A stretch of 64,000 nt of DNA. It comes from Thermocrinis ruber. Its GTDB lineage: Bacteria > Aquificota > Aquificia > Aquificales > Aquificaceae. Below are positions 1-64,000 of the stretch, piece after piece. How positions within the stretch are numbered: position 1 is the first letter of the stretch; each line of letters begins with the position of its first letter. The position numbers were made by a program, and so were the translations under genes. The stretch is from assembly GCF_000512735.1 (NCBI RefSeq), contig NZ_CP007028.1:434001-498000 (forward strand). The letters are read 5' to 3'. The notes beneath the pieces are model-generated. The model did not search any database. It saw only the letters and a program-made list of their open reading frames with translations, and was not told the origin of the DNA.

Positions 1-2
1 AG

Positions 3-140
3 GATCACAAAAAATTGTTCATATACAGCTTGAGAGGAGGTGATGGTTCTGTGATAAGGATAGATTTGGTAAATGTCAATCAGGATGTCGGAATTTCCTT
101 AATAGTAGGCGAAGTTAGCTTAGAAATGATCCATCTGTAG
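3..140 (+). CDS. Possible 3' end of a gene entering from the left
   Basis: An open frame runs from the window edge to a TAG stop at 138-140 and encodes about 45 residues with ordinary composition (for example KKLFIYSLRGG near its start). I recognise no family. It would overlap the last 61 bases of the convergent MATE gene, more than is usual here, so it may be chance. A GGAGGTGATG string at 36-45 looks like a ribosome-binding site, but the ATG inside it is followed by TGA two codons later. Without upstream sequence this cannot be settled. Confidence 0.2.
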   Translation, partial: DHKKLFIYSLRGGDGSVIRIDLVNVNQDVGISLIVGEVSLEMIHL

Positions 141-1447
141 GCAAGGTAAAAGATCAGTGCCCTTAAAGTGGTCTCCACGCTCATAAAGACCCAAGGCACG
201 ATTGGAGAGGGAAAGAACTTTAAAAAGACATAAGAAGGGATTATCCTGAAAAGCCAAAAGGAGGAGATGTTGATCATAAGAGGTATGTGGGTCTTTCCCA
301 TGCCTTTTAAGGCTCCCGAGTATATGCTGGCGTATGCCATCTGGGGCTGAGATAGGGCTACGATTACCAAATAATATACCGCTAAATCCACCACCTCTGG
401 GTCCTTTACAAAGATGTAGGAAAATTCCCTTGGGAATAGTAGCAGAAATACTCCAGCCAGACCCATTATAAGGGCGGTAAGGTGGGCTATGGTGGATATG
501 CCACGATGTAAGCCCTTATAGTTTCCAGCACCAAAGTTCTGTCCGGAGACTATAGTGGAGGCGATCATAAACCCAAAGCCAACCATAAAAGACACACTCT
601 CAACCCTCAAACCCACTTGGTGCGCAGCGAGTGCTTTGTCTCCAAATCTGGCAACCATACCCACAAAGATGTTAAAGGAGAGGCTGGTGATAGCCCTTTC
701 AAGGGCGGTGGGACTGCCAATTCTCAGCATCTTTAGAAGAACATCCCTTCCTAGGTCTAGTCTTACAGGGAAGGGTCTTCTGTAGGCAATGTATAGGTAA
801 AGGTATGCCAAAAGACCAAGTATTTCTGCAATGACCATTCCCCAGCCTGCACCCGCCACCTCCAACCTGGGCAAGCCAAACTTTCCGTATATGAGAAGAT
901 AAGAAAAGATTATGTCTGTCAAACTTATTAAAAGGTCTATTTTGAAGGGGGTCTTTGTGTCTCCGTAGCCGTTGTAAGCGCCGTAGAAGACATCTAGGAG
1001 AAAGCCCAAGGTAATAAAGAGAAATATGGGTTTTAGGTATTGGTAGGATACTTCTGCCACCTCCTTTGAGGCACCAAATTGCACCATAAGGGCTGTGGTT
1101 ATGTCTGCACCAAAAAAGGTCAAAGGTATGGCAATCAAAAAGGCTAAGATCAGTCCCCATAGAAAGGCTGGAGAAGGGTCCTTTCCTGCACCCACCCTTT
1201 GGGCTATTAACACGGATGTGCCCGTGTAAGACAAAGCCGATAGGGAATACACAAACCAAAGCATGCTGTTGGAGTATCCCACTCCCGCCACCGCGGTGGA
1301 AGAAATACCCGAAACCAATATAAGGGACACACTAGTTTCTACCGCGTAAAGCAGGTTTGAGAAGATGATGGGTAATGCAAGCTTTGAAACTTTTTTACCT
1401 ATGGTTATCCTGTCTTCTGAAGGGTCTATGAGAATTTTATTGTCCAT
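80..1447 (-). CDS. MATE family efflux transporter
   Basis: A 455-residue inner-membrane protein with about 12 hydrophobic helices, the length and layout of MATE (NorM/DinF-like) antiporters. These export organic cations or drugs in exchange for Na+ or H+. The N-terminal part (around residues 20-100) has the MATE-type pattern LALPIIFSNLLYA followed by a helix ending in SVLIAQRVGAGK. The two halves are similar in layout, as expected for the inverted repeat of the fold. The ATG at 1447 lies inside the last codons of the patatin-like gene (11-base overlap), so the two genes are probably co-transcribed. The substrate cannot be told from sequence. MATE membership is confident. Confidence 0.85.
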   Translation of the reverse strand: MDNKILIDPSEDRITIGKKVSKLALPIIFSNLLYAVETSVSLILVSGISSTAVAGVGYSNSMLWFVYSLSALSYTGTSVLIAQRVGAGKDPSPAFLWGLILAFLIAIPLTFFGADITTALMVQFGASKEVAEVSYQYLKPIFLFITLGFLLDVFYGAYNGYGDTKTPFKIDLLISLTDIIFSYLLIYGKFGLPRLEVAGAGWGMVIAEILGLLAYLYLYIAYRRPFPVRLDLGRDVLLKMLRIGSPTALERAITSLSFNIFVGMVARFGDKALAAHQVGLRVESVSFMVGFGFMIASTIVSGQNFGAGNYKGLHRGISTIAHLTALIMGLAGVFLLLFPREFSYIFVKDPEVVDLAVYYLVIVALSQPQMAYASIYSGALKGMGKTHIPLMINISSFWLFRIIPSYVFLKFFPSPIVPWVFMSVETTLRALIFYLAYRWIISKLTSPTIKEIPTS

Positions 1448-2186
1448 GAAAGTCCTTCATTACCTCCAAGGTCTTTTTGTAGCCAAGATAGTAGAGCTCA
1501 TCCAATTTCCATAGATTGTATGGAGAGTAATTCTCCAAATCGGGCACTATGACCACATTGCATAGCTCCTTCCTTTTATCTGCGTTAGACCTGACCGCCA
1601 AAAGAAAGCTTCTTATTAGCACCGCAAACATACTCCTTGGCTTTCCAATGGTAGAAGTAGGATTAACATCTACGCCCACTATGAAAAGCCCTTTGTTCTG
1701 CACAGGCTCCACCGGAAGGTTGTTGGTAATACCTCCGTCCAAAAGCAGAAAGTTTTTAAACTTCACCGGTTCAAAGATACCAGGCAATGCACAGCTTCCA
1801 AGGAGGGGTTCATAGAGTTCTCCTTCCGAAAAGTAAAGGGTGTTTCCACTAAGGATATCTAAAGCGCATATATGAAACTCCCTTTTTAACTCCTCAATGC
1901 GCTCTACCTCTAGGTAGTCCTTTAGAAACCTCTTTGCGTCCATCAGGGAAAAAAATCCCAACTTTGGAAGTCTTGGCTTTATATATCTGAGCCAGTGTTT
2001 GGACTTTACGATCTTTAACATATCCTCCGGTGTGTATCCTGCACAGTAAAAGGCACCCACCAGGGCACCCGCACTTACACCGCTTATGGCTGAGATTTCA
2101 AAGCCAAGATCTTCTAAGGCTTTTATAACTCCTATGTGGGCAACGCCCCTAATAGCACCGCCTGAGAGCACCAACGCAACCTTCAT
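1437..2186 (-). CDS. Patatin-like phospholipase (RssA/YchK type)
   Basis: A 249-residue single-domain patatin-fold acyl hydrolase. The glycine-rich oxyanion element GGAIRG is at residues 9-14, the nucleophile elbow GVSAG at 36-40 (Ser38) and the DGG motif at 150-152 (Asp150). Together these give the Ser-Asp dyad of bacterial patatins of the RssA type. There is no signal peptide, so it is probably cytosolic or peripheral and acts on lipid esters. Substrate is unknown. It starts from a short AT-rich gap shared with the divergent thermonuclease gene and overlaps the MATE gene downstream. Confidence 0.85.
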   Translation of the reverse strand: MKVALVLSGGAIRGVAHIGVIKALEDLGFEISAISGVSAGALVGAFYCAGYTPEDMLKIVKSKHWLRYIKPRLPKLGFFSLMDAKRFLKDYLEVERIEELKREFHICALDILSGNTLYFSEGELYEPLLGSCALPGIFEPVKFKNFLLLDGGITNNLPVEPVQNKGLFIVGVDVNPTSTIGKPRSMFAVLIRSFLLAVRSNADKRKELCNVVIVPDLENYSPYNLWKLDELYYLGYKKTLEVMKDFHGQ

Positions 2187-2228
2187 AGAAAAAATAAAGT
2201 ATAAACTCTTGCTTTAAAATAAAAAGCT

Positions 2229-2759
2229 ATGTGGAGGCTTTTAGTTATTCCTTTAATACTTTTTGTTGTTTCCTGTGGTAAAAGCACGCCAACACCTGCA
2301 GAGAAAAAGGGAACTCCCTGCAAGGTTGTCCGGGTCATAGACGGAGATACTTTTACCTGCACCCTCAAAAACGGTGAGGAAATTAAGGTTAGGCTTATAG
2401 GTGTAGATACGCCTGAAAGTAGGGTAAATCCAAAGCTTGAAAGGGATGTTCAAAAGAGTGGTTTGGAAAGGGAGGAGATCCTCCGCATGGGAAAGATTGC
2501 CGCAGAATTTACTAAAAAGCTATTGCCAGAGGGAGAAATTGTTTACTTGGAACAGGACGTGCAAAAGACGGATAGATATGGGAGGGTTTTGGCTTATGTG
2601 TGGCTGAAGGATGGCAGAATGCTAAACGAGATTTTGGTAAGAGAAGGAATGGCACAGGTCTATACTATCCCACCAAATGTTAAGTATCAGGATATTCTTT
2701 TGGAGGCCCAAAGGAAAGCAAGGGAAGAGGGCAAGGGCTTTTGGAAGTCAGGCTTTTGA
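2229..2759 (+). CDS. Thermonuclease-like (SNase domain) lipoprotein
   Basis: A 176-residue exported nuclease. Residues 1-16 form a lipoprotein signal with lipobox Cys16 (FVVSCGKS), so it should be membrane-anchored outside the cytoplasm. The rest is one staphylococcal-nuclease-like OB-fold domain. VIDGDTF at 36-42 supplies the Ca2+-binding Asp pair, and VRLIGVDTPE at 54-63 supplies the family's Arg/Asp/Thr/Glu active-site residues. The later DRYGRVLAYVW motif carries the second catalytic Arg region. It probably degrades extracellular DNA or RNA. The last 12 bases overlap the convergent ksgA gene, with no room for a conventional terminator. Confidence 0.85.
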   Translation: MWRLLVIPLILFVVSCGKSTPTPAEKKGTPCKVVRVIDGDTFTCTLKNGEEIKVRLIGVDTPESRVNPKLERDVQKSGLEREEILRMGKIAAEFTKKLLPEGEIVYLEQDVQKTDRYGRVLAYVWLKDGRMLNEILVREGMAQVYTIPPNVKYQDILLEAQRKAREEGKGFWKSGF

Positions 2760-3494
2760 GAGAAAATACAACCTTTGTATCTCCTCCAGAGACAGCTCCT
2801 CCACCCTCTTTTGGGGATCTATGCTTGCCCTATGCAGAAGCTCTTCAGGGAACTTGTTCTTTAAAGCTTTTCTCCTGAGGGAAAAGAGCTTGGTTAAAAA
2901 AGCTTTGTATTCCGTTGGTTCTATTTCAGGGGTTGGCTCCTTCTTGGTTAGCCTTATTACCGCCGACTGAACCTTTGGAGGTGGCAAAAAGAAGCGAGGG
3001 GGAACAGTCATAAGGTACTCTGTTTCAAAGAAGGTCTTAACAAAGACGCCAAGCCAAGATAGGCCTTTTACCAGCTTCTGTGCCACCTCCTTTTGAACCA
3101 TAAAAACCGCCATCGTAACGCATTTGTAGGAAAGAACGGTCCTCTCAAGGATCAAGCTCGCACTGTTGTAGGGCAAATTTCCCAAAAGCTTTAAGGAGTT
3201 TCCCAAAAGGCAATAGTCAAACTCGCTCGCATCGGTATGATAGATTTTGAGCCTTGGATCTTGTAGCTTTTTTAGCTCCTCTATCATGTCTTTGTCTATC
3301 TCTAAGCAGTGGAGCTCTTTTATCGGTTCCTTTAATATCTCTTTTGTTAAATTGCCCGTGCCGGGACCGATTTCTACCACTACGTCTTCAGCGTTCAAGC
3401 GGGCAAACTCTACAATTCTTTTTAAAACCCCCGGAGACACAAGAAGATGCTGTCCGTAGAACTTTTTAAGCCTCAAGTTGCTTCGTGCTCCCAA
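2748..3494 (-). CDS. rsmA: 16S rRNA dimethyladenosine transferase (KsgA/RsmA)
   Basis: A 248-residue SAM-dependent methyltransferase that dimethylates the two adjacent adenines in the 3'-terminal hairpin of 16S rRNA. Motif I, EIGPGTGNL, is at residues 41-49 and the adenine-methylase motif NLPYN at 106-110. The N-terminal FYGQHLL segment is typical of KsgA. The start is TTG at 3494 with no clear Shine-Dalgarno sequence. The family length is about 250-270, so no large N-terminal piece is missing. It is divergent from the thioredoxin-like lipoprotein across about 20 bp. Confidence 0.92.
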   Translation of the reverse strand: MGARSNLRLKKFYGQHLLVSPGVLKRIVEFARLNAEDVVVEIGPGTGNLTKEILKEPIKELHCLEIDKDMIEELKKLQDPRLKIYHTDASEFDYCLLGNSLKLLGNLPYNSASLILERTVLSYKCVTMAVFMVQKEVAQKLVKGLSWLGVFVKTFFETEYLMTVPPRFFLPPPKVQSAVIRLTKKEPTPEIEPTEYKAFLTKLFSLRRKALKNKFPEELLHRASIDPQKRVEELSLEEIQRLYFLSKA

Positions 3495-3514
3495 TTGGGA
3501 TATATTTTAAAGCC

Positions 3515-4017
3515 ATGAGTAGGTTTATCGCTTTTTTTATGGTTCTCCTAAGCATAGTGCTCACCCAATCCTCCTGTAAAGGAGAAAAGGACAAGGGACC
3601 CAACCCTTACGGAACCAAGAGTTTAATTCCTCAATCTCCCTATGCCATGCTGATCGTGGAAAGTGAAAGCTGTATATACTGCAAGCAGTTGGACAAAGAC
3701 CTGCAAAGGGACCCACAGCTACAAAAAGCAGTGGAAGGTATGGATGTTCTAAAGCTCCTTGCGGAGAGCAACGCCAGAGTGAGATACAGGCTTGATGGTA
3801 AAGAGGGAGAGAGCACCGAGGAGGACCTGGCAAGGGCTTTGGGCGTTAGGGCATACCCTCACATAATCTTTTACAACTCCCAAGGAGAGATCATCCTAAG
3901 GATTCCGGGCTATACGCCTCCAAAGACCCTTGCCTGCGTTATAAGGTATGTGAAAGAGGAGTTTTACAAAAACAAAAAGGAGAACATAAATCAGTTTCTA
4001 CAGAGGGAAGGGTGCGT

Positions 4018-4021
<4 letters not shown>
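3515..4021 (+). CDS. Thioredoxin-fold lipoprotein (SoxW-like)
   Basis: I place the start at ATG 3515 because it begins a good lipoprotein signal: MSRFIAFF, a hydrophobic core, then a lipobox with Cys21 (TQSSCKG). An upstream in-frame ATG at 3485 would add ten unneeded residues. The mature protein has a thioredoxin-like active site CIYC at residues 53-56 and the cis-Pro region RAYPHIIF further on. It is therefore likely a periplasm-facing thiol-disulfide oxidoreductase attached to the membrane. Similar proteins reduce c-type cytochrome or Sox components in sulfur oxidisers, but nothing here fixes the partner. The gene overlaps the convergent flavin reductase gene by 4 bases. Confidence 0.75.
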
Positions 4022-5824
<1,803 letters not shown>

Positions 5825-5873
5825 TTATATATAGAGAATAACACAAACTTCCCACGAGGTATAGAATTAAATT

Positions 5874-6365
5874 ATGGGCTTAAGAAAGGCAAAGCTAAAG
5901 GATGCGGTGGGAATATACTCCCTTATAAACTCCTACGCCAAGGAGGGGCTTTTGCTTCCAAGGAGTTTAAACTCCATATATGAAAACATCAGAGATTTTT
6001 GGGTTTATGAGGAGGATGGACAAATCGTGGGATGTTCTGCCTTGCATGTGGTGTGGGAGGATTTGGCGGAGATTAAAAGCTTGGCGGTCATGGAGTCCAT
6101 GAAGGGCAGGGGAATAGGCACTGCCTTAGTGCAGGCATGCTTGAAAGAAGCAGAGGAGCTTGGCGTTAAGCGCGTGTTTGTGCTAACCTACGCCTTGGAC
6201 TTCTTTGAAAAGCTCGGTTTTCACACAATAAGCAAGGAGAGCCTGCCTCACAAAGTCTGGGGTGAATGTATAAACTGTGTTAAATTTCCCTCCTGCGACG
6301 AAACTGCCATGCAGGTGGAAATAGAAAAGCTAAGCCCAGTAAAGAGCCATGAAGGTGAGCTTTGA
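5874..6365 (+). CDS. Short-form N-acetylglutamate synthase-like GNAT acetyltransferase
   Basis: A 163-residue single GNAT domain. The acetyl-CoA loop MKGRGIGTALVQ is near residues 80-91, and the preceding strand AEIKSLAV is typical of the ArgA C-terminal domain. The C-terminal CINCVKFPSCDETAM segment resembles the cysteine-rich tail of stand-alone ArgA-type proteins, which lack the amino-acid-kinase domain. It probably acetylates glutamate for arginine synthesis in the cytosol. The assignment is by family resemblance, and a different GNAT substrate is possible. The polA start lies inside its last codons (17-base overlap). Confidence 0.65.
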   Translation: MGLRKAKLKDAVGIYSLINSYAKEGLLLPRSLNSIYENIRDFWVYEEDGQIVGCSALHVVWEDLAEIKSLAVMESMKGRGIGTALVQACLKEAEELGVKRVFVLTYALDFFEKLGFHTISKESLPHKVWGECINCVKFPSCDETAMQVEIEKLSPVKSHEGEL

Positions 6366-8091
6366 ATACATCACATCTCCAAAATCCCTTGCCAAGTGGG
6401 AAGGGAGCTTTAAGGATATACCCTTTTTGTATATTGACACGGAAACGGTGGGAGACAGCACCATAAGGCTTGTTCAGTTGGGAACTGAAAAAGACATACT
6501 CCTTTTGGACCTTTTCGAGCTCGGTGATGTAGGAATTAACTTTTTAAAGGATCTGCTTTCCCAGAAGGGCATAGTGGGGCATAATCTGAAGTTTGACCTA
6601 AAGTATCTGCTTGGCTACGGAATAGAACCCTATGCAGTCTTTGATACCATGATCGCCAGTCAATTGTTGGGAGACTCCGACAGGCACTCCCTTCAGAAAT
6701 TAGCCATGCAGTATTTGGGAGAGGTCTTAGACAAGAGCCTTCAGCTTTCCAACTGGGGCTCCTCAAAGCTCTCAAAGGAACAGTTAGAATATGCCGCCCT
6801 GGATGTGGAGGTGGTCAGAAGGCTCTTTCCACTGCTCCTTGAGAGGTTAAACAGTCTTACACCGGTGGTGGAGGAAAATCTCCTTAAAACCAGGACCGCA
6901 AAGGTCTTTGGGCTCAAAAATCCCATAGCCATAGTGGAAATGGCTTTTGTTCAGGAGGTGGCAAAGCTTGAAAGAAACGGGCTCCCGGTGGATGTGGAAG
7001 AGCTGGAAAGGCTTGTAAAGGAGCTCTCTAAGGAGCTTCAAAAAAGGGTGATGGACTTTTTAGTCAAATACAGAACGGACCCTATGTCTCCCAAGCAGGT
7101 GGGAGAGCTTTTGGTCAAAAGGTTTGGCTTGGACCTTCCAAGAACAGAAAAGGGCAACATATCCACCGATGACAAATACTTGGCGGAGCACATAGAAAAC
7201 CCTGCGGTAAGGGAGCTTTTGAAGATAAGAGAGATAAAAAAGAACTTAGATAAGCTTGAGGAGATTAAGGGCGGTTTGAGAGGGAAAAGGGTATATCCAG
7301 AGTTCAAGCAGATAGGTGCAATAACCGGACGAATGTCTTCTATGAACCCCAATGTGCAGAACATTCCACGGAGCTTAAGAAGAATCTTTAAGGCGGAGGA
7401 AGGAAACGTTTTTGTGATAGCGGACTTTTCTCAAATAGAGCTGAGGATTGCCGCAGAGTATGTAAACGATGAGAGCATGATAAAGGTATTTAGGGAAGGG
7501 AGGGATATGCACAAATACACTGCCAGTGTGCTCTTGGGGAAAAAGGAGGAAGAAATTACGAAGGAAGAGAGGCAGTTGGCAAAGGCGGTAAATTTCGGGC
7601 TCATATACGGTATATCCGCAAAGGGTTTGGCAGAATACGCTTACTCTTCCTACGGCATAGCCCTTTCCATTGAGGAAGCTGAGAAAATAAGAGCAAGATT
7701 TTTTGAACACTTCAGAGGCTTTAAGGATTGGCACGAAAGGGTGAAGAAAGAATTAAGGGAAAAAGGTAAATCGGAGGGCTATACCTTGCTTGGCAGAAGA
7801 TACACCGCCCACACCTTCCCAGACGCGGTCAATTATCCCATACAGGGAACCGGTGCGGACCTCTTAAAACTCTCCGTGCTCATATTTGACGCAGAGGTCA
7901 GAAGGGAAAACATCAAAGCCCATGTGATAAACTTGGTGCATGACGAGATAGTGGTGGAATGTCCCATGGAGGAGGGAGAAAGGACTGCGGAGCTTTTGGA
8001 AAGGGCTATGAAAAGGGCTGGCAGTATTATATTAAAAAAGGTGCCAGTGGAGGTGGAGTGTGTGATAAAGGAGAGGTGGGAGAAGGAATGA
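6349..8091 (+). CDS. polA: DNA polymerase I, Aquificales type (3'-5' exonuclease + polymerase only)
   Basis: A 580-residue family A DNA polymerase. A DEDD-type 3'-5' exonuclease domain fills roughly residues 1-200, with YIDTETVG at 28-35 giving the metal-binding Asp30 and Glu32 and HNLKFDLKYLL as the second motif. The polymerase domain follows with motif A (VIADFSQIELR), motif B (KAVNFGLIYG) and motif C (LVHDEIVVE). There is no N-terminal 5'-nuclease domain, so the protein is about 350 residues shorter than E. coli Pol I. From the literature, Aquificaceae PolA has this domain set and is related to viral polymerases from hot springs and to apicoplast polymerases. The next gene, flgH, starts on the stop codon (ATGA). 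Confidence 0.93.
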   Translation: MKVSFEYITSPKSLAKWEGSFKDIPFLYIDTETVGDSTIRLVQLGTEKDILLLDLFELGDVGINFLKDLLSQKGIVGHNLKFDLKYLLGYGIEPYAVFDTMIASQLLGDSDRHSLQKLAMQYLGEVLDKSLQLSNWGSSKLSKEQLEYAALDVEVVRRLFPLLLERLNSLTPVVEENLLKTRTAKVFGLKNPIAIVEMAFVQEVAKLERNGLPVDVEELERLVKELSKELQKRVMDFLVKYRTDPMSPKQVGELLVKRFGLDLPRTEKGNISTDDKYLAEHIENPAVRELLKIREIKKNLDKLEEIKGGLRGKRVYPEFKQIGAITGRMSSMNPNVQNIPRSLRRIFKAEEGNVFVIADFSQIELRIAAEYVNDESMIKVFREGRDMHKYTASVLLGKKEEEITKEERQLAKAVNFGLIYGISAKGLAEYAYSSYGIALSIEEAEKIRARFFEHFRGFKDWHERVKKELREKGKSEGYTLLGRRYTAHTFPDAVNYPIQGTGADLLKLSVLIFDAEVRRENIKAHVINLVHDEIVVECPMEEGERTAELLERAMKRAGSIILKKVPVEVECVIKERWEKE

Positions 8092-8753
8092 GGTTTGCAT
8101 GTGTGTTTTTGATTTTGGCTTTTGTTTTCTCATGCGCTCCAAAGCCCTCCACTTTAGAGGAGTATGAAAGGAAAAATCCCTATCCTGCCCAGGCGCAAAG
8201 GGTTGAATACGCAGGAAAGGGTAGCTTGATGCCAAAGGAGGGTTTTAACGACCTCTACTCAGATCTAAGGGCAAGCAAGGTAGGGGACATAATCTATGTG
8301 CAGGTGATTGAGAGCATAAACGCAGTGGAAAGCGTGGCAAACCAAACTGGAAAGTCCGCCAGCTTTAAAGAATCGGTGGCTTCCCTCTTTGGCATAAGTG
8401 TGGGCACTTTGGATAAACTATCAGCCCAGGGATCGGGTCAGTTCAGTACTAAAGGCACCGGCAGGGTTCAGCAGACGGGGCTTCTTACCACCAAGTTAGC
8501 GGGTAGGGTGGTAAAGGTCTATCCAAACGGCACCATGCTCATAGAGGCAAAGAAAGCCTTTTACATGAACAATGCCCAGAGGGAGGTTGTGCTCAGGGGT
8601 ATAGTTAGACCACAGGACATAGATTCATCAAACACCGTAACTAGCGATAAGATCGCCAATTTGGAGGTTTATATAGACGGCAGAGGATTTTTGGCAGACG
8701 GAGGTAGCCCAGGATGGTTGGCTCGCATATTGGCAAAGGTCTTGCCCTTTTAG
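8088..8753 (+). CDS. flgH: Flagellar L-ring protein FlgH
   Basis: A 221-residue outer-membrane lipoprotein forming the L-ring around the flagellar rod. I start it at ATG 8088, which overlaps the polA stop and opens a lipoprotein signal: MRFACVFLILAFVFSC, lipobox Cys16. A longer reading from 7959 would merely read through polA in another frame. Family features include the DLRASKVGDIIYVQV segment, the glycine-rich middle and GRVVKVYPNGTMLIE. The gene overlaps flgI by 40 bases. No other flagellar genes are next to it, so the pair is detached from the rest of its regulon. Confidence 0.92.
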   Translation: MRFACVFLILAFVFSCAPKPSTLEEYERKNPYPAQAQRVEYAGKGSLMPKEGFNDLYSDLRASKVGDIIYVQVIESINAVESVANQTGKSASFKESVASLFGISVGTLDKLSAQGSGQFSTKGTGRVQQTGLLTTKLAGRVVKVYPNGTMLIEAKKAFYMNNAQREVVLRGIVRPQDIDSSNTVTSDKIANLEVYIDGRGFLADGGSPGWLARILAKVLPF

Positions 8754-9799
8754 TCCTGCTCTTTAGCCTTGCCTATGGTACGAAGATCAGAGACATAGCG
8801 GTTATAGAGGGGCATAGGAGCAATTATCTGGTAGGTTATGGTCTGGTGGTAGGTTTGAAAGGTACAGGAGACGGCAAGGCTACACTTTTCACCGTAAGGA
8901 GCATAGCAAACATGCTCAACCGTATGGGCATTGCAGTGGATCCACGTAGGATCACTGTAAAGAATGTGGCGGCGGTAATGGTAACTGCCAAGCTACCCCC
9001 ATACGCAAAGCCGGGTATGAGCATAGATGTGGAGGTTGCGTCCATAGGAGACGCCAAGAGCTTGGAGGGTGGAACCCTCTTGCTAACACCCCTCAGAGGG
9101 GCAGATGGAGAGATATATGCCTTAGCCCAGGGGCAGGTAATCGTGGGCGGATACGAAGCGAGGGGTCAGGGAGCCAGACAAATTCAGAACACACCCACAG
9201 TGGGAAGGATTCCCAACGGTGCAATAGTGGAAAGATCCCTACCCGAGTATCCGCAGAGGGAAGAGGTATTCCTTTACTTAGATAATCCCAGTTTTTCTTT
9301 AGCAAAGCATATCCAAGATAGAATAAACACCGAGTTTGGACAGAATGTGGCGCAGGCTTTGGATAGTTCCACCATAAAGCTCAGGGTTCCACAGGGTATG
9401 AGCGTCGTGGATTTCTTAGCCCGTGTGGAGGACATAGAGGTGGATGTGCCCTCCGTTGCCAAAGTGGTCATAGACGGAAGGACAGGGACCGTCCTGCTAG
9501 GTGGAGATGTGGTTATAAACCCTGTCTCTGTGGCAGTGGGCACGTTGACGGTTACTATAAAGGAGACTCCCCAAGTTTTTCAACCTCCACCCCTTTCACC
9601 TGGGCAGACGGTGGTGGTGCCAAGGACGGAAGTCAAAGTGGAGGAAAAGGAAAGGCGCCTCGTTGAGCTTAGGGGTGCCACCGTATCCCAATTGGTGGAA
9701 AGTCTAAACAAGCTTGGTGCCACTCCAAGGGAGATCATATCTATACTTCAGGCTATAAAGTCTGCGGGTGCCCTGCGGGCAAAGTTAGAGGTCCTTTAG
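8714..9799 (+). CDS. flgI: Flagellar P-ring protein FlgI
   Basis: A 361-residue periplasmic P-ring subunit. Residues 1-24 form a cleavable signal peptide (LALLVLLFSLAYG), followed by the family's opening IRDIAVIEGHRSNYLVGYGL and the GLKGTGDGK motif. The C-terminal region has the ATVSQLVESLNKLGATPREI helix typical of FlgI. Assembly with FlgH makes the bushing for the flagellar rod, so the cell is expected to be motile. The last 4 bases overlap the convergent ugd gene. Confidence 0.95.
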   Translation: MVGSHIGKGLALLVLLFSLAYGTKIRDIAVIEGHRSNYLVGYGLVVGLKGTGDGKATLFTVRSIANMLNRMGIAVDPRRITVKNVAAVMVTAKLPPYAKPGMSIDVEVASIGDAKSLEGGTLLLTPLRGADGEIYALAQGQVIVGGYEARGQGARQIQNTPTVGRIPNGAIVERSLPEYPQREEVFLYLDNPSFSLAKHIQDRINTEFGQNVAQALDSSTIKLRVPQGMSVVDFLARVEDIEVDVPSVAKVVIDGRTGTVLLGGDVVINPVSVAVGTLTVTIKETPQVFQPPPLSPGQTVVVPRTEVKVEEKERRLVELRGATVSQLVESLNKLGATPREIISILQAIKSAGALRAKLEVL

Positions 9800-11106
9800 G
9801 GCACTCCCACTCCGTAGTACTCAAACCCAAGCCCTCTAACCACCTTGGGTTCGTATATGTTCCTGCCGTCTATTATTATGGGAAGTTCCATGAGCTCCTT
9901 TACCCTGCTTAGGTCTGCCCTTTGAAACTCCTCCCATTCGGTAAAGATGAGCAGTGCGCTGGCACCTTCCACCGCGGAGTACATATCTGGTGCATAATCT
10001 AAGTCCTTGCCGGGAGGATACAGTTTTTTAAAGTTCTCCATAGCCTTCGGGTCGTAGAGCTTCAGGCGGGCACCTTCCTTCAAAAGCATGGGCACCAGTC
10101 TTAGGGAGGGAGCCTCCCTTATATCGTCAGTGTTTGGTTTAAAGGATAGTCCCCAAACTGCCAAGGTTTTATCCTTCAAGCTCCAAAGCACAGATTTGAC
10201 CTTTTCCACAAACTGGACAGCCCTCCTCTGGTTGATCTTATCTACTTCCTCCAAGAGGGAAAAATCCACGCCATGATCTTTAGCCATCTTTATAAAAGCC
10301 TTTATGTCCTTTGGGAAACAACTACCGCCCCAGCCTATGCCCGCCCTGAGGAACTCCCTGCCGATCCTCTTGTCATACCCCATTCCTTCCGCCACAAGCC
10401 TAACATCCGCCCCAACCTTCTCGCACAGGTCTGCCACCATGTTTATGTAGGAGATCTTCATAGCCAAGAAGGAGTTGGACGCATGCTTTATAAGCTCGGA
10501 GGTGGCAGGGTCTGTAAAGATAATAGGGCATTTAAAGTCTTTGTAGAGCTCCTCCATTATCCGGCGTGCCCTCTCACTTTCCACACCTATTACTATTCTG
10601 TCGGGTTCCAGAAAGTCTCTCACCGCACTGCCTTCCCTCAAAAACTCCGGGTTTGATACCACATCAAACTCTAAAATCTTTCCTCTCCTTTTCAAATACC
10701 GCTCCACGGTCCTTTTTATGAGCTTATGGGTGTTGACGGGAACGGTAGATTTTTCCACCAAAAGCTTGTAGCTTTCCATAAGCTTGGCGGTTTCCCTTGC
10801 CACCTCCTCCACCTGAGAAAGGTCCGCAGAACCATCGGGCCTTTGAGGAGTACCCACGCATATGAATATCACATCCGAAAAGTCAAGACCCTCCTTTAGG
10901 TCCGTGGTAAAAAAGAGCCTTCCCAGGCTTAGGTTTTCCTTCAGCATTTCCTCCAAGCCCGGTTCATAAAAGGGCACCTTTCCCTCTTTCAAAGTCTGAA
11001 CCTTCTCAGGCAGTTTTTCCACCACCATAACCTCGTTGCCAAGGTGGGCAAAGCACACTGCGGTGGTAAGCCCCACATACCCTGCTCCTACTACCGTCAG
11101 CCTCAT
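9796..11106 (-). CDS. ugd: UDP-glucose 6-dehydrogenase
   Basis: A 436-residue NAD-dependent enzyme oxidising UDP-glucose to UDP-glucuronate in two steps, for exopolysaccharide or lipopolysaccharide sugars. It has the N-terminal Rossmann motif VVGAGYVGLTTAV, the ESTVPVNT-type segment KSTVPVNTHKL, the catalytic thiol in GWGGSCFPKDIKAF, and a C-terminal UDP-binding domain containing WGLSFKPNTDDIREAP. A clear GGAGG precedes the ATG at 11106. It lies 10 bp after cysM and at the far 3' end of the nuo transcription unit. Confidence 0.93.
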   Translation of the reverse strand: MRLTVVGAGYVGLTTAVCFAHLGNEVMVVEKLPEKVQTLKEGKVPFYEPGLEEMLKENLSLGRLFFTTDLKEGLDFSDVIFICVGTPQRPDGSADLSQVEEVARETAKLMESYKLLVEKSTVPVNTHKLIKRTVERYLKRRGKILEFDVVSNPEFLREGSAVRDFLEPDRIVIGVESERARRIMEELYKDFKCPIIFTDPATSELIKHASNSFLAMKISYINMVADLCEKVGADVRLVAEGMGYDKRIGREFLRAGIGWGGSCFPKDIKAFIKMAKDHGVDFSLLEEVDKINQRRAVQFVEKVKSVLWSLKDKTLAVWGLSFKPNTDDIREAPSLRLVPMLLKEGARLKLYDPKAMENFKKLYPPGKDLDYAPDMYSAVEGASALLIFTEWEEFQRADLSRVKELMELPIIIDGRNIYEPKVVRGLGFEYYGVGVP

Positions 11107-11116
11107 GGGAAACCTC

Positions 11117-12064
11117 CTAAAGATTGTTAAAAGGTGCAGTGCTCAGATATTTGCTACCCCCATCGGGAAAGATCACCACAATAACACCCTCCTCCAGCTC
11201 TTTGGCAAGCTCCAACGCCGCCACCAGAGCGGCACCGGAGGATTGTCCCACAAAGAGGGCTTCTTGCATGGCCAACTTTTTGGTCATCTCGTAGGCGGGC
11301 TCTGTTTCCACAAAGATGGTCCTGTCCAAAAAGCTCTCGTCAAAGATGCCGGGCTTTATGGAGCTCTCTATGTGCTTTAGCCCCTCTATGCCATGAAAGG
11401 GATAGGCAGGTTGTACCCCCACAATCTGAATATCTGGGTTGAAGACCTTTAGCCTCCTTCCGGTGCCCATTATGGTTCCACCGGTGCCTATGCCAGCTAC
11501 CAAGTGGGTGATCCGACCGTTAGTTTGATGCCACAGTTCTATACCCGTAGAATAAAAGTGTGCCCTCCAGTTGGCAGGATTGTTGTATTGGTCTAAATAC
11601 ACGTACTTTTCTGGGTTCTTTTCCACCAGTTCCCTAACAAACAGTATGGCACCATCCGTTCCCTCCAAAGGGTCCGTTAGATACACCTTGGCACCGTATG
11701 CCTTTATGATCTTCTTTCTCTCTTCGCTAACGTTGGCAGGCATTGCCAGCTCAACAGGCACCCCCAAGGCAGCACCCACCATAGCCAAGGCTATCCCTGT
11801 ATTCCCCGAAGTGGCATCTATGACCACCTTACCTTCCTTTATGAGCCCCTTTTCCATAGCGTCCAAAAACATAGAAAGGGCAGGCCTATCCTTTACAGAG
11901 CCCCCTGGGTTAAAGCCCTCCAGCTTGGCGTAGATTTCTACCTTGGGAGAAATATCCTTGGGAATAACGTTTTTGAGCCTAACCAATGGTGTATTGCCTA
12001 TTAAGTTTAGGATGGAGTTTCTTGCCTTCCTGTAGGGTTCGTCGTGCTGTCCTAAAACCCACAT
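11117..12064 (-). CDS. cysM: Cysteine synthase (O-acetylserine sulfhydrylase)
   Basis: A 315-residue PLP enzyme making cysteine from O-acetylserine and sulfide. The PLP lysine is Lys58 in NPGGSVKDRPA, the substrate loop TSGNTGIAL follows around residue 86, and the phosphate-binding loop GTGGTIMGTG comes later. The type could be CysK or CysM. The EERKKIIKAYGA segment and the overall look fit the CysM group slightly better, and the symbol is given on that basis. The ATG directly abuts the nuoN1 stop codon, so it is almost certainly co-transcribed with the nuo operon. That is an unusual position for a sulfur-assimilation gene. Confidence 0.85.
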   Translation of the reverse strand: MWVLGQHDEPYRKARNSILNLIGNTPLVRLKNVIPKDISPKVEIYAKLEGFNPGGSVKDRPALSMFLDAMEKGLIKEGKVVIDATSGNTGIALAMVGAALGVPVELAMPANVSEERKKIIKAYGAKVYLTDPLEGTDGAILFVRELVEKNPEKYVYLDQYNNPANWRAHFYSTGIELWHQTNGRITHLVAGIGTGGTIMGTGRRLKVFNPDIQIVGVQPAYPFHGIEGLKHIESSIKPGIFDESFLDRTIFVETEPAYEMTKKLAMQEALFVGQSSGAALVAALELAKELEEGVIVVIFPDGGSKYLSTAPFNNL

Positions 12065-13447
12065 TTAGAGCTTTATGTAAGTATAAAGCAGTTGAGGGAA
12101 AAGCCCAAGCAAAAGAATAAATATCAAGCAGACAAGCAGTGTAAAGGACTCGCCCGCAGAAAGGGAACTACCCCTGAACCTCACCTCTCCTTCCTCCAAG
12201 AACATAACGCTCATGAGCTTTAGGTAATACCCAGCGGAGATTACGCTTGCCACTACAAAGGCAAAGGCTAAAAGTTCCAGCCCAACTTTTACGAGCCCCA
12301 TAAACATGCCGAGCTTTCCTACAAACAGAGCCATGGGCGGGATGCCGATGAAGGCAAGCAAGAAGATGGAGAGTGCTACGCCAAGGACAGGGTTTTCTCT
12401 GCCCAAGCCCCTGTATTCTAAAATATGATGGCTAAAGCCCTCCTGCTTTTCAAAGGCAGAGAGTACCACAAAGGAACCAAGTACCGCAAAAACATACACA
12501 CCAAGGTAAAAGAGCAGAGCCTTTTGTAAAATTTGGTCTGAAAGGCTCACACCCAAGAGGAAGTATCCTGTGTGGGCAATGGAGGAGTAAGCAAGTAGCC
12601 TTTTGACAGACCTTTGGGCGTAGGCGGTAAAGTTGGCGTAGAACATAGACAGCAAAGAAAGTACCGCTACCAAAACAAGCCAGAGTTTAAATTGGGAGAA
12701 TAGAAGGGTGAGCTTGACCAGGAGCATATAGATGGCCAGCTTGGGCGCAGTGGCAATGTATCCCACCAAAGGAGTGGGTGCACCATCGTAGGCGTCGGGC
12801 GTCCAAAAGTGAAAGGGAACTGCGGAGACCTTAAGGGCTAAGGCGGACAAGAAGAAGAGAATAAACAGAGAAAACAGAGTATTTTGGTCTGCGTAGGGCA
12901 CCAAAAAGAAGCTTCCCGTCGCACCGTAGTAAAAGACCGAGCCCATTCCAAAGAGGGCAGTCCCCACCGAACCCATCAAAAGGTATTTGAAGGCAGACTC
13001 CTTTGAGTTGTAATCTCCCCTCAAAAGGGCAGTTAGTATGTATATGCTAATGGAGGAAAGTTCCACAGAAACAAAGAGGGTAAGAAGGTTGTTTGATGAC
13101 ATGAAGAAGGAAAGTCCAAGGGTAGAAAGGAGCACCAGATAGGGAATCTCGCCGTAGGGAGAGTTCTTCTTCAAAAAGTAGTCATAAAGGGCAAATAAAG
13201 ACAATGAGCTGAGAATATACAAAAGTCCCTTTCCAAAGAGCTCAAAGGGACCAACTGCAAAAGTATCAAAAAAGGTCTTTGCGGGCACCTCTACAAAAAA
13301 GAGTAAGATAAAAGCAAAGATGGGCACAAAGCCACCCAACACATGGAGAAGCTTAAAGTGTTTTTTATCCAAGAGCAGGTCTAAGAAAAACAGCAGGAGA
13401 ATGCCAATGGAAAGAACAAGCTCCGGCAGAAGGGCATTCCAGTTCAT
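12065..13447 (-). CDS. nuoN: NADH-quinone oxidoreductase subunit N, copy 1
   Basis: A 460-residue antiporter-like membrane subunit of complex I. The start is set at ATG 13447 because GGAGG (13453-13457) sits five bases before it. A longer reading from 13459 would overlap nuoM more. About 13-14 helices are predicted. Conserved proton-channel features include a helix with SAVPFHFWTPDAYDGAPTP and a KRLLAYSSIAHTGY segment containing the discontinuous-helix lysine. It is the last subunit of the second nuoI-N set. Copy 2 (21402-22859) is clearly diverged, unlike the two nuoL genes. Confidence 0.95.
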   Translation of the reverse strand: MNWNALLPELVLSIGILLLFFLDLLLDKKHFKLLHVLGGFVPIFAFILLFFVEVPAKTFFDTFAVGPFELFGKGLLYILSSLSLFALYDYFLKKNSPYGEIPYLVLLSTLGLSFFMSSNNLLTLFVSVELSSISIYILTALLRGDYNSKESAFKYLLMGSVGTALFGMGSVFYYGATGSFFLVPYADQNTLFSLFILFFLSALALKVSAVPFHFWTPDAYDGAPTPLVGYIATAPKLAIYMLLVKLTLLFSQFKLWLVLVAVLSLLSMFYANFTAYAQRSVKRLLAYSSIAHTGYFLLGVSLSDQILQKALLFYLGVYVFAVLGSFVVLSAFEKQEGFSHHILEYRGLGRENPVLGVALSIFLLAFIGIPPMALFVGKLGMFMGLVKVGLELLAFAFVVASVISAGYYLKLMSVMFLEEGEVRFRGSSLSAGESFTLLVCLIFILLLGLFPQLLYTYIKL

Positions 13448-13448
13448 A

Positions 13449-14927
13449 TCAACCTCCAAAGACCATCCTTGTGGTATGCTCCATCAACTTAACAAAGGGC
13501 AAGGGATAAACTCCAAGTAGCACAGAGGACGCAAGGACTAACACGAAGGCTATCCAGTGATGGAGCTCTAGGTCCTTAAGATGGCTCCACTTTTCCCTCC
13601 TGTAATCGGATATGGTTTCCTCCTCCAGCATAACTCTCTTGTACATGTAAAGGAAGTATGCAGCACCGAGAACCATTCCCACACCCGCCACAAAAGCCCA
13701 AACAGGGTAGTTTTTATAGGTACCAAGAAGGATGAGAAACTCCGCCACAAAGCCTGCAAGACCCGGAAATCCTATACCCACAAGACCGCTAAGCATGAAC
13801 ACGATAGCCAAGTTGGGAATGTATCTTGCTAGCCCTCCCAGGTCATCCATATGGTAGGAGTGAATGCGGTCGTAAATAAAGCCCGCAGACATAAACAGGG
13901 CAGCAGAAGAAAGCCCGTGGGCTACCATCATGTATATGGCACCATTCAGGGCGTTCCAGTCGGAGGCAAAGGTGGCTAAGGTAACCAAACCCATGTGGCT
14001 TATGGAGGAATAGGCAATAAGCCTCTTTATGTGGGTCTGGGCTATCGCCATCATTGCAGCGTATATTATGGCAACCACACTGAGGAAGAATATCAAGGGC
14101 ACATAATATTTACTCGCCTCTGGGAACATGGGAAGGGAATACCTAACAAAGCCGTAAGTTCCCATCTTTAAAAGCACCGCTGCCAAGATCACAGACCCTG
14201 CGGTAGGAGCTTCCACGTGGGCATCGGGAAGCCATGTGTGGAAGGGCCACATGGGCACCTTTACCGCAAAACCAAGCCCAAAGAATAGAAAAGCCACAAG
14301 CTGTATCCACAATGGATACTGAATGTTCTTCAGGAAGAAATAATCAAAGCTAACACTTCCCGAGACTATGTAGCCATAAATTACCACCGACGCTATACCC
14401 AAAAGCAAGAATATGCTACCAAAGAATGTATAAACAAAGAACTTGTTCGCCGCATAAACCTTTCTTTCGTGCCCCCACAGACCTATGATGAAGTACATCG
14501 GGATCAGCATAAATTCCCAAAAGAGGTAAAAGAGGAAAAAGTCTAGGGCGGAGAAAACACCAAGACAAGCAGTCTCCAGCAGCAAAAATAGGGCGTGATA
14601 TAAATTGGGCCTGTCCTCAATCTTCACAGACCAAACAAAGGCAACCATGAACATAAGGGCGGTAAGCAAGAATAGCGCCATACCCATACCATCAAGCCCC
14701 AGACTGAAGGATATGCCAAGGGGCTGTATCCAAGGCAATTTGATGGTATGCTGAAAGGAGGGATTGTTCCAGTCAAAGTTAAGCCCAAGATAGACAGCGA
14801 TCAAAAACACAACCACAGAGGTGGCTATGGAGATGACCCTTGAAAAGGTGCTGTTTCGGACAATTGCCACCAAAAGGGCAGAAACCAAAGGCAGAAAGAT
14901 TGCCACCGTCAAAAGCACACCCATCAT
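13449..14927 (-). CDS. nuoM: NADH-quinone oxidoreductase subunit M, copy 1
   Basis: A 492-residue proton-pumping antiporter-like subunit with about 14 helices. The typical motifs are FFLFYLFWEFMLIPMYF (with the key Glu of helix 5), KVPMWPFHTWLPDAHVEAPT and KRLIAYSSISHMGL. The ATGATGA junction with nuoL1 means translation is probably coupled. It differs substantially from copy 2 at 22850-24370. Confidence 0.95.
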   Translation of the reverse strand: MMGVLLTVAIFLPLVSALLVAIVRNSTFSRVISIATSVVVFLIAVYLGLNFDWNNPSFQHTIKLPWIQPLGISFSLGLDGMGMALFLLTALMFMVAFVWSVKIEDRPNLYHALFLLLETACLGVFSALDFFLFYLFWEFMLIPMYFIIGLWGHERKVYAANKFFVYTFFGSIFLLLGIASVVIYGYIVSGSVSFDYFFLKNIQYPLWIQLVAFLFFGLGFAVKVPMWPFHTWLPDAHVEAPTAGSVILAAVLLKMGTYGFVRYSLPMFPEASKYYVPLIFFLSVVAIIYAAMMAIAQTHIKRLIAYSSISHMGLVTLATFASDWNALNGAIYMMVAHGLSSAALFMSAGFIYDRIHSYHMDDLGGLARYIPNLAIVFMLSGLVGIGFPGLAGFVAEFLILLGTYKNYPVWAFVAGVGMVLGAAYFLYMYKRVMLEEETISDYRREKWSHLKDLELHHWIAFVLVLASSVLLGVYPLPFVKLMEHTTRMVFGG

Positions 14928-16753
14928 CTACCTCCCAAAAAAGTTATCAAAACGAGAAGGCTAAAGCCCACCAAAAGAAAGAGAATGTACAAATTCACCC
15001 TTCCTTGTTGAAGCCCTTTGAAAAGACTACCGAGGGCAGAGGACACCACATAAGAGCCATTAACAATTCCATCTATAAACTGTCTTTCAAAGGTAGTATA
15101 GAGCACCTTGGAGTATAGCATATACCCTCCCGCCAGTATTTTATGGTACAACCTTTCCGTGAAGAACTGTTCTTTGAAGGTGGTATGAACAGGCTTTAAA
15201 GACTGATATAGCTTTTCTGGGTCTAAAACCCTCTTGACAAACACTAAATAAGCCAAACCTATTCCCAAAAGGGCTATTACCACCGAACTTATGGCTATGT
15301 TTAAATGCATCTCCTTGTGATCCTTTAACGCACTCATATACCAACCTTCAAAAAAGCCCACTACCGCTGAACCTATGGCTAACACCACCATGGGCACAAG
15401 CATAACAGAAGGTGCCTCATGTGGTTCCTCCTCAAAGTGTTCCTTGTGCCTCTCTGGTCCGTAAAACATCACAAACCCTTCCCTGAATATGTAGTAAGCG
15501 GTCAAAAAGCTTACAAAGCTTACAAACACTCCCAAACCAAAAGACGCCTCGTAGCTACTGGCTATTATCAGGTCCTTGCTCCAAAATCCCGCAAAGGGAA
15601 ATATGCCCGCTAATGCCAACGCCCCCACAAAGAAGGTAGCATAAGTTATGGGCATGTGCTTTCTTAGCCCTCCCACTTCATATATGTCACGGGCATGGTG
15701 GTGAAAGGCGTGGATTATAGAACCCGCCGACAAAAACAGCAGTGCCTTGAAAAAGGCGTGAGTAGTTAAATGAAACATGGCAGAACTCATGTCCCCTATG
15801 CCCAAGGCTAAAAACATCAGACCCAGTTGACTCATGGTGGAGAAGGCTATGATCTTCTTTATGTCTGTGTGGGAGGTGGCCGCCAGCGAAGCAAACAGCG
15901 CAGTAATTCCTCCAATGAGGGCTACCACCTTCAAACTCTGCGGTGCAGACTCAAACACAGGATATAGCCTTGCTCCCATGTACACGCCAGCTGCTACCAT
16001 CGTGGAAGAGTGCAAAAGGGCTGACACGGGTGTGGGACCTGCCATGGCGTTTGGTAGCCATGTGTGAAGTGGAACCTGTCCTGACTTTCCTACCGCACCC
16101 CCAAAGAGTAGTAAAACCGCAAGCCCAAGCAAGTTAGGGTCTATTTCTTTGACCTTGGAGAATATCTCCAAAAGGTTTAAACTTCCAAAGAGGTAAAAGA
16201 TGGAGAATATGCCAAAAAGGAATAGCCAGTCTCCTATGCGGTTCATAACGAAGGCTTCAAAGGCAGAGTTTGTGGCGTATTTTTGCTGGTGGAAGTAGCC
16301 GATCAAAAGGTAAGATGCCAAGCCCACACCTTCCCAACCGAAGAACATACCAAGCAGGTTATCCGACAGCACTATGAGTAGCATAGAGAAGAGGAATAAA
16401 GAAAGGTATGCGTAGAATTTGTAGGTCCATTGTCCAAAAAGATTTTCCATGTATCCTATGGAGTAGATGAATATCAGGGTTGATATAAGACATACGAGGG
16501 AAGTAGTAATGGCAGAGAGCGGGTCAAAGTAGAGACCGAGGGTGAGGGTGTAAGAGCCAAGGCTTATAAAGTCGTAGAGTTTGACAGAAAAGGGAGAATT
16601 CAAAGCTTTCAAGAGGGCAGGGATTGAGAAGATGAATGAGAGGGTACTTCCCAAGACTGTTATTATAGCTGAAGGTAAATCTCCCAGCCTTCTGCCAAAA
16701 AGTCCTATCAGCAAAAAGGCAATAAGGGGGAATAGAATTATAAGAATCTCCAT
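14924..16753 (-). CDS. nuoL: NADH-quinone oxidoreductase subunit L, copy 1
   Basis: A 609-residue distal proton-pumping subunit. The N-terminal two thirds have the NuoL core, with MLIVLSDNLLGMFFGWEGVG, KSGQVPLHTWLPNAMAGPTP and the DIKKIIAFSTMSQLGL lysine helix. The C-terminal about 70 residues contain the lateral-helix and anchor region and are unlike copy 2. From 15255 to 16722 the DNA reads as identical to 24786-26253 in copy 2, 9,531 bp away in direct orientation. Flanking genes and both ends of nuoL itself are diverged. It lies 1 bp after nuoK1. Confidence 0.95.
   Translation of the reverse strand: MEILIILFPLIAFLLIGLFGRRLGDLPSAIITVLGSTLSFIFSIPALLKALNSPFSVKLYDFISLGSYTLTLGLYFDPLSAITTSLVCLISTLIFIYSIGYMENLFGQWTYKFYAYLSLFLFSMLLIVLSDNLLGMFFGWEGVGLASYLLIGYFHQQKYATNSAFEAFVMNRIGDWLFLFGIFSIFYLFGSLNLLEIFSKVKEIDPNLLGLAVLLLFGGAVGKSGQVPLHTWLPNAMAGPTPVSALLHSSTMVAAGVYMGARLYPVFESAPQSLKVVALIGGITALFASLAATSHTDIKKIIAFSTMSQLGLMFLALGIGDMSSAMFHLTTHAFFKALLFLSAGSIIHAFHHHARDIYEVGGLRKHMPITYATFFVGALALAGIFPFAGFWSKDLIIASSYEASFGLGVFVSFVSFLTAYYIFREGFVMFYGPERHKEHFEEEPHEAPSVMLVPMVVLAIGSAVVGFFEGWYMSALKDHKEMHLNIAISSVVIALLGIGLAYLVFVKRVLDPEKLYQSLKPVHTTFKEQFFTERLYHKILAGGYMLYSKVLYTTFERQFIDGIVNGSYVVSSALGSLFKGLQQGRVNLYILFLLVGFSLLVLITFLGGR
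15255..16722 (-). repeat. Long direct repeat inside nuoL, copy 1
   Basis: These 1,468 bases read as identical to 24786-26253 when compared block by block. Just past the left end, similarity falls to scattered differences over about 110 bases and is then lost. Just past the right end, within the first codons of nuoL, the copies differ at once. Confidence 0.93.
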
Positions 16754-16754
16754 A

Positions 16755-17063
16755 TTATCCTCCCATGTCTGTTAGCTCGTCGCTGGATTCTACCTTTCTT
16801 AGCCTAAATATGGCTACTATTATACCAAGACCTACTGCCGCTTCCACCGCCGCAAGGGCTATGATAAAGAGGGCAAAAATCTGACCGTCCACCAATCCCA
16901 AGTGGCTATCCGCACCAACGAAGGCAATGTTAACCGCGTTCAGGGCAAGCTCTGTGCTCATGAGTATGGCCACCAAATTTCTTCTGACGATCATTCCAAA
17001 AACACCAAGCCCAAACAAAAGCAGGGACAGGATCAAGTATGCCTCAAGAGGTACTATCTTCAT
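16755..17063 (-). CDS. nuoK: NADH-quinone oxidoreductase subunit K, copy 1
   Basis: A 102-residue, three-helix membrane subunit. The two buried glutamates that carry protons lie in STELALNAVNIAF and LAAVEAAVGLGIIVAIFR. The last two helices are typical of NuoK. It overlaps the end of nuoJ1 by 20 bases. Confidence 0.93.
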   Translation of the reverse strand: MKIVPLEAYLILSLLLFGLGVFGMIVRRNLVAILMSTELALNAVNIAFVGADSHLGLVDGQIFALFIIALAAVEAAVGLGIIVAIFRLRKVESSDELTDMGG

Positions 17064-17577
17064 AGGTTTTATCCTCCTTCCTTCCTATGAGCACCGCCCC
17101 AATCATACCCACCAAAAGCACCAGGGACACCAGCTCAAAGGCAAAAAAGTACTTACTAAAGAGAATAGAGCCCACCACCTCTGTGTTGCCAAGTTTTTGG
17201 ATGAACTCCCTTATTTGACCCTTGGGAGACACACTAACACCTATGAGAAAAACCAGTATGATCTCCAAGTAAAAAGCCAAGAGTATGGGAAAGGTCAAAA
17301 TTCCTTCAATACGGTAATGACTGTCCTTTTTAAGGGCTTTCTCCCAAGGCACCGCGGTTAACACCAGTACGTAAAAGACTGCTATGGCGACTGCATAGAT
17401 GAGAAGTTGCAAAGCTCCCACCAACTCCGCCCCCGCCACAAAGAATATACCCGCCACCATAACCAAGGTAGAGAGCAAGGAGAGGATCACATAGATAATA
17501 TTTGGAAGCAAGACTACACCAAGGGCTGACAGAAGGGTCATAGAGGCAAAAAACAGGAAGGCAATCCACTGCATCAT
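17044..17577 (-). CDS. nuoJ: NADH-quinone oxidoreductase subunit J, copy 1
   Basis: A 177-residue five-helix membrane subunit. The ATG at 17577 overlaps the nuoI1 stop (ATGATG/TGA) and starts directly at the first helix, MMQWIAFLFF. A longer reading back to 17649 would only add an arginine-rich shadow of nuoI1. The third helix has the characteristic LQLLIYAVAIAVFYVLVL sequence, which forms the pi-bulge region in known structures. Confidence 0.92.
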   Translation of the reverse strand: MMQWIAFLFFASMTLLSALGVVLLPNIIYVILSLLSTLVMVAGIFFVAGAELVGALQLLIYAVAIAVFYVLVLTAVPWEKALKKDSHYRIEGILTFPILLAFYLEIILVFLIGVSVSPKGQIREFIQKLGNTEVVGSILFSKYFFAFELVSLVLLVGMIGAVLIGRKEDKTYEDSTS

Positions 17578-18200
17578 TGCTTTTTCACCTCTGGCAACTT
17601 TAGGTCGTTTTCGTACCAAAGGCGCATCCTTTGGGCGTCGTCTATCCAAATTCTGTCTGGTTCCTTTTCCCTTCTCCTCTGCCAGTCCCTACCTATACGC
17701 TCCAGCACCTCCAAGGTTAAGACCGAGTCCTTCCTGCTATAGCTGGCGGTTTCGTGGATGTCGCTCTGAAAGAGGCAATCCACCGGGCAAGCATCCACGC
17801 AAAAACCACAAAAAGTACAAAGAAGCATGTTCATGTTAAAGACGCTTACCCTTCTCTTGCCGTTGGGCAGTTTTTCTCCCTCTATCTCAAAGAGCTGAGG
17901 AACAGGGCAAGCCCTTTTACACAGCAAGCATACCACACACCTGCTTCTACCGGGTTCCACTTCAATCTTAAACCTCTCCACCCACTCGTCAAAGGCGGGC
18001 TGTGGCTCAGTGCCATCCACCACCTTATGACCAAAAAACCCCCTGAACCTTTTGGGCGGAGTGAGCTTTTCGTAAGGATAGTGGGTAGTTATTGTTTTAC
18101 TAAAGGCGTGTCTTATGGTAACGGAAAGGCCCCTTATAAAGTCTATAAAAAGGATCCTCTCAAGCCAAGAAAGTGGTTTTTCAAAGACCTTTTTAATCAT
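17574..18200 (-). CDS. nuoI: NADH-quinone oxidoreductase subunit I, copy 1 (two [4Fe-4S])
   Basis: A 208-residue ferredoxin-like subunit. Cys88, 91, 94, 98 (CVVCLLCKRACP) and Cys128, 131, 134, 138 (CTFCGFCVDACP) bind clusters N6a and N6b, which relay electrons to NuoB. The amphipathic N-terminus, FIRGLSVTIRHAF, docks on the membrane arm. A strong GGAGGTG precedes the ATG. NuoB, its electron acceptor, is not encoded anywhere in the window. Confidence 0.95.
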   Translation of the reverse strand: MIKKVFEKPLSWLERILFIDFIRGLSVTIRHAFSKTITTHYPYEKLTPPKRFRGFFGHKVVDGTEPQPAFDEWVERFKIEVEPGRSRCVVCLLCKRACPVPQLFEIEGEKLPNGKRRVSVFNMNMLLCTFCGFCVDACPVDCLFQSDIHETASYSRKDSVLTLEVLERIGRDWQRRREKEPDRIWIDDAQRMRLWYENDLKLPEVKKQ

Positions 18201-18203
18201 GGC

Positions 18204-19253
18204 TCACCTCCATACAATGGGTGCAATGACTGCGGTAAGCACCAAATTTACAAAAGTAAGCGGGAGCATTACCTTCCAGGCGGTCTCTGTAATCTGGTCT
18301 ATCCTATACCTTGGTAGGGTCCAGTGGAGCCAAAGAACGAAAAGAAAGAGCAGGGCCACCTTTAAAACAAACCAAACAAAGGGAGACAGCGGTCCCAAGA
18401 AAAACAGCGGGTCCACAAAGCCCAAGAAGGGAATGTTTATGGGAGACCATCCGCCCAAAAATAGAACCACCGCTATGGCAGACAGAGAAAGCACCTCCAC
18501 ATACCACTCCACCAAGGGAAAGAGACCAAACTTTATGCCCCCGTACTCTACGGTAAAGCCCGTCACCAACTCCGCCTCCGCCTCCTGAATGTCAAAGGGA
18601 ACTCTTCCCGCCTCCGCCAGCATGGCAAACATGTATATCACAAAGGCTATGGGCTGAAGCCATATATACCAGAGCTTTTGGTTAATCTGTTGTTGAACGA
18701 TCTCGTAGGTAGAGAGAGTACCTGCGAGAATGACAGGACCCATAACCGCAAAGGTGATTACCACCTCATAAGAAACTATTATGCCTGCTTTTCTCATACT
18801 ACCAATGAGTGCGTATTTGGAGTTGGATGCCCAACCTGCCAAGGCTATGGCATAAACCGTCATAGAACCGAGGGCAAAGACCAAAAGTAGCCCCACGTTC
18901 ACATCCGTCAGGATGGGCTTTACCTTTACACCAAAAACCTCAAACTCCGGACCAAAGGGAACCACCGCGAAGACGAGGACCGCGGGCACAAGGGCGAGCA
19001 CCAAGGCCAAGTTGTATAAAAACCTGTTGCCGGCGCGTGGGAATATGTCCTCTTTGGTAATTAGCTTTAGTCCGTCCGCCAAGGGTTGCAAGAGTCCGTG
19101 CCATCCCACCACCATAGGTCCGGGTCTTCTTTGGATGTGCGCCGCCACCTTTCTTTCTACCAAGGTAAGGTAAGCACCAAGCCCAAGGACAACTCCCAAT
19201 ATGACTAATATTTTTATCCCTATCACCAGTAGCTGGACAAAAAGGCTCTCCAT
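18204..19253 (-). CDS. nuoH: NADH-quinone oxidoreductase subunit H
   Basis: A 349-residue, eight-helix subunit that forms the quinone chamber with NuoB and NuoD. I choose ATG 19253, which has GGAGG three bases upstream, over a TTG at 19265. Signature parts are ERKVAAHIQRRPGPMVVGW on the loop near the quinone site, DGLKLITKEDIFP, and the acidic loop FDIQEAEAELVTGF. There is only one copy here, so both nuoI-N sets would have to use this subunit or another copy elsewhere. Confidence 0.95.
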   Translation of the reverse strand: MESLFVQLLVIGIKILVILGVVLGLGAYLTLVERKVAAHIQRRPGPMVVGWHGLLQPLADGLKLITKEDIFPRAGNRFLYNLALVLALVPAVLVFAVVPFGPEFEVFGVKVKPILTDVNVGLLLVFALGSMTVYAIALAGWASNSKYALIGSMRKAGIIVSYEVVITFAVMGPVILAGTLSTYEIVQQQINQKLWYIWLQPIAFVIYMFAMLAEAGRVPFDIQEAEAELVTGFTVEYGGIKFGLFPLVEWYVEVLSLSAIAVVLFLGGWSPINIPFLGFVDPLFFLGPLSPFVWFVLKVALLFLFVLWLHWTLPRYRIDQITETAWKVMLPLTFVNLVLTAVIAPIVWR

Positions 19254-19287
19254 AACCTCCTCCAAAAGGGCTTAATAGTTTATCACA

Positions 19288-21003
19288 TCAGCGGTCTATT
19301 TCACCCACCACTGGGTCAAGGCTAGCCAATATGGCAACCGCATCCGCAATAACCCTATCCTTCATAAGCTTAGGATAGATACACAGGTTGTACATAGAGC
19401 CTGGCCTTATCTTTACCCGGTAAGGCTTTACGCCACCGGTGGAGTATATGTAAAAGCCCAGTTCTCCCCGTGGATTTTCGCCAGAAGAGTAGATTTCACC
19501 CTCCGGTACCTTTAGACCTATTCCGTCCAAGGACAACTTTAACTTTTTGGGATCCGGAGATTCCGCAAAGAAGGGAGCAGATTTGGGCATCTTTTCCAAC
19601 TTGCTTACGCACTGCTCTATAATCCGGATACTCTGACGCATCTCCTCCAACCGCACCAGATAACGGTCGTACACATCCCCATTTTCTCCCACTGGCACAT
19701 CAAACTCCACCCATGGGTAAGCGTCATAAGGTTCAAACTTTCTTATGTCGTAGGGCACACCAGAAGCCCTTGCCACCGCCCCAGTCAGCCCATAATAATA
19801 CACATCCTCCTTCTCTATTATTCCCACACCCACGTTTCTTCTTAGCCATATCCTGTTCCTGCTCAGTATGGTTTCCCAATCCTTCAACTCTTTGGGAAAT
19901 CTCTTCACAAAGGCTTTTATAACCTCAAGGGCACCCTCCGGCAGGTCCATCCTAACACCACCTATCCTTGGGTAGCTTATGGTAAGCCTTGCACCGGTGA
20001 TGCCCTCTATGATGTCCATGATCTTTTCCCTTTCCTTGAAGGCATACAAGAATATAGTTAGGGCTCCAATGTCCAAGGCGTAGGTCCCAAGCCAAAGAAG
20101 GTGAGAGTTGATCCTCTGCAGTTCGGACATCATGGTGCGTATGTACTTTGCCTTCTCGGGCACCAAGTCCTCTATACCCAAAAGCCTTTCCACCGCCACC
20201 ACCCAAGCTTGGTTGGAGCATAGGGCAGAGATATAATCCATACGGTCCGTATAGACCAAAAACTGGTTGTACATTTCGTTCTCCGCCAGCTTTTCTACAC
20301 CCCGGTGAAGTTGTCCCAAGATCACATCGCACTGGACAACCCTTTCCCCCTCCAAGTCAAACAGGAACCACATGGTACCGTGGGTTCCCGGATGCAAGGG
20401 TCCCCAGTTCAAAACCAGCTGTGCCTTTTTCTTTAACCTTCTCTTTTCGGTAATTTCCAAATCCTCCAAGGTGGGCACAGGAGTATGCATGCGGTCGTAG
20501 TTCATGAGCCCCTGTAAGTTCTCACCCCACAAAACTTCATTGAGGGATGGAAGGTATTCGTTGGCATAACCTTCCAAGGGAAAGTCCTTCCTGAGTGGGT
20601 GATACTGATAAGTTTCCCACATAAAGGCGCGCACCAAGTTTTCGTGCCCCTCATACTGAATGCCAAACATATCGTAGCATTCCCTCTCCGCCCACTTGCC
20701 TGCAAACCAAAGCTTTTCAATACTGGGAAGTGTTCCATCCGTCCAAGTTTTTACCATAACCCTCTTTCGCTCATCCACATTGTAGAGTATGTAAAAGGCT
20801 TGGAACCTCGGAGACCTTTCAGGAAAATCCACCACCGAGTGGTCTATAAACAGCTTATAGCCCATTTGTTTTAGGTCCTTGAGAAGTTCAATGAGTTCGT
20901 GCTTTGGGATATGAAGGTTTGTGATGGTAGGCTTTACCTCAATCTGCAGGTCTTTAAACTTCTTCTTCAGTTCCAAAAAATCTTCTTCCTTAGCCCAGGG
21001 CAC
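19288..21003 (-). CDS. nuoCD: NADH-quinone oxidoreductase subunit C/D fusion
   Basis: A 571-residue fusion. Residues 1 to about 185 are NuoC (30 kDa subunit), with the motif YQYHPLRKDFPLEGY near its end. The rest is NuoD (49 kDa), with GPLHPGTHG and GQLHRGVEKLAE marking the quinone-site region. The hydrogenase-type nickel cysteines are absent, so this is complex I, not a membrane hydrogenase. The start is GTG at 21003 with GGAGG seven bases upstream. It follows nuoA directly, in the place where nuoB normally lies. Confidence 0.95.
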   Translation of the reverse strand: MPWAKEEDFLELKKKFKDLQIEVKPTITNLHIPKHELIELLKDLKQMGYKLFIDHSVVDFPERSPRFQAFYILYNVDERKRVMVKTWTDGTLPSIEKLWFAGKWAERECYDMFGIQYEGHENLVRAFMWETYQYHPLRKDFPLEGYANEYLPSLNEVLWGENLQGLMNYDRMHTPVPTLEDLEITEKRRLKKKAQLVLNWGPLHPGTHGTMWFLFDLEGERVVQCDVILGQLHRGVEKLAENEMYNQFLVYTDRMDYISALCSNQAWVVAVERLLGIEDLVPEKAKYIRTMMSELQRINSHLLWLGTYALDIGALTIFLYAFKEREKIMDIIEGITGARLTISYPRIGGVRMDLPEGALEVIKAFVKRFPKELKDWETILSRNRIWLRRNVGVGIIEKEDVYYYGLTGAVARASGVPYDIRKFEPYDAYPWVEFDVPVGENGDVYDRYLVRLEEMRQSIRIIEQCVSKLEKMPKSAPFFAESPDPKKLKLSLDGIGLKVPEGEIYSSGENPRGELGFYIYSTGGVKPYRVKIRPGSMYNLCIYPKLMKDRVIADAVAILASLDPVVGEIDR

Positions 21004-21021
21004 GGTTTAACCTCCGTTTGT

Positions 21022-21396
21022 TTAATCAATATACTCTTCTTCAAACTGCCAATCAAGGGCGCCCTTTCTCCAGGCGTAAAGTAGCCCGTAGGTTAGTATG
21101 AATATGAACAAAAACATCTCTACAAAACCAAAAACTCCCAAATACCTATAAACCACCGTCCAAGGAAATAGAAAGGCAGCCTCTATATCAAAGAGCAAAA
21201 GGAGTAGTCCCAAAAGGTAATAGCCCTGATGAAAGGTTGCCTGTGCGGATTTATCATAAAGAGGCACACCACATTCGTAAGGATAGTCCTTTAGGGCTGA
21301 TGGAGCCTTTGGTCCAAGCAAGTAGTTTAGAAAGACCATAAGCAGGGCAATACCAAGCATAACAAAAGCAAGGATTAAAAAGCCCAAGTAGTCCAT
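21022..21396 (-). CDS. nuoA: NADH-quinone oxidoreductase subunit A
   Basis: A 124-residue, three-helix subunit. The loop between helices 1 and 2 has YPYECGVPLYDKSAQ, which matches the conserved Glu-Cys-Gly loop of NuoA near the quinone site. The third-helix segment LFDIEAAFLFPWTVV is also diagnostic. AGGAGG lies ahead of the ATG. NuoA normally opens a nuoABCD block. Here it follows nuoN2 and is followed at once by nuoCD. Confidence 0.94.
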   Translation of the reverse strand: MDYLGFLILAFVMLGIALLMVFLNYLLGPKAPSALKDYPYECGVPLYDKSAQATFHQGYYLLGLLLLLFDIEAAFLFPWTVVYRYLGVFGFVEMFLFIFILTYGLLYAWRKGALDWQFEEEYID

Positions 21397-21401
21397 TTCC
21401 T

Positions 21402-22859
21402 TTACCTCCTAAAGAGCATCTCTGAAGTAGGGCTAATGTAATTCCAAAGGAGCATAGGAAGTATGCCAAGAATCAGCAAAGACGCTGCCATCAGAATCAT
21501 GGACGCCTTTTCAAAACCTGTAGGATTTGCAATCACTCGCCTTTCTCTCTCCTTCATAAACATGAGCACGATCAACCTTAAATAGTACCCTGTGGATACA
21601 CCTATTCCAACGATCATCAAAATACCGATCCACCACAGCTTACCGTAAGCCAAAGACATAAAAACCAAAGCCTTTGCCAAAAAGCCCACCGTGGGAGGAA
21701 CACCAAGGAGTGATAAAAGGGCTATGGCAAAAACCCATGCCATAAAATTCTGCGAATACTTTAGTCCGTCAAAGTCCTCCAACTTGTTTTCCCAACTTCC
21801 GCTACGCTCCAAAACTGCCAGAACCAAAAAGCCAAGCATACCCATTATGGAGTATGCCAAAAGAAAGTAAATAACCGCCTTTAATCCTATGGCACTGGCT
21901 ACAGACACACCTGCCAAAATGTAGCCCGAGTGGGCTATGGAAGAGTAGGCAAGCATCCTTTTTACATCCTTCTGAACAAGTGCTACAAAGTTTCCGTAAA
22001 GGAAGGTAATTACCGCCAAGGTTCCAACTACTAAAACCCAAGTGTTATGAAAACCCTCCTGAACCAAGGGCATTACCCTTATCACCGGTGCAAAGAAGGC
22101 TATTTTGCCCACGCTGGACATGTAGGCGGTTATGGGTGTGGGCGCACCTTGGTAGGCGTCCGGTAGCCAAAAATGAAAAGGTACAACCCCTATCTTTATA
22201 GCCAGGCCAAAGAGAAAAAATACCAAGCCCAGAATAAGAAAGCCCTTGTCCGGTGCATTGAAGTGAAGAACATGCCTTAAATCAAAGGAGCCGGCATATA
22301 TGTATAAGAAAACAGCACCATAGGACGCCAAGGCTATGGCAAGCCCACCCAATATTAGGTATTTGAACGCACCCTCCTTTGAGGTAAAGTCCCTCCTTTG
22401 CAGGGCTGTAAGGATATAAAAGGACACAGAAACCGCCTCAAGGGCTATGTATATCAGAAGCAGGTTATAAGAACTGGCAAGGACCATACCACCAAAAAGG
22501 GAGAAAGCCAGAAGGTAATAAAACTCTCCATATAGGGACCTTTTAAACCTCTGATACTGAAGGGTAAAGGCAAGAAGTATTATGGTAAGCAGTATCATAA
22601 AAAACTGAAGCAAAGAGGAAAAACTATCCCTGATATAGAGCCCGTAAAAGGTCTCTCCTGTGAGGTCAAAGTTAAAGACCAGATAGAGCAGTGCCAAGGT
22701 GTAGCCTATCACACTAACGCTTATTGCCAAAGTATGGGAGAGCCTTTTGTATATAAGGTCAAGGCTAAAGAGCAAAAAGCCCGTGATCAGAACTATCAGC
22801 TCTGGAACAAAGAGGGCAAGCTTTGGAATTTCAATCTGGATTAGATCCTTTAGTTCCAT
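21402..22859 (-). CDS. nuoN: NADH-quinone oxidoreductase subunit N, copy 2
   Basis: A 485-residue antiporter-like subunit with helix motif IGVVPFHFWLPDAYQGAPTP and lysine helix KRMLAYSSIAHSGYIL. It is about 25 residues longer than copy 1, with a different N-terminus. Its ATG lies within the last codons of nuoM2. Divergence from copy 1 is visible throughout the protein, so this duplication is old. Confidence 0.95.
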   Translation of the reverse strand: MELKDLIQIEIPKLALFVPELIVLITGFLLFSLDLIYKRLSHTLAISVSVIGYTLALLYLVFNFDLTGETFYGLYIRDSFSSLLQFFMILLTIILLAFTLQYQRFKRSLYGEFYYLLAFSLFGGMVLASSYNLLLIYIALEAVSVSFYILTALQRRDFTSKEGAFKYLILGGLAIALASYGAVFLYIYAGSFDLRHVLHFNAPDKGFLILGLVFFLFGLAIKIGVVPFHFWLPDAYQGAPTPITAYMSSVGKIAFFAPVIRVMPLVQEGFHNTWVLVVGTLAVITFLYGNFVALVQKDVKRMLAYSSIAHSGYILAGVSVASAIGLKAVIYFLLAYSIMGMLGFLVLAVLERSGSWENKLEDFDGLKYSQNFMAWVFAIALLSLLGVPPTVGFLAKALVFMSLAYGKLWWIGILMIVGIGVSTGYYLRLIVLMFMKERERRVIANPTGFEKASMILMAASLLILGILPMLLWNYISPTSEMLFRR

Positions 22860-24370
22860 AAGCCACCCCCTAAGCTTTTTAATACCATCCTAAGAAGAAG
22901 GTCAATGTGGGCGTCAAAGAAGGCAAAGAAGAGGAAAGGTAGAAGCCCCACCATAAGCATGGGCACCACCACCAACAGGAAGGCAACCAACTTAAACCCC
23001 CTGACATCCGTAAAATGGACAAGCCTACCCTCTTCTTTAACATCCAAGTATAAGGTTTTTAACAGATAAAGCATATAAAGGACGCTGAAGAAGGCACCAG
23101 CAAGGACAAGGAGTGCCAATTGCAAGGTGTATTCCCTTGCACCCATTATGGTCAAAAACTTACCCCAAAAGGAAGAACCACCCGGAAGACCCATAGAAGA
23201 AAAGCCCGTTATGGCAGTAAGAACCGCAAACACTGGCATAAACCTTATGGAACCCCTCAGTGCCTGCATGTTAAAACTGTGCAGTCTGTTGTATATAAAA
23301 CCTGCCATCATAAACAAAGAGGCAGAGGTAAGTCCGTGGGCAAACATCTCCATTATGCTCGCCCTAAGACCTTCCTTGTTGAGTAAAAACATACCCGCCA
23401 CCACAAAGCCCATGTGGCTAACAGAAGAGTATGCAACAAAACGCTTAACATTGCTCTGGCTTATGGTGAACCAAGAGGCAAAGATTATGGTGGCTATGCC
23501 CCAAAGCACAAGGACAGGCATCAAAAAGACCGCAACCTCTGGGAAAAGCCCAATGTTAAACCTTAGAAGGGCATAAGTACCCATCTTTAAGAGGATCGCC
23601 GCCAGCACCACAGAACCAGCGGTGGGAGCCTCACCGTGGGCATCGGGAAGCCACGTATGAAAGGGCACTATGGGCGTCTTTACCGCAAAGGCAATAAAGA
23701 AGAGAAGGAAAAGGAAAAGTCCAAAAGCTAAGCTATACTGGTTTTGCAGGAGGTCAAAGTAGGAAAAGGAGAATTTACCAAACTGTCTATAATGCTCCAC
23801 CGCAATGCTTACTATCCCCAGAAGGAAAAACAAAGAAGAGACAAAGATATAAACAAAGAACTTGTAGGCAGAGTATAGCCTTAGCTTGTAGCCCCATATG
23901 CCTATAACAAAGAACATGGGCACAAGGGTAAGCTCATAAAAGACATAAAAGACGAGCAAGTCCCAGCTGGTGAATACACCCACGAGGGAGCTCTCAGAGA
24001 GCAAAAACCAGGTGTAGTACTCCTTCAGCCGGTGGTTTATCTGATGGTCCCTTATAGACCAGCATATAGCTACAAAGGAAACCAGGGTAGTAAGAATATA
24101 CATAAGGTAGGAAAGTCCATCTGCACCAAAGGAGAGACTTAGCTTCAGCTCCTCAATTAGGGTAATGCTTTGGTAAAACTGAACCTTTTGGGCTTGAGAA
24201 AAGTCAAAGTAAAGGAGAGAAACCAAAGAGAGAACAAAGACCGCACCCGAAAAGACAAGGGCAATCCACTTGGCAAATTTTTCCTCAAGAAGAACAATGA
24301 GCACTATGCCCAGCAGAGGCAGGACTATACTCAAAGGAATGAAGGGAAAAACCGCAGGCACAAGCTCCAT
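22850..24370 (-). CDS. nuoM: NADH-quinone oxidoreductase subunit M, copy 2
   Basis: A 506-residue antiporter-like subunit. It has LVFYVFYELTLVPMFF with the helix-5 glutamate, KTPIVPFHTWLPDAHGEAPT and KRFVAYSSVSHMGF. In copy 1 the equivalent residues are kept but the surrounding sequence differs. It begins 3 bp after the nuoL2 stop. Confidence 0.95.
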   Translation of the reverse strand: MELVPAVFPFIPLSIVLPLLGIVLIVLLEEKFAKWIALVFSGAVFVLSLVSLLYFDFSQAQKVQFYQSITLIEELKLSLSFGADGLSYLMYILTTLVSFVAICWSIRDHQINHRLKEYYTWFLLSESSLVGVFTSWDLLVFYVFYELTLVPMFFVIGIWGYKLRLYSAYKFFVYIFVSSLFFLLGIVSIAVEHYRQFGKFSFSYFDLLQNQYSLAFGLFLFLLFFIAFAVKTPIVPFHTWLPDAHGEAPTAGSVVLAAILLKMGTYALLRFNIGLFPEVAVFLMPVLVLWGIATIIFASWFTISQSNVKRFVAYSSVSHMGFVVAGMFLLNKEGLRASIMEMFAHGLTSASLFMMAGFIYNRLHSFNMQALRGSIRFMPVFAVLTAITGFSSMGLPGGSSFWGKFLTIMGAREYTLQLALLVLAGAFFSVLYMLYLLKTLYLDVKEEGRLVHFTDVRGFKLVAFLLVVVPMLMVGLLPFLFFAFFDAHIDLLLRMVLKSLGGGLWN

Positions 24371-24373
24371 GGC

Positions 24374-26287
24374 TCACCTCATAAAGTAAATGATTATTCC
24401 CAGCAAAACAACCAATCCAAAGAGCAAAAAGGCTACATAGTTGTTTAGAAGACCAGTTTGTATTAGGCTTGCTTTTCTCCCAAACCTAAAGGAAAACTTG
24501 GCAACCCCATTAACAAAAAGGTCCACCGTGTATATGTCCAGCTTAATCCACAGAAACTTGACCACTTTAAAGTAAAGAAAGTTCAAAAGATTTATGAAAC
24601 CATCTATTAAGAACCTATCACCCACCAAGAAAAGACCCCTTGAGAGTTCCATATAGCCCTTTGCAAATCCCTTGTGATACAACCTTTCTGTAAAGAACTG
24701 TTCTTTGAAGGTGGTATGAACAGGCTTTAAAGACTGATACAGCTTTTCTGGGTCCAAAACTCTCTTGACAAACACCAAATACGCTAAACCTATTCCCAAA
24801 AGGGCTATTACCACCGAACTTATGGCTATGTTTAAATGCATCTCCTTGTGATCCTTTAACGCACTCATATACCAACCTTCAAAAAAGCCCACTACCGCTG
24901 AACCTATGGCTAACACCACCATGGGCACAAGCATAACAGAAGGTGCCTCATGTGGTTCCTCCTCAAAGTGTTCCTTGTGCCTCTCTGGTCCGTAAAACAT
25001 CACAAACCCTTCCCTGAATATGTAGTAAGCGGTCAAAAAGCTTACAAAGCTTACAAACACTCCCAAACCAAAAGACGCCTCGTAGCTACTGGCTATTATC
25101 AGGTCCTTGCTCCAAAATCCCGCAAAGGGAAATATGCCCGCTAATGCCAACGCCCCCACAAAGAAGGTAGCATAAGTTATGGGCATGTGCTTTCTTAGCC
25201 CTCCCACTTCATATATGTCACGGGCATGGTGGTGAAAGGCGTGGATTATAGAACCCGCCGACAAAAACAGCAGTGCCTTGAAAAAGGCGTGAGTAGTTAA
25301 ATGAAACATGGCAGAACTCATGTCCCCTATGCCCAAGGCTAAAAACATCAGACCCAGTTGACTCATGGTGGAGAAGGCTATGATCTTCTTTATGTCTGTG
25401 TGGGAGGTGGCCGCCAGCGAAGCAAACAGCGCAGTAATTCCTCCAATGAGGGCTACCACCTTCAAACTCTGCGGTGCAGACTCAAACACAGGATATAGCC
25501 TTGCTCCCATGTACACGCCAGCTGCTACCATCGTGGAAGAGTGCAAAAGGGCTGACACGGGTGTGGGACCTGCCATGGCGTTTGGTAGCCATGTGTGAAG
25601 TGGAACCTGTCCTGACTTTCCTACCGCACCCCCAAAGAGTAGTAAAACCGCAAGCCCAAGCAAGTTAGGGTCTATTTCTTTGACCTTGGAGAATATCTCC
25701 AAAAGGTTTAAACTTCCAAAGAGGTAAAAGATGGAGAATATGCCAAAAAGGAATAGCCAGTCTCCTATGCGGTTCATAACGAAGGCTTCAAAGGCAGAGT
25801 TTGTGGCGTATTTTTGCTGGTGGAAGTAGCCGATCAAAAGGTAAGATGCCAAGCCCACACCTTCCCAACCGAAGAACATACCAAGCAGGTTATCCGACAG
25901 CACTATGAGTAGCATAGAGAAGAGGAATAAAGAAAGGTATGCGTAGAATTTGTAGGTCCATTGTCCAAAAAGATTTTCCATGTATCCTATGGAGTAGATG
26001 AATATCAGGGTTGATATAAGACATACGAGGGAAGTAGTAATGGCAGAGAGCGGGTCAAAGTAGAGACCGAGGGTGAGGGTGTAAGAGCCAAGGCTTATAA
26101 AGTCGTAGAGTTTGACAGAAAAGGGAGAATTCAAAGCTTTCAAGAGGGCAGGGATTGAGAAGATGAATGAGAGGGTACTTCCCAAGACTGTTATTATAGC
26201 TGAAGGTAAATCTCCCAGCCTTCTGCCAAAAAGTCCTATCAGCAAAAAGGCAAGAAGTGGGAATAAAATAATTAACAACGCGTCCAT
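24374..26287 (-). CDS. nuoL: NADH-quinone oxidoreductase subunit L, copy 2
   Basis: A 637-residue distal pump subunit. After the first dozen codons its core is the same as copy 1, base for base over 24786-26253. The last about 110 residues are unrelated to copy 1 and 28 residues longer, including a helix with DIYTVDLFVNGVAKFSFRFG. This tail would give a different lateral helix or anchor. It follows nuoK2 by 1 bp. Confidence 0.95.
   Translation of the reverse strand: MDALLIILFPLLAFLLIGLFGRRLGDLPSAIITVLGSTLSFIFSIPALLKALNSPFSVKLYDFISLGSYTLTLGLYFDPLSAITTSLVCLISTLIFIYSIGYMENLFGQWTYKFYAYLSLFLFSMLLIVLSDNLLGMFFGWEGVGLASYLLIGYFHQQKYATNSAFEAFVMNRIGDWLFLFGIFSIFYLFGSLNLLEIFSKVKEIDPNLLGLAVLLLFGGAVGKSGQVPLHTWLPNAMAGPTPVSALLHSSTMVAAGVYMGARLYPVFESAPQSLKVVALIGGITALFASLAATSHTDIKKIIAFSTMSQLGLMFLALGIGDMSSAMFHLTTHAFFKALLFLSAGSIIHAFHHHARDIYEVGGLRKHMPITYATFFVGALALAGIFPFAGFWSKDLIIASSYEASFGLGVFVSFVSFLTAYYIFREGFVMFYGPERHKEHFEEEPHEAPSVMLVPMVVLAIGSAVVGFFEGWYMSALKDHKEMHLNIAISSVVIALLGIGLAYLVFVKRVLDPEKLYQSLKPVHTTFKEQFFTERLYHKGFAKGYMELSRGLFLVGDRFLIDGFINLLNFLYFKVVKFLWIKLDIYTVDLFVNGVAKFSFRFGRKASLIQTGLLNNYVAFLLFGLVVLLGIIIYFMR
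24786..26253 (-). repeat. Long direct repeat inside nuoL, copy 2
   Basis: Partner of 15255-16722, same orientation, offset 9,531 bp. No terminal inverted repeats, target-site duplication or transposase accompany it. It ends inside a gene on both sides, so it is a gene-conversion tract or very recent partial duplication, not a mobile element. Confidence 0.93.
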
Positions 26288-26288
26288 A

Positions 26289-26591
26289 TCAGTCCCTTAG
26301 TTGGGTTATTTCAGAGGAACCTTCATAGCCCCTCAGGCGGAATATGGCCACCACCAAGCCCAAACCTATCGCCACCTCCGCTGCAGCTACGGTGAGCACA
26401 AAGAGGGCAAAAACCTGCCCCTCTACACCACCCACCATTTTGTCCATACTAACAAGCCCTAAATTCACACCGTTTAGCATTAGCTCCGTGCTCACCAAAA
26501 GGGTTATAAGGTTTTTCCTTATGATAACACCAAAAAGCCCACAGAGGAATAAAAAAATGCTTATAAGAATATAAGCAATCTCTATTTTCAC
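26289..26591 (-). CDS. nuoK: NADH-quinone oxidoreductase subunit K, copy 2
   Basis: A 100-residue three-helix subunit with the buried glutamates in STELMLNGVNLGL and AAAEVAIGLGLVVAIFR. The start is GTG at 26591, overlapping the nuoJ2 stop by 4 bases. It differs from copy 1 at many positions, which contrasts with the identical nuoL core next to it. Confidence 0.92.
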   Translation of the reverse strand: MKIEIAYILISIFLFLCGLFGVIIRKNLITLLVSTELMLNGVNLGLVSMDKMVGGVEGQVFALFVLTVAAAEVAIGLGLVVAIFRLRGYEGSSEITQLRD

Positions 26592-27079
26592 TCCTCTTTC
26601 CTCCCGAGAAGGATGGCTCCGATCATTGCGGTTAAAAGTATAACAGAAGCCACCTCAAAAGGAAAGAGGTAGTTGGTAAATAGGGTTTTGCCCACGCTTT
26701 GAATGTTACCCTCCGTTATAACCCTCCCGGAAACTGCAAACTTACCATTCAACACCATGTATGCGATGGGAAGGAAGGAGACCAGCAAAAAGGGCACTGC
26801 CAAGAGGGCTTCTCTTTTGTAAATGCCTTCAAATTTCTTTACCTTTTCCCACGGAATGGTGGTTATAACCAGAACATAAAAGACGATTATGGCAACCGCG
26901 TATATTATGAGTTGCAAACCCGCCAAAAGCTCCGCCCCAAGGTGCAAAAAGATACCCGCTATAGCCAATATAACCGATAAGAAGGCAAGGATCACATGGA
27001 CCGGGTTTTTCAGGAAAAGGGTACCAAAGACTGAAACCAAAAGCCAAAGACTTAGAAAGCCAAAAATCAGCCACTCCAC
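26588..27079 (-). CDS. nuoJ: NADH-quinone oxidoreductase subunit J, copy 2
   Basis: A 163-residue five-helix subunit. I start it at GTG 27079, inside the last codons of nuoI2, because the first helix begins there (VEWLIFGFLSLW). The extra 15 residues of a longer reading from ATG 27124 are an arginine-rich shadow of nuoI2. The third helix, LQLIIYAVAIIVFYVLVI, matches NuoJ. The alternative start remains possible. Confidence 0.85.
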   Translation of the reverse strand: MEWLIFGFLSLWLLVSVFGTLFLKNPVHVILAFLSVILAIAGIFLHLGAELLAGLQLIIYAVAIIVFYVLVITTIPWEKVKKFEGIYKREALLAVPFLLVSFLPIAYMVLNGKFAVSGRVITEGNIQSVGKTLFTNYLFPFEVASVILLTAMIGAILLGRKEE

Positions 27080-27672
27080 TCTATCTTCCCCCAAAGGCGT
27101 TCTCTGTGTTCGTCGTCTATCCAAATTCTGTCTGGGTCGTTGCCCCTTCTCTTTTTCCAGTCTATGGCATTTTCTTCCAGCTTGTCCATCTTAAGGACAG
27201 CCGACCTACGGGAGTATCCTGCCAGTTCATAAAGGTCTGTCATGGTAAGACAGCCTACCGGACAGGCATCCACACAAAGACCACAGAAAAGACAATTTAG
27301 CAAGTTCATATCAAAGCGTACCACCTTTTTTGTGCCGTCGGGCATTTGCACCGCTTCTATCCTAAACAGGGTGGGCATAGGACAGGCGGTCTGACACATA
27401 TAACAGGCAACGCATCTGCTTTTGCCCTTCTCAAAGCTCATAAACTTCTCTATAGCCCTCAGGGAGTCTGGCTCTGTGCCATCCCATACAAAGTGTCCGT
27501 GGGCTCCCCTGTAGCGCTTTGGGGGTGTGAGCTTTTCCACCGGATAGTTGGTAGTTATGGGCCTTCGGAGAAGGTTTTTGAGGGTAACCGAAAGCCCCTT
27601 TATGAAATCCAAAAAGAGCACAGTTTCTATTATGTTCAGAAAAGCCTTCCTGTCTACCTTTTTTATAGCCAT
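27067..27672 (-). CDS. nuoI: NADH-quinone oxidoreductase subunit I, copy 2 (two [4Fe-4S])
   Basis: A 201-residue ferredoxin-like subunit and first gene of the nuo operon. Cys87, 90, 93, 97 (CVACYMCQTACP) and Cys127, 130, 133, 137 (CLFCGLCVDACP) bind the two clusters. It is diverged from copy 1 but aligns end to end with it. A good promoter lies just upstream. The ATG is only a few bases downstream of the expected transcription start, so the leader is very short. Confidence 0.95.
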   Translation of the reverse strand: MAIKKVDRKAFLNIIETVLFLDFIKGLSVTLKNLLRRPITTNYPVEKLTPPKRYRGAHGHFVWDGTEPDSLRAIEKFMSFEKGKSRCVACYMCQTACPMPTLFRIEAVQMPDGTKKVVRFDMNLLNCLFCGLCVDACPVGCLTMTDLYELAGYSRRSAVLKMDKLEENAIDWKKRRGNDPDRIWIDDEHRERLWGKIEWSG

Positions 27673-27684
27673 AGTGGGTTTAGT

Positions 27685-27713
27685 ATTTTATACCATTTGC
27701 GGTTTGTTGTAAA
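27685..27713 (-). promoter_or_regulatory. Promoter of the nuo operon
   Basis: On the minus strand TTTACA (27708-27713) and TAAAAT (27685-27690) are separated by exactly 17 bases, a good sigma-70-type promoter. Transcription should start near 27678, six bases from the nuoI2 ATG at 27672. No other comparably good promoter was noticed inside the operon, so this one may drive all 15 nuo genes plus cysM and ugd. Confidence 0.6.
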
Positions 27714-27741
27714 AGTTTATGAGGCAAATCAGGTTCAGGTT

Positions 27742-28692
27742 ATGATAGACTTAAGACTGATGAAGGACAAGATGCTTGAGACCCTCAGGAAAATGAAGGA
27801 CTTAAAGATCTTGGTGGTGGGGGATGTTATGCTTGATCGTTATATCTTTGGGAGAGTGGAAAGGATCTCGCCCGAGGCACCGGTTCCGGTGGTGGAGGTG
27901 GAAAGGGAAGAGTTCCGCTTAGGCGGGGCGTCAAACGTGGCAAACAATTTGGCTAACTTGGGTGTAAAAACTTACCTGGCGGGCGTGGTGGGAGCAGACT
28001 ACGGACGGCACATACTAAGGGGGCTTATGAAGTCTGCGGGCATAGAGGACCTAACGGTGGAGGATCCCCAAAGGCCAACCACAGAAAAGGCAAGGGTGGT
28101 TTCTATGTCCCAACAACTCTTACGTATAGACTGGGAAGACAAAAGACCCATAGAGGGAAAGGTTTTAAAGGAACTCCTTGAAAGGCTTGATGTAGATGTG
28201 GATGGGGTTATAGTCTCGGACTATGCCAAGGGAGTTGTATGCCAGCAGTTGATGGACAGAATAAAAGAAAAGAAAGTCTTTATTTCCATAGACCCAAGAC
28301 CTGTTAATAAGCATCTTTACTTTGGTGCTGACCTCATGACCCCCAACGAAAAGGAAGCAAAGCAGATGGGCGGAGACAAACCGGTGGAAACGCTTGGATG
28401 GAAGCTAAAAGAGGAACTTGGGCTGAAGACTTTGGTTATAACCTTGGGTGCGAAGGGCATGTCCCTCTTTGATAGAGAGTACTTTCATTTTCCTGCAAAG
28501 GCAAAGCAGGTTTATGATGTTTCGGGTGCAGGAGACACCGCAGTGGCAGTGCTTACCTCCGCTTACATAGCCACAAAAGATTGGCATATTGCCTGTGAGC
28601 TTGCAAACCTATGCGCAGGCATAGTGGTAGGAAAGCTAGGCACCACTCCTATAACCTTGGAGGAGGTTATAAGGGAAATTGAAGAAGGGTAA
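27742..28692 (+). CDS. rfaE1: D-glycero-beta-D-manno-heptose-7-phosphate kinase (HldE N-domain type)
   Basis: A 316-residue PfkB/ribokinase-fold kinase that phosphorylates heptose 7-phosphate at C1 for the LPS inner core. The N-terminal VVGDVMLDRYIFGRVERISP and the GGASNVANNLANLG loop are typical of RfaE domain I. The C-terminal VSGAGDTAVAVL is the ribokinase anion-hole and catalytic Asp motif. No nucleotidyltransferase domain is fused. The start is ATG 27742, and ATG 27760 is an alternative. A far longer frame from 27346 runs antisense through nuoI2 and is not credible. Confidence 0.88.
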   Translation: MIDLRLMKDKMLETLRKMKDLKILVVGDVMLDRYIFGRVERISPEAPVPVVEVEREEFRLGGASNVANNLANLGVKTYLAGVVGADYGRHILRGLMKSAGIEDLTVEDPQRPTTEKARVVSMSQQLLRIDWEDKRPIEGKVLKELLERLDVDVDGVIVSDYAKGVVCQQLMDRIKEKKVFISIDPRPVNKHLYFGADLMTPNEKEAKQMGGDKPVETLGWKLKEELGLKTLVITLGAKGMSLFDREYFHFPAKAKQVYDVSGAGDTAVAVLTSAYIATKDWHIACELANLCAGIVVGKLGTTPITLEEVIREIEEG

Positions 28693-28999
28693 GAGCTTTG
28701 AAGACATAGCCTGCGAATATTTAACAAATCTTGGGTATAGGATCCTTCACAGGAACTTTTACTGCAGGGGTGGAGAGATAGACATTATAGCCTTAGACGG
28801 AGATGTTTTAGTTTTCGTGGAGGTTAAAGGAACAACCACAAAGCTAAACCCCGCGGAGCGCATCAACTACAAAAAACTTCAACGTATCTACAAGTGCGCA
28901 GAAGAATTTCTTTCAAAAGCCCCTGCACAGGAGTGCAGGGTAGATGCTATCTTAGTGGAGGGTGGTCGTATAGTGCATCTAAAGAATATATCACTCTAG
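28679..28999 (+). CDS. YraN/UPF0102 family putative endonuclease
   Basis: A 106-residue small protein of the UPF0102 family. It has a restriction-endonuclease-like core: Glu33 and Asp35 in GGEIDIIA, then Glu48-Val-Lys50 in VFVEVKG. The family is widespread but its cellular role is not settled; a link to DNA processing or repair is assumed from the fold. It starts at TTG 28679, overlapping the heptose-kinase gene by 14 bases, with AAGGG just ahead. It overlaps the convergent khpA end by 9 bases. Confidence 0.82.
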   Translation: MKKGKSFEDIACEYLTNLGYRILHRNFYCRGGEIDIIALDGDVLVFVEVKGTTTKLNPAERINYKKLQRIYKCAEEFLSKAPAQECRVDAILVEGGRIVHLKNISL

Positions 29000-29230
29000 G
29001 ATTTCAAGAACCACCCTCTTGCCGGTCTTCCTACCCATAGCGGATAGGATAGTCCTGAGGGCTCGGGCTATTCTGCCCTGCTTGCCTATTACCTTTCCTA
29101 CGTCTGCCTTGTCCACCCTCAGCTCAATAACTATGGTCTTCTCCCCTTCTATCTCTACCACATTGACCCCGTTGGGGTTGTCCACAAGGGACTTGGCGGT
29201 GATTTCTACGATGTCTCTCAGTTGGCTCAT
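28991..29230 (-). CDS. khpA: KH-domain RNA-binding protein KhpA
   Basis: A 79-residue single KH domain with the GXXG loop in VGKVIGKQGRIARALRTIL. KhpA-type proteins bind RNA and often sit next to rpsP, as here, where it follows rpsP by 15 bp. It probably acts in the cytosol as an RNA chaperone, usually with KhpB. Confidence 0.9.
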   Translation of the reverse strand: MSQLRDIVEITAKSLVDNPNGVNVVEIEGEKTIVIELRVDKADVGKVIGKQGRIARALRTILSAMGRKTGKRVVLEILE

Positions 29231-29245
29231 GGAACTACCTCCTTC

Positions 29246-29485
29246 TTAGATTATTTTTGCGTTTTTGAGTATGCTTTTTGCTCTATCGGTAAGCTCTGCA
29301 CCTTTTTCAAGCCATTCTTTTACCTTTTCTGGTTTGATATCCAAAAGTTCCTTTCTCTTTGGGTCATAAGTTCCCAAAATATCCACATACCTACCTTCCC
29401 TTGGAGAACGGCTATCCATCACTACTATCCGATATATAGGATGGTGAGTCCTACCAAACTTAGAGAGTCTAATCCTCAGTGCCAT
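29246..29485 (-). CDS. rpsP: 30S ribosomal protein S16
   Basis: A 79-residue ribosomal protein, normal length. The opening MALRIRLSKFGRTHHPIYR and the VMDSRSPREGRYVDILGTYD segment are diagnostic. It is encoded 22 bp downstream of purE with khpA following, so the purE-rpsP-khpA run is likely one transcript. The gap to purE contains only an AT-rich string with no hairpin. Confidence 0.96.
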   Translation of the reverse strand: MALRIRLSKFGRTHHPIYRIVVMDSRSPREGRYVDILGTYDPKRKELLDIKPEKVKEWLEKGAELTDRAKSILKNAKII

Positions 29486-29507
29486 TTCCTTCCTCCATTC
29501 TATTTTA

Positions 29508-30002
29508 TTATAGCATATTTTTTAGGTCTTCGTTCATCTTAGCTACCTTTTCCTTCAGCTTTTTGGTGTAACCCTGCAATTTTTTCTCAAGCTCTGGATA
29601 CTTTATAGAAAGTATCCTGACCGCCAAAAGTCCTGCGTTGGTGCCATTGCCAATGCCTACAGTAGCCACAGGGATGCCCGCGGGCATTTGAACGATGGAG
29701 TGTAGAGAATCAACACCTCCCAAATGCTTTGTGGGTACGGGAACACCTATAACTGGCAAGGTAGTCATAGAAGCGGTCATACCCGGTAGGTGGGCAGAAC
29801 CTCCCGCGCCGGCGATTATCACCTCTATGCCCCTTTCCCTTGCGGTTTTGGCGTACTCAAACATAAGTTCAGGTGTGCGATGGGCAGAAACAACCTTAAC
29901 CTCGCAGGGCACTCCAAACTCCTTCAAAACTTCATAGGCGGGCTTTAGATACTCCCAATCGGAGATGCTCCCCATTATTATACCCACTAAGGCCTTTTCC
30001 AT
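29508..30002 (-). CDS. purE: N5-carboxyaminoimidazole ribonucleotide mutase
   Basis: A 164-residue class I PurE, moving the carboxylate from N5 to C4 of the imidazole in purine synthesis. Motifs are [17 protein letters not shown], the [13 protein letters not shown] loop with the catalytic His, and [12 protein letters not shown]. It is transcribed divergently from tpiA across only 24 AT-rich bases, so the promoters must overlap or lie within the genes. Confidence 0.95.
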
Positions 30003-30026
30003 ACAAATATTGTAGAATATTTTGCT

Positions 30027-30752
30027 ATGAAGCTAATTGCGGGAAACTGGAAAATGAACAAAACCCCCTCCCAAACGAGGGAGTACATAACAAAGTTTTT
30101 AGAACTTGTAAGGGATGTTAAAAACACGGAAATTCTTCTTTGTCCTCCCTTTACCTCCCTTTGTGTGGCAGGAGAAATGCTAAAGGATAGCCATATAAAG
30201 CTGGGAGCTCAAAACTGCCACTATGAGGAAAAGGGAGCCTTTACGGGAGAAATATCCCTTAGTATGCTCAAGGAACTTGGCGTGTCTTATGTTATAGTAG
30301 GGCACTCAGAAAGAAGGTGGCTTTTTGGAGAAACTGACGAGATGATAAACAAAAAGGTTATAGCCTGCTTGGAAAAGGGGCTAAGACCCATCCTTTGCGT
30401 TGGGGAAAAGATAGAAGACCGAAATGCAGGCATGACCTTAAAGGTAGTGGAAAGCCAGCTAAAGCTTGGATTGTCCGGTTTGGAGGATTTGGCGGGCAAG
30501 ATTGACATCGCCTATGAACCTATTTGGGCAATAGGCACAGGAACACCCGCCACACCGGAGGATGCCCAATTTGTCCATAGGTTTATAAAGGAGTTTTTGG
30601 GAGATGTTAGAGTTCTGTATGGAGGCAGTGTAAGCCCAAAGAACGCCAAAGACTTTCTTTCTATGCCCGATGTGGATGGTCTTTTGGTGGGAACCGCCAG
30701 CTTAGACCCTGAATCCTTTGCCCAGATAGTAAAGGCTTCTGAAGGAGAGTAA
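30027..30752 (+). CDS. tpiA: Triosephosphate isomerase
   Basis: A 241-residue TIM-barrel enzyme interconverting DHAP and glyceraldehyde-3-phosphate. The active-site lysine lies in [10 protein letters not shown] near the start, the catalytic His in [14 protein letters not shown], and the catalytic Glu in [11 protein letters not shown]. The phosphate-binding GGSV is near the C-terminus. The 3' end overlaps the convergent LptF/G-like gene by 51 bases, the longest convergent overlap here. Confidence 0.96.
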
Positions 30753-31760
30753 GACAAGCACGAAAAAGGGCAAGGCTCCCAAAAGGGGACTGCGTCCCAG
30801 CTCTTGGGCAGTGATCTTTATAAGGTTCAAACTAAGTATGTAAAGGGCTATGTAAAGAAGAAAAAACATAGAAGGCTTTAGAAAGCTACGTTCCTTTAAA
30901 AGATGGTAGGCTAAGGGTAGGGTAAGTGCGAGCACAGATAGGCTGATAACGAGCCTTAACAAAAGCTCCGCAAGATAAACATCCCTGTTCATACCCAGAG
31001 AACTTGCCAAAGAGTAAAGGGAAATCAGCTTATCCATCCTTAAGTGGCTCAGTTTTTCTCCAAAGGCTTTTGCATCATCCACAGATATAAACTCCAAGGT
31101 TATATCCTTCTTTTCCTTCAACCCGCTATCAGAATAACTCCTTTCCGCTCCAATGAGTGTTAGACTTCTGTCTTTCCATAGCCCTTCTTTGGCGTAGAGC
31201 ACTCCGTATATATAATTACCCTGCAAATACACAGAGAAGACATCATAAACCCTGCCATCCATCAGGTTTGCAAAGCCTATTCTTACGTAAGCCCTTTTTT
31301 CTCCTTCTCCCAGGCTGAGCCAAAAGTTGTTTAAAACAAGCTCTTCTTTTGCCTTTCCCTTCTTGAACTCCCTCTCAATTGCGTAGGCATTTTTAAAGAT
31401 TTTTGGATAAAAACTGTAGCTCAAAGCAAGCTGTAAAAGGGAAAGAATAAAAGAAGCCATCAAAACAGGCATAAAAAATCTCAACGGCGATATACCAAAA
31501 GAGTAAGAAAGCCTGTCATAAGATTTTTTAAACACCCTTCTCATATAGACCATCAGGGCAAGGCAATTTAAGATGGGTGCAGTGTAATAAAAGCTTGAGA
31601 ATACTGTTATTAGTATAGCCTTCGGGATTATGTGTGGTGCAGACACTTTGTATAGGAGTAGGATATCCACCAAGGAGTAAAGGCTCAAAAGAAAGCTAAA
31701 AACCAAACTGAGGAGTAAAAGTACTTTTAAAAACTCCCTAAGATTATAGATAAACAGCAT
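30702..31760 (-). CDS. LptF/LptG family permease (YjgP/YjgQ-like)
   Basis: A 352-residue membrane protein with helices at both ends and a large hydrophilic middle (about residues 120-240). This is the layout of LptF/LptG, the inner-membrane parts of the LPS exporter that contact LptB ATPase and pass LPS to LptC. Only one such gene is here, so I cannot say whether it is F or G. The start abuts the hemB stop. Family assignment is by topology and general pattern, with no single decisive motif. Confidence 0.7.
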   Translation of the reverse strand: MLFIYNLREFLKVLLLLSLVFSFLLSLYSLVDILLLYKVSAPHIIPKAILITVFSSFYYTAPILNCLALMVYMRRVFKKSYDRLSYSFGISPLRFFMPVLMASFILSLLQLALSYSFYPKIFKNAYAIEREFKKGKAKEELVLNNFWLSLGEGEKRAYVRIGFANLMDGRVYDVFSVYLQGNYIYGVLYAKEGLWKDRSLTLIGAERSYSDSGLKEKKDITLEFISVDDAKAFGEKLSHLRMDKLISLYSLASSLGMNRDVYLAELLLRLVISLSVLALTLPLAYHLLKERSFLKPSMFFLLYIALYILSLNLIKITAQELGRSPLLGALPFFVLVLLSFRSLYYLGKGFRV

Positions 31761-32744
31761 TCAAATTATGCCCTTGTTTATGAGCTTTGCTACATCCTTT
31801 GCAAAGTAAGTTATGATCATGTCCGCCCCAGCCCTCTTTATGGATATTAAAGTTTCTATCATCACCTTTTCTTCATCTATCCAGCCAAGCCTTCCGGCAG
31901 CCTTTATCATGGCATACTCTCCGCTAACGTTGTAGGCACAGACTGGTATAAGTGTGGCTTCTTTTACCTTGGCTATTATATCAAGGTATGCCAAAGCGGG
32001 CTTTACCATAACTATGTCTGCGCCTTCTTGAACGTCCAAAAGCACCTCCTTTAGGGCTTCCCTTGCGTTGGCAGGGTCCATCTGATAGCTTCTCCTGTCT
32101 CCAAAGGCGGGGGCAGATTCTGCTGCGTCCCTGAAGGGACCATAGAAGGCGGAGGCAAACTTGGCAGAGTATGCCATTATCGGAATGTGAGTATAACCTG
32201 CAGAGTCAAGGGCAGACCTTATGGCTTGAACCATACCGTCCATCATACCCGAAGGTGCTACCATATCCGCACCATTCTCTGCGTGAGAAATTACCTGTTT
32301 TTTTAAGTTTTCAAGGGTCAGGTCATTATCCACAGTATGACCTTTTAACACGCCGCAGTGCCCGTGAGTGGTGTATTCACAAAAGCATACATCGGTTATT
32401 ACATACATCTCGGGCACTTCCTTTTTGATCCTTCTGAGAGCCCTCTGGATTATACCCTGCTCGCTCCAAGTGTCGGAACCTATTTCGTCCTTGTGTTCGG
32501 GTATTCCAAAGAGTATGATGGCGGGTATGCCCAGGTCTCTGACCTCCTTTACCGCATCCACAACCCTGTCCACACTGTAGCGATAAACGCCGGGCATGGA
32601 TGGGACCTCTTCCACTATGTTCTCTCCGTATCTGACAAAGATGGGATATATTAGATCGTCAAGGGTAAGCCGGGTCTCTCGGACGAGCCTTCTTATGTTT
32701 TCTGATAACCTCAGCCTTCTGGGTCTTAGCTTAGGAAACTCCAT
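31761..32744 (-). CDS. hemB: Delta-aminolevulinic acid dehydratase (porphobilinogen synthase)
   Basis: A 327-residue TIM-barrel enzyme joining two 5-aminolevulinates for heme. The start is ATG 32744, giving the normal N-terminus ([12 protein letters not shown]); a reading from 32951 adds 69 non-homologous residues running antisense through the sucC start. Catalytic lysines lie in [17 protein letters not shown] and [10 protein letters not shown]. The cysteine-containing [14 protein letters not shown] is the zinc-type metal site. It is divergent from sucC. Confidence 0.94.
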
Positions 32745-32751
32745 AGGAACA

Positions 32752-32775
32752 ATTTTAAGCCAACGGTGGTATAAT
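32752..32775. promoter_or_regulatory. Divergent -10 elements between hemB and sucC
   Basis: In the 57-bp gap, TATAAT at 32770-32775 on the plus strand is a perfect -10 for sucC, though no good -35 stands 16-18 bases upstream. On the minus strand TAAAAT (32752-32757) can serve hemB. AGGGGG ahead of the sucC ATG is its ribosome-binding site. RNA polymerases on the two strands would compete for this space. Confidence 0.4.
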
Positions 32776-32801
32776 TTAACAAACTCTCTTAGGGGGTAAG
32801 C

Positions 32802-33950
32802 ATGAAGTTGCACGAGCATCAGGCAAAGGAAATTCTGAAAAAATACAACCTTCCTGTTCCAGAGGGTAAGGTAGCCTTCAGTTTGCAGGAAGCCAAGCAG
32901 GCGGCAGAAGAGCTTGGTGAATTTCCATTGGTGGTTAAAGCCCAAGTGCATTGCGGTGGAAGAGGCAAGGCAGGCGGTGTAAAACTGGTAAAAAGCATGG
33001 AGGAGCTTGAAGCTGCGGTGGAAGGTATGCTTGGAAAGGTGCTAAAGACCTTCCAGTGTCCCGATGGAAAGCCCGTAAACAGGGTTTGGATAGAGAAGGC
33101 AACGCCCATAGAGAAGGAGTATTATCTCTCCATAACCTTAGACAGGTCTGTCTCTAAGCCTGTGCTGATGGCTTCTGCGGAGGGTGGTATGGAGATTGAG
33201 GAGGTGGCAAAGGAAAAGCCGGAAGCTATCCACATGCTACACATTGACCCAGACCTCGGTCTCATGCCCTCTCAGGCAAGAAGGCTTGCCTTTAAACTGG
33301 GTCTGCCCGTTAACGATTTTGTAAAGATCGCCCTGGGTTTGTATAGGGCTTATGAGGAGTTGGATGCCAGCCTTGTGGAGATAAATCCTTTGGTGCTTAC
33401 AAAGGATGGTAAGCTTGTTCTTTTGGACGCCAAGGTAGAAATTGACGACAACGCCCTCTTCAGGCACAAGGACCTGGAGGAGATGGAGGATCTGACCCAG
33501 CTGGACCCATTGGAGGTGGAGGCAAAAACTTACAGCCTAAACTACATAAAGCTTGACGGAAACATAGGCTGTATGGTAAATGGTGCAGGGCTTGCCATGA
33601 CCACCATGGACATAATCAAGCTGGCGGGTGGTGAGCCCGCAAACTTCTTGGATGTGGGTGGCGGTGCCAATGTGGAACAGATCGCCAACGCCTTTAGGAT
33701 CCTGATTGCAGACAAGAACGTAAAGGCGGTGTTTATAAACATATTCGGTGGCATTCTAAGGTGCGACAGGCTTGCTAACGGACTCGTTGAAGCAGCAAAG
33801 ATGGTGGAGATAAAGGTGCCGGTGGTGGTTAGGATGGAGGGCACCAATGTGGAGGAAGGTAAAAGAATTCTCTCGGAATCTGGGCTGAATTTCATAACCG
33901 CCGAGGACATGTGGGACGGTGCCAAAAAAGCGGTGGAGTTGGCTAAGTAG
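32802..33950 (+). CDS. sucC: Succinyl-CoA synthetase beta subunit (ADP-forming)
   Basis: A 382-residue ATP-grasp protein with the typical opening [20 protein letters not shown], the [17 protein letters not shown] nucleotide loop and the C-terminal [12 protein letters not shown] region that contacts CoA and the alpha subunit. In autotrophic Aquificae it would run in the succinate-to-succinyl-CoA direction in the reductive TCA cycle. The alpha subunit gene (sucD) does not follow. A paralogous role in citryl-CoA synthesis is known in this group, but the length fits SucC better. Confidence 0.88.
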
Positions 33951-33973
33951 TCAAAAATCTATGATTTAAGCTA

Positions 33974-34002
33974 TTGAACGCCCTGTTAGCCTTGGATAAT
34001 AT
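33974..34002 (+). promoter_or_regulatory. Promoter of the lysR-selB-selA unit
   Basis: TTGAAC (33974-33979), 17 bases, then TAATAT (33997-34002): a good sigma-70-type promoter. The expected start point is at about 34009-34010, which is the GTG start codon of the regulator itself. The mRNA may therefore be leaderless. Confidence 0.55.
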
Positions 34003-34009
34003 GTAAGGA

Positions 34010-34915
34010 GTGAAGAATTTAGATATAGACCTGAAACTCCTTGAGCTTTTTTGCTGTGTTTATGAAAAGGGAAGCATCTCAGAAAGTTCAGACTGCTTGC
34101 ATCTTTCCCAATCTACCATAAGCTTTCATTTGCATCAGCTTGAAAACCAAATAGGACTTAAGCTTTTTTACAAAAAGGGCAGAAAGCTCATTCCAACCAG
34201 CACAGCCCAAATGCTCTACCCATACGCTAAAAAGGTCCTTGAGCTAAAGCTTGCGGTAATAGAGGAGATAAAGATGCTCTCTGGTTCCTACAGGGGACTT
34301 GTAAAGGTGGGGGCGAGCTCAGTTCCCGGAAGCTACATACTTCCCGACTTTATATCAGACTTTCTATCTAAGAACAGACAGATAATGATAGAGTTTTATG
34401 TTAGCGATTCTAAGGAGGTCGTGGATAAGGTAGCAAAAGGCGAGTTGGATTTGGGTGTAGTTGGTGCAAAGATACCCTTTAGTAGGCTCAAGTATGAAAA
34501 TCTATGGTGGGACCAGATCCACATTGTAGGTGGCAATGGAGTGGACCCAAAGCTGAGCTTGGAGGACCTAAAGACCTTGCCTTGGGTTCTGAGAGAAGAG
34601 GGTTCCGGCACAAGAAGGCTTTTAGAAGAAGCCCTTTACAAGCTTGGAATAAATCTAAAGGAGCTGAAGGTTCTCATGATCACAGATAAGAACGAGGTCA
34701 TATTGGATGTGCTAAAAAGGGTCAAAGCTCTATCTTTTATGTCCTCCTTAGCACTCAGAAAATACAAAGGCATAAGGCAGGTAAAGGTGAAGGGCTTTGA
34801 ACCCATAGAGAGGGAGTTTTACTTGGTCTTTGATGAAGAGAGACCCATGCCACCGGCGGTTAGATATTTTGTGGAAGAGTTAAAAAGGCGTAGCTTTGTG
34901 GAAGTGAGCCCATGA
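34010..34915 (+). CDS. LysR-family transcriptional regulator
   Basis: A 301-residue LTTR. An N-terminal winged helix-turn-helix spans residues 8-65 (LELFCCVYEKGSISESS, then LSQSTISFHLHQLE), followed by a linker helix and a periplasmic-binding-protein-like effector domain. It starts with GTG 34010; AAGGAG overlaps the start codon and cannot act as a normal ribosome-binding site. Its stop overlaps the selB ATG, so regulator and Sec machinery are translationally coupled. The effector is unknown; formate, molybdate or selenium status would be sensible guesses. The fdhA upstream palindrome is a possible target. Confidence 0.88.
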   Translation: MKNLDIDLKLLELFCCVYEKGSISESSDCLHLSQSTISFHLHQLENQIGLKLFYKKGRKLIPTSTAQMLYPYAKKVLELKLAVIEEIKMLSGSYRGLVKVGASSVPGSYILPDFISDFLSKNRQIMIEFYVSDSKEVVDKVAKGELDLGVVGAKIPFSRLKYENLWWDQIHIVGGNGVDPKLSLEDLKTLPWVLREEGSGTRRLLEEALYKLGINLKELKVLMITDKNEVILDVLKRVKALSFMSSLALRKYKGIRQVKVKGFEPIEREFYLVFDEERPMPPAVRYFVEELKRRSFVEVSP

Positions 34916-36633
34916 GATTTGTGCCCGTGGGAATTGCGGGACATGTAGACCACGGTAAAACCACCTTGGTGAAAGCCCTGACGGGCATAGATACAGATCG
35001 GTTGCCCGAGGAAAAAAGGAGGGGTATGAGCATTGACCTTGGCTTTGCATACTTGGACTATCCCGAGAAAGGGCTAAGGGTAGAGCTCATAGACATACCC
35101 GGTCATGAAAGGTTCATAAAGAACGCCATAGCGGGTTTGGCTTGCGTAAGGGGTGTGCTTTTGGTGGTGGACCCGGTGGAGGGCGTAATGCCGGAGACTA
35201 TAAAGCATACCCAACTCATCAAAGCCTTTGGCATATACCACTGCGTGGCGGTTCTAACAAAGGCAGACAGGGTGGATGAGGAAACCTTAGAACTTGCAAG
35301 AATGGAGCTTTCGGAGTTTTTGAAGGATATGGGGCTAAGGGCTTATGGGCTGTGTGCGGTCTCCGCTTTGAGCGGTATTGGATTGGAGGAGTTGAAGAAG
35401 ACAATAGGCGAGTATGCGGAGGAGATTTCAGGCGCCGGCGTTGAATTTTTACGCATAGTTTTGGATTCAGCCTTTAATGTAAAGGGCTACGGAACTGTTC
35501 TGAGGGGTAGTTGTTTATCTGGTAGGGTTGAAGAGGGAGACAGTTTGAGCCTTGAACCCTTGGGCTTTGAAGTTAGAGTAAAGAAAATTCAAAATCACGG
35601 TGTATTTGTGAAGGAGGGAAAAGAAGGGGAAAGGTTGGCTCTGTTGGTGGCTGGTGTTGAACCCTCTCAGGTGGAAAGGGGCTTTGTGCTTGTTAAAAAG
35701 GGACAGATTGCAAAGAGCAGGCATCTCTTGGTGGAGGTGGAGGGAGAAATGCCAAAGGGTGAAGGGAGCCTTTTCTTTTATATGAGGGAAATAAAGTTCA
35801 AACGAAAAAAGGTCTCCGAAAAGGTCTATCTTCTTACCTTGGAAGAGCCAGTGTGTGCTATCTTAGGGGATAGGGGACCCATCCTTGATGCGTCCGGACA
35901 GCTATGTGCCAGCTATAGGGTGATACACCCAAAGCCCACAGTAAAAAGGAAAAGATTTATAAAAGAACGTTTGGATTTCCTCAAGGAAGACCCAATCTCT
36001 TACTTTCTTTCTGAGGCTGGTTTTAGGGGGCTCCCTTTGGAAGTGCTCGGCTCTCTATTTGGTGTGCATATAAATCCGAGCAAGCTTGGGGCGGTAAGGA
36101 TAGGGGATAAACTCTTTGCACCCACTGTGGTGGAAGGGCTAAGGGAAAAGCTAAGCGCCATCCTTAGCACCAAGGGGGGCTTTTTACCCTTGGAGGAGTT
36201 AAAAAGTTCTCTCCGAGTGAGCGAGGAACTTTTGAAGTATATCCTGTCTCAACTGAAGGGCTACAGACTGGTAGAGGGCTATATTTTAGACGAGAGAAGG
36301 GCAAACTTGGAAGAGTTGGAGGGCTTTCGGGAACTTTTGGAGTTTATGAAGGGTTCTATAAAGGAGGAGGCTGAATTGGAGAGGTTCAAGGAGGTCCTTC
36401 CCTTGGCAGTAAGGAAGGGAAAGGTTCATAGCTTGGGAGAAAGGCTTTACATACTTGATGAGGACCTAAAGGAAGTGTTGTCTAAGCTCAGGTCTTTGGG
36501 AGACAGCTTTGAGGTTCAACAGGCAAAGGCACTGCTTGGATTGAGTAGAAAGTATTTGATCCCGCTTCTGGAATACATAGACTACCTTGGATACACCAGG
36601 CGAGAGGGAAATTTTAGGAGGTTCATAAAGTGA
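34912..36633 (+). CDS. selB: Selenocysteine-specific elongation factor SelB
   Basis: A 573-residue GTPase that carries Sec-tRNA to UGA codons marked by a SECIS hairpin. The G1 loop GHVDHGKT is at residues 10-17, the G3 motif DIPGHERF near 62-69 and the G4 TKAD near 114. EF-Tu-like domains II and III follow. The C-terminal about 230 residues are the winged-helix domains that bind SECIS RNA. E. coli SelB is about 40 residues longer. The selA GTG overlaps its stop by 4 bases. Confidence 0.95.
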   Translation: MRFVPVGIAGHVDHGKTTLVKALTGIDTDRLPEEKRRGMSIDLGFAYLDYPEKGLRVELIDIPGHERFIKNAIAGLACVRGVLLVVDPVEGVMPETIKHTQLIKAFGIYHCVAVLTKADRVDEETLELARMELSEFLKDMGLRAYGLCAVSALSGIGLEELKKTIGEYAEEISGAGVEFLRIVLDSAFNVKGYGTVLRGSCLSGRVEEGDSLSLEPLGFEVRVKKIQNHGVFVKEGKEGERLALLVAGVEPSQVERGFVLVKKGQIAKSRHLLVEVEGEMPKGEGSLFFYMREIKFKRKKVSEKVYLLTLEEPVCAILGDRGPILDASGQLCASYRVIHPKPTVKRKRFIKERLDFLKEDPISYFLSEAGFRGLPLEVLGSLFGVHINPSKLGAVRIGDKLFAPTVVEGLREKLSAILSTKGGFLPLEELKSSLRVSEELLKYILSQLKGYRLVEGYILDERRANLEELEGFRELLEFMKGSIKEEAELERFKEVLPLAVRKGKVHSLGERLYILDEDLKEVLSKLRSLGDSFEVQQAKALLGLSRKYLIPLLEYIDYLGYTRREGNFRRFIK

Positions 36634-37976
36634 GAGAGCTTTTGAGAAAGATCCCACAGGTGTCCAAGCTCATAGAAGAGTATGGAAAGGTTCATGGAGA
36701 TAGCCCACTGCTTAGGATGGCAATAAAAAATGCGGTGGATAAGGTAAGAAGGGAAATTTTGGAGGGCAAAAGAAGCCATCTGGAGGACCTTGGGTTGGTT
36801 ATAGAGGAGGAGCTAAAAAGGCTAAAAAGAACAAACCTGAGGAGGGTAATAAACGCCACTGGAGTGGTCATAAACACAAACTTAGGAAGGTCTGTCCTTT
36901 CGGAGGAGACCGCTAACTTTATAAAAGAAATCGCCACCCATTACAGCAATTTGGAGTTTGACTTGGAGGAGGGGAAAAGGGGTTCAAGGGTGCGTTTGGT
37001 GGAGGAGCTATTGGTAGATTTGGTTGGCTGTGAGTCCGCCCATGTGGTAAATAACAACGCTGGAGCGGTCTTTTTAGTATTGAACACCCATGCAAAGGAC
37101 AGGGAGGTTATAGTCTCCCGGGGCGAGCTTGTAGAAATTGGGGGAAGCTTTCGTATCCCGGACATTATGAGGGCTTCTGGGGCAATCTTGGTGGAAGTGG
37201 GCACCACCAACAAAACAAGGCTACAGGATTACAAAAACGCCATCAGCCCAAACACTGCCCTGATAATGAAGGTGCATAAGAGCAACTTTTACATGGAGGG
37301 TTTTATAGAAGAAGTGAAGGCGGAAGAGCTTTTGAGTTTGGGTCTGCCTGTCTACTATGATGCGGGTAGTGGTCTTCTTATGGACCTAAGAAAGCTCGGT
37401 ATAAATTACGAAGAGCCCTCCTTTGAGGAGCTTATAAAGAAAGGTCTGCATTTGGTCTCCGGTAGCGGAGATAAGCTCTTGGGCGGTCCCCAAGCGGGGC
37501 TGATCTTAGGAAAGAGAGAGTTTGTGGAACCCTTGAAGAAAAATCCGCTTAGCAGGGTTCTCAGGGTTGACAAGCTTACCCTCTCAGCCCTTGAGCATAC
37601 CCTAAGACTTTACAGGGAAGAGAGGTATGAGGAGATACCTACCCTGCGTATGCTTTCCACAGCGGAGGAGGAGCTAAAGAAAAAAGCAAAAAAGGTGGCA
37701 AAACACTTAAAAAATGTAAAGTGGTTAAGTGTATCTATTGTTAGAGAACTCTCAGTGTGCGGAGGGGGAAGCCTACCGGAGCTAAAGCTACCTACCTATT
37801 GCGTGGCAATAAAGCATCAAAGGATTAGCCCTCAAGAGTTATACAAGTGGCTGTTAAAACAGGAGCCTCCAGTGGTTGGCAGGTTGAGGGATGACTTGCT
37901 ACTGCTTGACATGAGAACGGTCCTTGAGGAGGATATAAAGCCTCTGATTTCGGTGCTTAAGGGTTTAGAGTTCTAA
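36630..37976 (+). CDS. selA: L-seryl-tRNA(Sec) selenium transferase SelA
   Basis: A 448-residue PLP enzyme converting Ser-tRNA-Sec to Sec-tRNA-Sec with selenophosphate. The N-terminal domain, including RRVINATGVVINTNLGRS, recognises tRNA-Sec and forms the decamer. The PLP lysine is Lys282 in SGSGDKLLGGPQAG. The start is GTG 36630, overlapping selB. Downstream are 99 non-coding bases (37977-38075) with AT-rich strings and a GGAGG before the next gene, but no clear terminator. Confidence 0.96.
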   Translation: MRELLRKIPQVSKLIEEYGKVHGDSPLLRMAIKNAVDKVRREILEGKRSHLEDLGLVIEEELKRLKRTNLRRVINATGVVINTNLGRSVLSEETANFIKEIATHYSNLEFDLEEGKRGSRVRLVEELLVDLVGCESAHVVNNNAGAVFLVLNTHAKDREVIVSRGELVEIGGSFRIPDIMRASGAILVEVGTTNKTRLQDYKNAISPNTALIMKVHKSNFYMEGFIEEVKAEELLSLGLPVYYDAGSGLLMDLRKLGINYEEPSFEELIKKGLHLVSGSGDKLLGGPQAGLILGKREFVEPLKKNPLSRVLRVDKLTLSALEHTLRLYREERYEEIPTLRMLSTAEEELKKKAKKVAKHLKNVKWLSVSIVRELSVCGGGSLPELKLPTYCVAIKHQRISPQELYKWLLKQEPPVVGRLRDDLLLLDMRTVLEEDIKPLISVLKGLEF

Positions 37977-38075
37977 ATTTTCAAACGAAAAGGCGGACAC
38001 CCTTCCAAACTTTCTGATGAAAAATTTTTTCTGGCTGATTAATCTTAGTACAAATCAAATTATGGAGGTTGTAAA

Positions 38076-39131
38076 ATGGACAGGAGGAATTTTATTAAGC
38101 TTTCTGTAAGCAGTCTTGCCCTTTCAGTTCTTAACTTTCCTCAGCTTTCCTTTTCTTCAACCAAAAAAGAAAGGGCGAAGCTGATATATTCTGCCAAGCT
38201 TCCCTACGAGGGTAAAGTTAGGCTTTGGCTACCAGTACCTATGAATACAGATTATCAAAGGTTGTTAAGCTTGGAAATAAAAGGCACTCACTCGTTGAGT
38301 AGGCTTACTAAAGATGCGGTATATTCGGCACCCATACTATACTTGGAGTTTCCCGATAAGAATGAAAAGCAGGTGGAAGTTATATTTGATGTGGAATTTT
38401 GGTCAAGGAATGTAGATCTGAAGAAATTACCAAAGAACAATACCCACATACCTTCTGAGGTTGCCCTTTATCTCAAACCTACCAAACATATACCCACCGA
38501 TGGAATAGTTAAAGAGTATGCGAATAAAATCACCAAGGGTCTTAGCACAGATTACAGCAAAGTTAGGGCTATATACGATTGGGTAGTGGATAATACTTTT
38601 AGGGACCCCAAAGTTTTGGGGTGTGGCACTGGGGATGTAAAGGCTATGCTGGAAAGTGGATACTTTGGTGGAAAATGCACGGATATAAATTCCCTATTTG
38701 TAGCCCTTTGCCGAGCGTCCGGAATTCCCGCAAGGGAAATCTTTGGCATTAGGGTTAAAGCATCATCCCTATCCAAGGGCATATCTGATGTAGCGGGAGA
38801 TGCAACAAAAGCACAACACTGTAGAGCTGAGTTCTGGTTAGGACAGTGGGTACCTGCAGACCCGGCAGATGTAAGGAAGTTTATACTTGAGGAAAAGATA
38901 GATAGTATAAAAGATGAGAGGGTAAAGTTCATTAGGGAATTTATGTTCGGTGGATGGGATTTACATTGGGTTGCCTTTAACTACGCAAGGGATTTTGAAC
39001 CCGAGCCTCCTTTGAGCAGTAGGGAGACTATAAACGAGTTAATGTATCCCATAGCGGAGGTTTCTGGGAAATTGGTAGATAAATATAAGCTGACCTTTGA
39101 ACAATCCAAGTATAGAGTAGAGGTTGTATAA
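38076..39131 (+). CDS. Tat-exported transglutaminase-like protein
   Basis: A 351-residue protein. The N-terminus MDRRNFIKLSVSSLALSV fits a twin-arginine signal, so a folded protein is probably exported. The C-terminal half is a transglutaminase-like cysteine-protease-fold domain, with Cys201 in GGKCTDINSL, His248 in AQHCRAEFW and Asp262 in PADPADVRK as the likely triad. Such domains act as peptidases, amidases or cross-linkers on unknown targets. It lies between selA and selD on the same strand, 11 bp before selD, and so is probably co-expressed with the selenocysteine genes. I know of no role for such an enzyme in selenium use. Confidence 0.8.
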   Translation: MDRRNFIKLSVSSLALSVLNFPQLSFSSTKKERAKLIYSAKLPYEGKVRLWLPVPMNTDYQRLLSLEIKGTHSLSRLTKDAVYSAPILYLEFPDKNEKQVEVIFDVEFWSRNVDLKKLPKNNTHIPSEVALYLKPTKHIPTDGIVKEYANKITKGLSTDYSKVRAIYDWVVDNTFRDPKVLGCGTGDVKAMLESGYFGGKCTDINSLFVALCRASGIPAREIFGIRVKASSLSKGISDVAGDATKAQHCRAEFWLGQWVPADPADVRKFILEEKIDSIKDERVKFIREFMFGGWDLHWVAFNYARDFEPEPPLSSRETINELMYPIAEVSGKLVDKYKLTFEQSKYRVEVV

Positions 39132-39142
39132 AAATTGAAAAG

Positions 39143-40159
39143 ATGGAACTTTTGAAGCTTGTCAGGGCATCCGGTTGAGCGGCTAAGGTAGGTCCGGGGG
39201 ACCTAGAAAAGCTCCTGGCGGGGCTAAACCCATACACGGATGAGCATACCCTTTTGGGTATGGGAGATGACGCGGGGGCATATGAATACAATTGGTCAGT
39301 GTTTTTGCATACGGTGGATTTTATAACTCCCGTAGTCAATGACCCATACCTTTGGGGTGCTATATCCGCCGCCAATTCCCTTAGCGACATATACGCCACC
39401 GGAGGAGTTCCTCTAACAGCCCTTGCGGTGCTTGGCTTTAACCATTGCCAGCTTTCTTCGGAGGTCTTAAAAGAGGTGCTCAGGGGTGCCACGGACAAAC
39501 TAAGGGAGGCAAAGACTGTCCTTTTGGGCGGTCATACCGTAGACGACCAAGAGCCCAAGTTTGGGTTGGCGGTCTTTGGAGTTTGCCCATCTGGAAAGCT
39601 CTTAACACAGAGTGGAGCCAAACCCGGCGACCTTCTTTACATCACAAAACCCATAGGCGTGGGCATACTAACCAAGGCTATAAAGGAAGGGAAGATTGAA
39701 GAGAAAGATATCCCGGATGCAATTCAAAACATGCTACTTTTGAACGATAGAGCGGGCGAGCTTGCCCTAAGGGTAAATGCCAACGCCTGCACGGACATAA
39801 CCGGCTTTGGGCTTTTGGGTCATGCCTACAATGTAGCCAAAAAATCGGGAGTAAAGTTAATAATAGACTTCTCAAGGGTGCCCTTTTACGAGCAGTCTGC
39901 CCACTTTGCGAAGATGGGCATATATCCCAAGGGTGCGGTGGATAACTTTAACTTTGTGAAGCCCTCCCTTAGTTTCTCCGGCTTGGAAAGATGGGAGCTG
40001 ATCCTTCTATCGGACCCTACCACCTCCGGCGGGCTTCTTTTTACGGTTCCCAAAGAAAGAGAAAGAGATGTGCTTGCTTTAGCTAAAGAATTAAAGGTTA
40101 GCCTGCGGCATGTAGGTTGGGTTGAGGAGGGCGAAGGTTTGGAAGTTATTAAAACATAG
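39143..40159 (+). CDS. selD: Selenide, water dikinase SelD, a selenoprotein (Sec12, UGA read-through)
   Basis: Makes selenophosphate from selenide and ATP. The frame must be read from ATG 39143 through an in-frame TGA at 39176-39178. This gives 338 residues and the usual SelD N-terminus with Sec at residue 12 ([13 protein letters not shown]), where other SelD proteins have Cys or Sec, followed by the catalytic Lys15. Translation from a later ATG (39254) would lack the whole catalytic loop. Other motifs are [23 protein letters not shown] and [20 protein letters not shown]-like hairpin follows the TGA. No strong ribosome-binding site is visible. The stop codon directly touches the end of selC on the other strand. 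Confidence 0.95.
39177..39214 (+). promoter_or_regulatory. SECIS element of selD
   Basis: Ten bases after the UGA, TAGGTCC (39189-39195) pairs perfectly with GGACCTA (39199-39205) around a GGG loop. A lower stem GAGC (39177-39180) with GCTC (39211-39214) encloses it and includes bases of the UGA. Size and spacing match bacterial SECIS hairpins read by SelB. Confidence 0.85.
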
Positions 40160-40255
40160 CGGGAGAGCAAGGGAATCGAACCCTCCAGGGATTGCCAGAG
40201 CAACCCCTCACGGGATTTGAAGTCCCGGGGCGGCACCAGCCTGCCACGCTCTCCC
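40160..40255 (-). tRNA. selC: tRNA-Sec (anticodon UCA)
   Basis: A 96-nt tRNA read from the minus strand. The 8-bp acceptor stem is GGGAGAGC/GCTCTCCC with discriminator G at 40160. The D-stem is GGCA/TGCC, and the anticodon stem CGGGA/TCCCG holds the loop CTTCAAA with UCA at 40218-40220. A long variable arm (GGGGTTGC/GCAATCCC, one G-U pair) and a T-arm with loop TTCGATT complete it. These are the hallmarks of bacterial tRNA-Sec. The 3' CCA is not encoded. Its first base is the last base of the upstream gene's TAG stop, and its discriminator base is adjacent to the selD stop codon. Confidence 0.97.
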
Positions 40256-40776
40256 TATTTCCTTGGCAAACACTCTATTTGTTCTCTTATTATAAACTGC
40301 CTTATGGTATCCACCACTTCCTCAGCCCTTTTGAGCCTTTTGAGGCTTTCCGTATCTTCAGATTCAACCTTGACGAGCCATGCGTTGTAAGGGTCGCTGA
40401 TCAGGGGGCTTGGGTCCTTTTCAAGCTTGGAATTTTTATCCACTATTTTCCCACCCAAGGGAGAGGGAAAGGTGGATACTCTCTTGCCCGCCTCCACTAC
40501 CGCTAAGTTTCCATCGTATTCCACCACTGTACCCACCGGCTTGATCTTTACCGAATAAAGGGGATACACAAGGGCTGAAAGGATGGGTGTAAAGCCCACC
40601 GAATAAATGTTCTTTCCCTCCTTTTTTATCCACTGAAAGATCATCCTGTCTTCGTTTATTCTGTAGAGCCTATCCCTTTTTAGCTTACAACCGAACACAT
40701 CGATATCCTTTTCCACGTTAGCCCTCGCCAGAAAGGAAAAACTCAAGAACTTTAAAAGAAACCGCCTGTCTATCAT
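40255..40776 (-). CDS. GcvH-like lipoyl-domain protein with an export-signal-like N-terminus
   Basis: A 173-residue protein whose residues about 25-165 resemble the glycine-cleavage H protein. The strand IYSVGFTPILSAL, the hairpin AVVEAGKRVST with candidate lipoylated Lys98, and SPLGGKIVDKNSKLEKDP then DPYNAWLVKVE all align with GcvH. The first about 20 residues (DRRFLLKFLSFSFLARA) are not part of GcvH and look like a short twin-arginine signal with an ARA cleavage site. No gcvP or gcvT is nearby. It is the last protein gene of the formate dehydrogenase operon, with its start overlapping fdhE by 4 bases and its stop overlapping selC by 1. Function unknown; a redox, sulfur or C1 carrier is possible. 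GcvH-like proteins act as lipoate-binding sulfur carriers elsewhere in sulfur oxidisers. Confidence 0.75.
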   Translation of the reverse strand: MIDRRFLLKFLSFSFLARANVEKDIDVFGCKLKRDRLYRINEDRMIFQWIKKEGKNIYSVGFTPILSALVYPLYSVKIKPVGTVVEYDGNLAVVEAGKRVSTFPSPLGGKIVDKNSKLEKDPSPLISDPYNAWLVKVESEDTESLKRLKRAEEVVDTIRQFIIREQIECLPRK

Positions 40777-41543
40777 AAACCCAAGAGGTTCTTTTCATAC
40801 CTTTCAAAGCCCTGCTGTCTTGCCCAGAGGTCTAAACTTAATGTGGCAAGGTCGTCAATATGGGGAACCGCCAATCCATCAACCCTTAGGTCTATTACCT
40901 TTAGGTATGTGTTGCACTTTTTGCAAACATGCAGTTGAACATACCTGTTCCCTTCCTCGTGGATGTATTCAAAGTGATCATCCTCCACATTTCCACATTT
41001 TGGGCACTTGGTCCGGTAGTATAGCCAACCGGTATTGCACAGCACACAACTCAGATACCTCCCCCCTTCCACATCCTCCGTATCCATAATGTAAGAAACG
41101 GAGGGACGAAAGCCACATACGGGGCACTTTTCCTTTAGCCAATTTTTGAGGTCTGCGTCCGTGCTTTCAGCCATTATGGAGAAAAAAGGGTTCAAAAAGG
41201 ACAAAAATATGAACCTCTCCTCCTCCGGTGCCCACCTCTCCTTGAGAAACTCTGCTATCAGCTTTTCTATCTCTTCTTTACCCAAAGCCATCAAACTTTG
41301 CGCGGTTTCCCTAAGGGTTTCAGAGCCGTAGCTTATGCAGAGTTCCAATAGGGAATAAAATTCTTTTAAGCCTTTTCTCCAGTTGCTTTCCCCTTTGTTT
41401 TCAAGCTTTTCGTAAAAGTCTAACTGCCACCGGAGGACCTTTTCCATAAAGCTAAGAATTTCCTCCGCCTCCGGGTGCTTAGCCTTTAGGTGCTGTAGTC
41501 TGCTTATGCTGTATTCTCTTTCTTTTAACCTCACAATGCTCAT
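40773..41543 (-). CDS. fdhE: Formate dehydrogenase accessory protein FdhE
   Basis: A 256-residue cytosolic protein needed for activity of Tat-exported formate dehydrogenases. The C-terminal part has four CxxC-type motifs: CPVCG, CVLC, CPKCG and CKKC, as in rubredoxin-like FdhE. The N-terminal half is helical. It overlaps sodC and the GcvH-like gene by 4 bases each, so translation is likely coupled. Confidence 0.93.
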   Translation of the reverse strand: MSIVRLKEREYSISRLQHLKAKHPEAEEILSFMEKVLRWQLDFYEKLENKGESNWRKGLKEFYSLLELCISYGSETLRETAQSLMALGKEEIEKLIAEFLKERWAPEEERFIFLSFLNPFFSIMAESTDADLKNWLKEKCPVCGFRPSVSYIMDTEDVEGGRYLSCVLCNTGWLYYRTKCPKCGNVEDDHFEYIHEEGNRYVQLHVCKKCNTYLKVIDLRVDGLAVPHIDDLATLSLDLWARQQGFERYEKNLLGL

Positions 41544-42058
41544 TGTTTTATTACTCCGCAGGCGATCCTTGGTCCCGCATGTCCCGCTGGGTCTGTTTTG
41601 TGATCATCTGGATGCTGGTGGATCATGATGGAAGTTCCTCCTTCCTTAAAGAGGCTGTTTGGCTTTCCACGCTCAAGGGTCACAAAGGTGTTGAGAACAT
41701 GCACCCTCAGGTTGCCGTTGGCATCCGTAAACACGTTCGGCATGTCTCCTGCGTGTGGTCCCTCAGGGTTCAAGAGCCCGTGTTTTTTGTTGAAGGGATT
41801 AAAGTGTCCTTTGGCAGACATAAAGTCCGGCGGATCGCATTTTCCAAGTTCGTGTATGTGAAGGGCAAGCTCTGCGTTGGGGGGAAGTCCCTTAACATCC
41901 AACTTTATTAGTACTCCCGAGTTGGTTTGTATCAGTTCAGCTTTACCAACCTTTTCACCTTTTTGATTTATGAGCTCTGCAGACGCTTTCAACTCTTGGC
42001 TAAGTGTAAAAGTTGGAAGGACCGCCAGGGCGGCGGTCAAAAGCTTTAAAGCCCTCAT
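41540..42058 (-). CDS. sodC: Superoxide dismutase [Cu-Zn]
   Basis: A 172-residue exported Cu/Zn SOD. A signal peptide covers about residues 1-20. Metal ligands are in LHIHELGKCDPPDF (His-x-His), the GHFNPFNKKHG segment, GPHAGDMPNV and the late MIHQHPDDHKTDPAGHAG region. A disulfide is expected between the Cys of ELGKC and the Cys in PRIACGV. It should detoxify superoxide in the periplasm. It lies inside the formate dehydrogenase operon between fdhC and fdhE with ATGA overlaps, which suggests protection of the exported, oxygen-sensitive selenoenzyme. Confidence 0.95.
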   Translation of the reverse strand: MRALKLLTAALAVLPTFTLSQELKASAELINQKGEKVGKAELIQTNSGVLIKLDVKGLPPNAELALHIHELGKCDPPDFMSAKGHFNPFNKKHGLLNPEGPHAGDMPNVFTDANGNLRVHVLNTFVTLERGKPNSLFKEGGTSIMIHQHPDDHKTDPAGHAGPRIACGVIKQ

Positions 42059-42696
42059 GGCTCTCTCCTCCCAATAATTTGCTTAAACCACTTGGGATGA
42101 TGTGAGGCAGCCCAAAGGGCGGATACCTTCCCAGTTATCATACTGCTCAGAGAACCGGGCACCCCAATGGTTCCCATATAAACATGCACTATAAAGCCCG
42201 CACCCACCACTATGAAGGCAATTTCGTGCAACAATATAGCCCACCTGACCAGGGTTATTGAAAAGCTATTCGGAAACCACATAACCAATCCAGAAATCAG
42301 GAACACCGCACTTCCTATGAACACGATCCACCCAAAGAGTTTTTGCCCTGCGTTATATTTCCCCGCCTCTGGCAGTTTTTCCTCCTCTCCCTTTATGTAG
42401 TGTTTTACGCCCTTCAGCCACTTTATGTCGTCCGCATCCAAAATAAAATCCTTTGCCCATTTGAGGAACATCAAGAACACTCCCACCGAATAGACGATGC
42501 CAGCAATGGGATGTAGCCATGCGGAAAACTCCTTACCCCCCAGCACAGTCAAAAGCCAGCTAAACTTGGGAGAGTATATACCAAGACCCGAGAAAAACAG
42601 ATACAGGAAAGATATTGCCACAAGCCAATGTATAAATCTTTCAAAGGCTGAGAACCTTTGAACTTCCACATCCTCAAGGTTTTTTGTGTGTTCCAT
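42055..42696 (-). CDS. fdhC: Formate dehydrogenase cytochrome b556 (gamma) subunit
   Basis: A 213-residue, four-helix cytochrome b of the FdnI/FdoI family. Candidate heme ligands are the histidines in RFIHWLVAISF, SAWLHPIAGIVY and LLHEIAFIVVGAGFIVHVYMG. It anchors FdhAB at the outer face of the membrane and passes formate electrons to quinone. It begins 3 bp after fdhB, and sodC starts on its stop codon. Confidence 0.92.
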   Translation of the reverse strand: MEHTKNLEDVEVQRFSAFERFIHWLVAISFLYLFFSGLGIYSPKFSWLLTVLGGKEFSAWLHPIAGIVYSVGVFLMFLKWAKDFILDADDIKWLKGVKHYIKGEEEKLPEAGKYNAGQKLFGWIVFIGSAVFLISGLVMWFPNSFSITLVRWAILLHEIAFIVVGAGFIVHVYMGTIGVPGSLSSMITGKVSALWAASHHPKWFKQIIGRREP

Positions 42697-42699
42697 GGC

Positions 42700-43587
42700 T
42701 TACTCCTCCTTCTTTTCTTTCTTACCCACCTTTATGGGTCCAAAGAGTATTAGCTGTAGGAAGGCACCCAACAGAGAAGCCCACAGGATCACGCTTCCCA
42801 CCAGCTTTACGGGACCCTTCCACAGGCTAACAAGGGGAGATATACTCGCCTCTTTGGGAAGCCCATACATCTCCGGCTTATCTCCATGGGGTAGAACATA
42901 GATGTATCCAGTTCCTCCCACACCGGGTGGGTCGTATATAGCCGCATTTTCAAAGCCTCTCTGCTTTAGCTGTGCCACGATCTTTTCAGCCCTATGTAGC
43001 ATCTCCTCCCTTGTGCCAAAGTGCAGACAGTTGGTAGGACAGGTTTTCACACAGGCAGGCTCAAGCCCCGCAGAGACCCTATCCACACAGAAGTTGCACT
43101 TCCACGGCTTGTTGTTGGCGTCGTACCTTGGAATATCAAAGGGACAGCCTGAAAGGCAGAATTTACAGCCTATGCACTTGGAATGGTCAAAATCCACTAT
43201 GCCGTTTTGGTATTGAATAACCGCACCCGGCGAAGGGCAAGCCTTTAGACAACCAGGGTCCCCACAGTGCATGCATTGGTATTTGGCTATAAACCAGGTT
43301 AGCCCCTTCTCTGTTTCCGCCTCCCTGAACTTCATCATCATAAATACGCTGGGCATTAGGTCCGGATAGGATTGATATCCCACTGGTGCCTGTTCCTCCG
43401 GTAAAAGTGGGGGCTTAAGGTCGTGCCACTGGGCACATGCCGCCTCACAACCCTTACATCCTATGCAGGAGGAAACATCTACCAATATGGCTAACCTGTC
43501 CGCGGACTTTACCTCCGCGGGTGCCTTGGAGGCAGACACCCGCTTTAGCCCTGCTCCAACAGTTCCTCCAACGGTAACTGTGCTCAT
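42700..43587 (-). CDS. fdhB: Formate dehydrogenase iron-sulfur (beta) subunit
   Basis: A 295-residue protein with four [4Fe-4S] motifs of the FdnH/FdoH type: CIGCKGCEAACAQW, CMHCGDPGCLKACP, CIGCKFCLSGCP and CNFCVDRV with CVKTCPTNC. A single C-terminal helix (SVILWASLLGAFLQLILFG) fixes it in the membrane next to the cytochrome. It has no signal of its own and is probably exported with FdhA through Tat. It lies 13 bp after fdhA. Confidence 0.94.
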   Translation of the reverse strand: MSTVTVGGTVGAGLKRVSASKAPAEVKSADRLAILVDVSSCIGCKGCEAACAQWHDLKPPLLPEEQAPVGYQSYPDLMPSVFMMMKFREAETEKGLTWFIAKYQCMHCGDPGCLKACPSPGAVIQYQNGIVDFDHSKCIGCKFCLSGCPFDIPRYDANNKPWKCNFCVDRVSAGLEPACVKTCPTNCLHFGTREEMLHRAEKIVAQLKQRGFENAAIYDPPGVGGTGYIYVLPHGDKPEMYGLPKEASISPLVSLWKGPVKLVGSVILWASLLGAFLQLILFGPIKVGKKEKKEE

Positions 43588-43600
43588 TGCATTACCTCCT

Positions 43601-46600
43601 TTATGCTTTTACCTTTTCTATGTTGCATAGGAACCCCTTGAACTCGGGCGTTTGAGAGTTGGGGTCCCACACATAGGGCGTTGCCAAGTTGGCAAGGGCA
43701 CCCTTCACAAAGCCCTCAAAGCCCCAGTGAATGGGTATGCCAACGGTATAGACCTTTTTACCGTTTACGATCAGAGGCTTGATCCTCTTGGTAGGGAGGG
43801 CGTAGGCTTCCGCAGAACCCCTTGCGGTCACGATCCTGACCTTATCTCCCTCTTTTATGCCAAGCTCCTTAGCCAACTCCTCTGGTATTTCTACAAAGAT
43901 CTTCTGGAATAGAACAGAAGCCCCATATACATGCTTTGTCCAGAAGTGGAAATGCTCAGTAAGCCTGTAGGTGGTGGCACAGTAGGGGAACTTGTCGGGG
44001 GTTCCCAAAAGGTCCAGCTCAGACTTATAGATCTTAACTACTGGGTTGGTGGAGGTCTTAGGATGTAACACATTTTGGACGGGCGATTCGTAGGGTTCGT
44101 AGTGTTCGGGGAAGGGTCCGTCCGCAAGGAAGAAGTTATAGAGCCTGCCTCTACCCTCCGGTAGCATTATGAAGGGACCATACTCTGGTGGCAGGTCGGG
44201 TTTTATGTCTGGCACATCGTGCCCAACCCACTTGCCTTCCTTTTCGTCCCACCAGAGCAGTTTCTTCTTAGGAGACCAAGGCTTACCCGTTGGGTCTGCA
44301 GAGGCCCTGTTGTATAGGATCCTCCTGTTGGCGGGCCAAGAGAAGCCAAAGTTGGGATATATGCCCAGCCCAGAGGGGTCGGATAGGTCTGTGTTCTTTG
44401 CCCTGTTTCCAGACTGAGGATACACTCCGCAGTATAGCCACATACCGCAGGCGGTGGTTCCGTCATCCCTCAACATGGTAAAGCTGGGCAATCTTTCGCC
44501 CTTCTTCACCACCACATTACCCTTATCGTCCGTCAAGTCCGCAAGAGCCACGCCGTTTATCTCCAGGGCAAGAACCTCATCCGCAGTGGGCTCGTAGGGG
44601 TTCTTATAGGGCCAGCGTGCCTTCAGTATTGGATCGGGGAATTTGCCACCCTCCTTTTGGTAGAGTTCTTTTAGTTTCATGTAAAGCCTTCCTGCGATCC
44701 AGTATTCAGACTTGGCATCCCCGGGTGGGTCCACCGCCTTGTATTGCCAAGATAGACGCCTTCCGCTGTTAGTCTTTGTTCCCTCCTTCTCCGCAAAGAG
44801 GGCGGAGGGCAAGAGCAGAACTTCCGTCTTTACCGCCTCTGGGTTTTTGGCTTGCTTCCAGAAGGACGCCATCTCTGTTTCAAAGAGTTCCACCACCACC
44901 ATCCACTTGAGCTTGGACAGAGCTTCCACGGTCTTATTCACATTGGGCGTGTTAGCCAGAATATTCACACCCAAAGAGACCAAACCCTCCATCTTACCTC
45001 TATACATCCTGTCAATGGCTTCATCCCAAGCAATGACCTTATCCTGCTTTGGCAGGAAGTGATAGGCAAAGTCGTTCTCGGGAGTGGCCGCATCTCCGTA
45101 GTATGCTTTTAGCAGGGAGACAATGAACTTTGAGTAGTTGGACCAGTAGTTCATGGAGCCTTCGTCCCAAGGCTTGGGTGTGTTCGCTTCAATGTAATCC
45201 TTTAGGGTTTGCTGTTCGGGTTTAGGTGGTCTGAGGTAGCCATGCAGGAACCTACCCTCACCCGCCAAGTCCGTCACACCCTGCACATTAGAATGTCCTC
45301 TGAGTGCGTTTATTCCTCCTCCGGGCACACCAATATTGCCCAAAAGCAGTTGAAGGATCGCCATAGAACCTATCACCTGCGTGCCCCAGCTGTGATGGGT
45401 CCAACCTAAGGCGTAAAGGTGTGTCATGGATTTGTCTGGCGCACCAGTCTCCGCTATGATCTTTGCCACCTCCAGGAACTTTTCCTTTGGAACACCCGTT
45501 ATCTTTTCCACAACCTCCGGCGTGTATCTTGAATAGAACTGCTTGAGGAGTTGGAAGACGCACCTTGGATGTTCCATGGTCATATCCTTCTTGACCATGC
45601 CCTTTTCGTCCCTTTCATAATCCCAAAGCTTGGTGTCATACCTTCTCTTCTCTGGGTCGTAGCCGGAGAAAAGTCCAGTTTCGGGGTCAAAGTTGTAGGT
45701 GTCCTTCACTATGTAGGTGGCGTTGGTAAAGTGTCTTACATACTCTTCGTTGTATTTTTTGTTCTGGAGAACATAGTTTATCAGACCACCCATAAAGGCT
45801 ATGTCGGAACCGGGTCTTATTTGAACGAATATGTCCGAGACCGCTGCAGTTCTTGTGTAGCGCACATCAACGCATATAATCTTTGCACCCCTTTCCTGTC
45901 TTGCCTTTATTGCCCATTTGAAACCGCATGGATGGTTTTCAGCCGGGTTCCCTCCCATAACAAACACAACATCTGCGTTCTTTATGTCCTCCCAAGAGTT
46001 GGTCATTGCACCCCTGCCAAACCTTGTGGCCAAACTGGCCACCGTGGGTGCGTGTCATATTCGTGCCTGCGTCTCTAAAGCTGTTAAGCCAAGTATTCTG
46101 CCCAGCTTGATCCATAGGTAAGCTGCCTCGTTTTCCATTATGGAGCCCGTCAGCCAAAAGATGCTCTCGCACCTATTTACCACCCTACCCTCTTGGTCTG
46201 TTTCAATAAAGGTCCTGTCCCTGGTATCCTTTATAAGCCTTGCCATTTTCTCTATGGCTTCGTCCCAACTGATCTCCTTCCACTCTTTGGAACCAGGCGC
46301 CCTGTATAGGGGTTTTGTGAGCCTCCTCGGAGAGTTTATAAAGTCCTTAAGAGTAGCACCTTTGGGGCAGAGGGTCCCTCTGTTGACGGGCGTGTCTGGG
46401 TCCCCTTCCACATGGATCACTCTCGGCTTTACGTTCGCTGCGCCATCCGTAAGGCTGTATATGAGCACACCGCAGGACACAGAACAGTAAGGGCATATGC
46501 TCTTAACTGCCTTGGCTTTAGAAATTTTCAACTCCTGAACCCTTGCTAAGGCGGGCTTTATATCAAAGCCCAAAACACCAGCCACGCTGGCACCAACAGA

Positions 46601-46642
46601 CAATCCAGAAGCCTTAAGGAAAGTCCTTCTGGTAAGCTCCAT
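43601..46642 (-). CDS. fdhA: Formate dehydrogenase catalytic (alpha) subunit, selenoprotein (Sec196)
   Basis: A 1,013-residue Mo/W-bisMGD enzyme oxidising formate to CO2 at the outer face of the membrane. The true start is ATG 46642, with GGAGGTG six bases upstream. It opens the Tat signal MELTRRTFLKASG, and an upstream TTG at 46708 only adds leader. Cys50, Cys53 and Cys57 (CPYCSVSC) start a [4Fe-4S] site. An in-frame TGA at 46055-46057 encodes Sec196 in the active-site motif ARI-U-HAPTV, continuing to FGRGAMTN. E. coli FdnG has Sec at the same position and nearly the same length. Read without Sec, the gene would appear as two fragments. Confidence 0.96.
46008..46051 (-). promoter_or_regulatory. 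SECIS element of fdhA
   Basis: Twelve bases after the UGA on the minus strand, GTGGCCA (46042-46036) pairs with TGGCCAC (46032-46026) around a GTT loop. This is the same 7-bp stem and 3-nt loop plan as in selD. A lower stem GCACCC (46051-46046) with GGGTGC (46013-46008) closes an asymmetric internal loop. Confidence 0.85.
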
Positions 46643-46661
46643 TTTTTGCACCTCCTTCTGG

Positions 46662-46679
46662 TTTGAATGGTAATTCAAA
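46662..46679. promoter_or_regulatory. Inverted repeat in the fdhA leader
   Basis: TTTGAAT and ATTCAAA, a perfect 7-bp inverted repeat around four bases, lies seven bases upstream of the fdhA ribosome-binding site (46649-46655). It could be a second operator or a small RNA hairpin affecting translation start. Confidence 0.5.
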
Positions 46680-46722
46680 GGTTTTTGTTTAGCCATAGAA
46701 ATTTTCAAAGGATAACTTTTAG

Positions 46723-46753
46723 AGTATAGATATTAGAATGTTCTAATATTGAA
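46723..46753 (-). promoter_or_regulatory. fdhA promoter with a palindrome in the spacer
   Basis: TATACT (46723-46728) is a likely -10 on the minus strand. TTCAAT (46748-46753) is a weak -35 at a 19-base spacing. A perfect 9-2-9 palindrome, half-site ATATTAGAA, fills 46730-46749 between them. A long spacer filled by a palindrome is the layout used by MerR-type activators. The site also contains the T-N11-A pattern of LysR regulators. Promoter strength without a regulator should be low. Confidence 0.5.
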
Positions 46754-46769
46754 CAGACATTTAGCTTTC

Positions 46770-46799
46770 TTGAATTTCACACCAGATGTATATTAAAAT
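46770..46799 (+). promoter_or_regulatory. Promoter of the molybdopterin-oxidoreductase paralogue
   Basis: TTGAAT (46770-46775), 18 bases, TAAAAT (46794-46799). The start would be near 46806, six bases before the ATG at 46812, with no Shine-Dalgarno sequence. Initiation on a very short leader is likely. Confidence 0.45.
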
Positions 46800-46811
46800 T
46801 TACTCCCTACA

Positions 46812-48356
46812 ATGACACCGCCCTCTATTCCACTAACAAGAAAGCCCTTTGAGGAGCAGGTAGTTAGCCAGTGTGCGGGCTGTGGTTGTGGGTGCGGCTA
46901 TGTGCTGTATAAAGCCCAAGGAAAGCCCATAGACCTTTATGGACATCCTGCGGATCCAAAGGGTATGGGAAGCCTCTGTAGCAAAGGTATAACCTTACTA
47001 CAAGAGGTTGCCCAAAATCCTCTCCGGCTACTGGGCTTTTACCTGTGGCAGGGACAAGAACTTTTAAACATCTCCCAAGAACAAGCCAAGGAGCTAATAA
47101 AGGAGCACCTTAAGGGAAAAGTTGCCATAGTTTTAGACAGACATCTTTCAAGCCTTGAGGAGTATCTTCTGGCAAGGCAATTGGGAGATGTTTTCGTGGA
47201 TGCACCCGTGCTGGGCTACAATCCTTCGGAGGTCTTCTTCAACCAATGGCAGAACTATATGCTCATAATTGGCTGGGAGGCGGAGCCTGTATTCTCTGAG
47301 GTTATGTCTATGAGATATCTGGTGGATGCGGTGGAAAAGTCTGCCCACCTTGTCTGCGTTAGCTCCCGGTATGCTACCCTGTGTGCCAAGGCTAAAAGGC
47401 AGGTACTTTTGAACCCTATAAAACAGCTTTCTTTTATGAACAGCCTTCTGGAGCCAGAGCACACAGACCCTCTGGTGGTGGAACTAAAGAAAGCTATGCA
47501 CCTTGTAAAAACCCTCCTGCTGGTGTGCACAGACCTCCTTGCCTCACCCTTCAGAAACCAAGTTCTCAGCATCCTTTACAGGCTAAAAAGACGCTTCGGG
47601 GTAGATTACAGCTTTGTGGGAGACCTTATGCCGCTGCCCGCCAAGGAACTTAGGGATCTTGTGGATAGCATAGAGGACTACGATAGCTTTGTGTTCTTTG
47701 GAAATCCGTTGGTTCAGCTTCCGCAGGAGGTCAGGGAAAGAATAAAAGAGAAGTTTTCGGTGCATTTTACCCTGTTTCCAAACTTAACTTCCCAGTATTC
47801 TACCCTCGTGGTGGGCAGTGCCAACTTTTCTGAGAGGGACTTTATAGCGTACAGAAACAGCTTTGGAAGGGTTTATTTTTGCCCACAGGCTATAAAAAAA
47901 CCGGAGGGTGCGGTAGTTCCCTACGCGTTTTTGGGAGAAGTGTTTGGTATTGAGGTAAAGGTGGAAGAATTTTTAAAGGTGGAGCCCGGCTTTGAGGGGA
48001 CACCCTTAAAACTGCCATCCCTTGAAGAAGAGCCTGCAAGTGGACGGTTAAAGGAAGGAATAGTGCTTTATACCTCCAACGGTTTGGTGGATGAGCTGGG
48101 ACACTGGAACCCTTGGACCCACAACATGGAAAAGCACCAAAGGGCATACATGTCGGAAAAAACCGCAAGAAAGCTGGGAGTGAAAAGCAAACTAACCCTA
48201 AGAGGAAGAGAGTTTGAAGTGGTTATCACACCCAACGTGGCGGAGGATGTAATTTATGTGCCCCTTTCCTTTGAGGAATTTCAGCCCTTTGACCCTGGGC
48301 ACAGCGTGGGAAGTTTTGCCAAAGAGCCCTATTACAGGTTTGAGGTTTTGGAATGA
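46812..48356 (+). CDS. Molybdopterin oxidoreductase-like protein lacking the catalytic Sec/Cys
   Basis: A 514-residue paralogue of the FdhA/NarB superfamily. Cys21, 24, 26 and 28 (CAGCGCGCG) with Cys56 (GSLCSKG) can hold a [4Fe-4S] cluster. The C-terminal about 110 residues look like the dinucleotide-binding domain (GLVDELGHWNPWTHN). At the point aligning with the FdhA active-site motif, the sequence is VDAPVLGYNPSEVFF with no Cys, Sec or Ser ligand. It is half the length of FdhA and has no Tat signal. It might be an electron-transfer, cofactor-handling or regulatory subunit, or a formyl-methanofuran-type relative. It is divergent from fdhA and followed by cinA (4-base overlap). Confidence 0.7.
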   Translation: MTPPSIPLTRKPFEEQVVSQCAGCGCGCGYVLYKAQGKPIDLYGHPADPKGMGSLCSKGITLLQEVAQNPLRLLGFYLWQGQELLNISQEQAKELIKEHLKGKVAIVLDRHLSSLEEYLLARQLGDVFVDAPVLGYNPSEVFFNQWQNYMLIIGWEAEPVFSEVMSMRYLVDAVEKSAHLVCVSSRYATLCAKAKRQVLLNPIKQLSFMNSLLEPEHTDPLVVELKKAMHLVKTLLLVCTDLLASPFRNQVLSILYRLKRRFGVDYSFVGDLMPLPAKELRDLVDSIEDYDSFVFFGNPLVQLPQEVRERIKEKFSVHFTLFPNLTSQYSTLVVGSANFSERDFIAYRNSFGRVYFCPQAIKKPEGAVVPYAFLGEVFGIEVKVEEFLKVEPGFEGTPLKLPSLEEEPASGRLKEGIVLYTSNGLVDELGHWNPWTHNMEKHQRAYMSEKTARKLGVKSKLTLRGREFEVVITPNVAEDVIYVPLSFEEFQPFDPGHSVGSFAKEPYYRFEVLE

Positions 48357-49024
48357 GGGTGGGGGTGTGTGAAGACTCCTTTAAAGAGGGCTATATTTTA
48401 AGAACCTTTGGCTTGGAGAGGGAAAAACTCAACTATCCAAGGGTTTATGAATGGTTGGGTGGTATAGACATATACTTTGACAGTGAGGAGGATTGGAGGA
48501 GGGCACGGCAAGAGCTTGGCTTTTATGTTTATGCGGATGACAGAAGGGAGATGGAAGAAGTTGTGGGAGAACTTCTAAAAGAAAGGGGCTTAAAACTTGC
48601 GGTTGCAGAAAGTTGCACTGGAGGACTCTTGTCCGCAAGGCTTGTGAACGTGCCGGGCAGTAGTCAATACTTTCTGGGTGGCTTTGTGGTCTATTCCAAT
48701 GAACTAAAAACAAAGCTTTTGAACTTAGAAAGAGAGCTATTACAGAAGCATGGTGCGGTTTCTGAGGAGGTTTGCAGGGCTATGTGCATATCCGCACTGG
48801 AGGAAACGGACGCAGACATCTCCATTGCCATCACTGGCATAGCGGGTCCCTCTGGGGCAACCCCCACAAAGCCTGTGGGCTTGACCTACATAGCCTTGAG
48901 CACAGACAAGGAAGTTATAGTGGAAAGGCACGTGCTCAAACTTGGCAGGAACGAAAACCGTTTTTTGGCAACCCAACTGGCTTTAAACCTGCTTAGAAAA
49001 TTTCTTTTGGGAGTAATCCGATGA
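48353..49024 (+). CDS. CinA-like nicotinamide mononucleotide amidohydrolase, N-domain missing
   Basis: A 223-residue protein. Residues about 75-220 are the CinA C-terminal (PncC) deamidase domain, with AVAESCTGGLLSARLV, PGSSQYFLGGFVVYSN, HGAVSEEV and ITGIAGPSGATPTKPVG. This recycles NMN to NaMN in NAD salvage. The first 70 residues resemble the KH-type linker of full-length CinA. The N-terminal MoaB/MogA-like pyrophosphatase domain of about 170 residues is absent. It overlaps lpxA by 4 bases. Confidence 0.82.
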   Translation: MRVGVCEDSFKEGYILRTFGLEREKLNYPRVYEWLGGIDIYFDSEEDWRRARQELGFYVYADDRREMEEVVGELLKERGLKLAVAESCTGGLLSARLVNVPGSSQYFLGGFVVYSNELKTKLLNLERELLQKHGAVSEEVCRAMCISALEETDADISIAITGIAGPSGATPTKPVGLTYIALSTDKEVIVERHVLKLGRNENRFLATQLALNLLRKFLLGVIR

Positions 49025-49812
49025 TAAAGGTTCATCCAACTGCGATCCTTTTGGGAGATGTGCACTTGGAAGAGGATGTTGAGATAGGTCCCTTTTGCCT
49101 GTTGGAGGGGAGCATCAGAATAGGCAAAGGCACCAAGTTGGGTGCAAGGGTTAGCATAAAGGGAAGGGTCCAAATCGGGGAAAACTGCAAAATCTACGAC
49201 GGTGTCATAATAGGAGAGGAACCTCAGCATCTGAAATACCAAGGAGAGGATACGGAAGTGATAATAGGCAACAGGGTGCTCATAAGGGAGTACGCCACCA
49301 TCCACAGGGGCACACCCTTTGGGATCGGAAAGACCATCATAGAGGACGATGTTATGCTAATGGCGTACACCCATGTAGCCCACGATTGCGTGGTGAAAAG
49401 GGGAGCCATAATGGCAAACTGTGCTACCCTGGGTGGACATGTGGAGGTAGGGGAGTATGCCTTCATAGGTGGGCTCTCCGCAGTCCATCAGTGGGCAAGG
49501 GTAGGAGACTATGCCATGGTTGGCGGTGTGTCTGGAGTTTCTTTGGACGTGCCACCCTTTACCCGGGCGTCCGGACAGCATGCCCACCTTTACGGCATAA
49601 ACACCGTGGGCTTGGAAAGAAGGGGCTTTTCAAAGGAAACCATAAACATCCTAAAGAAGGCTTACCGCATAATCTTCAGAAGCAGTCTTTTGAGAAAGGA
49701 AGCTATAGAAAAGGTCCTCAGCGAGTTTCCAGACAGTCCTGAGGTTAAAAAGTTGGTGGAGTTTTTACAGAGCAGTAAGAGGGGTGTGGCAAGGGATGTG
49801 GGTAGGGGATAA
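49021..49812 (+). CDS. lpxA: UDP-N-acetylglucosamine acyltransferase LpxA
   Basis: A 263-residue left-handed beta-helix enzyme, first step of lipid A synthesis. Hexapeptide repeats fill residues about 1-190; the catalytic His is in AYTHVAHDCVV, and ASGQHAHLYGINTVGLERRG is the substrate and C-terminal junction. It shows the organism builds LPS. The other lpx genes are not adjacent. Confidence 0.95.
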   Translation: MIKVHPTAILLGDVHLEEDVEIGPFCLLEGSIRIGKGTKLGARVSIKGRVQIGENCKIYDGVIIGEEPQHLKYQGEDTEVIIGNRVLIREYATIHRGTPFGIGKTIIEDDVMLMAYTHVAHDCVVKRGAIMANCATLGGHVEVGEYAFIGGLSAVHQWARVGDYAMVGGVSGVSLDVPPFTRASGQHAHLYGINTVGLERRGFSKETINILKKAYRIIFRSSLLRKEAIEKVLSEFPDSPEVKKLVEFLQSSKRGVARDVGRG

Positions 49813-49823
49813 TTTATTAAAAG

Positions 49824-51818
49824 ATGGTTCAAACGGAAGAGACCTTTAGGCTTTCTACCAACCTGAAGCCCGCAGGAGACCAGCCTAAGGCTATTGAAGA
49901 GCTTCTGGACAACCTCTTGCGCGGTGTAAAGGACCAAGTGCTCCTTGGTGCCACCGGCACAGGAAAAACCTTCACCATAGCCAATGTGATAGCCAAATAC
50001 GGAAAGCCTACCCTCATAATCGCCCACAACAAGATCCTTGCTGCACAGCTTTACAGAGAATTGAAAGAGCTTTTCCCTCACAACCGGGTTGAATACTTTA
50101 TCTCCTATTACGATTACTACCAGCCGGAGGCATACATACCCGAGAAGGACCTTTACATAGAAAAGGACGCATCCATAAACGAAATACTGGAACGCTACAG
50201 ACACTCCGCCACTATAGCGGTTCTGGAGAGGAGGGATGTGATAGTGGTGGCGTCTGTCTCCTGTATATACGGACTTGGCTCGCCTCACTCCTACTACTCT
50301 ATGAGAATACCCTTAGAAGTGGGAAAAAGAATAAGCCAAAGCAAGCTGGCAAGGATGCTAGTGGAGATAGGGTACGAAAGGAACGATTACTCCATAAAGA
50401 GGGCAACCTTTTCCTTCAGAGGTTCTGCCTTGGAGATCATCCCCTCCGACATGGAGGACCAAATTATCAGGGTGGAGTTTTGGGACGACGAAATAGAGAG
50501 CATAAGCCTTTTGGATGCCTTCAACAGAAACAAGCTAAAGGAACTCCAAAAGGTGGTGCTCTTCCCCGCATCCCACTACATAGCACCCCGGGACATCATA
50601 GAATCTGCCTTGGAGCAGATAGAGAGGGACCTGCACGAAAGGGTAAAGTGGTTCAAGGATCAGGGAAGGCTCGTAGAAGCCCAAAGGCTCTATCAGAGAA
50701 CTATGCACGATATAGAAATGATTAGAGAAATTGGACACTGCAAAGGAATAGAGAACTACTCCAGGTACTTTGATAGGAGACAGCCGGGAGAACCTCCCTA
50801 CACCTTGCTTGACTATTTCCCCGAGGACTTTCTGCTCATAATAGACGAGTCCCACGTAACCATTCCCCAAATAAGGGCTATGTATAACGGAGACAGGTCC
50901 CGCAAAGAAAAACTGGTAGAATACGGCTGGAGATTGCCCTCCGCCTTGGACAACAGACCGCTAAAGTTTGAAGAGTTTTTGGAGAGGATCAACCAAGCCA
51001 TATATGTTTCCGCTACCCCAGGACCGTGGGAGATAGAAAGAAGTGCGGGCGTAGTGGTGGAGCAGATCGTCAGACCTACGGGACTTTTGGACCCACAGGT
51101 GGAAGTTAGACCCACCACTGGACAGTTAGAGGACCTGGTCAGAGAAATTCAGCAGAGAAAGAAGAGAAAAGAGAGGGCACTAGTGCTCACCACCACCAAA
51201 AGGCTCGCAGAGGAAGTATCCGAATACCTTCAGGAGAGGAACATAAAAGCCAAGTATATGCACTCAGAGCTTGACGCCATAGAGAGGGCAAAGATAGTAA
51301 AAGAGTTGAGAGAGGGAAGCATTGATGTGATAGTGGGAGTTAATCTGCTTAGAGAAGGCTTGGACTTGCCCGAGGTCTCTTTGGTTGCCATTTTGGAGGC
51401 GGACAAGGAGGGCTTTCTGAGAAGCTACACTTCGCTTATTCAGATGATAGGAAGGGCTGCAAGGAACATAAACGGCAAAGCAATCCTTTACGCAGACCGT
51501 ATAACCCCTTCCATGCAAAAGGCCATAGAGGAAACCAACAGAAGGAGAGAAATTCAAGAGAAATACAACAGGGAGCACGGAATAACTCCCAAGAGCATAG
51601 TAAAGCCCGTAAAGGAACTCTTAGCCATAGAAGAGCTGGACTATGTGCGCCTGCCGATGAATCTACCCAAGGACATAAAGAACGAGGAAGACCTCGTAGA
51701 AAAGATCAGCCGTCTGGAAAAGGAGATGTGGGAGTGTGCAAAAAGGTGGGAGTTTGAGAAGGCAGCAAAGCTGAGGGATGAGATCAAAAAACTCAGAGAG
51801 CTTTTGAACCTGGTATGA
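49824..51818 (+). CDS. uvrB: Excinuclease ABC subunit B
   Basis: A 664-residue helicase-fold repair protein that loads onto damage with UvrA and recruits UvrC. Walker A is [13 protein letters not shown] around residues 45-57. The beta-hairpin region [15 protein letters not shown] binds damaged DNA, Walker B is DEDLL-like in [10 protein letters not shown], and motif V/VI appears in [14 protein letters not shown] and QMIGRAARN. The C-terminal UVR motif ([20 protein letters not shown]) binds UvrC. It overlaps ispD by 4 bases. Confidence 0.97.
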
Positions 51819-52444
51819 AGAGGAGCGTTATACTCCTTGCGGGAGGCGAAGGAAGTAGGTTCGGCACAAAAAAGCAGTATATTCTACTTGGTGGAAAGCC
51901 CCTTTACATGCACTCTTTGGAGAAGGTCTTGGACCTCTTTGAGGAGGTTATCTTAGTATTGCCGGAGGAGGACCTACAAAAGATAAAGGTGCCACCAAAG
52001 GTTAAAAAGGTAGCGGGAGGTAAGGAAAGACAGGACTCTGTCCTTGAGGGCATCCTTGAGGCGGAGGGAGATATAGTGATCATTCACGACTGTGCCAGAC
52101 CCTTTGCCAGCAGAGAGCTCTTTTTAAAGGTCTCTGAGCTCGGAGACTTTGAAGGAAAGATCTGTGCCCTACCCGTCAGGGATACCCTAAAGCAGGTCTC
52201 AGAAGGTATGGTGATAAAAACTATTGACAGGACAGGTCTTTGGCATTCACAAACACCCCAAGCCTTCTTAAGAAAGGTTCTCTTGGAATGCCACTTTAGG
52301 GCAAGGAGCGAAGGCTTTTTTGCCACGGACGATGCCATGCTTTTGGAAAGGTATGGCTACAGGGTAGGTGTGGTTATGGGCGAGCCCACTAACATAAAGA
52401 TCACATATCCAGAGGACCTTGCCCTTGCCCAAAGGCTACTCTAA
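51815..52444 (+). CDS. ispD: 2-C-methyl-D-erythritol 4-phosphate cytidylyltransferase
   Basis: A 209-residue nucleotidyltransferase of the MEP isoprenoid pathway. The CTP loop [15 protein letters not shown] is near residues 8-22, [12 protein letters not shown] near 67-78, and the metal-binding IIHDCARPF segment near 89-97. The [13 protein letters not shown] and [12 protein letters not shown] motifs complete it. It is a little shorter than most (about 230). It overlaps convergent proB by 4 bases. Confidence 0.94.
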
Positions 52445-53499
52445 AAGACCACCATATAGTCCCTGTGCACCGCTTCCTCTTTGGTGGTCTTCAAGATACG
52501 CCTAACCTCCTCCCCTTTCTTTCCAAGAACCCTCCTTAGTTCCTCAGAGGAAAAGTTGGTTTTGCCTTTGCCCACCAGCAGACCATCCTCCGTATAGATA
52601 ACCACCACATCACCGCGCTGAAAGCTACCCTCCACCCTCTTTATACCCGCAGGAAGCAGGCTCTTGCCCGATTTGAGGGCTTTAAAGGCACCCTCATCTA
52701 TGTAAAGGGCACCCCTTGGCTTTTCCACCATAGCCAACAGTTTTTTGCCCTGCCTTGGTGGAGGTAGAGGCTTAAAGTAGGTGCCCTTTGTCCTGCCCTG
52801 TAGGATCTCCTCCAAAGAGTCCTCTTTTCCGGTTATGACCACCGGAATTCCCAAACGGACCGCAATCTTGGTGGCTGTCAGCTTGCTGAGCATTCCGCCG
52901 GTGCCATAGGTGGAATTGACCCCTCTAACAAAGGCAAAGGCTGAATCCACGTCCTCCACAAAGGGAATTACCCGGTCTTGGTGGTCTCTGAGTCCTCCCG
53001 CGGTAGATAGGATCACCAAAAGGTTTGCCTGAAGCATAAAGGCGGTATGCACCGCAAGGAAGTCGTTGTCGCCAAAGAGAAGCTCCTCCACAGCCACCGC
53101 ATCGTTTTCGTTGATCACTGGCACCGCACCCATCTCCAGAAGCTTTTCCAAGGCATTCTTAGCGTTCTCAAACTTGTGTTTGTCGGTAAACACATCGGAG
53201 GTCAAAAGCACCTGAGCGGGCACAAGCTTATAGTTGGAAAAGACAAGGTCGTAAAGATGAATAAGATAAGCTTGCCCAATGCCCGCCAAAGCTTGCTTTT
53301 CCACCAAACTCTTTGGTCTTTCTGTTAAGTTCAGCTTCTTTAGACCACAGAGCACCGCACCGGAGGAGACTATGACCACCTCATTTCCCAAGGCTTTTAG
53401 CCTCTTTATTTCTCTGCCCAGCTTGCTAATGAGACTGAGGTCTATATCTCCCTCCTCCGTTTGGATAAGGTTTGAGCCTATTTTAACCACTATCCTCAT
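52441..53499 (-). CDS. proB: Glutamate 5-kinase with PUA domain
   Basis: A 352-residue kinase opening proline synthesis. The amino-acid-kinase domain (residues 1 to about 250) starts VVKIGSNLIQ and has IVSSGAVLCGLKKL, NENDAVAVEELLFGDND and GTGGMLSKLTATKIA. The C-terminal about 90 residues form the PUA domain (GALYIDEGAFKALKSGKSLL). It starts inside the last codons of the upstream acetyltransferase gene. Confidence 0.95.
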   Translation of the reverse strand: MRIVVKIGSNLIQTEEGDIDLSLISKLGREIKRLKALGNEVVIVSSGAVLCGLKKLNLTERPKSLVEKQALAGIGQAYLIHLYDLVFSNYKLVPAQVLLTSDVFTDKHKFENAKNALEKLLEMGAVPVINENDAVAVEELLFGDNDFLAVHTAFMLQANLLVILSTAGGLRDHQDRVIPFVEDVDSAFAFVRGVNSTYGTGGMLSKLTATKIAVRLGIPVVITGKEDSLEEILQGRTKGTYFKPLPPPRQGKKLLAMVEKPRGALYIDEGAFKALKSGKSLLPAGIKRVEGSFQRGDVVVIYTEDGLLVGKGKTNFSSEELRRVLGKKGEEVRRILKTTKEEAVHRDYMVVF

Positions 53500-53962
53500 T
53501 TTCCAACCGTTTGGTCATCCTGATCCAATAGTTAAACCTATCCCTCTCTTCAAAGCCGTGCTTTTTATAAAATTCTATAGCCCTTATGTTTTCATCACCA
53601 ACCCAGAGCTCCGCCAGAGGCAGACCCCTCTCTTTAAAGTATTCAAGGGCTTTCTCCAAAAGCTTTTTTCCAATGCCCTTATTTCTGTACTCGGGCAGAA
53701 CTACCAGCTCATGTATGGCACCCACCACCTTGCCTTCCCTCTTGCTAAACCAATTCCCGTCCGCTGCCACAAACCCTACCTTTTTGCCATCCACCTGCGC
53801 CACAAAAACACCCGCCACATCCCTCCTAAAGAGCCAGTTAAGGTAAGCAAGCACATCCTCCCTGTGGGTGTAAGAGTATTCCTCAAGTCCAGCGTAGCCT
53901 TCCAAGTATATGTTGGCTAACTCCTCTATGTCTTCCGCGGTCGCCCTTTCCACCTTAACCAT
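53483..53962 (-). CDS. GNAT family N-acetyltransferase
   Basis: A 159-residue GNAT protein with the acetyl-CoA loop PEYRNKGIGKKLLEKAL around residues 94-110 and the C-terminal FYKKHGFEERDRFNYWIRM typical of small-molecule or protein N-acetyltransferases (RimI/YhbS-like look). The substrate cannot be inferred. It overlaps proB by 17 bases and follows lolA by 4, so lolA-gnat-proB is likely one transcript. Confidence 0.82.
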   Translation of the reverse strand: MVKVERATAEDIEELANIYLEGYAGLEEYSYTHREDVLAYLNWLFRRDVAGVFVAQVDGKKVGFVAADGNWFSKREGKVVGAIHELVVLPEYRNKGIGKKLLEKALEYFKERGLPLAELWVGDENIRAIEFYKKHGFEERDRFNYWIRMTKRLENEDSG

Positions 53963-53966
53963 ACGT

Positions 53967-54572
53967 TCAATAAACCCTTTTTACTTTAACATTGGGTGGC
54001 AGTTGTAGTTTAAAAAGACCCTGAGAAGGACTAAAGTTTGTGCGCACCTCTAAAAACTCTATCTCTGTAATAGTTCCATCCTTTTCCTCTACGCGAACCA
54101 ACCTTGGCGTTCCATCCCGGTCCGCATGAACTAAAACCCTATGAAAGAACTCGTCATTAACCTTGGGCTTTAAGACAAAAAACCTCCTCCCTTCCCTTTC
54201 AATTTCTCCCACCAGGTCAAAGACCTCCCCCAGTGGCTTTGAGACCAAAAGCAAAGACTCCACCACCGGAGATTGATTCTTCTCCATACTGTCTATTAGG
54301 GCATTGCCCTGGGCTGGATAGTAAAGAACGACCTCCCTTCCATCGGAAACAATAATCATCTTCTCCGGCTGTTCGTACTCTATGCGGAACTTTCCGCCCT
54401 TTTGGGCATAAAAAAAGCCCTTTGCTACATCCTCCTTGGTGCGCCAAGTGTATTTTGTCTTTTGCACAAAAGAGACTTTTATTGTGTTGATCTGGGCAAG
54501 CCTTTTTTCAAGCTGTTCAAAGCTCTGGGCAAAAACAAAAAGAGGGAGTACTAGCAAAACAAACAGTATCAT
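53967..54572 (-). CDS. lolA: Outer-membrane lipoprotein carrier protein LolA
   Basis: A 201-residue periplasmic chaperone. A signal peptide covers residues 1-15 (ILFVLLVLPLFVFAQS). The mature part has the LolA pattern: the INTIKVSFVQKTKYTWR strand, then KGGKFRIEYEQPEKMIIVSDG and the aromatic residues lining the acyl pocket. It takes lipoproteins from LolCDE to the outer membrane and would serve lipoproteins such as FlgH. It is divergent from nnrDE across only 17 bp. Confidence 0.87.
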   Translation of the reverse strand: MILFVLLVLPLFVFAQSFEQLEKRLAQINTIKVSFVQKTKYTWRTKEDVAKGFFYAQKGGKFRIEYEQPEKMIIVSDGREVVLYYPAQGNALIDSMEKNQSPVVESLLLVSKPLGEVFDLVGEIEREGRRFFVLKPKVNDEFFHRVLVHADRDGTPRLVRVEEKDGTITEIEFLEVRTNFSPSQGLFKLQLPPNVKVKRVY

Positions 54573-54589
54573 AGGTTAATATTTTAAGC

Positions 54590-56116
54590 ATGAAGGTCCT
54601 CAATTCAGAGGAAATGTCCCTTGCGGACATAAAAACCATACAAGAGCTTGGCATTCCTTCCCTTGTGCTCATGGAAAACGCATCCTTGGCGGTGGCGAGG
54701 GTCATCAAGCAGAAGTTCCCAGAAGGTTCAAAGGTCCTTGTGTTAGTGGGCAAAGGAAACAACGGAGGAGATGGGCTTGCCTGTGCAAGACATTTAAAGC
54801 TCTGGGGCTACCGGGTGGATGTATTCCTTGTGTTTGGTGAGGTAAAGGGAGATGCACTACTCCAACTCAACCTCCTGCAGGCTTTAGGAGTGGAGCCTCT
54901 GAAGGAGCTTCCACCCTTGGAAAATTACCACCTTGTCGTAGATGCCATCTTTGGCACGGGCTTTCAGCCACCGGTGAAACCACCCGCGGAGGCAATAATA
55001 AAAACCTTAGAAAGAACAAAGGTGCCCATCCTTTCGGTGGATATTCCTTCCGGGCTCTCCGCAGACAGTGGAAAGCTCTACACCCCAAGCGTTAAAGCCA
55101 ACATCACCGTTACCTTCCAGTTTCCAAAGATATGCCACCTTTTGCATCCGGCGTCAAAACAATGTGGAGAGCTTTACGTAGCCCACATAGGAATACCCGA
55201 GGTTTTTGTGGAGGATGTAAGAAGGGAGGTGATTTTGAGGGTTGAACCGCCTAAAAGGGAGCCAGACATTCACAAAGGAAAGGCTGGGCATGTACTTTTG
55301 GTAGGTGGTAGCGTTGGGAAAACAGGGGCTATTATCATGTCTGCGAAGGCTGCTACCCGGGCTGGTGCTGGGCTCGTTAGCGTGGGTGTTCCGCAGAATT
55401 TAAATCCCATCTTTGAAGTAGCCCTCACCGAAGAGATGAGCATTCCCTTGCCCGGAGAGGACTTTCTCTCTTACAGGGCTTGGGAGACTATCCTTAAAGA
55501 ACAGGATAGGTTTAGCGTTTTAGGGATCGGAATGGGCATGGGAAGGACCGAGGAGGGACAAAGGCTTGTGCTAAAGCTCTTGGAAGTTTGGGAAAAGCCC
55601 ATCCTCTTGGATGCGGACGCCCTGAACAACTTGGCTGACAGCAAAAGGCTGGAGGTTTTGAGGGAAAGAGGCAGTCCTACCATTCTGACGCCTCATGTGG
55701 GAGAGTTTGAAAGGCTTTCAGGTCTACCAAAGGAGGATATCATCCATAACCTTATGGACCGGGCTTTGGAGTTTGCTGTTAATAACCAATGCTATGTGGT
55801 GCTAAAGTCTTCAAGGACTGCTATAGGGACGCCCGATGGGAGCTGCTTTTTATCCACAAGGGGAACTCCTGCCATGGCAAAGGGTGGAGTGGGTGATGTG
55901 CTCTCTGGCATTCTGTCTGCACTGGTGGGAAGGGGCTTTGAGGTGGAGTATGCCCTCAAGTTGGGTGTCTTTATCCATGGACTGGCTGGAGAGATTGCAG
56001 AAAGAGAAAAGCACACGGAAAGTGTCCGAGCCCTTGATCTGGTAGAATACCTACCAAATGCCTACAGGAGCTTGGAAGCAGGCGATTACGGTCTTCCTTT
56101 TAATTACCTTTATTAA
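54590..56116 (+). CDS. nnrDE: Bifunctional NAD(P)H-hydrate epimerase / dehydratase
   Basis: A 508-residue metabolite-repair fusion. Residues 1 to about 210 are the YjeF N-domain epimerase (GKGNNGGDGLACARHL and VDIPSGLSADSG). The rest is the ribokinase-fold ADP-dependent dehydratase (HKGKAGHVLLVGGSVGKTGA, LTPHVGEFERLSG, AKGGVGDVLSGILSALVG). It converts heat-damaged NADHX and NADPHX back to the normal cofactors, a load expected to be high in a thermophile. The next gene starts 59 bases before its end. Confidence 0.93.
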   Translation: MKVLNSEEMSLADIKTIQELGIPSLVLMENASLAVARVIKQKFPEGSKVLVLVGKGNNGGDGLACARHLKLWGYRVDVFLVFGEVKGDALLQLNLLQALGVEPLKELPPLENYHLVVDAIFGTGFQPPVKPPAEAIIKTLERTKVPILSVDIPSGLSADSGKLYTPSVKANITVTFQFPKICHLLHPASKQCGELYVAHIGIPEVFVEDVRREVILRVEPPKREPDIHKGKAGHVLLVGGSVGKTGAIIMSAKAATRAGAGLVSVGVPQNLNPIFEVALTEEMSIPLPGEDFLSYRAWETILKEQDRFSVLGIGMGMGRTEEGQRLVLKLLEVWEKPILLDADALNNLADSKRLEVLRERGSPTILTPHVGEFERLSGLPKEDIIHNLMDRALEFAVNNQCYVVLKSSRTAIGTPDGSCFLSTRGTPAMAKGGVGDVLSGILSALVGRGFEVEYALKLGVFIHGLAGEIAEREKHTESVRALDLVEYLPNAYRSLEAGDYGLPFNYLY

Positions 56117-56600
56117 CTCCTGCGTGCAAATAGAGATCAGGGACAGAAGGCCTCCAGTGTATAGAAAGCAAGAGACCCCGTCTAAACCCCCAAAGGAAAT
56201 CCCAAAGCCCAAGGAGCCCGCAAGGGAACAAGAGGTAAAACCGCCTACTGTGGAAGTTCCAAAGGTGCCAATGCCCGTTAAAGGTGCCCCAATTAGATCC
56301 CACAGAGGCTACTTTATAAAAAGCTCCTGCGATGAATTCTTTAGGGCTGTTGAAAGAGGCAGAGTGCTCTATGCGGGGGATGACCTTAAGGGCTACGGTT
56401 GGGTGGTTATGGTAGAGCAGGAAGACGGATACATAACCGTTTATACAAGGGCGGAAAGGGTCTTTGTGAAGAAAGGAGAAAGCGTAAAAAAGGGTCAGGT
56501 GCTTGGGAAGGTAGGAAAGCAAGGGCAGGACTGTGGCATAGGTTTTGAACTTAGGCTAAAGGACGGCTCTCCAACAAACTTTGAGCTTGTGAAGGAATAA
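56058..56600 (+). CDS. Degenerate LytM (M23-like) lipoprotein
   Basis: A 180-residue protein. A lipoprotein signal with the Cys in FINSCVQI is followed by a proline/lysine/glutamate-rich linker (residues about 30-75) and a C-terminal LytM-type beta domain (KGYGWVVMVEQEDGYITVYT, KGESVKKGQVLGKVG). The zinc ligands of active M23 peptidases are missing: GFELRL stands where LHFEIR would be, and no HxH is present. It is therefore probably a non-enzymatic envelope factor, like the NlpD/EnvC activators of amidases. The ATG at 56058 lies inside nnrDE in another frame. Confidence 0.72.
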   Translation: MPTGAWKQAITVFLLITFINSCVQIEIRDRRPPVYRKQETPSKPPKEIPKPKEPAREQEVKPPTVEVPKVPMPVKGAPIRSHRGYFIKSSCDEFFRAVERGRVLYAGDDLKGYGWVVMVEQEDGYITVYTRAERVFVKKGESVKKGQVLGKVGKQGQDCGIGFELRLKDGSPTNFELVKE

Positions 56601-56611
56601 ATTCAAAAACC

Positions 56612-57121
56612 ATGGAACTAAAGACCCAAAACCTAAAAGAGCTATACGAAAAGGACTTTTACCTTTGGGTTATGGAAAATCTGAAGCTTCTTAAAAACAG
56701 AGAATACGACCTTGTAGACTGGGAAAATCTCCTGGAGGAGATAGAGGATATGGCAAGGAGGGAACTAAAAAGCCTGATAAACCTTATGGCAGTTATAATG
56801 GAGCACCTCTACAAGTGGGAAAACTTCAGGGAGAAGGTTTATTGGGGTGACAGTTGGAAAAAGAGCATAAATAACGCAAGAAACGAGATCAAAAAGCTCT
56901 TTAAAGATACTCCTTCCCTCAGACAAAAGGCTGAGCAAAAAGAAAGCTTGGAAAAAGCTTGGCAATATGCGGTCATAAACCTTGTAGGTTGGTTTGAAGA
57001 GGCGGAGGACTTAGCCAAAAAATACTTTGGCAGACTTCCTACGGAGGAGGATTTCCCACAAAAGTGTCCATATACCTTTGAACAGGCGATGGAACACAGA
57101 CCTTGGAGGAGGGAGTCTTAA
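56612..57121 (+). CDS. DUF29 family protein
   Basis: A 169-residue, highly charged helical protein. The opening [17 protein letters not shown] followed by [16 protein letters not shown] is the DUF29 signature, and the later IMEHLYKW and [10 protein letters not shown] blocks agree. The function of DUF29 is unknown. It is common in cyanobacteria and thermophiles, often in several copies and as a readily transferred gene. It begins 11 bp after the lipoprotein gene and overlaps the convergent nucleotidyltransferase gene by 4 bases. Confidence 0.82.
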
Positions 57122-58629
57122 AGCTTTTGAGATTTCACAAAGTTTATGGCTTCCTCTTTGGTCTTTACAATTCCTTCCCATTGGGCTTGCTCTAAAGCCC
57201 TTTTTATTTCCCCTACCTTTGGACCCGGACCTATTCCTAAAATCTCCATGATCTCATCTCCGGAGAGCAAAGGCTTAGTGGGTATTTTGCTAAGTTCCTT
57301 TCTTCTAAAATCCTCAAGCTCGTGGATGGTCTTCAAAAGCCAACTGATTTCCTCCTGATCGTCTCCGCTGGCAAAGGCATCCGCAATGGCGTGCAAAAAG
57401 AGCCAACCTGCAATGTCTCCGCAATCCCTCCAAAACTTTGCCTTTCCTCGGTTTGTAAGCTCACCCTTTTTAAAAGCTTCCCTCAGATAAAAAGGTCGCA
57501 GATGATGTTCCACCAACTTGGAAACAAACTGAATTGCATCATCCCCTAGTCTTAGCCTCTTGAGAATGTCCCTTGACATTTGGGCTCCCAATTTATCGTG
57601 ATTGTAAAAGGTGGCTTTGCCATCCCTTAGCTCAAAGGTGTAGGGTTTGGCAATATCATGAAGAAGGGCAGAGAGCTTAAGGAGTTCCAGATCGGAGAAT
57701 TCCCCCAAAAATTCTTTCTCTCCTATTCCTTTCAAAAGCTCTGCGGGCAAAAACCTTTCTCTTTCTTCCACCACTTGGTCTATAAACTCCATAATTCTCA
57801 GCATGTGCTCATCGAGGGGGTATTTGTGATGTTGCCCTTGGTTTGTGATCTCCTTCCATCTTTCCGTCTCTGGAATGATCTGCTGGAGCAGATTGTTTTC
57901 ATAAAGTAGCCGAATAACCTTTCCGCCTTCTCTGTGCCGTAGAATTTTGAGCAGTTCTAAAGAGACCCTTTCCATGGGTGCCTTTTTTATAAGCTCCGCC
58001 TTTTTCTTGACAAAGTCCAAAAAGTCCTGAGTTAGATCCAACCTTTTCTCCACGCTGAGCCTAAAGCCCCTCAGCATTCTGACAGGGTCCTCTTCTAAGT
58101 TCTTCAAGGACACAGGTCTAAGGATGCCCTCCTGAAGGTCTTCCATACCATGGGCTGGATCATAGAGGATCGTTTGCTTGGCACCTATGCTAAGAACATC
58201 ATCAATGCTAACGGCCATAGCGTTGGCGGTAAAGTCCCTTGAAAGAAGGTCCTCTATTAGAGCCTTCTCCACATCCTTTCCCTTTATTTGGGCAAAGTCA
58301 AACCTGTACTTATAAGGTGGAAGATTTATTATGACGGTGGCTATGGTGGGTCTTCTAAAAAGCCCCTTCTTTTCAAACTCAAAGTATGACCCTCCCACGA
58401 GCTTTGCAAAATCTGATGCCACCTTTAACGGGTCGCAGGTAAGCAGTAAGTCTATGTCTATCTTGTAGCCAACCGGTTCCCCAAGAACTCTGTCCCTTAC
58501 CCATCCTCCCACAATAAAGCAGTAGCAATCTCTCGGTAAAACTCTGGCAAGATCGTCAAAGTAGGAAAGGTAAAAGTTCAAACCATGAAGGGTATGTTTT
58601 ACACCCTTTTCAAACAAAATCTCTTCCAT
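57118..58629 (-). CDS. tRNA nucleotidyltransferase / poly(A) polymerase family, with HD domain
   Basis: A 503-residue class II enzyme. The N-terminal catalytic head has [11 protein letters not shown], the metal pair in [17 protein letters not shown] and [13 protein letters not shown] neck and body follow, then an HD phosphohydrolase-like domain ([22 protein letters not shown]). It adds all or part of the tRNA 3' CCA. In Aquifex aeolicus CC- and A-addition are known to be split between two enzymes, so this could be either or a full CCA enzyme; sequence alone does not decide. The selC gene in this window lacks an encoded CCA and depends on this activity. Confidence 0.85.
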
Positions 58630-58664
58630 AAAAGAAAAAAATATATAAAGCCCCCCGAAGGGGG
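58630..58664 (-). terminator. Rho-independent terminator of the cold-shock gene
   Basis: On the minus strand, ten bases after the cspA stop, a CCCCC/GGGGG stem with a TTCG tetraloop (58651-58664) is followed by a T-rich tract to about 58630. It is the clearest intrinsic terminator in the window and lies just before the next gene on the same strand. Confidence 0.8.
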
Positions 58665-58673
58665 AAAGGTGTG

Positions 58674-58883
58674 TCAGGAAATTACTCTTACGTTCTTTGC
58701 CCTCGGTCCCTTTGCGTCTTGCTCCACCTCAAACTCCACCCTCTGACCTTCCTGAAGGGTTTTGAAACCTCTTTGCTGAATGGCGGAGAAGTGTACAAAG
58801 ACATCTCCTTGATTGTCATCGCGGGTTATGAAGCCATAACCCTTTTCCTTGCTGAACCACTTAACGGTGCCTGTGAACTTCAT
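58674..58883 (-). CDS. csp: Cold-shock domain protein
   Basis: A 69-residue single cold-shock domain. RNP1 is KGYGFITRD and RNP2 is DVFVHFSAI, on a five-strand OB fold that binds single-stranded RNA or [22 protein letters not shown] is the standard opening. GGAGG lies 11 bases before the ATG, farther than usual. It is a single-gene unit with its own promoter and terminator. Confidence 0.96.
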
Positions 58884-59136
58884 GGTGCTAAAAACCTCCT
58901 ACAAAAAATTTACTTAGAGCGGAACTACAGAAGGTTAGGCGCCCTCCCTTCCATAGAACAGCTCAATGCGTATAATTATAATCCCAAACAAAAAAAAGTG
59001 CAAGTTTTTTTTATCCCCCAAATGCAAAGCGGTGGTAGAATTCCAAAAGCCAAGGAACAAGTATGCTTACACATTCACAAACCATGAGTTCAATCATACA
59101 GGCTTTGGGATAAAATTACCTTTGGAGGTGTGGTAA
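58884..59136. promoter_or_regulatory. Intergenic region with divergent promoters (csp and thioredoxin-like gene)
   Basis: 253 bp without a gene. For csp (minus strand), TTGCAC (58998-59003), 17 bases, TATAAT (58975-58980); an eight-A run just upstream of the -35 could act as an UP element. The predicted csp leader is about 85 nt and can form a GAAGG/CCTTC stem. For the plus-strand gene, TTCAAT (59089-59094), 16 bases, TAAAAT (59111-59116), then GGAGGTG at 59124-59130. No small gene is convincing here. Confidence 0.6.
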
Positions 59137-59457
59137 ATGTTTGAAGAGCTGACAGATAAGGATATATACGACAGGGCAATTTCTGCGGAAAAGCCTGCAG
59201 TGGTCATTTTCTACAAGCCCGGCTCGGAGAAAAATCAAGAGCTCTTTGACCTTCTTGCCAAGTTTAAGGCAATATACGGTGATAAGGTCAATTTCTTTGC
59301 TATGAACGCAGAAGAAAACACCACTCCCGAAGACTTGGGCATCTTTTACTTTCCGACGGTGCTCTACTTTAGGGACACCATGGAACTGGAAAGGCACGAT
59401 TACATACCCACAGAGGAGGAAGTAGAAACCGCAATAAGGAGGCTTTTGAGGCTATGA
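59137..59457 (+). CDS. Thioredoxin-fold protein without the CxxC motif
   Basis: A 106-residue thioredoxin-like domain. The strand AVVIFYKPGSEKNQELF occupies the active-site position but has no cysteine. The cis-Pro region IFYFPTVLYFRDTME is kept. The protein contains no cysteine at all, so it cannot do thiol chemistry and may be a binding or scaffold protein. GGAGGTG lies six bases before the ATG. The HIT gene starts within its stop codon. Confidence 0.7.
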   Translation: MFEELTDKDIYDRAISAEKPAVVIFYKPGSEKNQELFDLLAKFKAIYGDKVNFFAMNAEENTTPEDLGIFYFPTVLYFRDTMELERHDYIPTEEEVETAIRRLLRL

Positions 59458-59957
59458 ACCTTCTGTGGGCTCCTTGGAGAAGTTCATATGTGGAAAAGAT
59501 AGACCAAACTTCTGGGTGCTTTTTGTGTGATGCGGTCTCCCAACCGGAGGAAAAGCTGAGGGATCATTTGGTGTTATATAGAGGTAAAAAAGCCTTTGTG
59601 ATATTTAACAAATATCCGTACAATGCAGGACATCTTATGGTCGCCCCCATAGAACACATAGGGAACTTTTGTCTTTTGGACCAAGAGACGGTTTTGGAAA
59701 TTCACAGGCTAACGGTTGTCTCCATAAAGGCTTTGGAGGAAGTTATAAAGCCCCACGGCTTTAATCTTGGCTACAATTTGGGCAGGTCTGCGGGTGCGGG
59801 CTTAGAGAGTCACATTCATCTTCACATAGTCCCCAGATGGAACGGAGACACAAACTTTATGCCCACCATAGCCAAAACAAAGGTGATATCCCAAGACCTT
59901 TGGGAGCTTTACGACCGCATAAAGCCCACCTTTGAAAGGCTTATAAATGCTACTTGA
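59454..59957 (+). CDS. HIT family hydrolase (Ap4A phosphorylase-like)
   Basis: A 167-residue histidine-triad nucleotide-binding protein. HIHLHIVPRW is the HxHxHxx motif, NKYPYNAGHLMVAP is the conserved substrate strand and NLGRSAGAGLESH precedes the triad. CFLCD near residue 22 may take part in a zinc site. Members hydrolyse or phosphorolyse dinucleoside polyphosphates such as Ap4A. It overlaps the ABC ATPase gene by 11 bases. Confidence 0.87.
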   Translation: MNLLWAPWRSSYVEKIDQTSGCFLCDAVSQPEEKLRDHLVLYRGKKAFVIFNKYPYNAGHLMVAPIEHIGNFCLLDQETVLEIHRLTVVSIKALEEVIKPHGFNLGYNLGRSAGAGLESHIHLHIVPRWNGDTNFMPTIAKTKVISQDLWELYDRIKPTFERLINAT

Positions 59958-60705
59958 GGTAAAAGACCTTTCCCTAAGCTACGGTGATAAAAGGGTTTTA
60001 AAGAATGTTAGCTTTTCCTTAAACAGAGGAGAAGTCCTGTGTATAGTGGGCGAATCGGGTTCAGGGAAGAGCTCCATTTTGCTGTCTATTATGGGTCTTT
60101 TGCCCAAGAACGCAAAGCTGAGCGGTAGCATCCTTTTGGAAGGAAAGGAACTTTTGAACCTACGGGAGGAAGAATACAGAAAGCTAAGAGGTAAAGAAAT
60201 AGGCATAGTCTTTCAGGAACCCTCTCTGTATTTGGACCCTCTTTTTAAGGTAAAGGATCAGATCCTTGAGGCATACACCGCCCACTTCGGTAAAGCGGGG
60301 GGAGAGGAGAGGGTCGTAGAGGTGCTAAAAAAGGTTGGTGTGCAGGATGTGGAGAGGGTTATGAACTCTTACCCTCATCAGCTTTCTGGAGGACTAAAGC
60401 AAAGGGTTTGCATTGCCATTGCGGTGGTTTGCAACCCAAAGCTGGTGCTGGCGGACGAACCTACCACCGCTTTAGACTTAACCGTTCAAAGAAAGATCTT
60501 GGGACTTTTTACCCAGTTGAAGGAGGAGGGAAAGGGCATTATTTTGGTAACCCACGATTTTGGAGTGGTGGCTGAGGTGGCAGACAGGGTTTTGGTTTTA
60601 AAAGAGGGAGAGGTGGTGGAGGAGGGCGATGTGGTTTCTATCTTTGATGCACCAAAAAGCCCATACACAAGAGCTCTGCTTTCTGCCACATACCTTAAAG
60701 CTTAA
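59947..60705 (+). CDS. ABC transporter ATP-binding protein (DppD/OppD-like)
   Basis: A 252-residue ATPase with Walker A GESGSGKSS near residue 36, Q-loop FQEPSLYLDPLF, signature LSGGLKQRV, Walker B LVLADEPTTALD and the H-loop THDFGV. The SLYLDPL stretch after the Q-loop is typical of peptide and nickel (Dpp/Opp/Nik) importers. The C-terminal extension common in DppD is short, and no permease or binding protein is nearby. It overlaps convergent leuA by 4 bases. Confidence 0.85.
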   Translation: MLLEVKDLSLSYGDKRVLKNVSFSLNRGEVLCIVGESGSGKSSILLSIMGLLPKNAKLSGSILLEGKELLNLREEEYRKLRGKEIGIVFQEPSLYLDPLFKVKDQILEAYTAHFGKAGGEERVVEVLKKVGVQDVERVMNSYPHQLSGGLKQRVCIAIAVVCNPKLVLADEPTTALDLTVQRKILGLFTQLKEEGKGIILVTHDFGVVAEVADRVLVLKEGEVVEEGDVVSIFDAPKSPYTRALLSATYLKA

Positions 60706-62261
60706 ACGGTGCCCTCCTCTCTAACTCTCTGCCTTGAGAGGATGTAGTTCTTTCTTAGAATAGCCCTATTGAGGGCATCCACAAAGCCCTGCACACTTGC
60801 CTTTATCACATCCACATCCACACCTCTTCCGGAGGACTTAATACCATCAAGTTCTATCACAAGCCTTGATTCCGCTTGGGCGTCCGTGTTGGGCGTTAGG
60901 GCTTTTATGGAAAAATCCAAGAGTTTGGGCTCTATACCCAGTGCTTTTTGTATTGCCTTTATTACAGCATCCACAGGACCGTTTCCGGTGGAAGTGGCTG
61001 TTCTTTCTTCTCCCATGTAAGAGAGTACCACCGTTGCAGTAGGAAGTAGCTTGTCTCCCGTTTGAACCTGATAGTGTAGGACCTTCACCGGCTCTTCCTC
61101 TTCTATTTTCATAACCTCCTCGTAGATGATCGCCTCCAAGTCTTCCTCGTACACCTCTTTCTTCTTGTCCGCAAGGGCTTTGAACTTTTCAAAGATTTTG
61201 TCTATTTCCTCCTCCGAGAGCTCATAGCCCATTTCCTTTAGCTTGCTTTTAAGGGCATGCCTGCCGGAGTGTTTTCCGAGCACTATGCGTGTAGATGGAA
61301 AGCCTACATCCTCTGGGCTCATGATCTCATAGGTTAATGGATTAGAGAGCACTCCGTGCTGGTGAATGCCCGATTCGTGGGCAAAGGCATTGTCTCCAAC
61401 CACCGCCTTATTGGGTGGCACAAAGCTCCCAGTGATCCGGCAAAGTAGCCGGCTGGTTTTATAGAGTTCTTTGGTGTTTATGTTGGTGTACAGCCCACCA
61501 AAGAAGTCCTTTCTTACCTTCAGAGCCATCACTATCTCTTCCAGTGCTGCGTTGCCAGCCCTCTCCCCTATACCGTTTATAGTGCATTCTACCTGCCTTG
61601 CCCCGTGCTTTATAGCCATCAGAGAGTTTGCCACCGCCATACCAAGGTCATCGTGGCAATGGACGCTAATTATAGCTTTGTCTATGTTTGGCACATTGTT
61701 GCGAATATCCTCTATGAGCTGGGCAAACTCTTCTGGCACCGCATAGCCCACCGTGTCCGGTATGTTTATAACAGTGGCACCCGCCTTTATTGCCCTTTCT
61801 ATGATCCTATACAAAAACTCCCTCTGACTGCGCGTAGCATCTTCGCAGGAAAACTCCACATCGTCGGTAAATCTTCTGGCAAAGGCAACCGCTTTCTCTG
61901 CCCTCTCAAGCACCTCTTCAGGAGGTAGCCTTAGCTTGTATTTCATATGAATTTCAGAGGTGGCAATAAAGGTGTGTATTCTTTTCCTTTCTGCCCCCTC
62001 AAGGGCTTGTGCTGCAAGTTCAATGTCCTTTTCCAAAGCCCTTGCCAAGGAACATATCACAGGTCCTTTGACCTCTTCCGCAATAAGCTTAACCGCCTCA
62101 AAGTCCCCCTTAGAGGCCGCCGCAAAGCCCGCCTCTATTACATCAACCCCAAGCCTTGCCAACTGAAGTGCCATCTGGAGCTTTTCCTCCGTAGTCATAG
62201 AAAAACCCGGTGCCTGCTCTCCATCCCTAAGGGTGGTGTCAAAAATATAAACTCTCTCCAT
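60702..62261 (-). CDS. leuA: 2-isopropylmalate synthase
   Basis: A 519-residue enzyme condensing acetyl-CoA with 2-oxoisovalerate, the first step of leucine synthesis. Residues 1 to about 280 are the TIM barrel with DTTLRDGEQAPGFS near 8-21 and SVHCHDDLGMAVAN as a metal-binding segment. The C-terminal LeuA regulatory domain (DAVIKAIQKALG) mediates leucine feedback. GGAGG precedes the ATG. Its promoter overlaps a Fur-like site. Confidence 0.95.
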   Translation of the reverse strand: MERVYIFDTTLRDGEQAPGFSMTTEEKLQMALQLARLGVDVIEAGFAAASKGDFEAVKLIAEEVKGPVICSLARALEKDIELAAQALEGAERKRIHTFIATSEIHMKYKLRLPPEEVLERAEKAVAFARRFTDDVEFSCEDATRSQREFLYRIIERAIKAGATVINIPDTVGYAVPEEFAQLIEDIRNNVPNIDKAIISVHCHDDLGMAVANSLMAIKHGARQVECTINGIGERAGNAALEEIVMALKVRKDFFGGLYTNINTKELYKTSRLLCRITGSFVPPNKAVVGDNAFAHESGIHQHGVLSNPLTYEIMSPEDVGFPSTRIVLGKHSGRHALKSKLKEMGYELSEEEIDKIFEKFKALADKKKEVYEEDLEAIIYEEVMKIEEEEPVKVLHYQVQTGDKLLPTATVVLSYMGEERTATSTGNGPVDAVIKAIQKALGIEPKLLDFSIKALTPNTDAQAESRLVIELDGIKSSGRGVDVDVIKASVQGFVDALNRAILRKNYILSRQRVREEGTV

Positions 62262-62280
62262 TCCGTTTCCTCCTAACTAT

Positions 62281-62295
62281 TGATAATAATTCTCA
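62281..62295. promoter_or_regulatory. Fur-box-like palindrome over the leuA -10
   Basis: TGATAATAATTCTCA matches the 7-1-7 Fur consensus TGATAAT-N-ATTATCA at 14 of 15 positions, counting the free centre. It covers the whole leuA -10 element, an ideal place for iron-dependent repression. A Fur-family gene is not in the window. Confidence 0.5.
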
Positions 62296-62311
62296 TTTAG
62301 CAAAAAGTCAA
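62283..62311 (-). promoter_or_regulatory. leuA promoter
   Basis: On the minus strand TTGACT (62306-62311), 17 bases, TATTAT (62283-62288): the closest match to a consensus sigma-70 promoter in the window. The leader to the ATG is about 15 nt and contains the GGAGG site. Confidence 0.7.
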
Positions 62312-62314
62312 GGG

Positions 62315-63910
62315 TTAGGGAAGATTGGGATTTTTTCGTCGGTTATTATCAAGTAAGTCATCTGTTATTATCAAGTAAGCTATGCTGTCATCGTCTAAAC
62401 CTTCTACCGAGTTTATCAAATTAGGTATGTCAGATATATCATAGACTTCTAAAATGTCTCCTACACGAGCACAAATTTTTGATTTCAAATTTTTTACCGC
62501 CTTTTTATTACCACTTTTTGCTTCTATTAAGCATATAAAGAGTTGTTTTCCTGTGGTTAAACCAAGAATTAAACCATCAACTTCCATAAGTTGATCTCCA
62601 GAGTGTACAGAATATGCAATTAGATTTGATATTGTCATACAAAGAATATCTTTTCCTTTTATTGACTCATCATTTTTAAGTTTTTCAACAACCTTAGACT
62701 TTGCCTCTAATTCTTTCTTTACGCTTTTGCTTGTTCCATTATGCTTTTTGTTAAATTCTGAAATGATATTGTTCTCGTAAAACTTAATGACATCGTCCGC
62801 GAAACCTATAACCGCATCAGGGAAATTGAAGTAGCTCCTAAGAAATGAAGTATGATCCCATTCCCATCTTACATCTTTACTATTAAAGAAGAGTTTCAGT
62901 GCCTGTTCTATGTATTTCTTAGCTATTTTTTCTATCACATCCCTTTTATGCTCTATATAACCCGCCCCATTATATTTATCCTTTATACACTTTAGGAACT
63001 TTTTAACCATATTAAACGATTTTTCAAATGCTGTTATTGAACTTCGCTTATCAGACCTGGAGTTGTATTGAATCACATAGAAGTTCAGAGGTGTTTTCCA
63101 AACTACTCTATAGTAGTTTGAATTTGAATTTATTTTTACTAATCGGGCTTTGCCCAGCCTCTTTTTAAATTGTTCACTAAGGTCCTCGTCTTCAAACTCA
63201 AACCTCATAATAGGTACGCATTTACTTTTGCTCTTCACATCGTTCTTGACTTCTTTTATAATATCTTTTATCAACTCATCGTAAATTTTATTAACAAAAT
63301 CACAATTACAGATATCTATACCATTTTTCAAATCTTCTATTTTCGTTTTTAATTTTTCCTTCAAATATTCGTAGTATAGGCTCTGTATTGCCAAGACTTT
63401 CTCGTTTAAGTACACGCTTTTATACAACTGTCTGTAAAGAAATTTTAATGTATTAGAAATTTCAGTTTCACCGAAAACTATGCTACGTATAAGTTCTGGA
63501 TTATCAAATAGCAATACAGGGGAAAGGTTAAGCCCGGATGGAGTATAGAATGAGTCCAAAACAAGAAAAGCAATGTTTCTTACAGTACGATATAAGCTTT
63601 TTAGGTAGGGTAAATTATTTTTTTCCACTTTATCAGAAAAGTCATCAACAATATATCTTTCAAACATCTGCTTATATACTTCTTCAAACCAGATTTTGTC
63701 TTCTTTATTTATTTTGTCCTTATTCTTTTTATACAAACAATCAAACCTCAAATAAGCTAAGATTTGATAAAAATGGCTATAATCACAGAATTTAAATATT
63801 TCTTTGGCTCTCTTCTTTATTTTTTCTCTATCAATGTTTTCTATCAATCTTGTATAAAGTTTTTCTTCAAAAAAAACTCTAACAGGATCCTTTCCGTGAA
63901 AAATGTCCAC
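62315..63910 (-). CDS. AT-rich protein with a PD-(D/E)XK nuclease-like motif, probably frame-disrupted
   Basis: A 531-residue protein of no family I recognise. It is strongly enriched in Lys, Asn, Ile and Phe, and its DNA is far more AT-rich than its neighbours, suggesting horizontal transfer. Near the C-terminus, EVDGLILG followed about 14 residues later by CLIEAKSG fits the Asp...Glu-x-Lys core of PD-(D/E)XK nucleases found in restriction and defence proteins. The only in-frame start is GTG 63910, without a ribosome-binding site. A second open frame enters from the right and runs into the same sequence, so the gene probably begins outside the window and is frameshifted at an 8-base homopolymer (63869-63876). 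A 22-bp tandem duplication has altered the last residues. Confidence 0.6.
   Translation of the reverse strand: MDIFHGKDPVRVFFEEKLYTRLIENIDREKIKKRAKEIFKFCDYSHFYQILAYLRFDCLYKKNKDKINKEDKIWFEEVYKQMFERYIVDDFSDKVEKNNLPYLKSLYRTVRNIAFLVLDSFYTPSGLNLSPVLLFDNPELIRSIVFGETEISNTLKFLYRQLYKSVYLNEKVLAIQSLYYEYLKEKLKTKIEDLKNGIDICNCDFVNKIYDELIKDIIKEVKNDVKSKSKCVPIMRFEFEDEDLSEQFKKRLGKARLVKINSNSNYYRVVWKTPLNFYVIQYNSRSDKRSSITAFEKSFNMVKKFLKCIKDKYNGAGYIEHKRDVIEKIAKKYIEQALKLFFNSKDVRWEWDHTSFLRSYFNFPDAVIGFADDVIKFYENNIISEFNKKHNGTSKSVKKELEAKSKVVEKLKNDESIKGKDILCMTISNLIAYSVHSGDQLMEVDGLILGLTTGKQLFICLIEAKSGNKKAVKNLKSKICARVGDILEVYDISDIPNLINSVEGLDDDSIAYLIITDDLLDNNRRKNPNLP
62336..62379. repeat. 22-bp tandem duplication in the 3' end of the AT-rich gene
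   Basis: Two adjacent 22-bp units share the exact 16-base core GTTATTATCAAGTAAG (62342-62357 and 62364-62379), with 20 of 22 positions alike overall. Because 22 is not a multiple of three, the extra unit shifts the frame and replaces the C-terminus. Confidence 0.85.
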
Positions 63911-63999
63911 TCCAAGTGCCCGATATTAAATAATAACGCCCAGCATTTGATTAGATCTTTCCCTTTTACCTCCTTTTCTCCAGCCTTAAGTTTAAACTT
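63844..63999 (-). pseudogene. 5' part of the AT-rich gene in another frame (partial at window edge)
   Basis: From the right edge, an open minus-strand frame encodes about 51 residues of protein-like sequence (GKDLIKCWALLFNIGHLEW, then FFTERILLEFF) and stops at 63844-63846. It overlaps the 531-residue frame by about 67 bases. If one base were added to (or two removed from) the A8/T8 run at 63869-63876, the two frames would join smoothly as ERILLEFF followed by EEKLYTRLIENI. The reading as one disrupted gene is inferred; an overlapping separate gene is the alternative. Confidence 0.5.
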
Positions 64000-64000
64000 T

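Follow-up and report, generated by a model that had tools for sequence, protein, structure and literature searches.

How is a tRNA transcribed and released when its gene has no spacer on either side? In Thermocrinis ruber the gene for tRNA-Sec, selC, begins inside the stop codon of one gene and ends against the stop codon of another. The original prediction for this locus held that tRNA-Sec must be cut out of the formate dehydrogenase (fdh) mRNA exactly at a stop codon, which would couple its supply to fdh transcription in a feed-forward manner. The window analysed here is a stretch of 64,000 nucleotides, positions 434001-498000 of the complete 1,521,037-bp genome, and coordinates refer to the window unless they are called genome positions.

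Genes meeting at selC

Two gene sets meet at selC. On the minus strand the order is fdhA, fdhB, fdhC, a sodC-like gene, fdhE, the GcvH-like gene and selC, while the plus strand carries a LysR regulator, selB, selA, a transglutaminase-like gene and selD:

34010..34915 (+), selenium-metabolism LysR regulator (NF040786, 254.8 bits against a cut-off of 250)
34912..36633 (+), selB (PF00009, PF09107)
36630..37976 (+), selA (PF03841, 3.2e-151)
38076..39131 (+), transglutaminase-like protein in the selA-selD interval (PF01841, 6e-23)
39143..40159 (+), selD, with an in-frame TGA (Sec) at 39176-39178 (translation; TIGR00476, 299 bits over cut-off with the segment that follows the TGA)
40157..40159 (+), stop codon (TAG) of selD, in contact with the tRNA discriminator (sequence)
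40160..40255 (-), selC, tRNA-Sec with UCA anticodon, G1 at 40255 and discriminator G at 40160 (RF01852, ARAGORN, sequence)
40255..40257 (-), TAG stop of the GcvH-like gene, its G being G1 of the tRNA (sequence)
40255..40776 (-), GcvH-like protein of 173 aa (PF01597, 2.8e-29; below the NCBIfam gcvH cut-offs)
40773..41543 (-), fdhE (PF24859/PF24860; TIGR01562 below cut-off)
41540..42058 (-), Cu-Zn superoxide dismutase-like (sodC-like) gene in the fdh operon (below cut-offs)
42055..42696 (-), fdhC, formate dehydrogenase gamma subunit (TIGR01583, 233 bits over cut-off)
42700..43587 (-), fdhB, formate dehydrogenase beta subunit (TIGR01582, 445 bits over cut-off)
43601..46642 (-), fdhA, formate dehydrogenase-N alpha subunit (TIGR01553, 1216 bits over cut-off with the segment that follows the TGA)

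Adjacent genes overlap by 4 nt all the way from fdhC to the GcvH-like gene. The in-frame TGA (Sec) of fdhA was located by translation at 46057-46055, and its start codon was picked by eye. Judged by their TGA codons, both gene sets meeting at selC encode a predicted selenoprotein, and FdhA and SelD of A. aeolicus are both given as predicted selenoproteins in a list of 2005 (PMC1242214). The GcvH-like protein has a twin-arginine-like N-terminus and, in the alignment, a conserved lysine site of the E[AS]GK[RK] type, and it stays below both curated NCBIfam gcvH cut-offs (TIGR00527, 56.7 against 115.85; NF002270, 71.6 against 117). Its ortholog in A. aeolicus is likely aq_1052 (gcvH1), whose locus tag adjoins fdoGHI; in the proteomic results cited from PMC10052474, the alpha and beta subunits of formate dehydrogenase were detected and gcvH1 was undetected.

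The identity of the tRNA gene is supported by several lines of evidence. RF01852 matched over the full model (1-91) at 40161-40255 on the minus strand with 76.4 bits, against an Rfam cut-off of 47, and ARAGORN called a tRNA-SeC with anticodon tca at 40159-40255. The acceptor stem, taken by eye and from the Rfam alignment, has 8 bp (GGGAGAGC / GCUCUCCC). With a full-length match over the cut-off, a UCA anticodon and an 8-bp acceptor stem, we assign the gene to tRNA-Sec. The discriminator G is followed on the same strand by CTA, so that CCA is not encoded; among the 37 selC genes of the family described below, 16 encode it.

Both predicted contacts are present in the sequence. The G at 40255 is common to the TAG stop of the GcvH-like gene and to the tRNA, an arrangement that we write TA/G, with the slash at the tRNA 5' end. 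On the other side the TAG of selD directly adjoins the discriminator G, which leaves zero spacer at both ends. Thus selC shares one base with a same-strand upstream ORF, an ORF sharing of the kind described by Mukai 2021; the overlapped ORF is here the GcvH-like gene (PF01597) and not selB, which lies at 34912-36633.

Conservation of the junction in Aquificaceae

RF01852 was searched in 112 genomes of the order, and a match of 51.2 bits or more, a cut set by judgement, was taken as a clear tRNA-Sec. This gave 37 genomes including T. ruber, all of them Aquificaceae; the next match below the cut (49.8 bits, at a contig edge in genome G018) was left outside the 37. A GcvH-like gene lies directly upstream of selC on the same strand in 24 of the 37 loci, and the exact one-base TA/G overlap is found in 20 of these 24, in four genera (g1, g6, g7 and g11). 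Two of the loci (G081 and G087) are relics that hold only a 3' piece of the GcvH-like gene and in whose drafts selA and fdhA were not found, where absence from a draft genome may reflect missing contigs; without the two, the overlap occurs in 18 of 22. The four GcvH-like loci that lack it have a TGA with a 1-nt gap (G003), a TAG with a 2-nt gap (G009), an abutting TAA (G029) or an abutting TGA (G069).

Close contacts of selC with other genes were also seen. In G071, G074 and G014 selC shares 12-15 nt with the selB ORF, and in G021 selB stops 4 nt short of it. A 178-aa ORF overlaps selC by 12 nt in G019, another gene abuts it in G083, and in G068 an unrelated 407-aa ORF provides the TA/G. At the 13 loci where selC is not behind a GcvH-like gene, TA precedes G1 in four (G007, G021, G068 and G082); of these, G068 alone has a listed upstream ORF for which it is an in-frame stop. 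The TA in these four loci fits a plain pre-tRNA preference, which weakens a regulatory reading of TA/G.

A convergent selD touching selC was found only in T. ruber among the 37 loci, several draft stretches being short. Judged by these distributions, the upstream contact and the selD contact differ in age. Chance as the origin of the upstream contact is ruled out by the same gene recurring over four genera with mostly the same base overlap; the selD contact, seen in one genome and resembling convergent contacts at other tRNAs, may be due to chance.

Zero spacing at other tRNA genes of T. ruber

The T. ruber genome was taken to hold 44 tRNAs, 43 matches to RF00005 and selC, with neighbours assigned by an ORF heuristic and gene names by eye. 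By this heuristic a same-strand upstream ORF lies at a gap of 0 or less in 4 of the 44, selC included. The others are, by genome position:

76164, a doubtful 100-aa ORF that abuts the tRNA
256849, a PNPase-like gene that overlaps the tRNA by 10 nt
396698, an HU/IHF-like gene that abuts the tRNA

The stop of a convergent ORF lies at most 1 nt from the discriminator in 4 of the 44 as well, namely at selC and at the tRNAs at 507370, 594082 and 1370594, and at three more (779484, 1306946 and 1458239) convergent ORFs of 68, 116 and 291 aa extend into the 3' part of the tRNA. If the two sides were independent, about 0.4 double contacts would be expected, or 0.6 when the three overlapping convergent ORFs are counted, and one is seen. 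Since the contact density alone gives 0.4 to 0.6 expected doubles, the double contact at selC is unremarkable and goes only weakly beyond chance within this genome. The base at position -1 is A in 37 of the 44 tRNAs, so the A of TA/G also follows a local habit of tRNA leaders.

A predicted promoter inside the GcvH-like gene

The original prediction named a separate selC transcription start within the upstream gene as the observation that would speak against release from the fdh mRNA alone. A candidate element is present there:

40289..40294 (-), TATAAT, predicted -10 box of an internal selC promoter, inside Phe-Ile-Ile codons of the GcvH-like ORF

The box (40294-40289) lies 33 nt from G1 of selC and is the only sense-strand TATAAT of the fdh operon in the T. 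ruber window. It has no obvious other client, because the gene after selC in this window is convergent. In 16 of the 24 loci the final 60 nt of the GcvH-like ORF contain an exact TATAAT, which lies 33-39 nt from G1 in 15 of them and 15 nt from it in the relic G087. When the 1,500 nt upstream were divided into 30-nt bins, the box was found in the 30-60 bin in 15/24, in the 0-30 bin in 1/24 and in one further bin in 1/24, and in none of the others.

Codon usage does not readily account for this number. In a codon-matched null, obtained by synonymous resampling from each genome's own operon, the mean was 4.4 boxes (sd 1.8, maximum 11, 1000 draws) against the 16 observed. The relic boxes are inside the 16/24 and are not separate evidence, as decay may be incomplete; without G081 and G087 the count is 14/22, against a null mean of 4.1 (sd 1.7, maximum 11, 5000 draws). 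Collapsing similar loci at 75% DNA identity left 16 clusters with 13.5 boxes against 3.5, and at 70% identity 8 clusters with 6.2 against 1.6; the resampling takes loci or clusters as independent, which their relatedness partly violates. Elsewhere in the coding DNA of the same operons TATAAT occurs 16 times in 128,706 positions, or 0.007 per 60 nt, and 12 of 102 X-Ile-[Ile/Met] triplets elsewhere in these operons spell it. Across loci the box is found at two different codon positions, indicating that its position is kept rather than one run of codons. In G079 the fdh-linked GcvH-like ortholog has no selC behind it and keeps Thr-Ile-Ile as ACA ATT ATC, without the box (n=1), and the selC of this genome, located elsewhere, has a TATAAT 10 nt upstream.

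The box differs in several respects from the tRNA promoters of this genome. Exact TATAAT occurs within 80 nt upstream of 24 of the 43 other tRNAs, at 9-17 nt in 23 of these 24 and often after TGTG; the selC box lies at 33 nt and lacks the TGTG-like extension. In comparison with the tRNA boxes, no -35 and no extended -10 were seen before it. A generic promoter scan gave no match near selC, a scan that requires a -35, an element not clearly seen with the tRNA boxes of this genome either; over the region its promoter matches numbered 6 against a shuffle mean of 8.9, and terminator matches 8 against 11.4. Exact boxes are missing from 8 of the 24 GcvH-like/selC loci. A relaxed box (at most one mismatch, A2 and T6 kept) was not enriched, with 21/22 against a codon null of 16.9 (maximum 21, 2000 draws). 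Among the 13 selC copies outside the GcvH-like context, three have TATAAT 10-12 nt upstream and the other ten have no exact box within 60 nt. A TATAGT found 9 nt from selC in G065, G026 and G070 was excluded from the box counts.

Taken together, the enrichment across loci makes an internal selC promoter in the GcvH-like ORF likely, though not established. The separate promoter raised by the original prediction is indicated, as a prediction, by a box that is enriched across loci and has atypical spacing.

Linkage to fdh and other clients of tRNA-Sec

The predicted coupling to fdh was borne out in part. The packed operon runs into selC and the linkage is conserved, while the claim that tRNA-Sec must come from the fdh mRNA is weakened by the likely internal promoter. 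From fdhB to selC no terminator-like match was found on the sense strand, by a scan that finds fewer matches than its shuffles; a weak one lies inside fdhA (43920-43901).

Formate dehydrogenase is not the sole client of selC, as judged by the in-frame TGA that makes T. ruber SelD a Sec protein as well. Among the 13 genomes with selC elsewhere than behind a GcvH-like gene, selA is present at full or near-full length in 11, split over two contigs in G079, with only a fragment in G007 and none in G063. A search with the post-TGA part of the fdhA of this operon (E <= 1e-50) found that gene among these 13 only in G079, and selA is present without it at that threshold in 10 of the 13. Thus selC has persisted beyond this fdh in many genomes, and this speaks against a supply by fdh transcription alone.

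RNase P and processing at the junction

The assumption that the 5' end is matured by the protein-only RNase P HARP agrees with the gene content. PF08745 is present in the T. ruber genome, and neither RF00010 nor PF00825 (RnpA) was found in it. With stricter filters, RNase P RNA (RF00010) was found in none of the 37 Aquificaceae genomes G000-G036 and HARP (PF08745) in 36 of them, T. ruber included. HARP in Aquificaceae has already been published (PMC10941002).

The acceptor stem of tRNA-Sec makes this enzyme's choice of bond of interest. In the in vitro assays cited from PMC9051087, a Planctomycetes HARP was much less active on native pre-tRNA-His with 8 bp than on a variant with 7 bp and left one with 9 bp uncut; the HARP of Thermocrinis ruber did not cut the 9-bp form either and had a clear preference for 7 bp. 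The 8-bp stem of tRNA-Sec conflicts with this measured preference for 7 bp, and the HARP cut could fall before or after G1. A cut before G1 would remove the stop codon of the upstream message, and a cut after G1 would keep it. In the literature search, no report of a HARP cleavage site on pre-tRNA-Sec was found in the parts of the papers covered. A 5' end that doubles as a stop codon bears on how a protein-only RNase P handles tRNA-Sec, and on what becomes of an mRNA that has its stop codon within a tRNA.

Sources of tRNA-Sec

We consider it fairly probable that selC closes a packed fdh operon and is also served by its own internal promoter of the sigma-A type. The TATAAT at 40294-40289 would drive selC transcription from a start near 40282, and the leader of the resulting pre-tRNA, about 27 nt long, would hold only the last codons of the GcvH-like ORF. 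Read-through from fdh would be a second supply, and HARP would trim both precursors at or beside the UA/G junction. The TA/G overlap would be a stable by-product of compaction, since the tRNA fixes G1, the need for a stop fixes TA and A is usual before a tRNA, and the selD contact would be a local rearrangement. Regulation of selC supply is something we infer. It is unlikely, in contrast, that selC lacks a promoter and is released by HARP only from the fdh polycistron as a feed-forward supply. The fdh-linked GcvH-like gene in 24/37 loci, the 4-nt overlaps and the lack of a sense-strand terminator-like match from fdhB to selC would all agree with it, and where selC lies behind or overlaps selB without an exact box (G014, G021, G071 and G074) the operon alone may suffice. 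Fdh-only supply is, however, at odds with the excess of exact TATAAT over the codon null, with SelD as a further Sec protein and with the 10 of 13 genomes that keep selA without this fdhA. Equally doubtful is the view that the contact has no regulatory meaning and that TATAAT results incidentally from the Ile-Ile codons and an AT-rich codon usage. Other T. ruber tRNAs also abut or overlap ORFs and the relaxed box is not enriched, but the exact box exceeds a null drawn from the codon use of the same genomes, and G079 keeps Thr-Ile-Ile and not the box.

The junction itself could also be a switch, in which a HARP cut at UA/G strips the GcvH-like message of its stop, tmRNA rescue follows and each transcript yields either protein or tRNA. 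The exact TA/G in 20/24 loci over four genera (18/22 without the relics), the presence of tmRNA in the T. ruber genome and the nonstop model published for selB-selC (PMC8124441) could be explained in this way. We nevertheless hold it to be distinctly improbable: a gap of 0-2 nt replaces the overlap in G003, G009, G029 and G069, in vitro HARPs are less efficient on pre-tRNA-His with 8 bp than on a 7-bp substrate (PMC9051087), and TA/G would be expected to persist without coupling, as G1 and the stop are separately constrained and A stands at -1 in 37/44 tRNAs. Of a similarly slim probability, and slightly more speculative, is that the shared UA/G is a conserved bacterial tRNA punctuation in which the bond chosen by HARP ties the supply of tRNA-Sec to what happens to the fdh message. 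HARP would measure a set distance from the tRNA elbow and prefer a 7-bp stem, which would give two candidate bonds; one cut would produce the 8-bp tRNA-Sec and destroy the GcvH-like stop, and the other would spare the stop and shorten the tRNA. Supply from the internal promoter would never carry the full GcvH-like reading frame.

Comparison with known systems

A literature search of open-licence papers found no description of the fdh-GcvH-like-selC junction. In animal mitochondria, tRNAs punctuate the transcript and are cut out where the upstream frame has an incomplete stop codon, T or TA, which polyadenylation completes, and the T. ruber tRNA similarly begins within the stop codon of the upstream frame. 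The closest precedent found is selC nested in or overlapping selB, for which the cited part of Mukai 2021 (PMC8124441) puts forward a nonstop-mRNA hypothesis and also describes an antisense selB-selC overlap. As there, a tRNA-Sec gene overlaps the 3' end of a same-strand ORF and its processing would leave a nonstop mRNA; unlike there, the upstream gene in T. ruber encodes a GcvH-like protein and belongs to an fdh operon, the overlap is a single base and an internal promoter is indicated. The same paper cites clusters of fdh and sel genes such as fdoGHI-selABCD. The T. ruber locus resembles these in that sel genes, selC among them, adjoin an operon for a Sec formate dehydrogenase; it differs from them in that the fdh operon ends in a fused selC, which is convergent with selD in this genome. 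Like the Aquificaceae tRNAs processed by HARP (PMC10941002, PMC9051087), this tRNA belongs to a genome with HARP in which RNase P RNA was not found; it differs from the substrates cited from these papers in its 8-bp stem, and no pre-tRNA-Sec cleavage site is reported in the parts cited. A -10 box kept by synonymous codon choice would be an example of a promoter hidden in an operon, and it cautions that 'no spacer' need not mean 'no promoter'.

The convergent selD gene

The original prediction also had selD transcription running straight into antisense selC. Antisense transcripts over some tRNAs of A. aeolicus are included in the data cited from Lechner 2014 (PMC4227106), which makes antisense read-through from selD plausible, for the T. 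ruber lineage alone. A terminator-like match on the plus strand lies beyond selC in the direction of selD transcription (40406-40428); it may be chance, and it may also fit such read-through.

Proteins of the fdh and sel genes

In the window, two protein genes near selC, the tRNA-Sec gene, carry twin-arginine-like beginnings:

40255-40776, (-) strand: fdh-operon GcvH-like protein, twin-arginine-like N-terminus
38076-39131, between selA and selD: transglutaminase-like protein, twin-arginine-like start

In the alignment of the GcvH-like proteins the lysine site was conserved, mostly as E[AS]GK[RK], and a C-terminal Cys was conserved among the sequences extending that far. Against the NCBIfam gcvH models, the protein encoded at 40255-40776 fell short of the cut-offs. 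Taken together, the twin-arginine-like N-terminus, the conserved lysine site and the conserved C-terminal Cys suggest an exported lipoyl-type subunit. In genome G067, a homologue of the transglutaminase-like protein adjoins selC.

Translation of selD revealed an in-frame TGA at window positions 39176-39178 in the context ASG-U-AAK, and on this sequence evidence SelD is probably a selenoprotein itself. If so, SelD would depend on the same tRNA whose charging it aids.

Neighbours of selC in other Aquificaceae

The selB ORF and selC overlap by 12-15 nt in three genomes of the order sample, G071, G074 and G014 (loci L061, L064 and L066), so that the selB-selC overlap of Mukai 2021 (PMC8124441) is now seen in Aquificaceae too. 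At loci L062, L075, L078 and L060, from the genera g6 and g4, a gene that by eye resembles cysteine desulfurase begins approximately 14 nt 3' of selC on the same strand, and selC is therefore embedded within an operon at these loci. Downstream of selC in G029, G016, G035 and G003 (L063, L068, L073 and L054), a TATAAT lies only a few nt 5' of an ATG, a spacing which suggests a leaderless or near-leaderless start for the gene following selC.

An Aquificaceae-type selC was also contained in the Acidobacteria-labelled MAG record RFFP01000019.1 (L183). This record equals a contig of genome G079 in length, and its label is probably a mislabelling.

Apparent loss of the Sec trait

Three genomes, G081, G087 and G007 (L065, L087 and L057), have kept selC, while selA was not found or was fragmentary and fdhA was not found at the search threshold (E ≤ 1e-50). 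These genomes look like cases of Sec-trait decay. Within the genus of the window, a DNA search gave no selC match in five of the seven genomes, some of which are incomplete.

Other tRNAs of the window genome

The base directly 5' of the tRNA was A for 37 of the 44 tRNAs in this genome, which encodes the protein-only RNase P HARP, possibly reflecting a processing preference. Elsewhere in the same genome, a gene judged by eye to be PNPase-like overlaps a tRNA by 10 nt (L092, genome positions 256849-256920), and a second tRNA, at genome position 396698 (L122), is directly adjoined by an HU/IHF-like gene.

Follow-up and report, generated by a model that had tools for sequence, protein, structure and literature searches.

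Formate dehydrogenases (FDHs) need a sulfur at their molybdenum that oxygen strips off, and its insertion into bacterial FDHs by FdhD is well studied. FDH cannot do without this Mo sulfido ligand, which is quickly lost in O2. The ligand can be restored by sulfide together with a reductant, with no chaperone involved, and in another FDH superoxide oxidises it to sulfite (PMC12140954). FdhD works in the cytoplasm, as does its desulfurase. The fdhD gene is almost always found near fdh operons, yet it is absent in some organisms that express FDH, a caveat raised in a 2023 review (PMC10609526).

The lipoyl proteins LbpA1 and LbpA2 belong to the sHdr system, and LbpAs have been told apart from the glycine-cleavage H protein GcvH by a pair of conserved cysteines, one towards each end of the chain (Cao et al. 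2018, PMC6067878). Dihydrolipoate was found to accept sulfane sulfur (PMC6067878). Here we describe a gene within an fdh operon whose product resembles these carriers.

The lipoyl-protein gene and its operon

The window, the whole stretch of 64,000 nucleotides from Thermocrinis ruber that was analysed, contains an fdh operon on the minus strand with the order fdhA, fdhB, fdhC, sodC, fdhE, lipoyl-protein gene and tRNA-Sec. By lipoyl protein we mean the predicted product of the last protein gene of this operon (40776–40255). The features, in the order of the operon, are as follows.

43601–46708, minus strand: fdhA, FDH catalytic subunit with the Tat signal TRRTFLK, two ORFs in one frame
42700–43587, minus strand: fdhB, FDH beta subunit (TIGR01582, 445 bits)
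42055–42696, minus strand: fdhC, FDH-N cytochrome b (gamma) subunit (TIGR01583, 233 bits)
41540–42058, minus strand: sodC, gene for a Cu/Zn superoxide dismutase that appears to have a signal peptide, shared by at least 14 of the 23 operons
40773–41543, minus strand: fdhE, FDH accessory protein, directly upstream of the lipoyl-protein gene in 23 of 23 loci
40255–40776, minus strand: lipoyl-protein gene, predicted LbpA-like carrier with GCV_H fold, 173 aa from an ATG start, 23 orthologues
40159–40255, minus strand: tRNA-Sec (selC), anticodon TCA, directly following the lipoyl-protein gene in 22 of 23 loci

The two ORFs of fdhA are separated by an in-frame TGA at 46055–46057, which we read as selenocysteine, and the split is conserved in relatives. 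FdhABC is probably a periplasm-facing, selenocysteine-containing enzyme. The overlaps of 4 bases between fdhE (end at 40773) and the lipoyl-protein gene and of 1 base between the latter and tRNA-Sec (40255–40159), both reported in the original prediction, were confirmed. The sodC gene is an odd neighbour for FDH.

Among 64 Aquificaceae genomes, an FDH gamma subunit above the cut-off, FdhE and the full lipoyl protein were each found in 23, and the 23 genomes were identical in all three cases. A lipoyl-type carrier tied to FDH had been proposed from the window, and this co-occurrence, together with the constant position directly after fdhE, upheld it. Homologues lacking the N-terminal extension and scattered away from fdh genes, which the original prediction had named as evidence against itself, were not found, as all 23 full orthologues have both the extension and the neighbouring fdhE. 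The lipoyl protein therefore represents a conserved, FDH-dedicated family. Five genera mix genomes with and without FDH (2/7, 1/7, 10/17, 4/5 and 6/14 with FDH), thus the FDH and the lipoyl-protein gene came or went jointly several times. Broken remnants of the lipoyl-protein gene were detected beside tRNA-Sec in two FDH-less genomes, G049 and G042. These are pseudogenes (L063 about 9653–9994, minus strand; L065 3842–4069) in genomes that have lost FDH.

With the family profile (E <= 1e-20) no match was obtained among 136 genomes from other families of the phylum. A search of plasmids returned GCV_H matches alone, with less than 36% identity and none reaching the N-terminal extension, and a contig search with a single lipoyl protein gave three close relatives. 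One contig from a record titled as an Acidobacteria MAG (L039) matched G040:C18, an Aquificaceae contig of 15254 bases, and its label or binning looks wrong.

In five loci (L053 10481–11593, L058, L059, L060 and L062) a gene for a NifS-type cysteine desulfurase follows tRNA-Sec; its identity was confirmed for the copy in G001. This desulfurase may provide sulfur for FDH, or selenium for Sec.

Relationship to LbpA and GcvH proteins

The original prediction described a gene for an H-protein fold with Lys98 as candidate for lipoylation, and both Pfam and our alignment agree with it. Pfam gave GCV_H as the sole match of the lipoyl protein, over residues 40–159 (E=2.8e-29), and no match to the FdhD-NarQ family; in the alignment the lipoyl lysine position corresponds to Lys98, within EAGKRVSTFPSPLGG. 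Three residues of interest were invariant.

40687–40689, minus strand: Cys30 codon, LbpA-type N-terminal cysteine, invariant in 23 of 23
40483–40485, minus strand: Lys98 codon, candidate lipoylation site, invariant in 23 of 23
40270–40272, minus strand: Cys169 codon, LbpA-type C-terminal cysteine, invariant in 23 of 23

An AlphaFold2 model of the lipoyl protein was confident from the beginning of the lipoyl domain onward, with a mean pLDDT of 86.6 and values below 50 for residues 9–21. When this model was used for a fold search, the best PDB matches were glycine-cleavage H proteins. The T. ruber genome encodes TatC and three lipoate-ligase-type proteins. Judged by its sequence, the lipoyl protein probably carries lipoic acid.

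Fold and lipoyl-lysine position are thus common to the lipoyl protein and GcvH. The differences are a score of 56.7 bits against the GcvH equivalog TIGR00527, which is below the cut-off of 115.85, the two extra cysteines, and the lack of glycine-cleavage genes around any of the 23 loci in our neighbourhood check. That no glycine-cleavage partners adjoin the gene had already been noticed for the window. The gcvH of T. ruber, with an ESVK motif, lies elsewhere in the genome (C1:378494) and adjoins a 451-aa ORF that we read as a putative gcvPA. Altogether the T. ruber genome encodes five GCV_H proteins of similar size: the GcvH-type protein, two proteins of an sHdr-type cluster, a third LbpA-like protein, and the lipoyl protein. 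The third LbpA-like protein (L068 9083–9523) has no sHdr genes nearby and is present in each of the eight Aquificaceae genomes chosen for the tree.

With LbpA1 and LbpA2 (PMC6067878) the lipoyl protein has in common the GCV_H fold, the lipoyl lysine, the cysteines near both ends and a motif of the ESGK/EAGK type. It differs from them in having a putative RR signal peptide and in being encoded with FDH instead of sHdr. In a tree built by a quick method and with no outside root, the lipoyl protein was placed with LbpA1 (SH-aLRT 100), on a long branch (2.85). The identity to the cytosolic LbpA-like proteins of Aquificaceae was about 29–35%. The genes are not located in an sHdr cluster; in T. ruber the shdr-type cluster with LipS1 lies elsewhere in the genome. 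Judging by the invariant cysteines and Lys98 and by the strict linkage to FDH, we are highly confident that it is an LbpA-like protein dedicated to FDH, although it is found outside any sHdr cluster. Its earlier description as GcvH-like holds for the fold, but the protein is of LbpA type and not a modified GcvH. The family is related to the sHdr sulfur-oxidation carriers of Aquificaceae and would have gained a twin-arginine signal. The possibility of an unmodified GcvH whose N-terminus arose by chance was ruled out by the conservation in 23 of 23 orthologues and by the model scores.

The N-terminal extension and a possible internal start

The extension that precedes the lipoyl domain contains the following features.

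40720–40776, minus strand: putative twin-arginine signal peptide, residues 1–19, MIDRRFLLKFLSFSFLARA, RR invariant, a separate region of low confidence in the model
40762–40767, minus strand: Arg4-Arg5 codons, invariant arginines in 23 of 23
40714–40716, minus strand: GTG at codon 21, a possible internal start; all 23 members have ATG, GTG or TTG at the aligned position

Among the 23 orthologues the consensus of the extension was mostly [S/R]RRx[F/L][L/I]K, with a hydrophobic stretch behind it, in accordance with the Tat motif (S/T)RRxFLK. The codons for Arg4 and Arg5 vary between five synonymous forms (AGG, AGA, CGA, CGG and CGT), while both residues are arginine throughout. For close pairs of genes, pN/pS was 0.32 over the extension and 0.20 for the rest of the lipoyl protein. 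As the extension is kept in 23 orthologues, with RR invariant over synonymous codons and a pN/pS of 0.32, it is not a product of chance, and on this codon evidence selection acts on the twin-arginine peptide. The lipoyl protein is probably exported from the cytoplasm via Tat, as far as the sequence can indicate. The uncharged stretch after RR was short, 8–14 residues with a median of 11, where the Tat signals of FdhA from these genomes have 16, and a stretch of at least 13 residues, as expected for Tat, was present in 7 of the 23 members. Of the Tat-type N-terminus in the original prediction, the twin arginine stood, and the hydrophobic part is short for a Tat signal.

A start-type codon was found at codon 21–24 in 23 of 23 genes (ATG in 19, TTG in 3 and GTG in one, that of the window), kept despite indels, and this is where LbpA1 begins. 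The pairing with the ribosome at this internal start had a median rank of 0.22 (22nd percentile), which is modestly better than average. Since the internal start codon is conserved, an added cytoplasmic form of the protein is possible. A wrongly assigned start cannot by itself account for the extension, given the synonymous change of the RR codons and the pN/pS of 0.32.

The locus of G001 contains the same fdh-sodC-fdhE operon. We take G001 to be, almost certainly, Aquifex aeolicus VF5 and its gene aq_1052 to be the orthologue of the lipoyl-protein gene. Translation of the G001 gene (L053 9842–10369) from TTG codon 33 gives a protein of 16.18 kDa, which matches the 16.2 kDa listed for aq_1052, annotated as gcvH1 (PMC10052474). 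The public gene model appears truncated and would lack the RR signal as well as the first conserved cysteine, and the protein may therefore have escaped notice.

Absence of FdhD and possible roles of the lipoyl protein

Of the 23 genomes with FDH-N and the lipoyl protein, 21 turned out to lack FdhD. In the other two, G028 and G029, FdhD was present beside a different, NAD-type FDH cluster with an alpha subunit of 942 aa (TIGR01591), preceded by NuoE-like and NuoF-like genes as read by eye. In these Hydrogenobacter-group genomes the NAD-type clusters end in fdhD (L155 2897–8925 in G029, L156 1707–7706 in G028). We did not regard this as a contradiction, as the FdhD belongs with the NAD-type FDH. 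That FdhD was overlooked by the search was also dismissed, because E. coli, M. jannaschii and other controls were positive and several of the FdhD-less genomes consist of a single contig. Growth of Thermocrinis ruber on formate has been reported (PMC4318418), in which case its FDH works without FdhD.

Elsewhere in the phylum an FDH gamma subunit above the cut-off was found in G119 and G133 only, both with FdhD. In G133, from another Aquificota family, the last two genes of the operon are fdhE and fdhD, and by eye the next gene looks moeA-like. In this gene order fdhD fills the slot that is held in Aquificaceae by the lipoyl-protein gene. FdhD and the lipoyl protein would thus have the slot after fdhE and the presumed task of serving the Mo centre of FDH in common; they differ in that they have no sequence relationship and in that FdhD is cytoplasmic and has a cysteine loop instead of lipoate (PMC10609526).

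The lack of FdhD, the fdhD slot in the relative, the NifS-type desulfurase of five loci and the presence of SodC in 14 or more of the 23 operons together indicate either sulfuration of the Mo centre or upkeep of thiols; SodC also fits a protection against oxygen. As a lipoyl carrier is both an acceptor of sulfur and a dithiol of low potential, we propose delivery of sulfur to FDH or its repair. The lipoyl protein would most likely receive its lipoyl group and fold in the cytoplasm, before Tat exports it to act on FDH in place. There lipoyl-Lys98 could act as a swinging arm and, helped by Cys30 and Cys169, take up sulfane sulfur, and the dihydrolipoyl form would pass sulfur in reduced state on to the Mo-bisMGD centre, where it would install or restore the labile sulfido ligand. 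The lipoyl protein would in this way stand in for the FdhD that is absent from nearly all these genomes. Lipoylation, export, sulfur binding and transfer to FDH are steps that we infer. That a lipoyl sulfur or thiol carrier supplies or restores the sulfido ligand in some such way we consider quite possible, though a little short of probable. The full version, in which a Tat-exported protein with lipoic acid outside the cytoplasm (re-)sulfurates FDH in the periplasm, replaces FdhD in Aquificaceae and repairs the enzyme in place after oxygen damage, is more tentative and on the doubtful side.

Several points speak against this mechanism. FdhD acts in the cytoplasm before export, thus an exported substitute would work at a different stage. 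A single origin would account for all 23 cases, so that the complementarity of FdhD and carrier is one evolutionary event, with two FdhD-type FDH-N genomes in the phylum for comparison. Sulfuration of FDH is chemically possible without a chaperone, and a replacement of FdhD may therefore be unneeded. The short hydrophobic stretch of the signal also speaks against a mechanism based on export.

A role as exported dithiol reductant is unlikely but deserves attention. In this reading FDH would be switched on after exposure to oxygen when either a regulatory disulfide or an oxidised ligand of its active site is reduced by the cysteines and by the lipoyl group (about -0.29 V), with no transfer of sulfur. 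The low lipoamide potential and the oxygen protection suggested by SodC agree with it, and the FDH of D. vulgaris is activated via reduction of an allosteric disulfide, in vitro by DTT (PMC11323313). The absence of FdhD and the occupation of the fdhD slot would however be left unexplained, and the operon contains no obvious periplasmic electron donor.

We judged it improbable that the protein made from the internal ATG, GTG or TTG start is a cytoplasmic substitute for FdhD, acting to sulfurate FDH ahead of export, with the longer RR form as a minor, dual-targeted or chaperone-binding product. The start-type codon at the position where LbpA1 begins, its ribosome pairing and the cytoplasmic location of FdhD and its desulfurase would be accounted for, but purifying selection acts on the RR peptide, in which neither arginine varies, and the upstream start overlaps or adjoins the fdhE stop, as in translational coupling.

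Apart from the FDH linkage, we found no specific support for the electron or C1 carrier of the original prediction, in which lipoamide would take electrons or a one-carbon unit straight from formate oxidation. The electrons already reach quinone via FdhB and FdhC, no lipoamide-linked partner enzyme is encoded in the operon and the LbpA-type cysteines suggest sulfur; the role is very unlikely, and the evidence points to sulfuration or thiol upkeep. A periplasmic carrier for Sox- or sHdr-linked sulfur oxidation, whose gene is no more than a passenger of the fdh operon, would fit the LbpA features and the oxidation of sulfur compounds by Aquificaceae. It is highly improbable, as genomes with LbpA1 but without FDH also lack the lipoyl protein and no sulfur-oxidation genes surround its loci. 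That the protein is simply an H protein of glycine cleavage, or a lipoyl relay, whose extension has no significance, as the GCV_H fold and the GcvH1 annotation in A. aeolicus might suggest, is extremely unlikely in view of the score below the GcvH equivalog cut-off, the ESVK-containing GcvH already present in T. ruber, the FDH-only distribution and the invariant RR.

To return to sulfur delivery, the lipoyl protein may be an unrecognised route for sulfurating or repairing FDH, and the conserved lipoyl carrier that FdhD-less organisms encode in this operon makes an open question of FDH maturation directly testable. If true, lipoic acid would gain a role outside the cytoplasm, and a thermostable factor would be at hand to preserve the activity in air of FDHs, enzymes sought after for CO2 reduction.

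A transglutaminase-like protein with a twin-arginine-type N-terminus of its own (MDRRNFIK) is encoded upstream of selD in the window (38076–39131), and a further copy was found near the fdh operon of G001 (L053).
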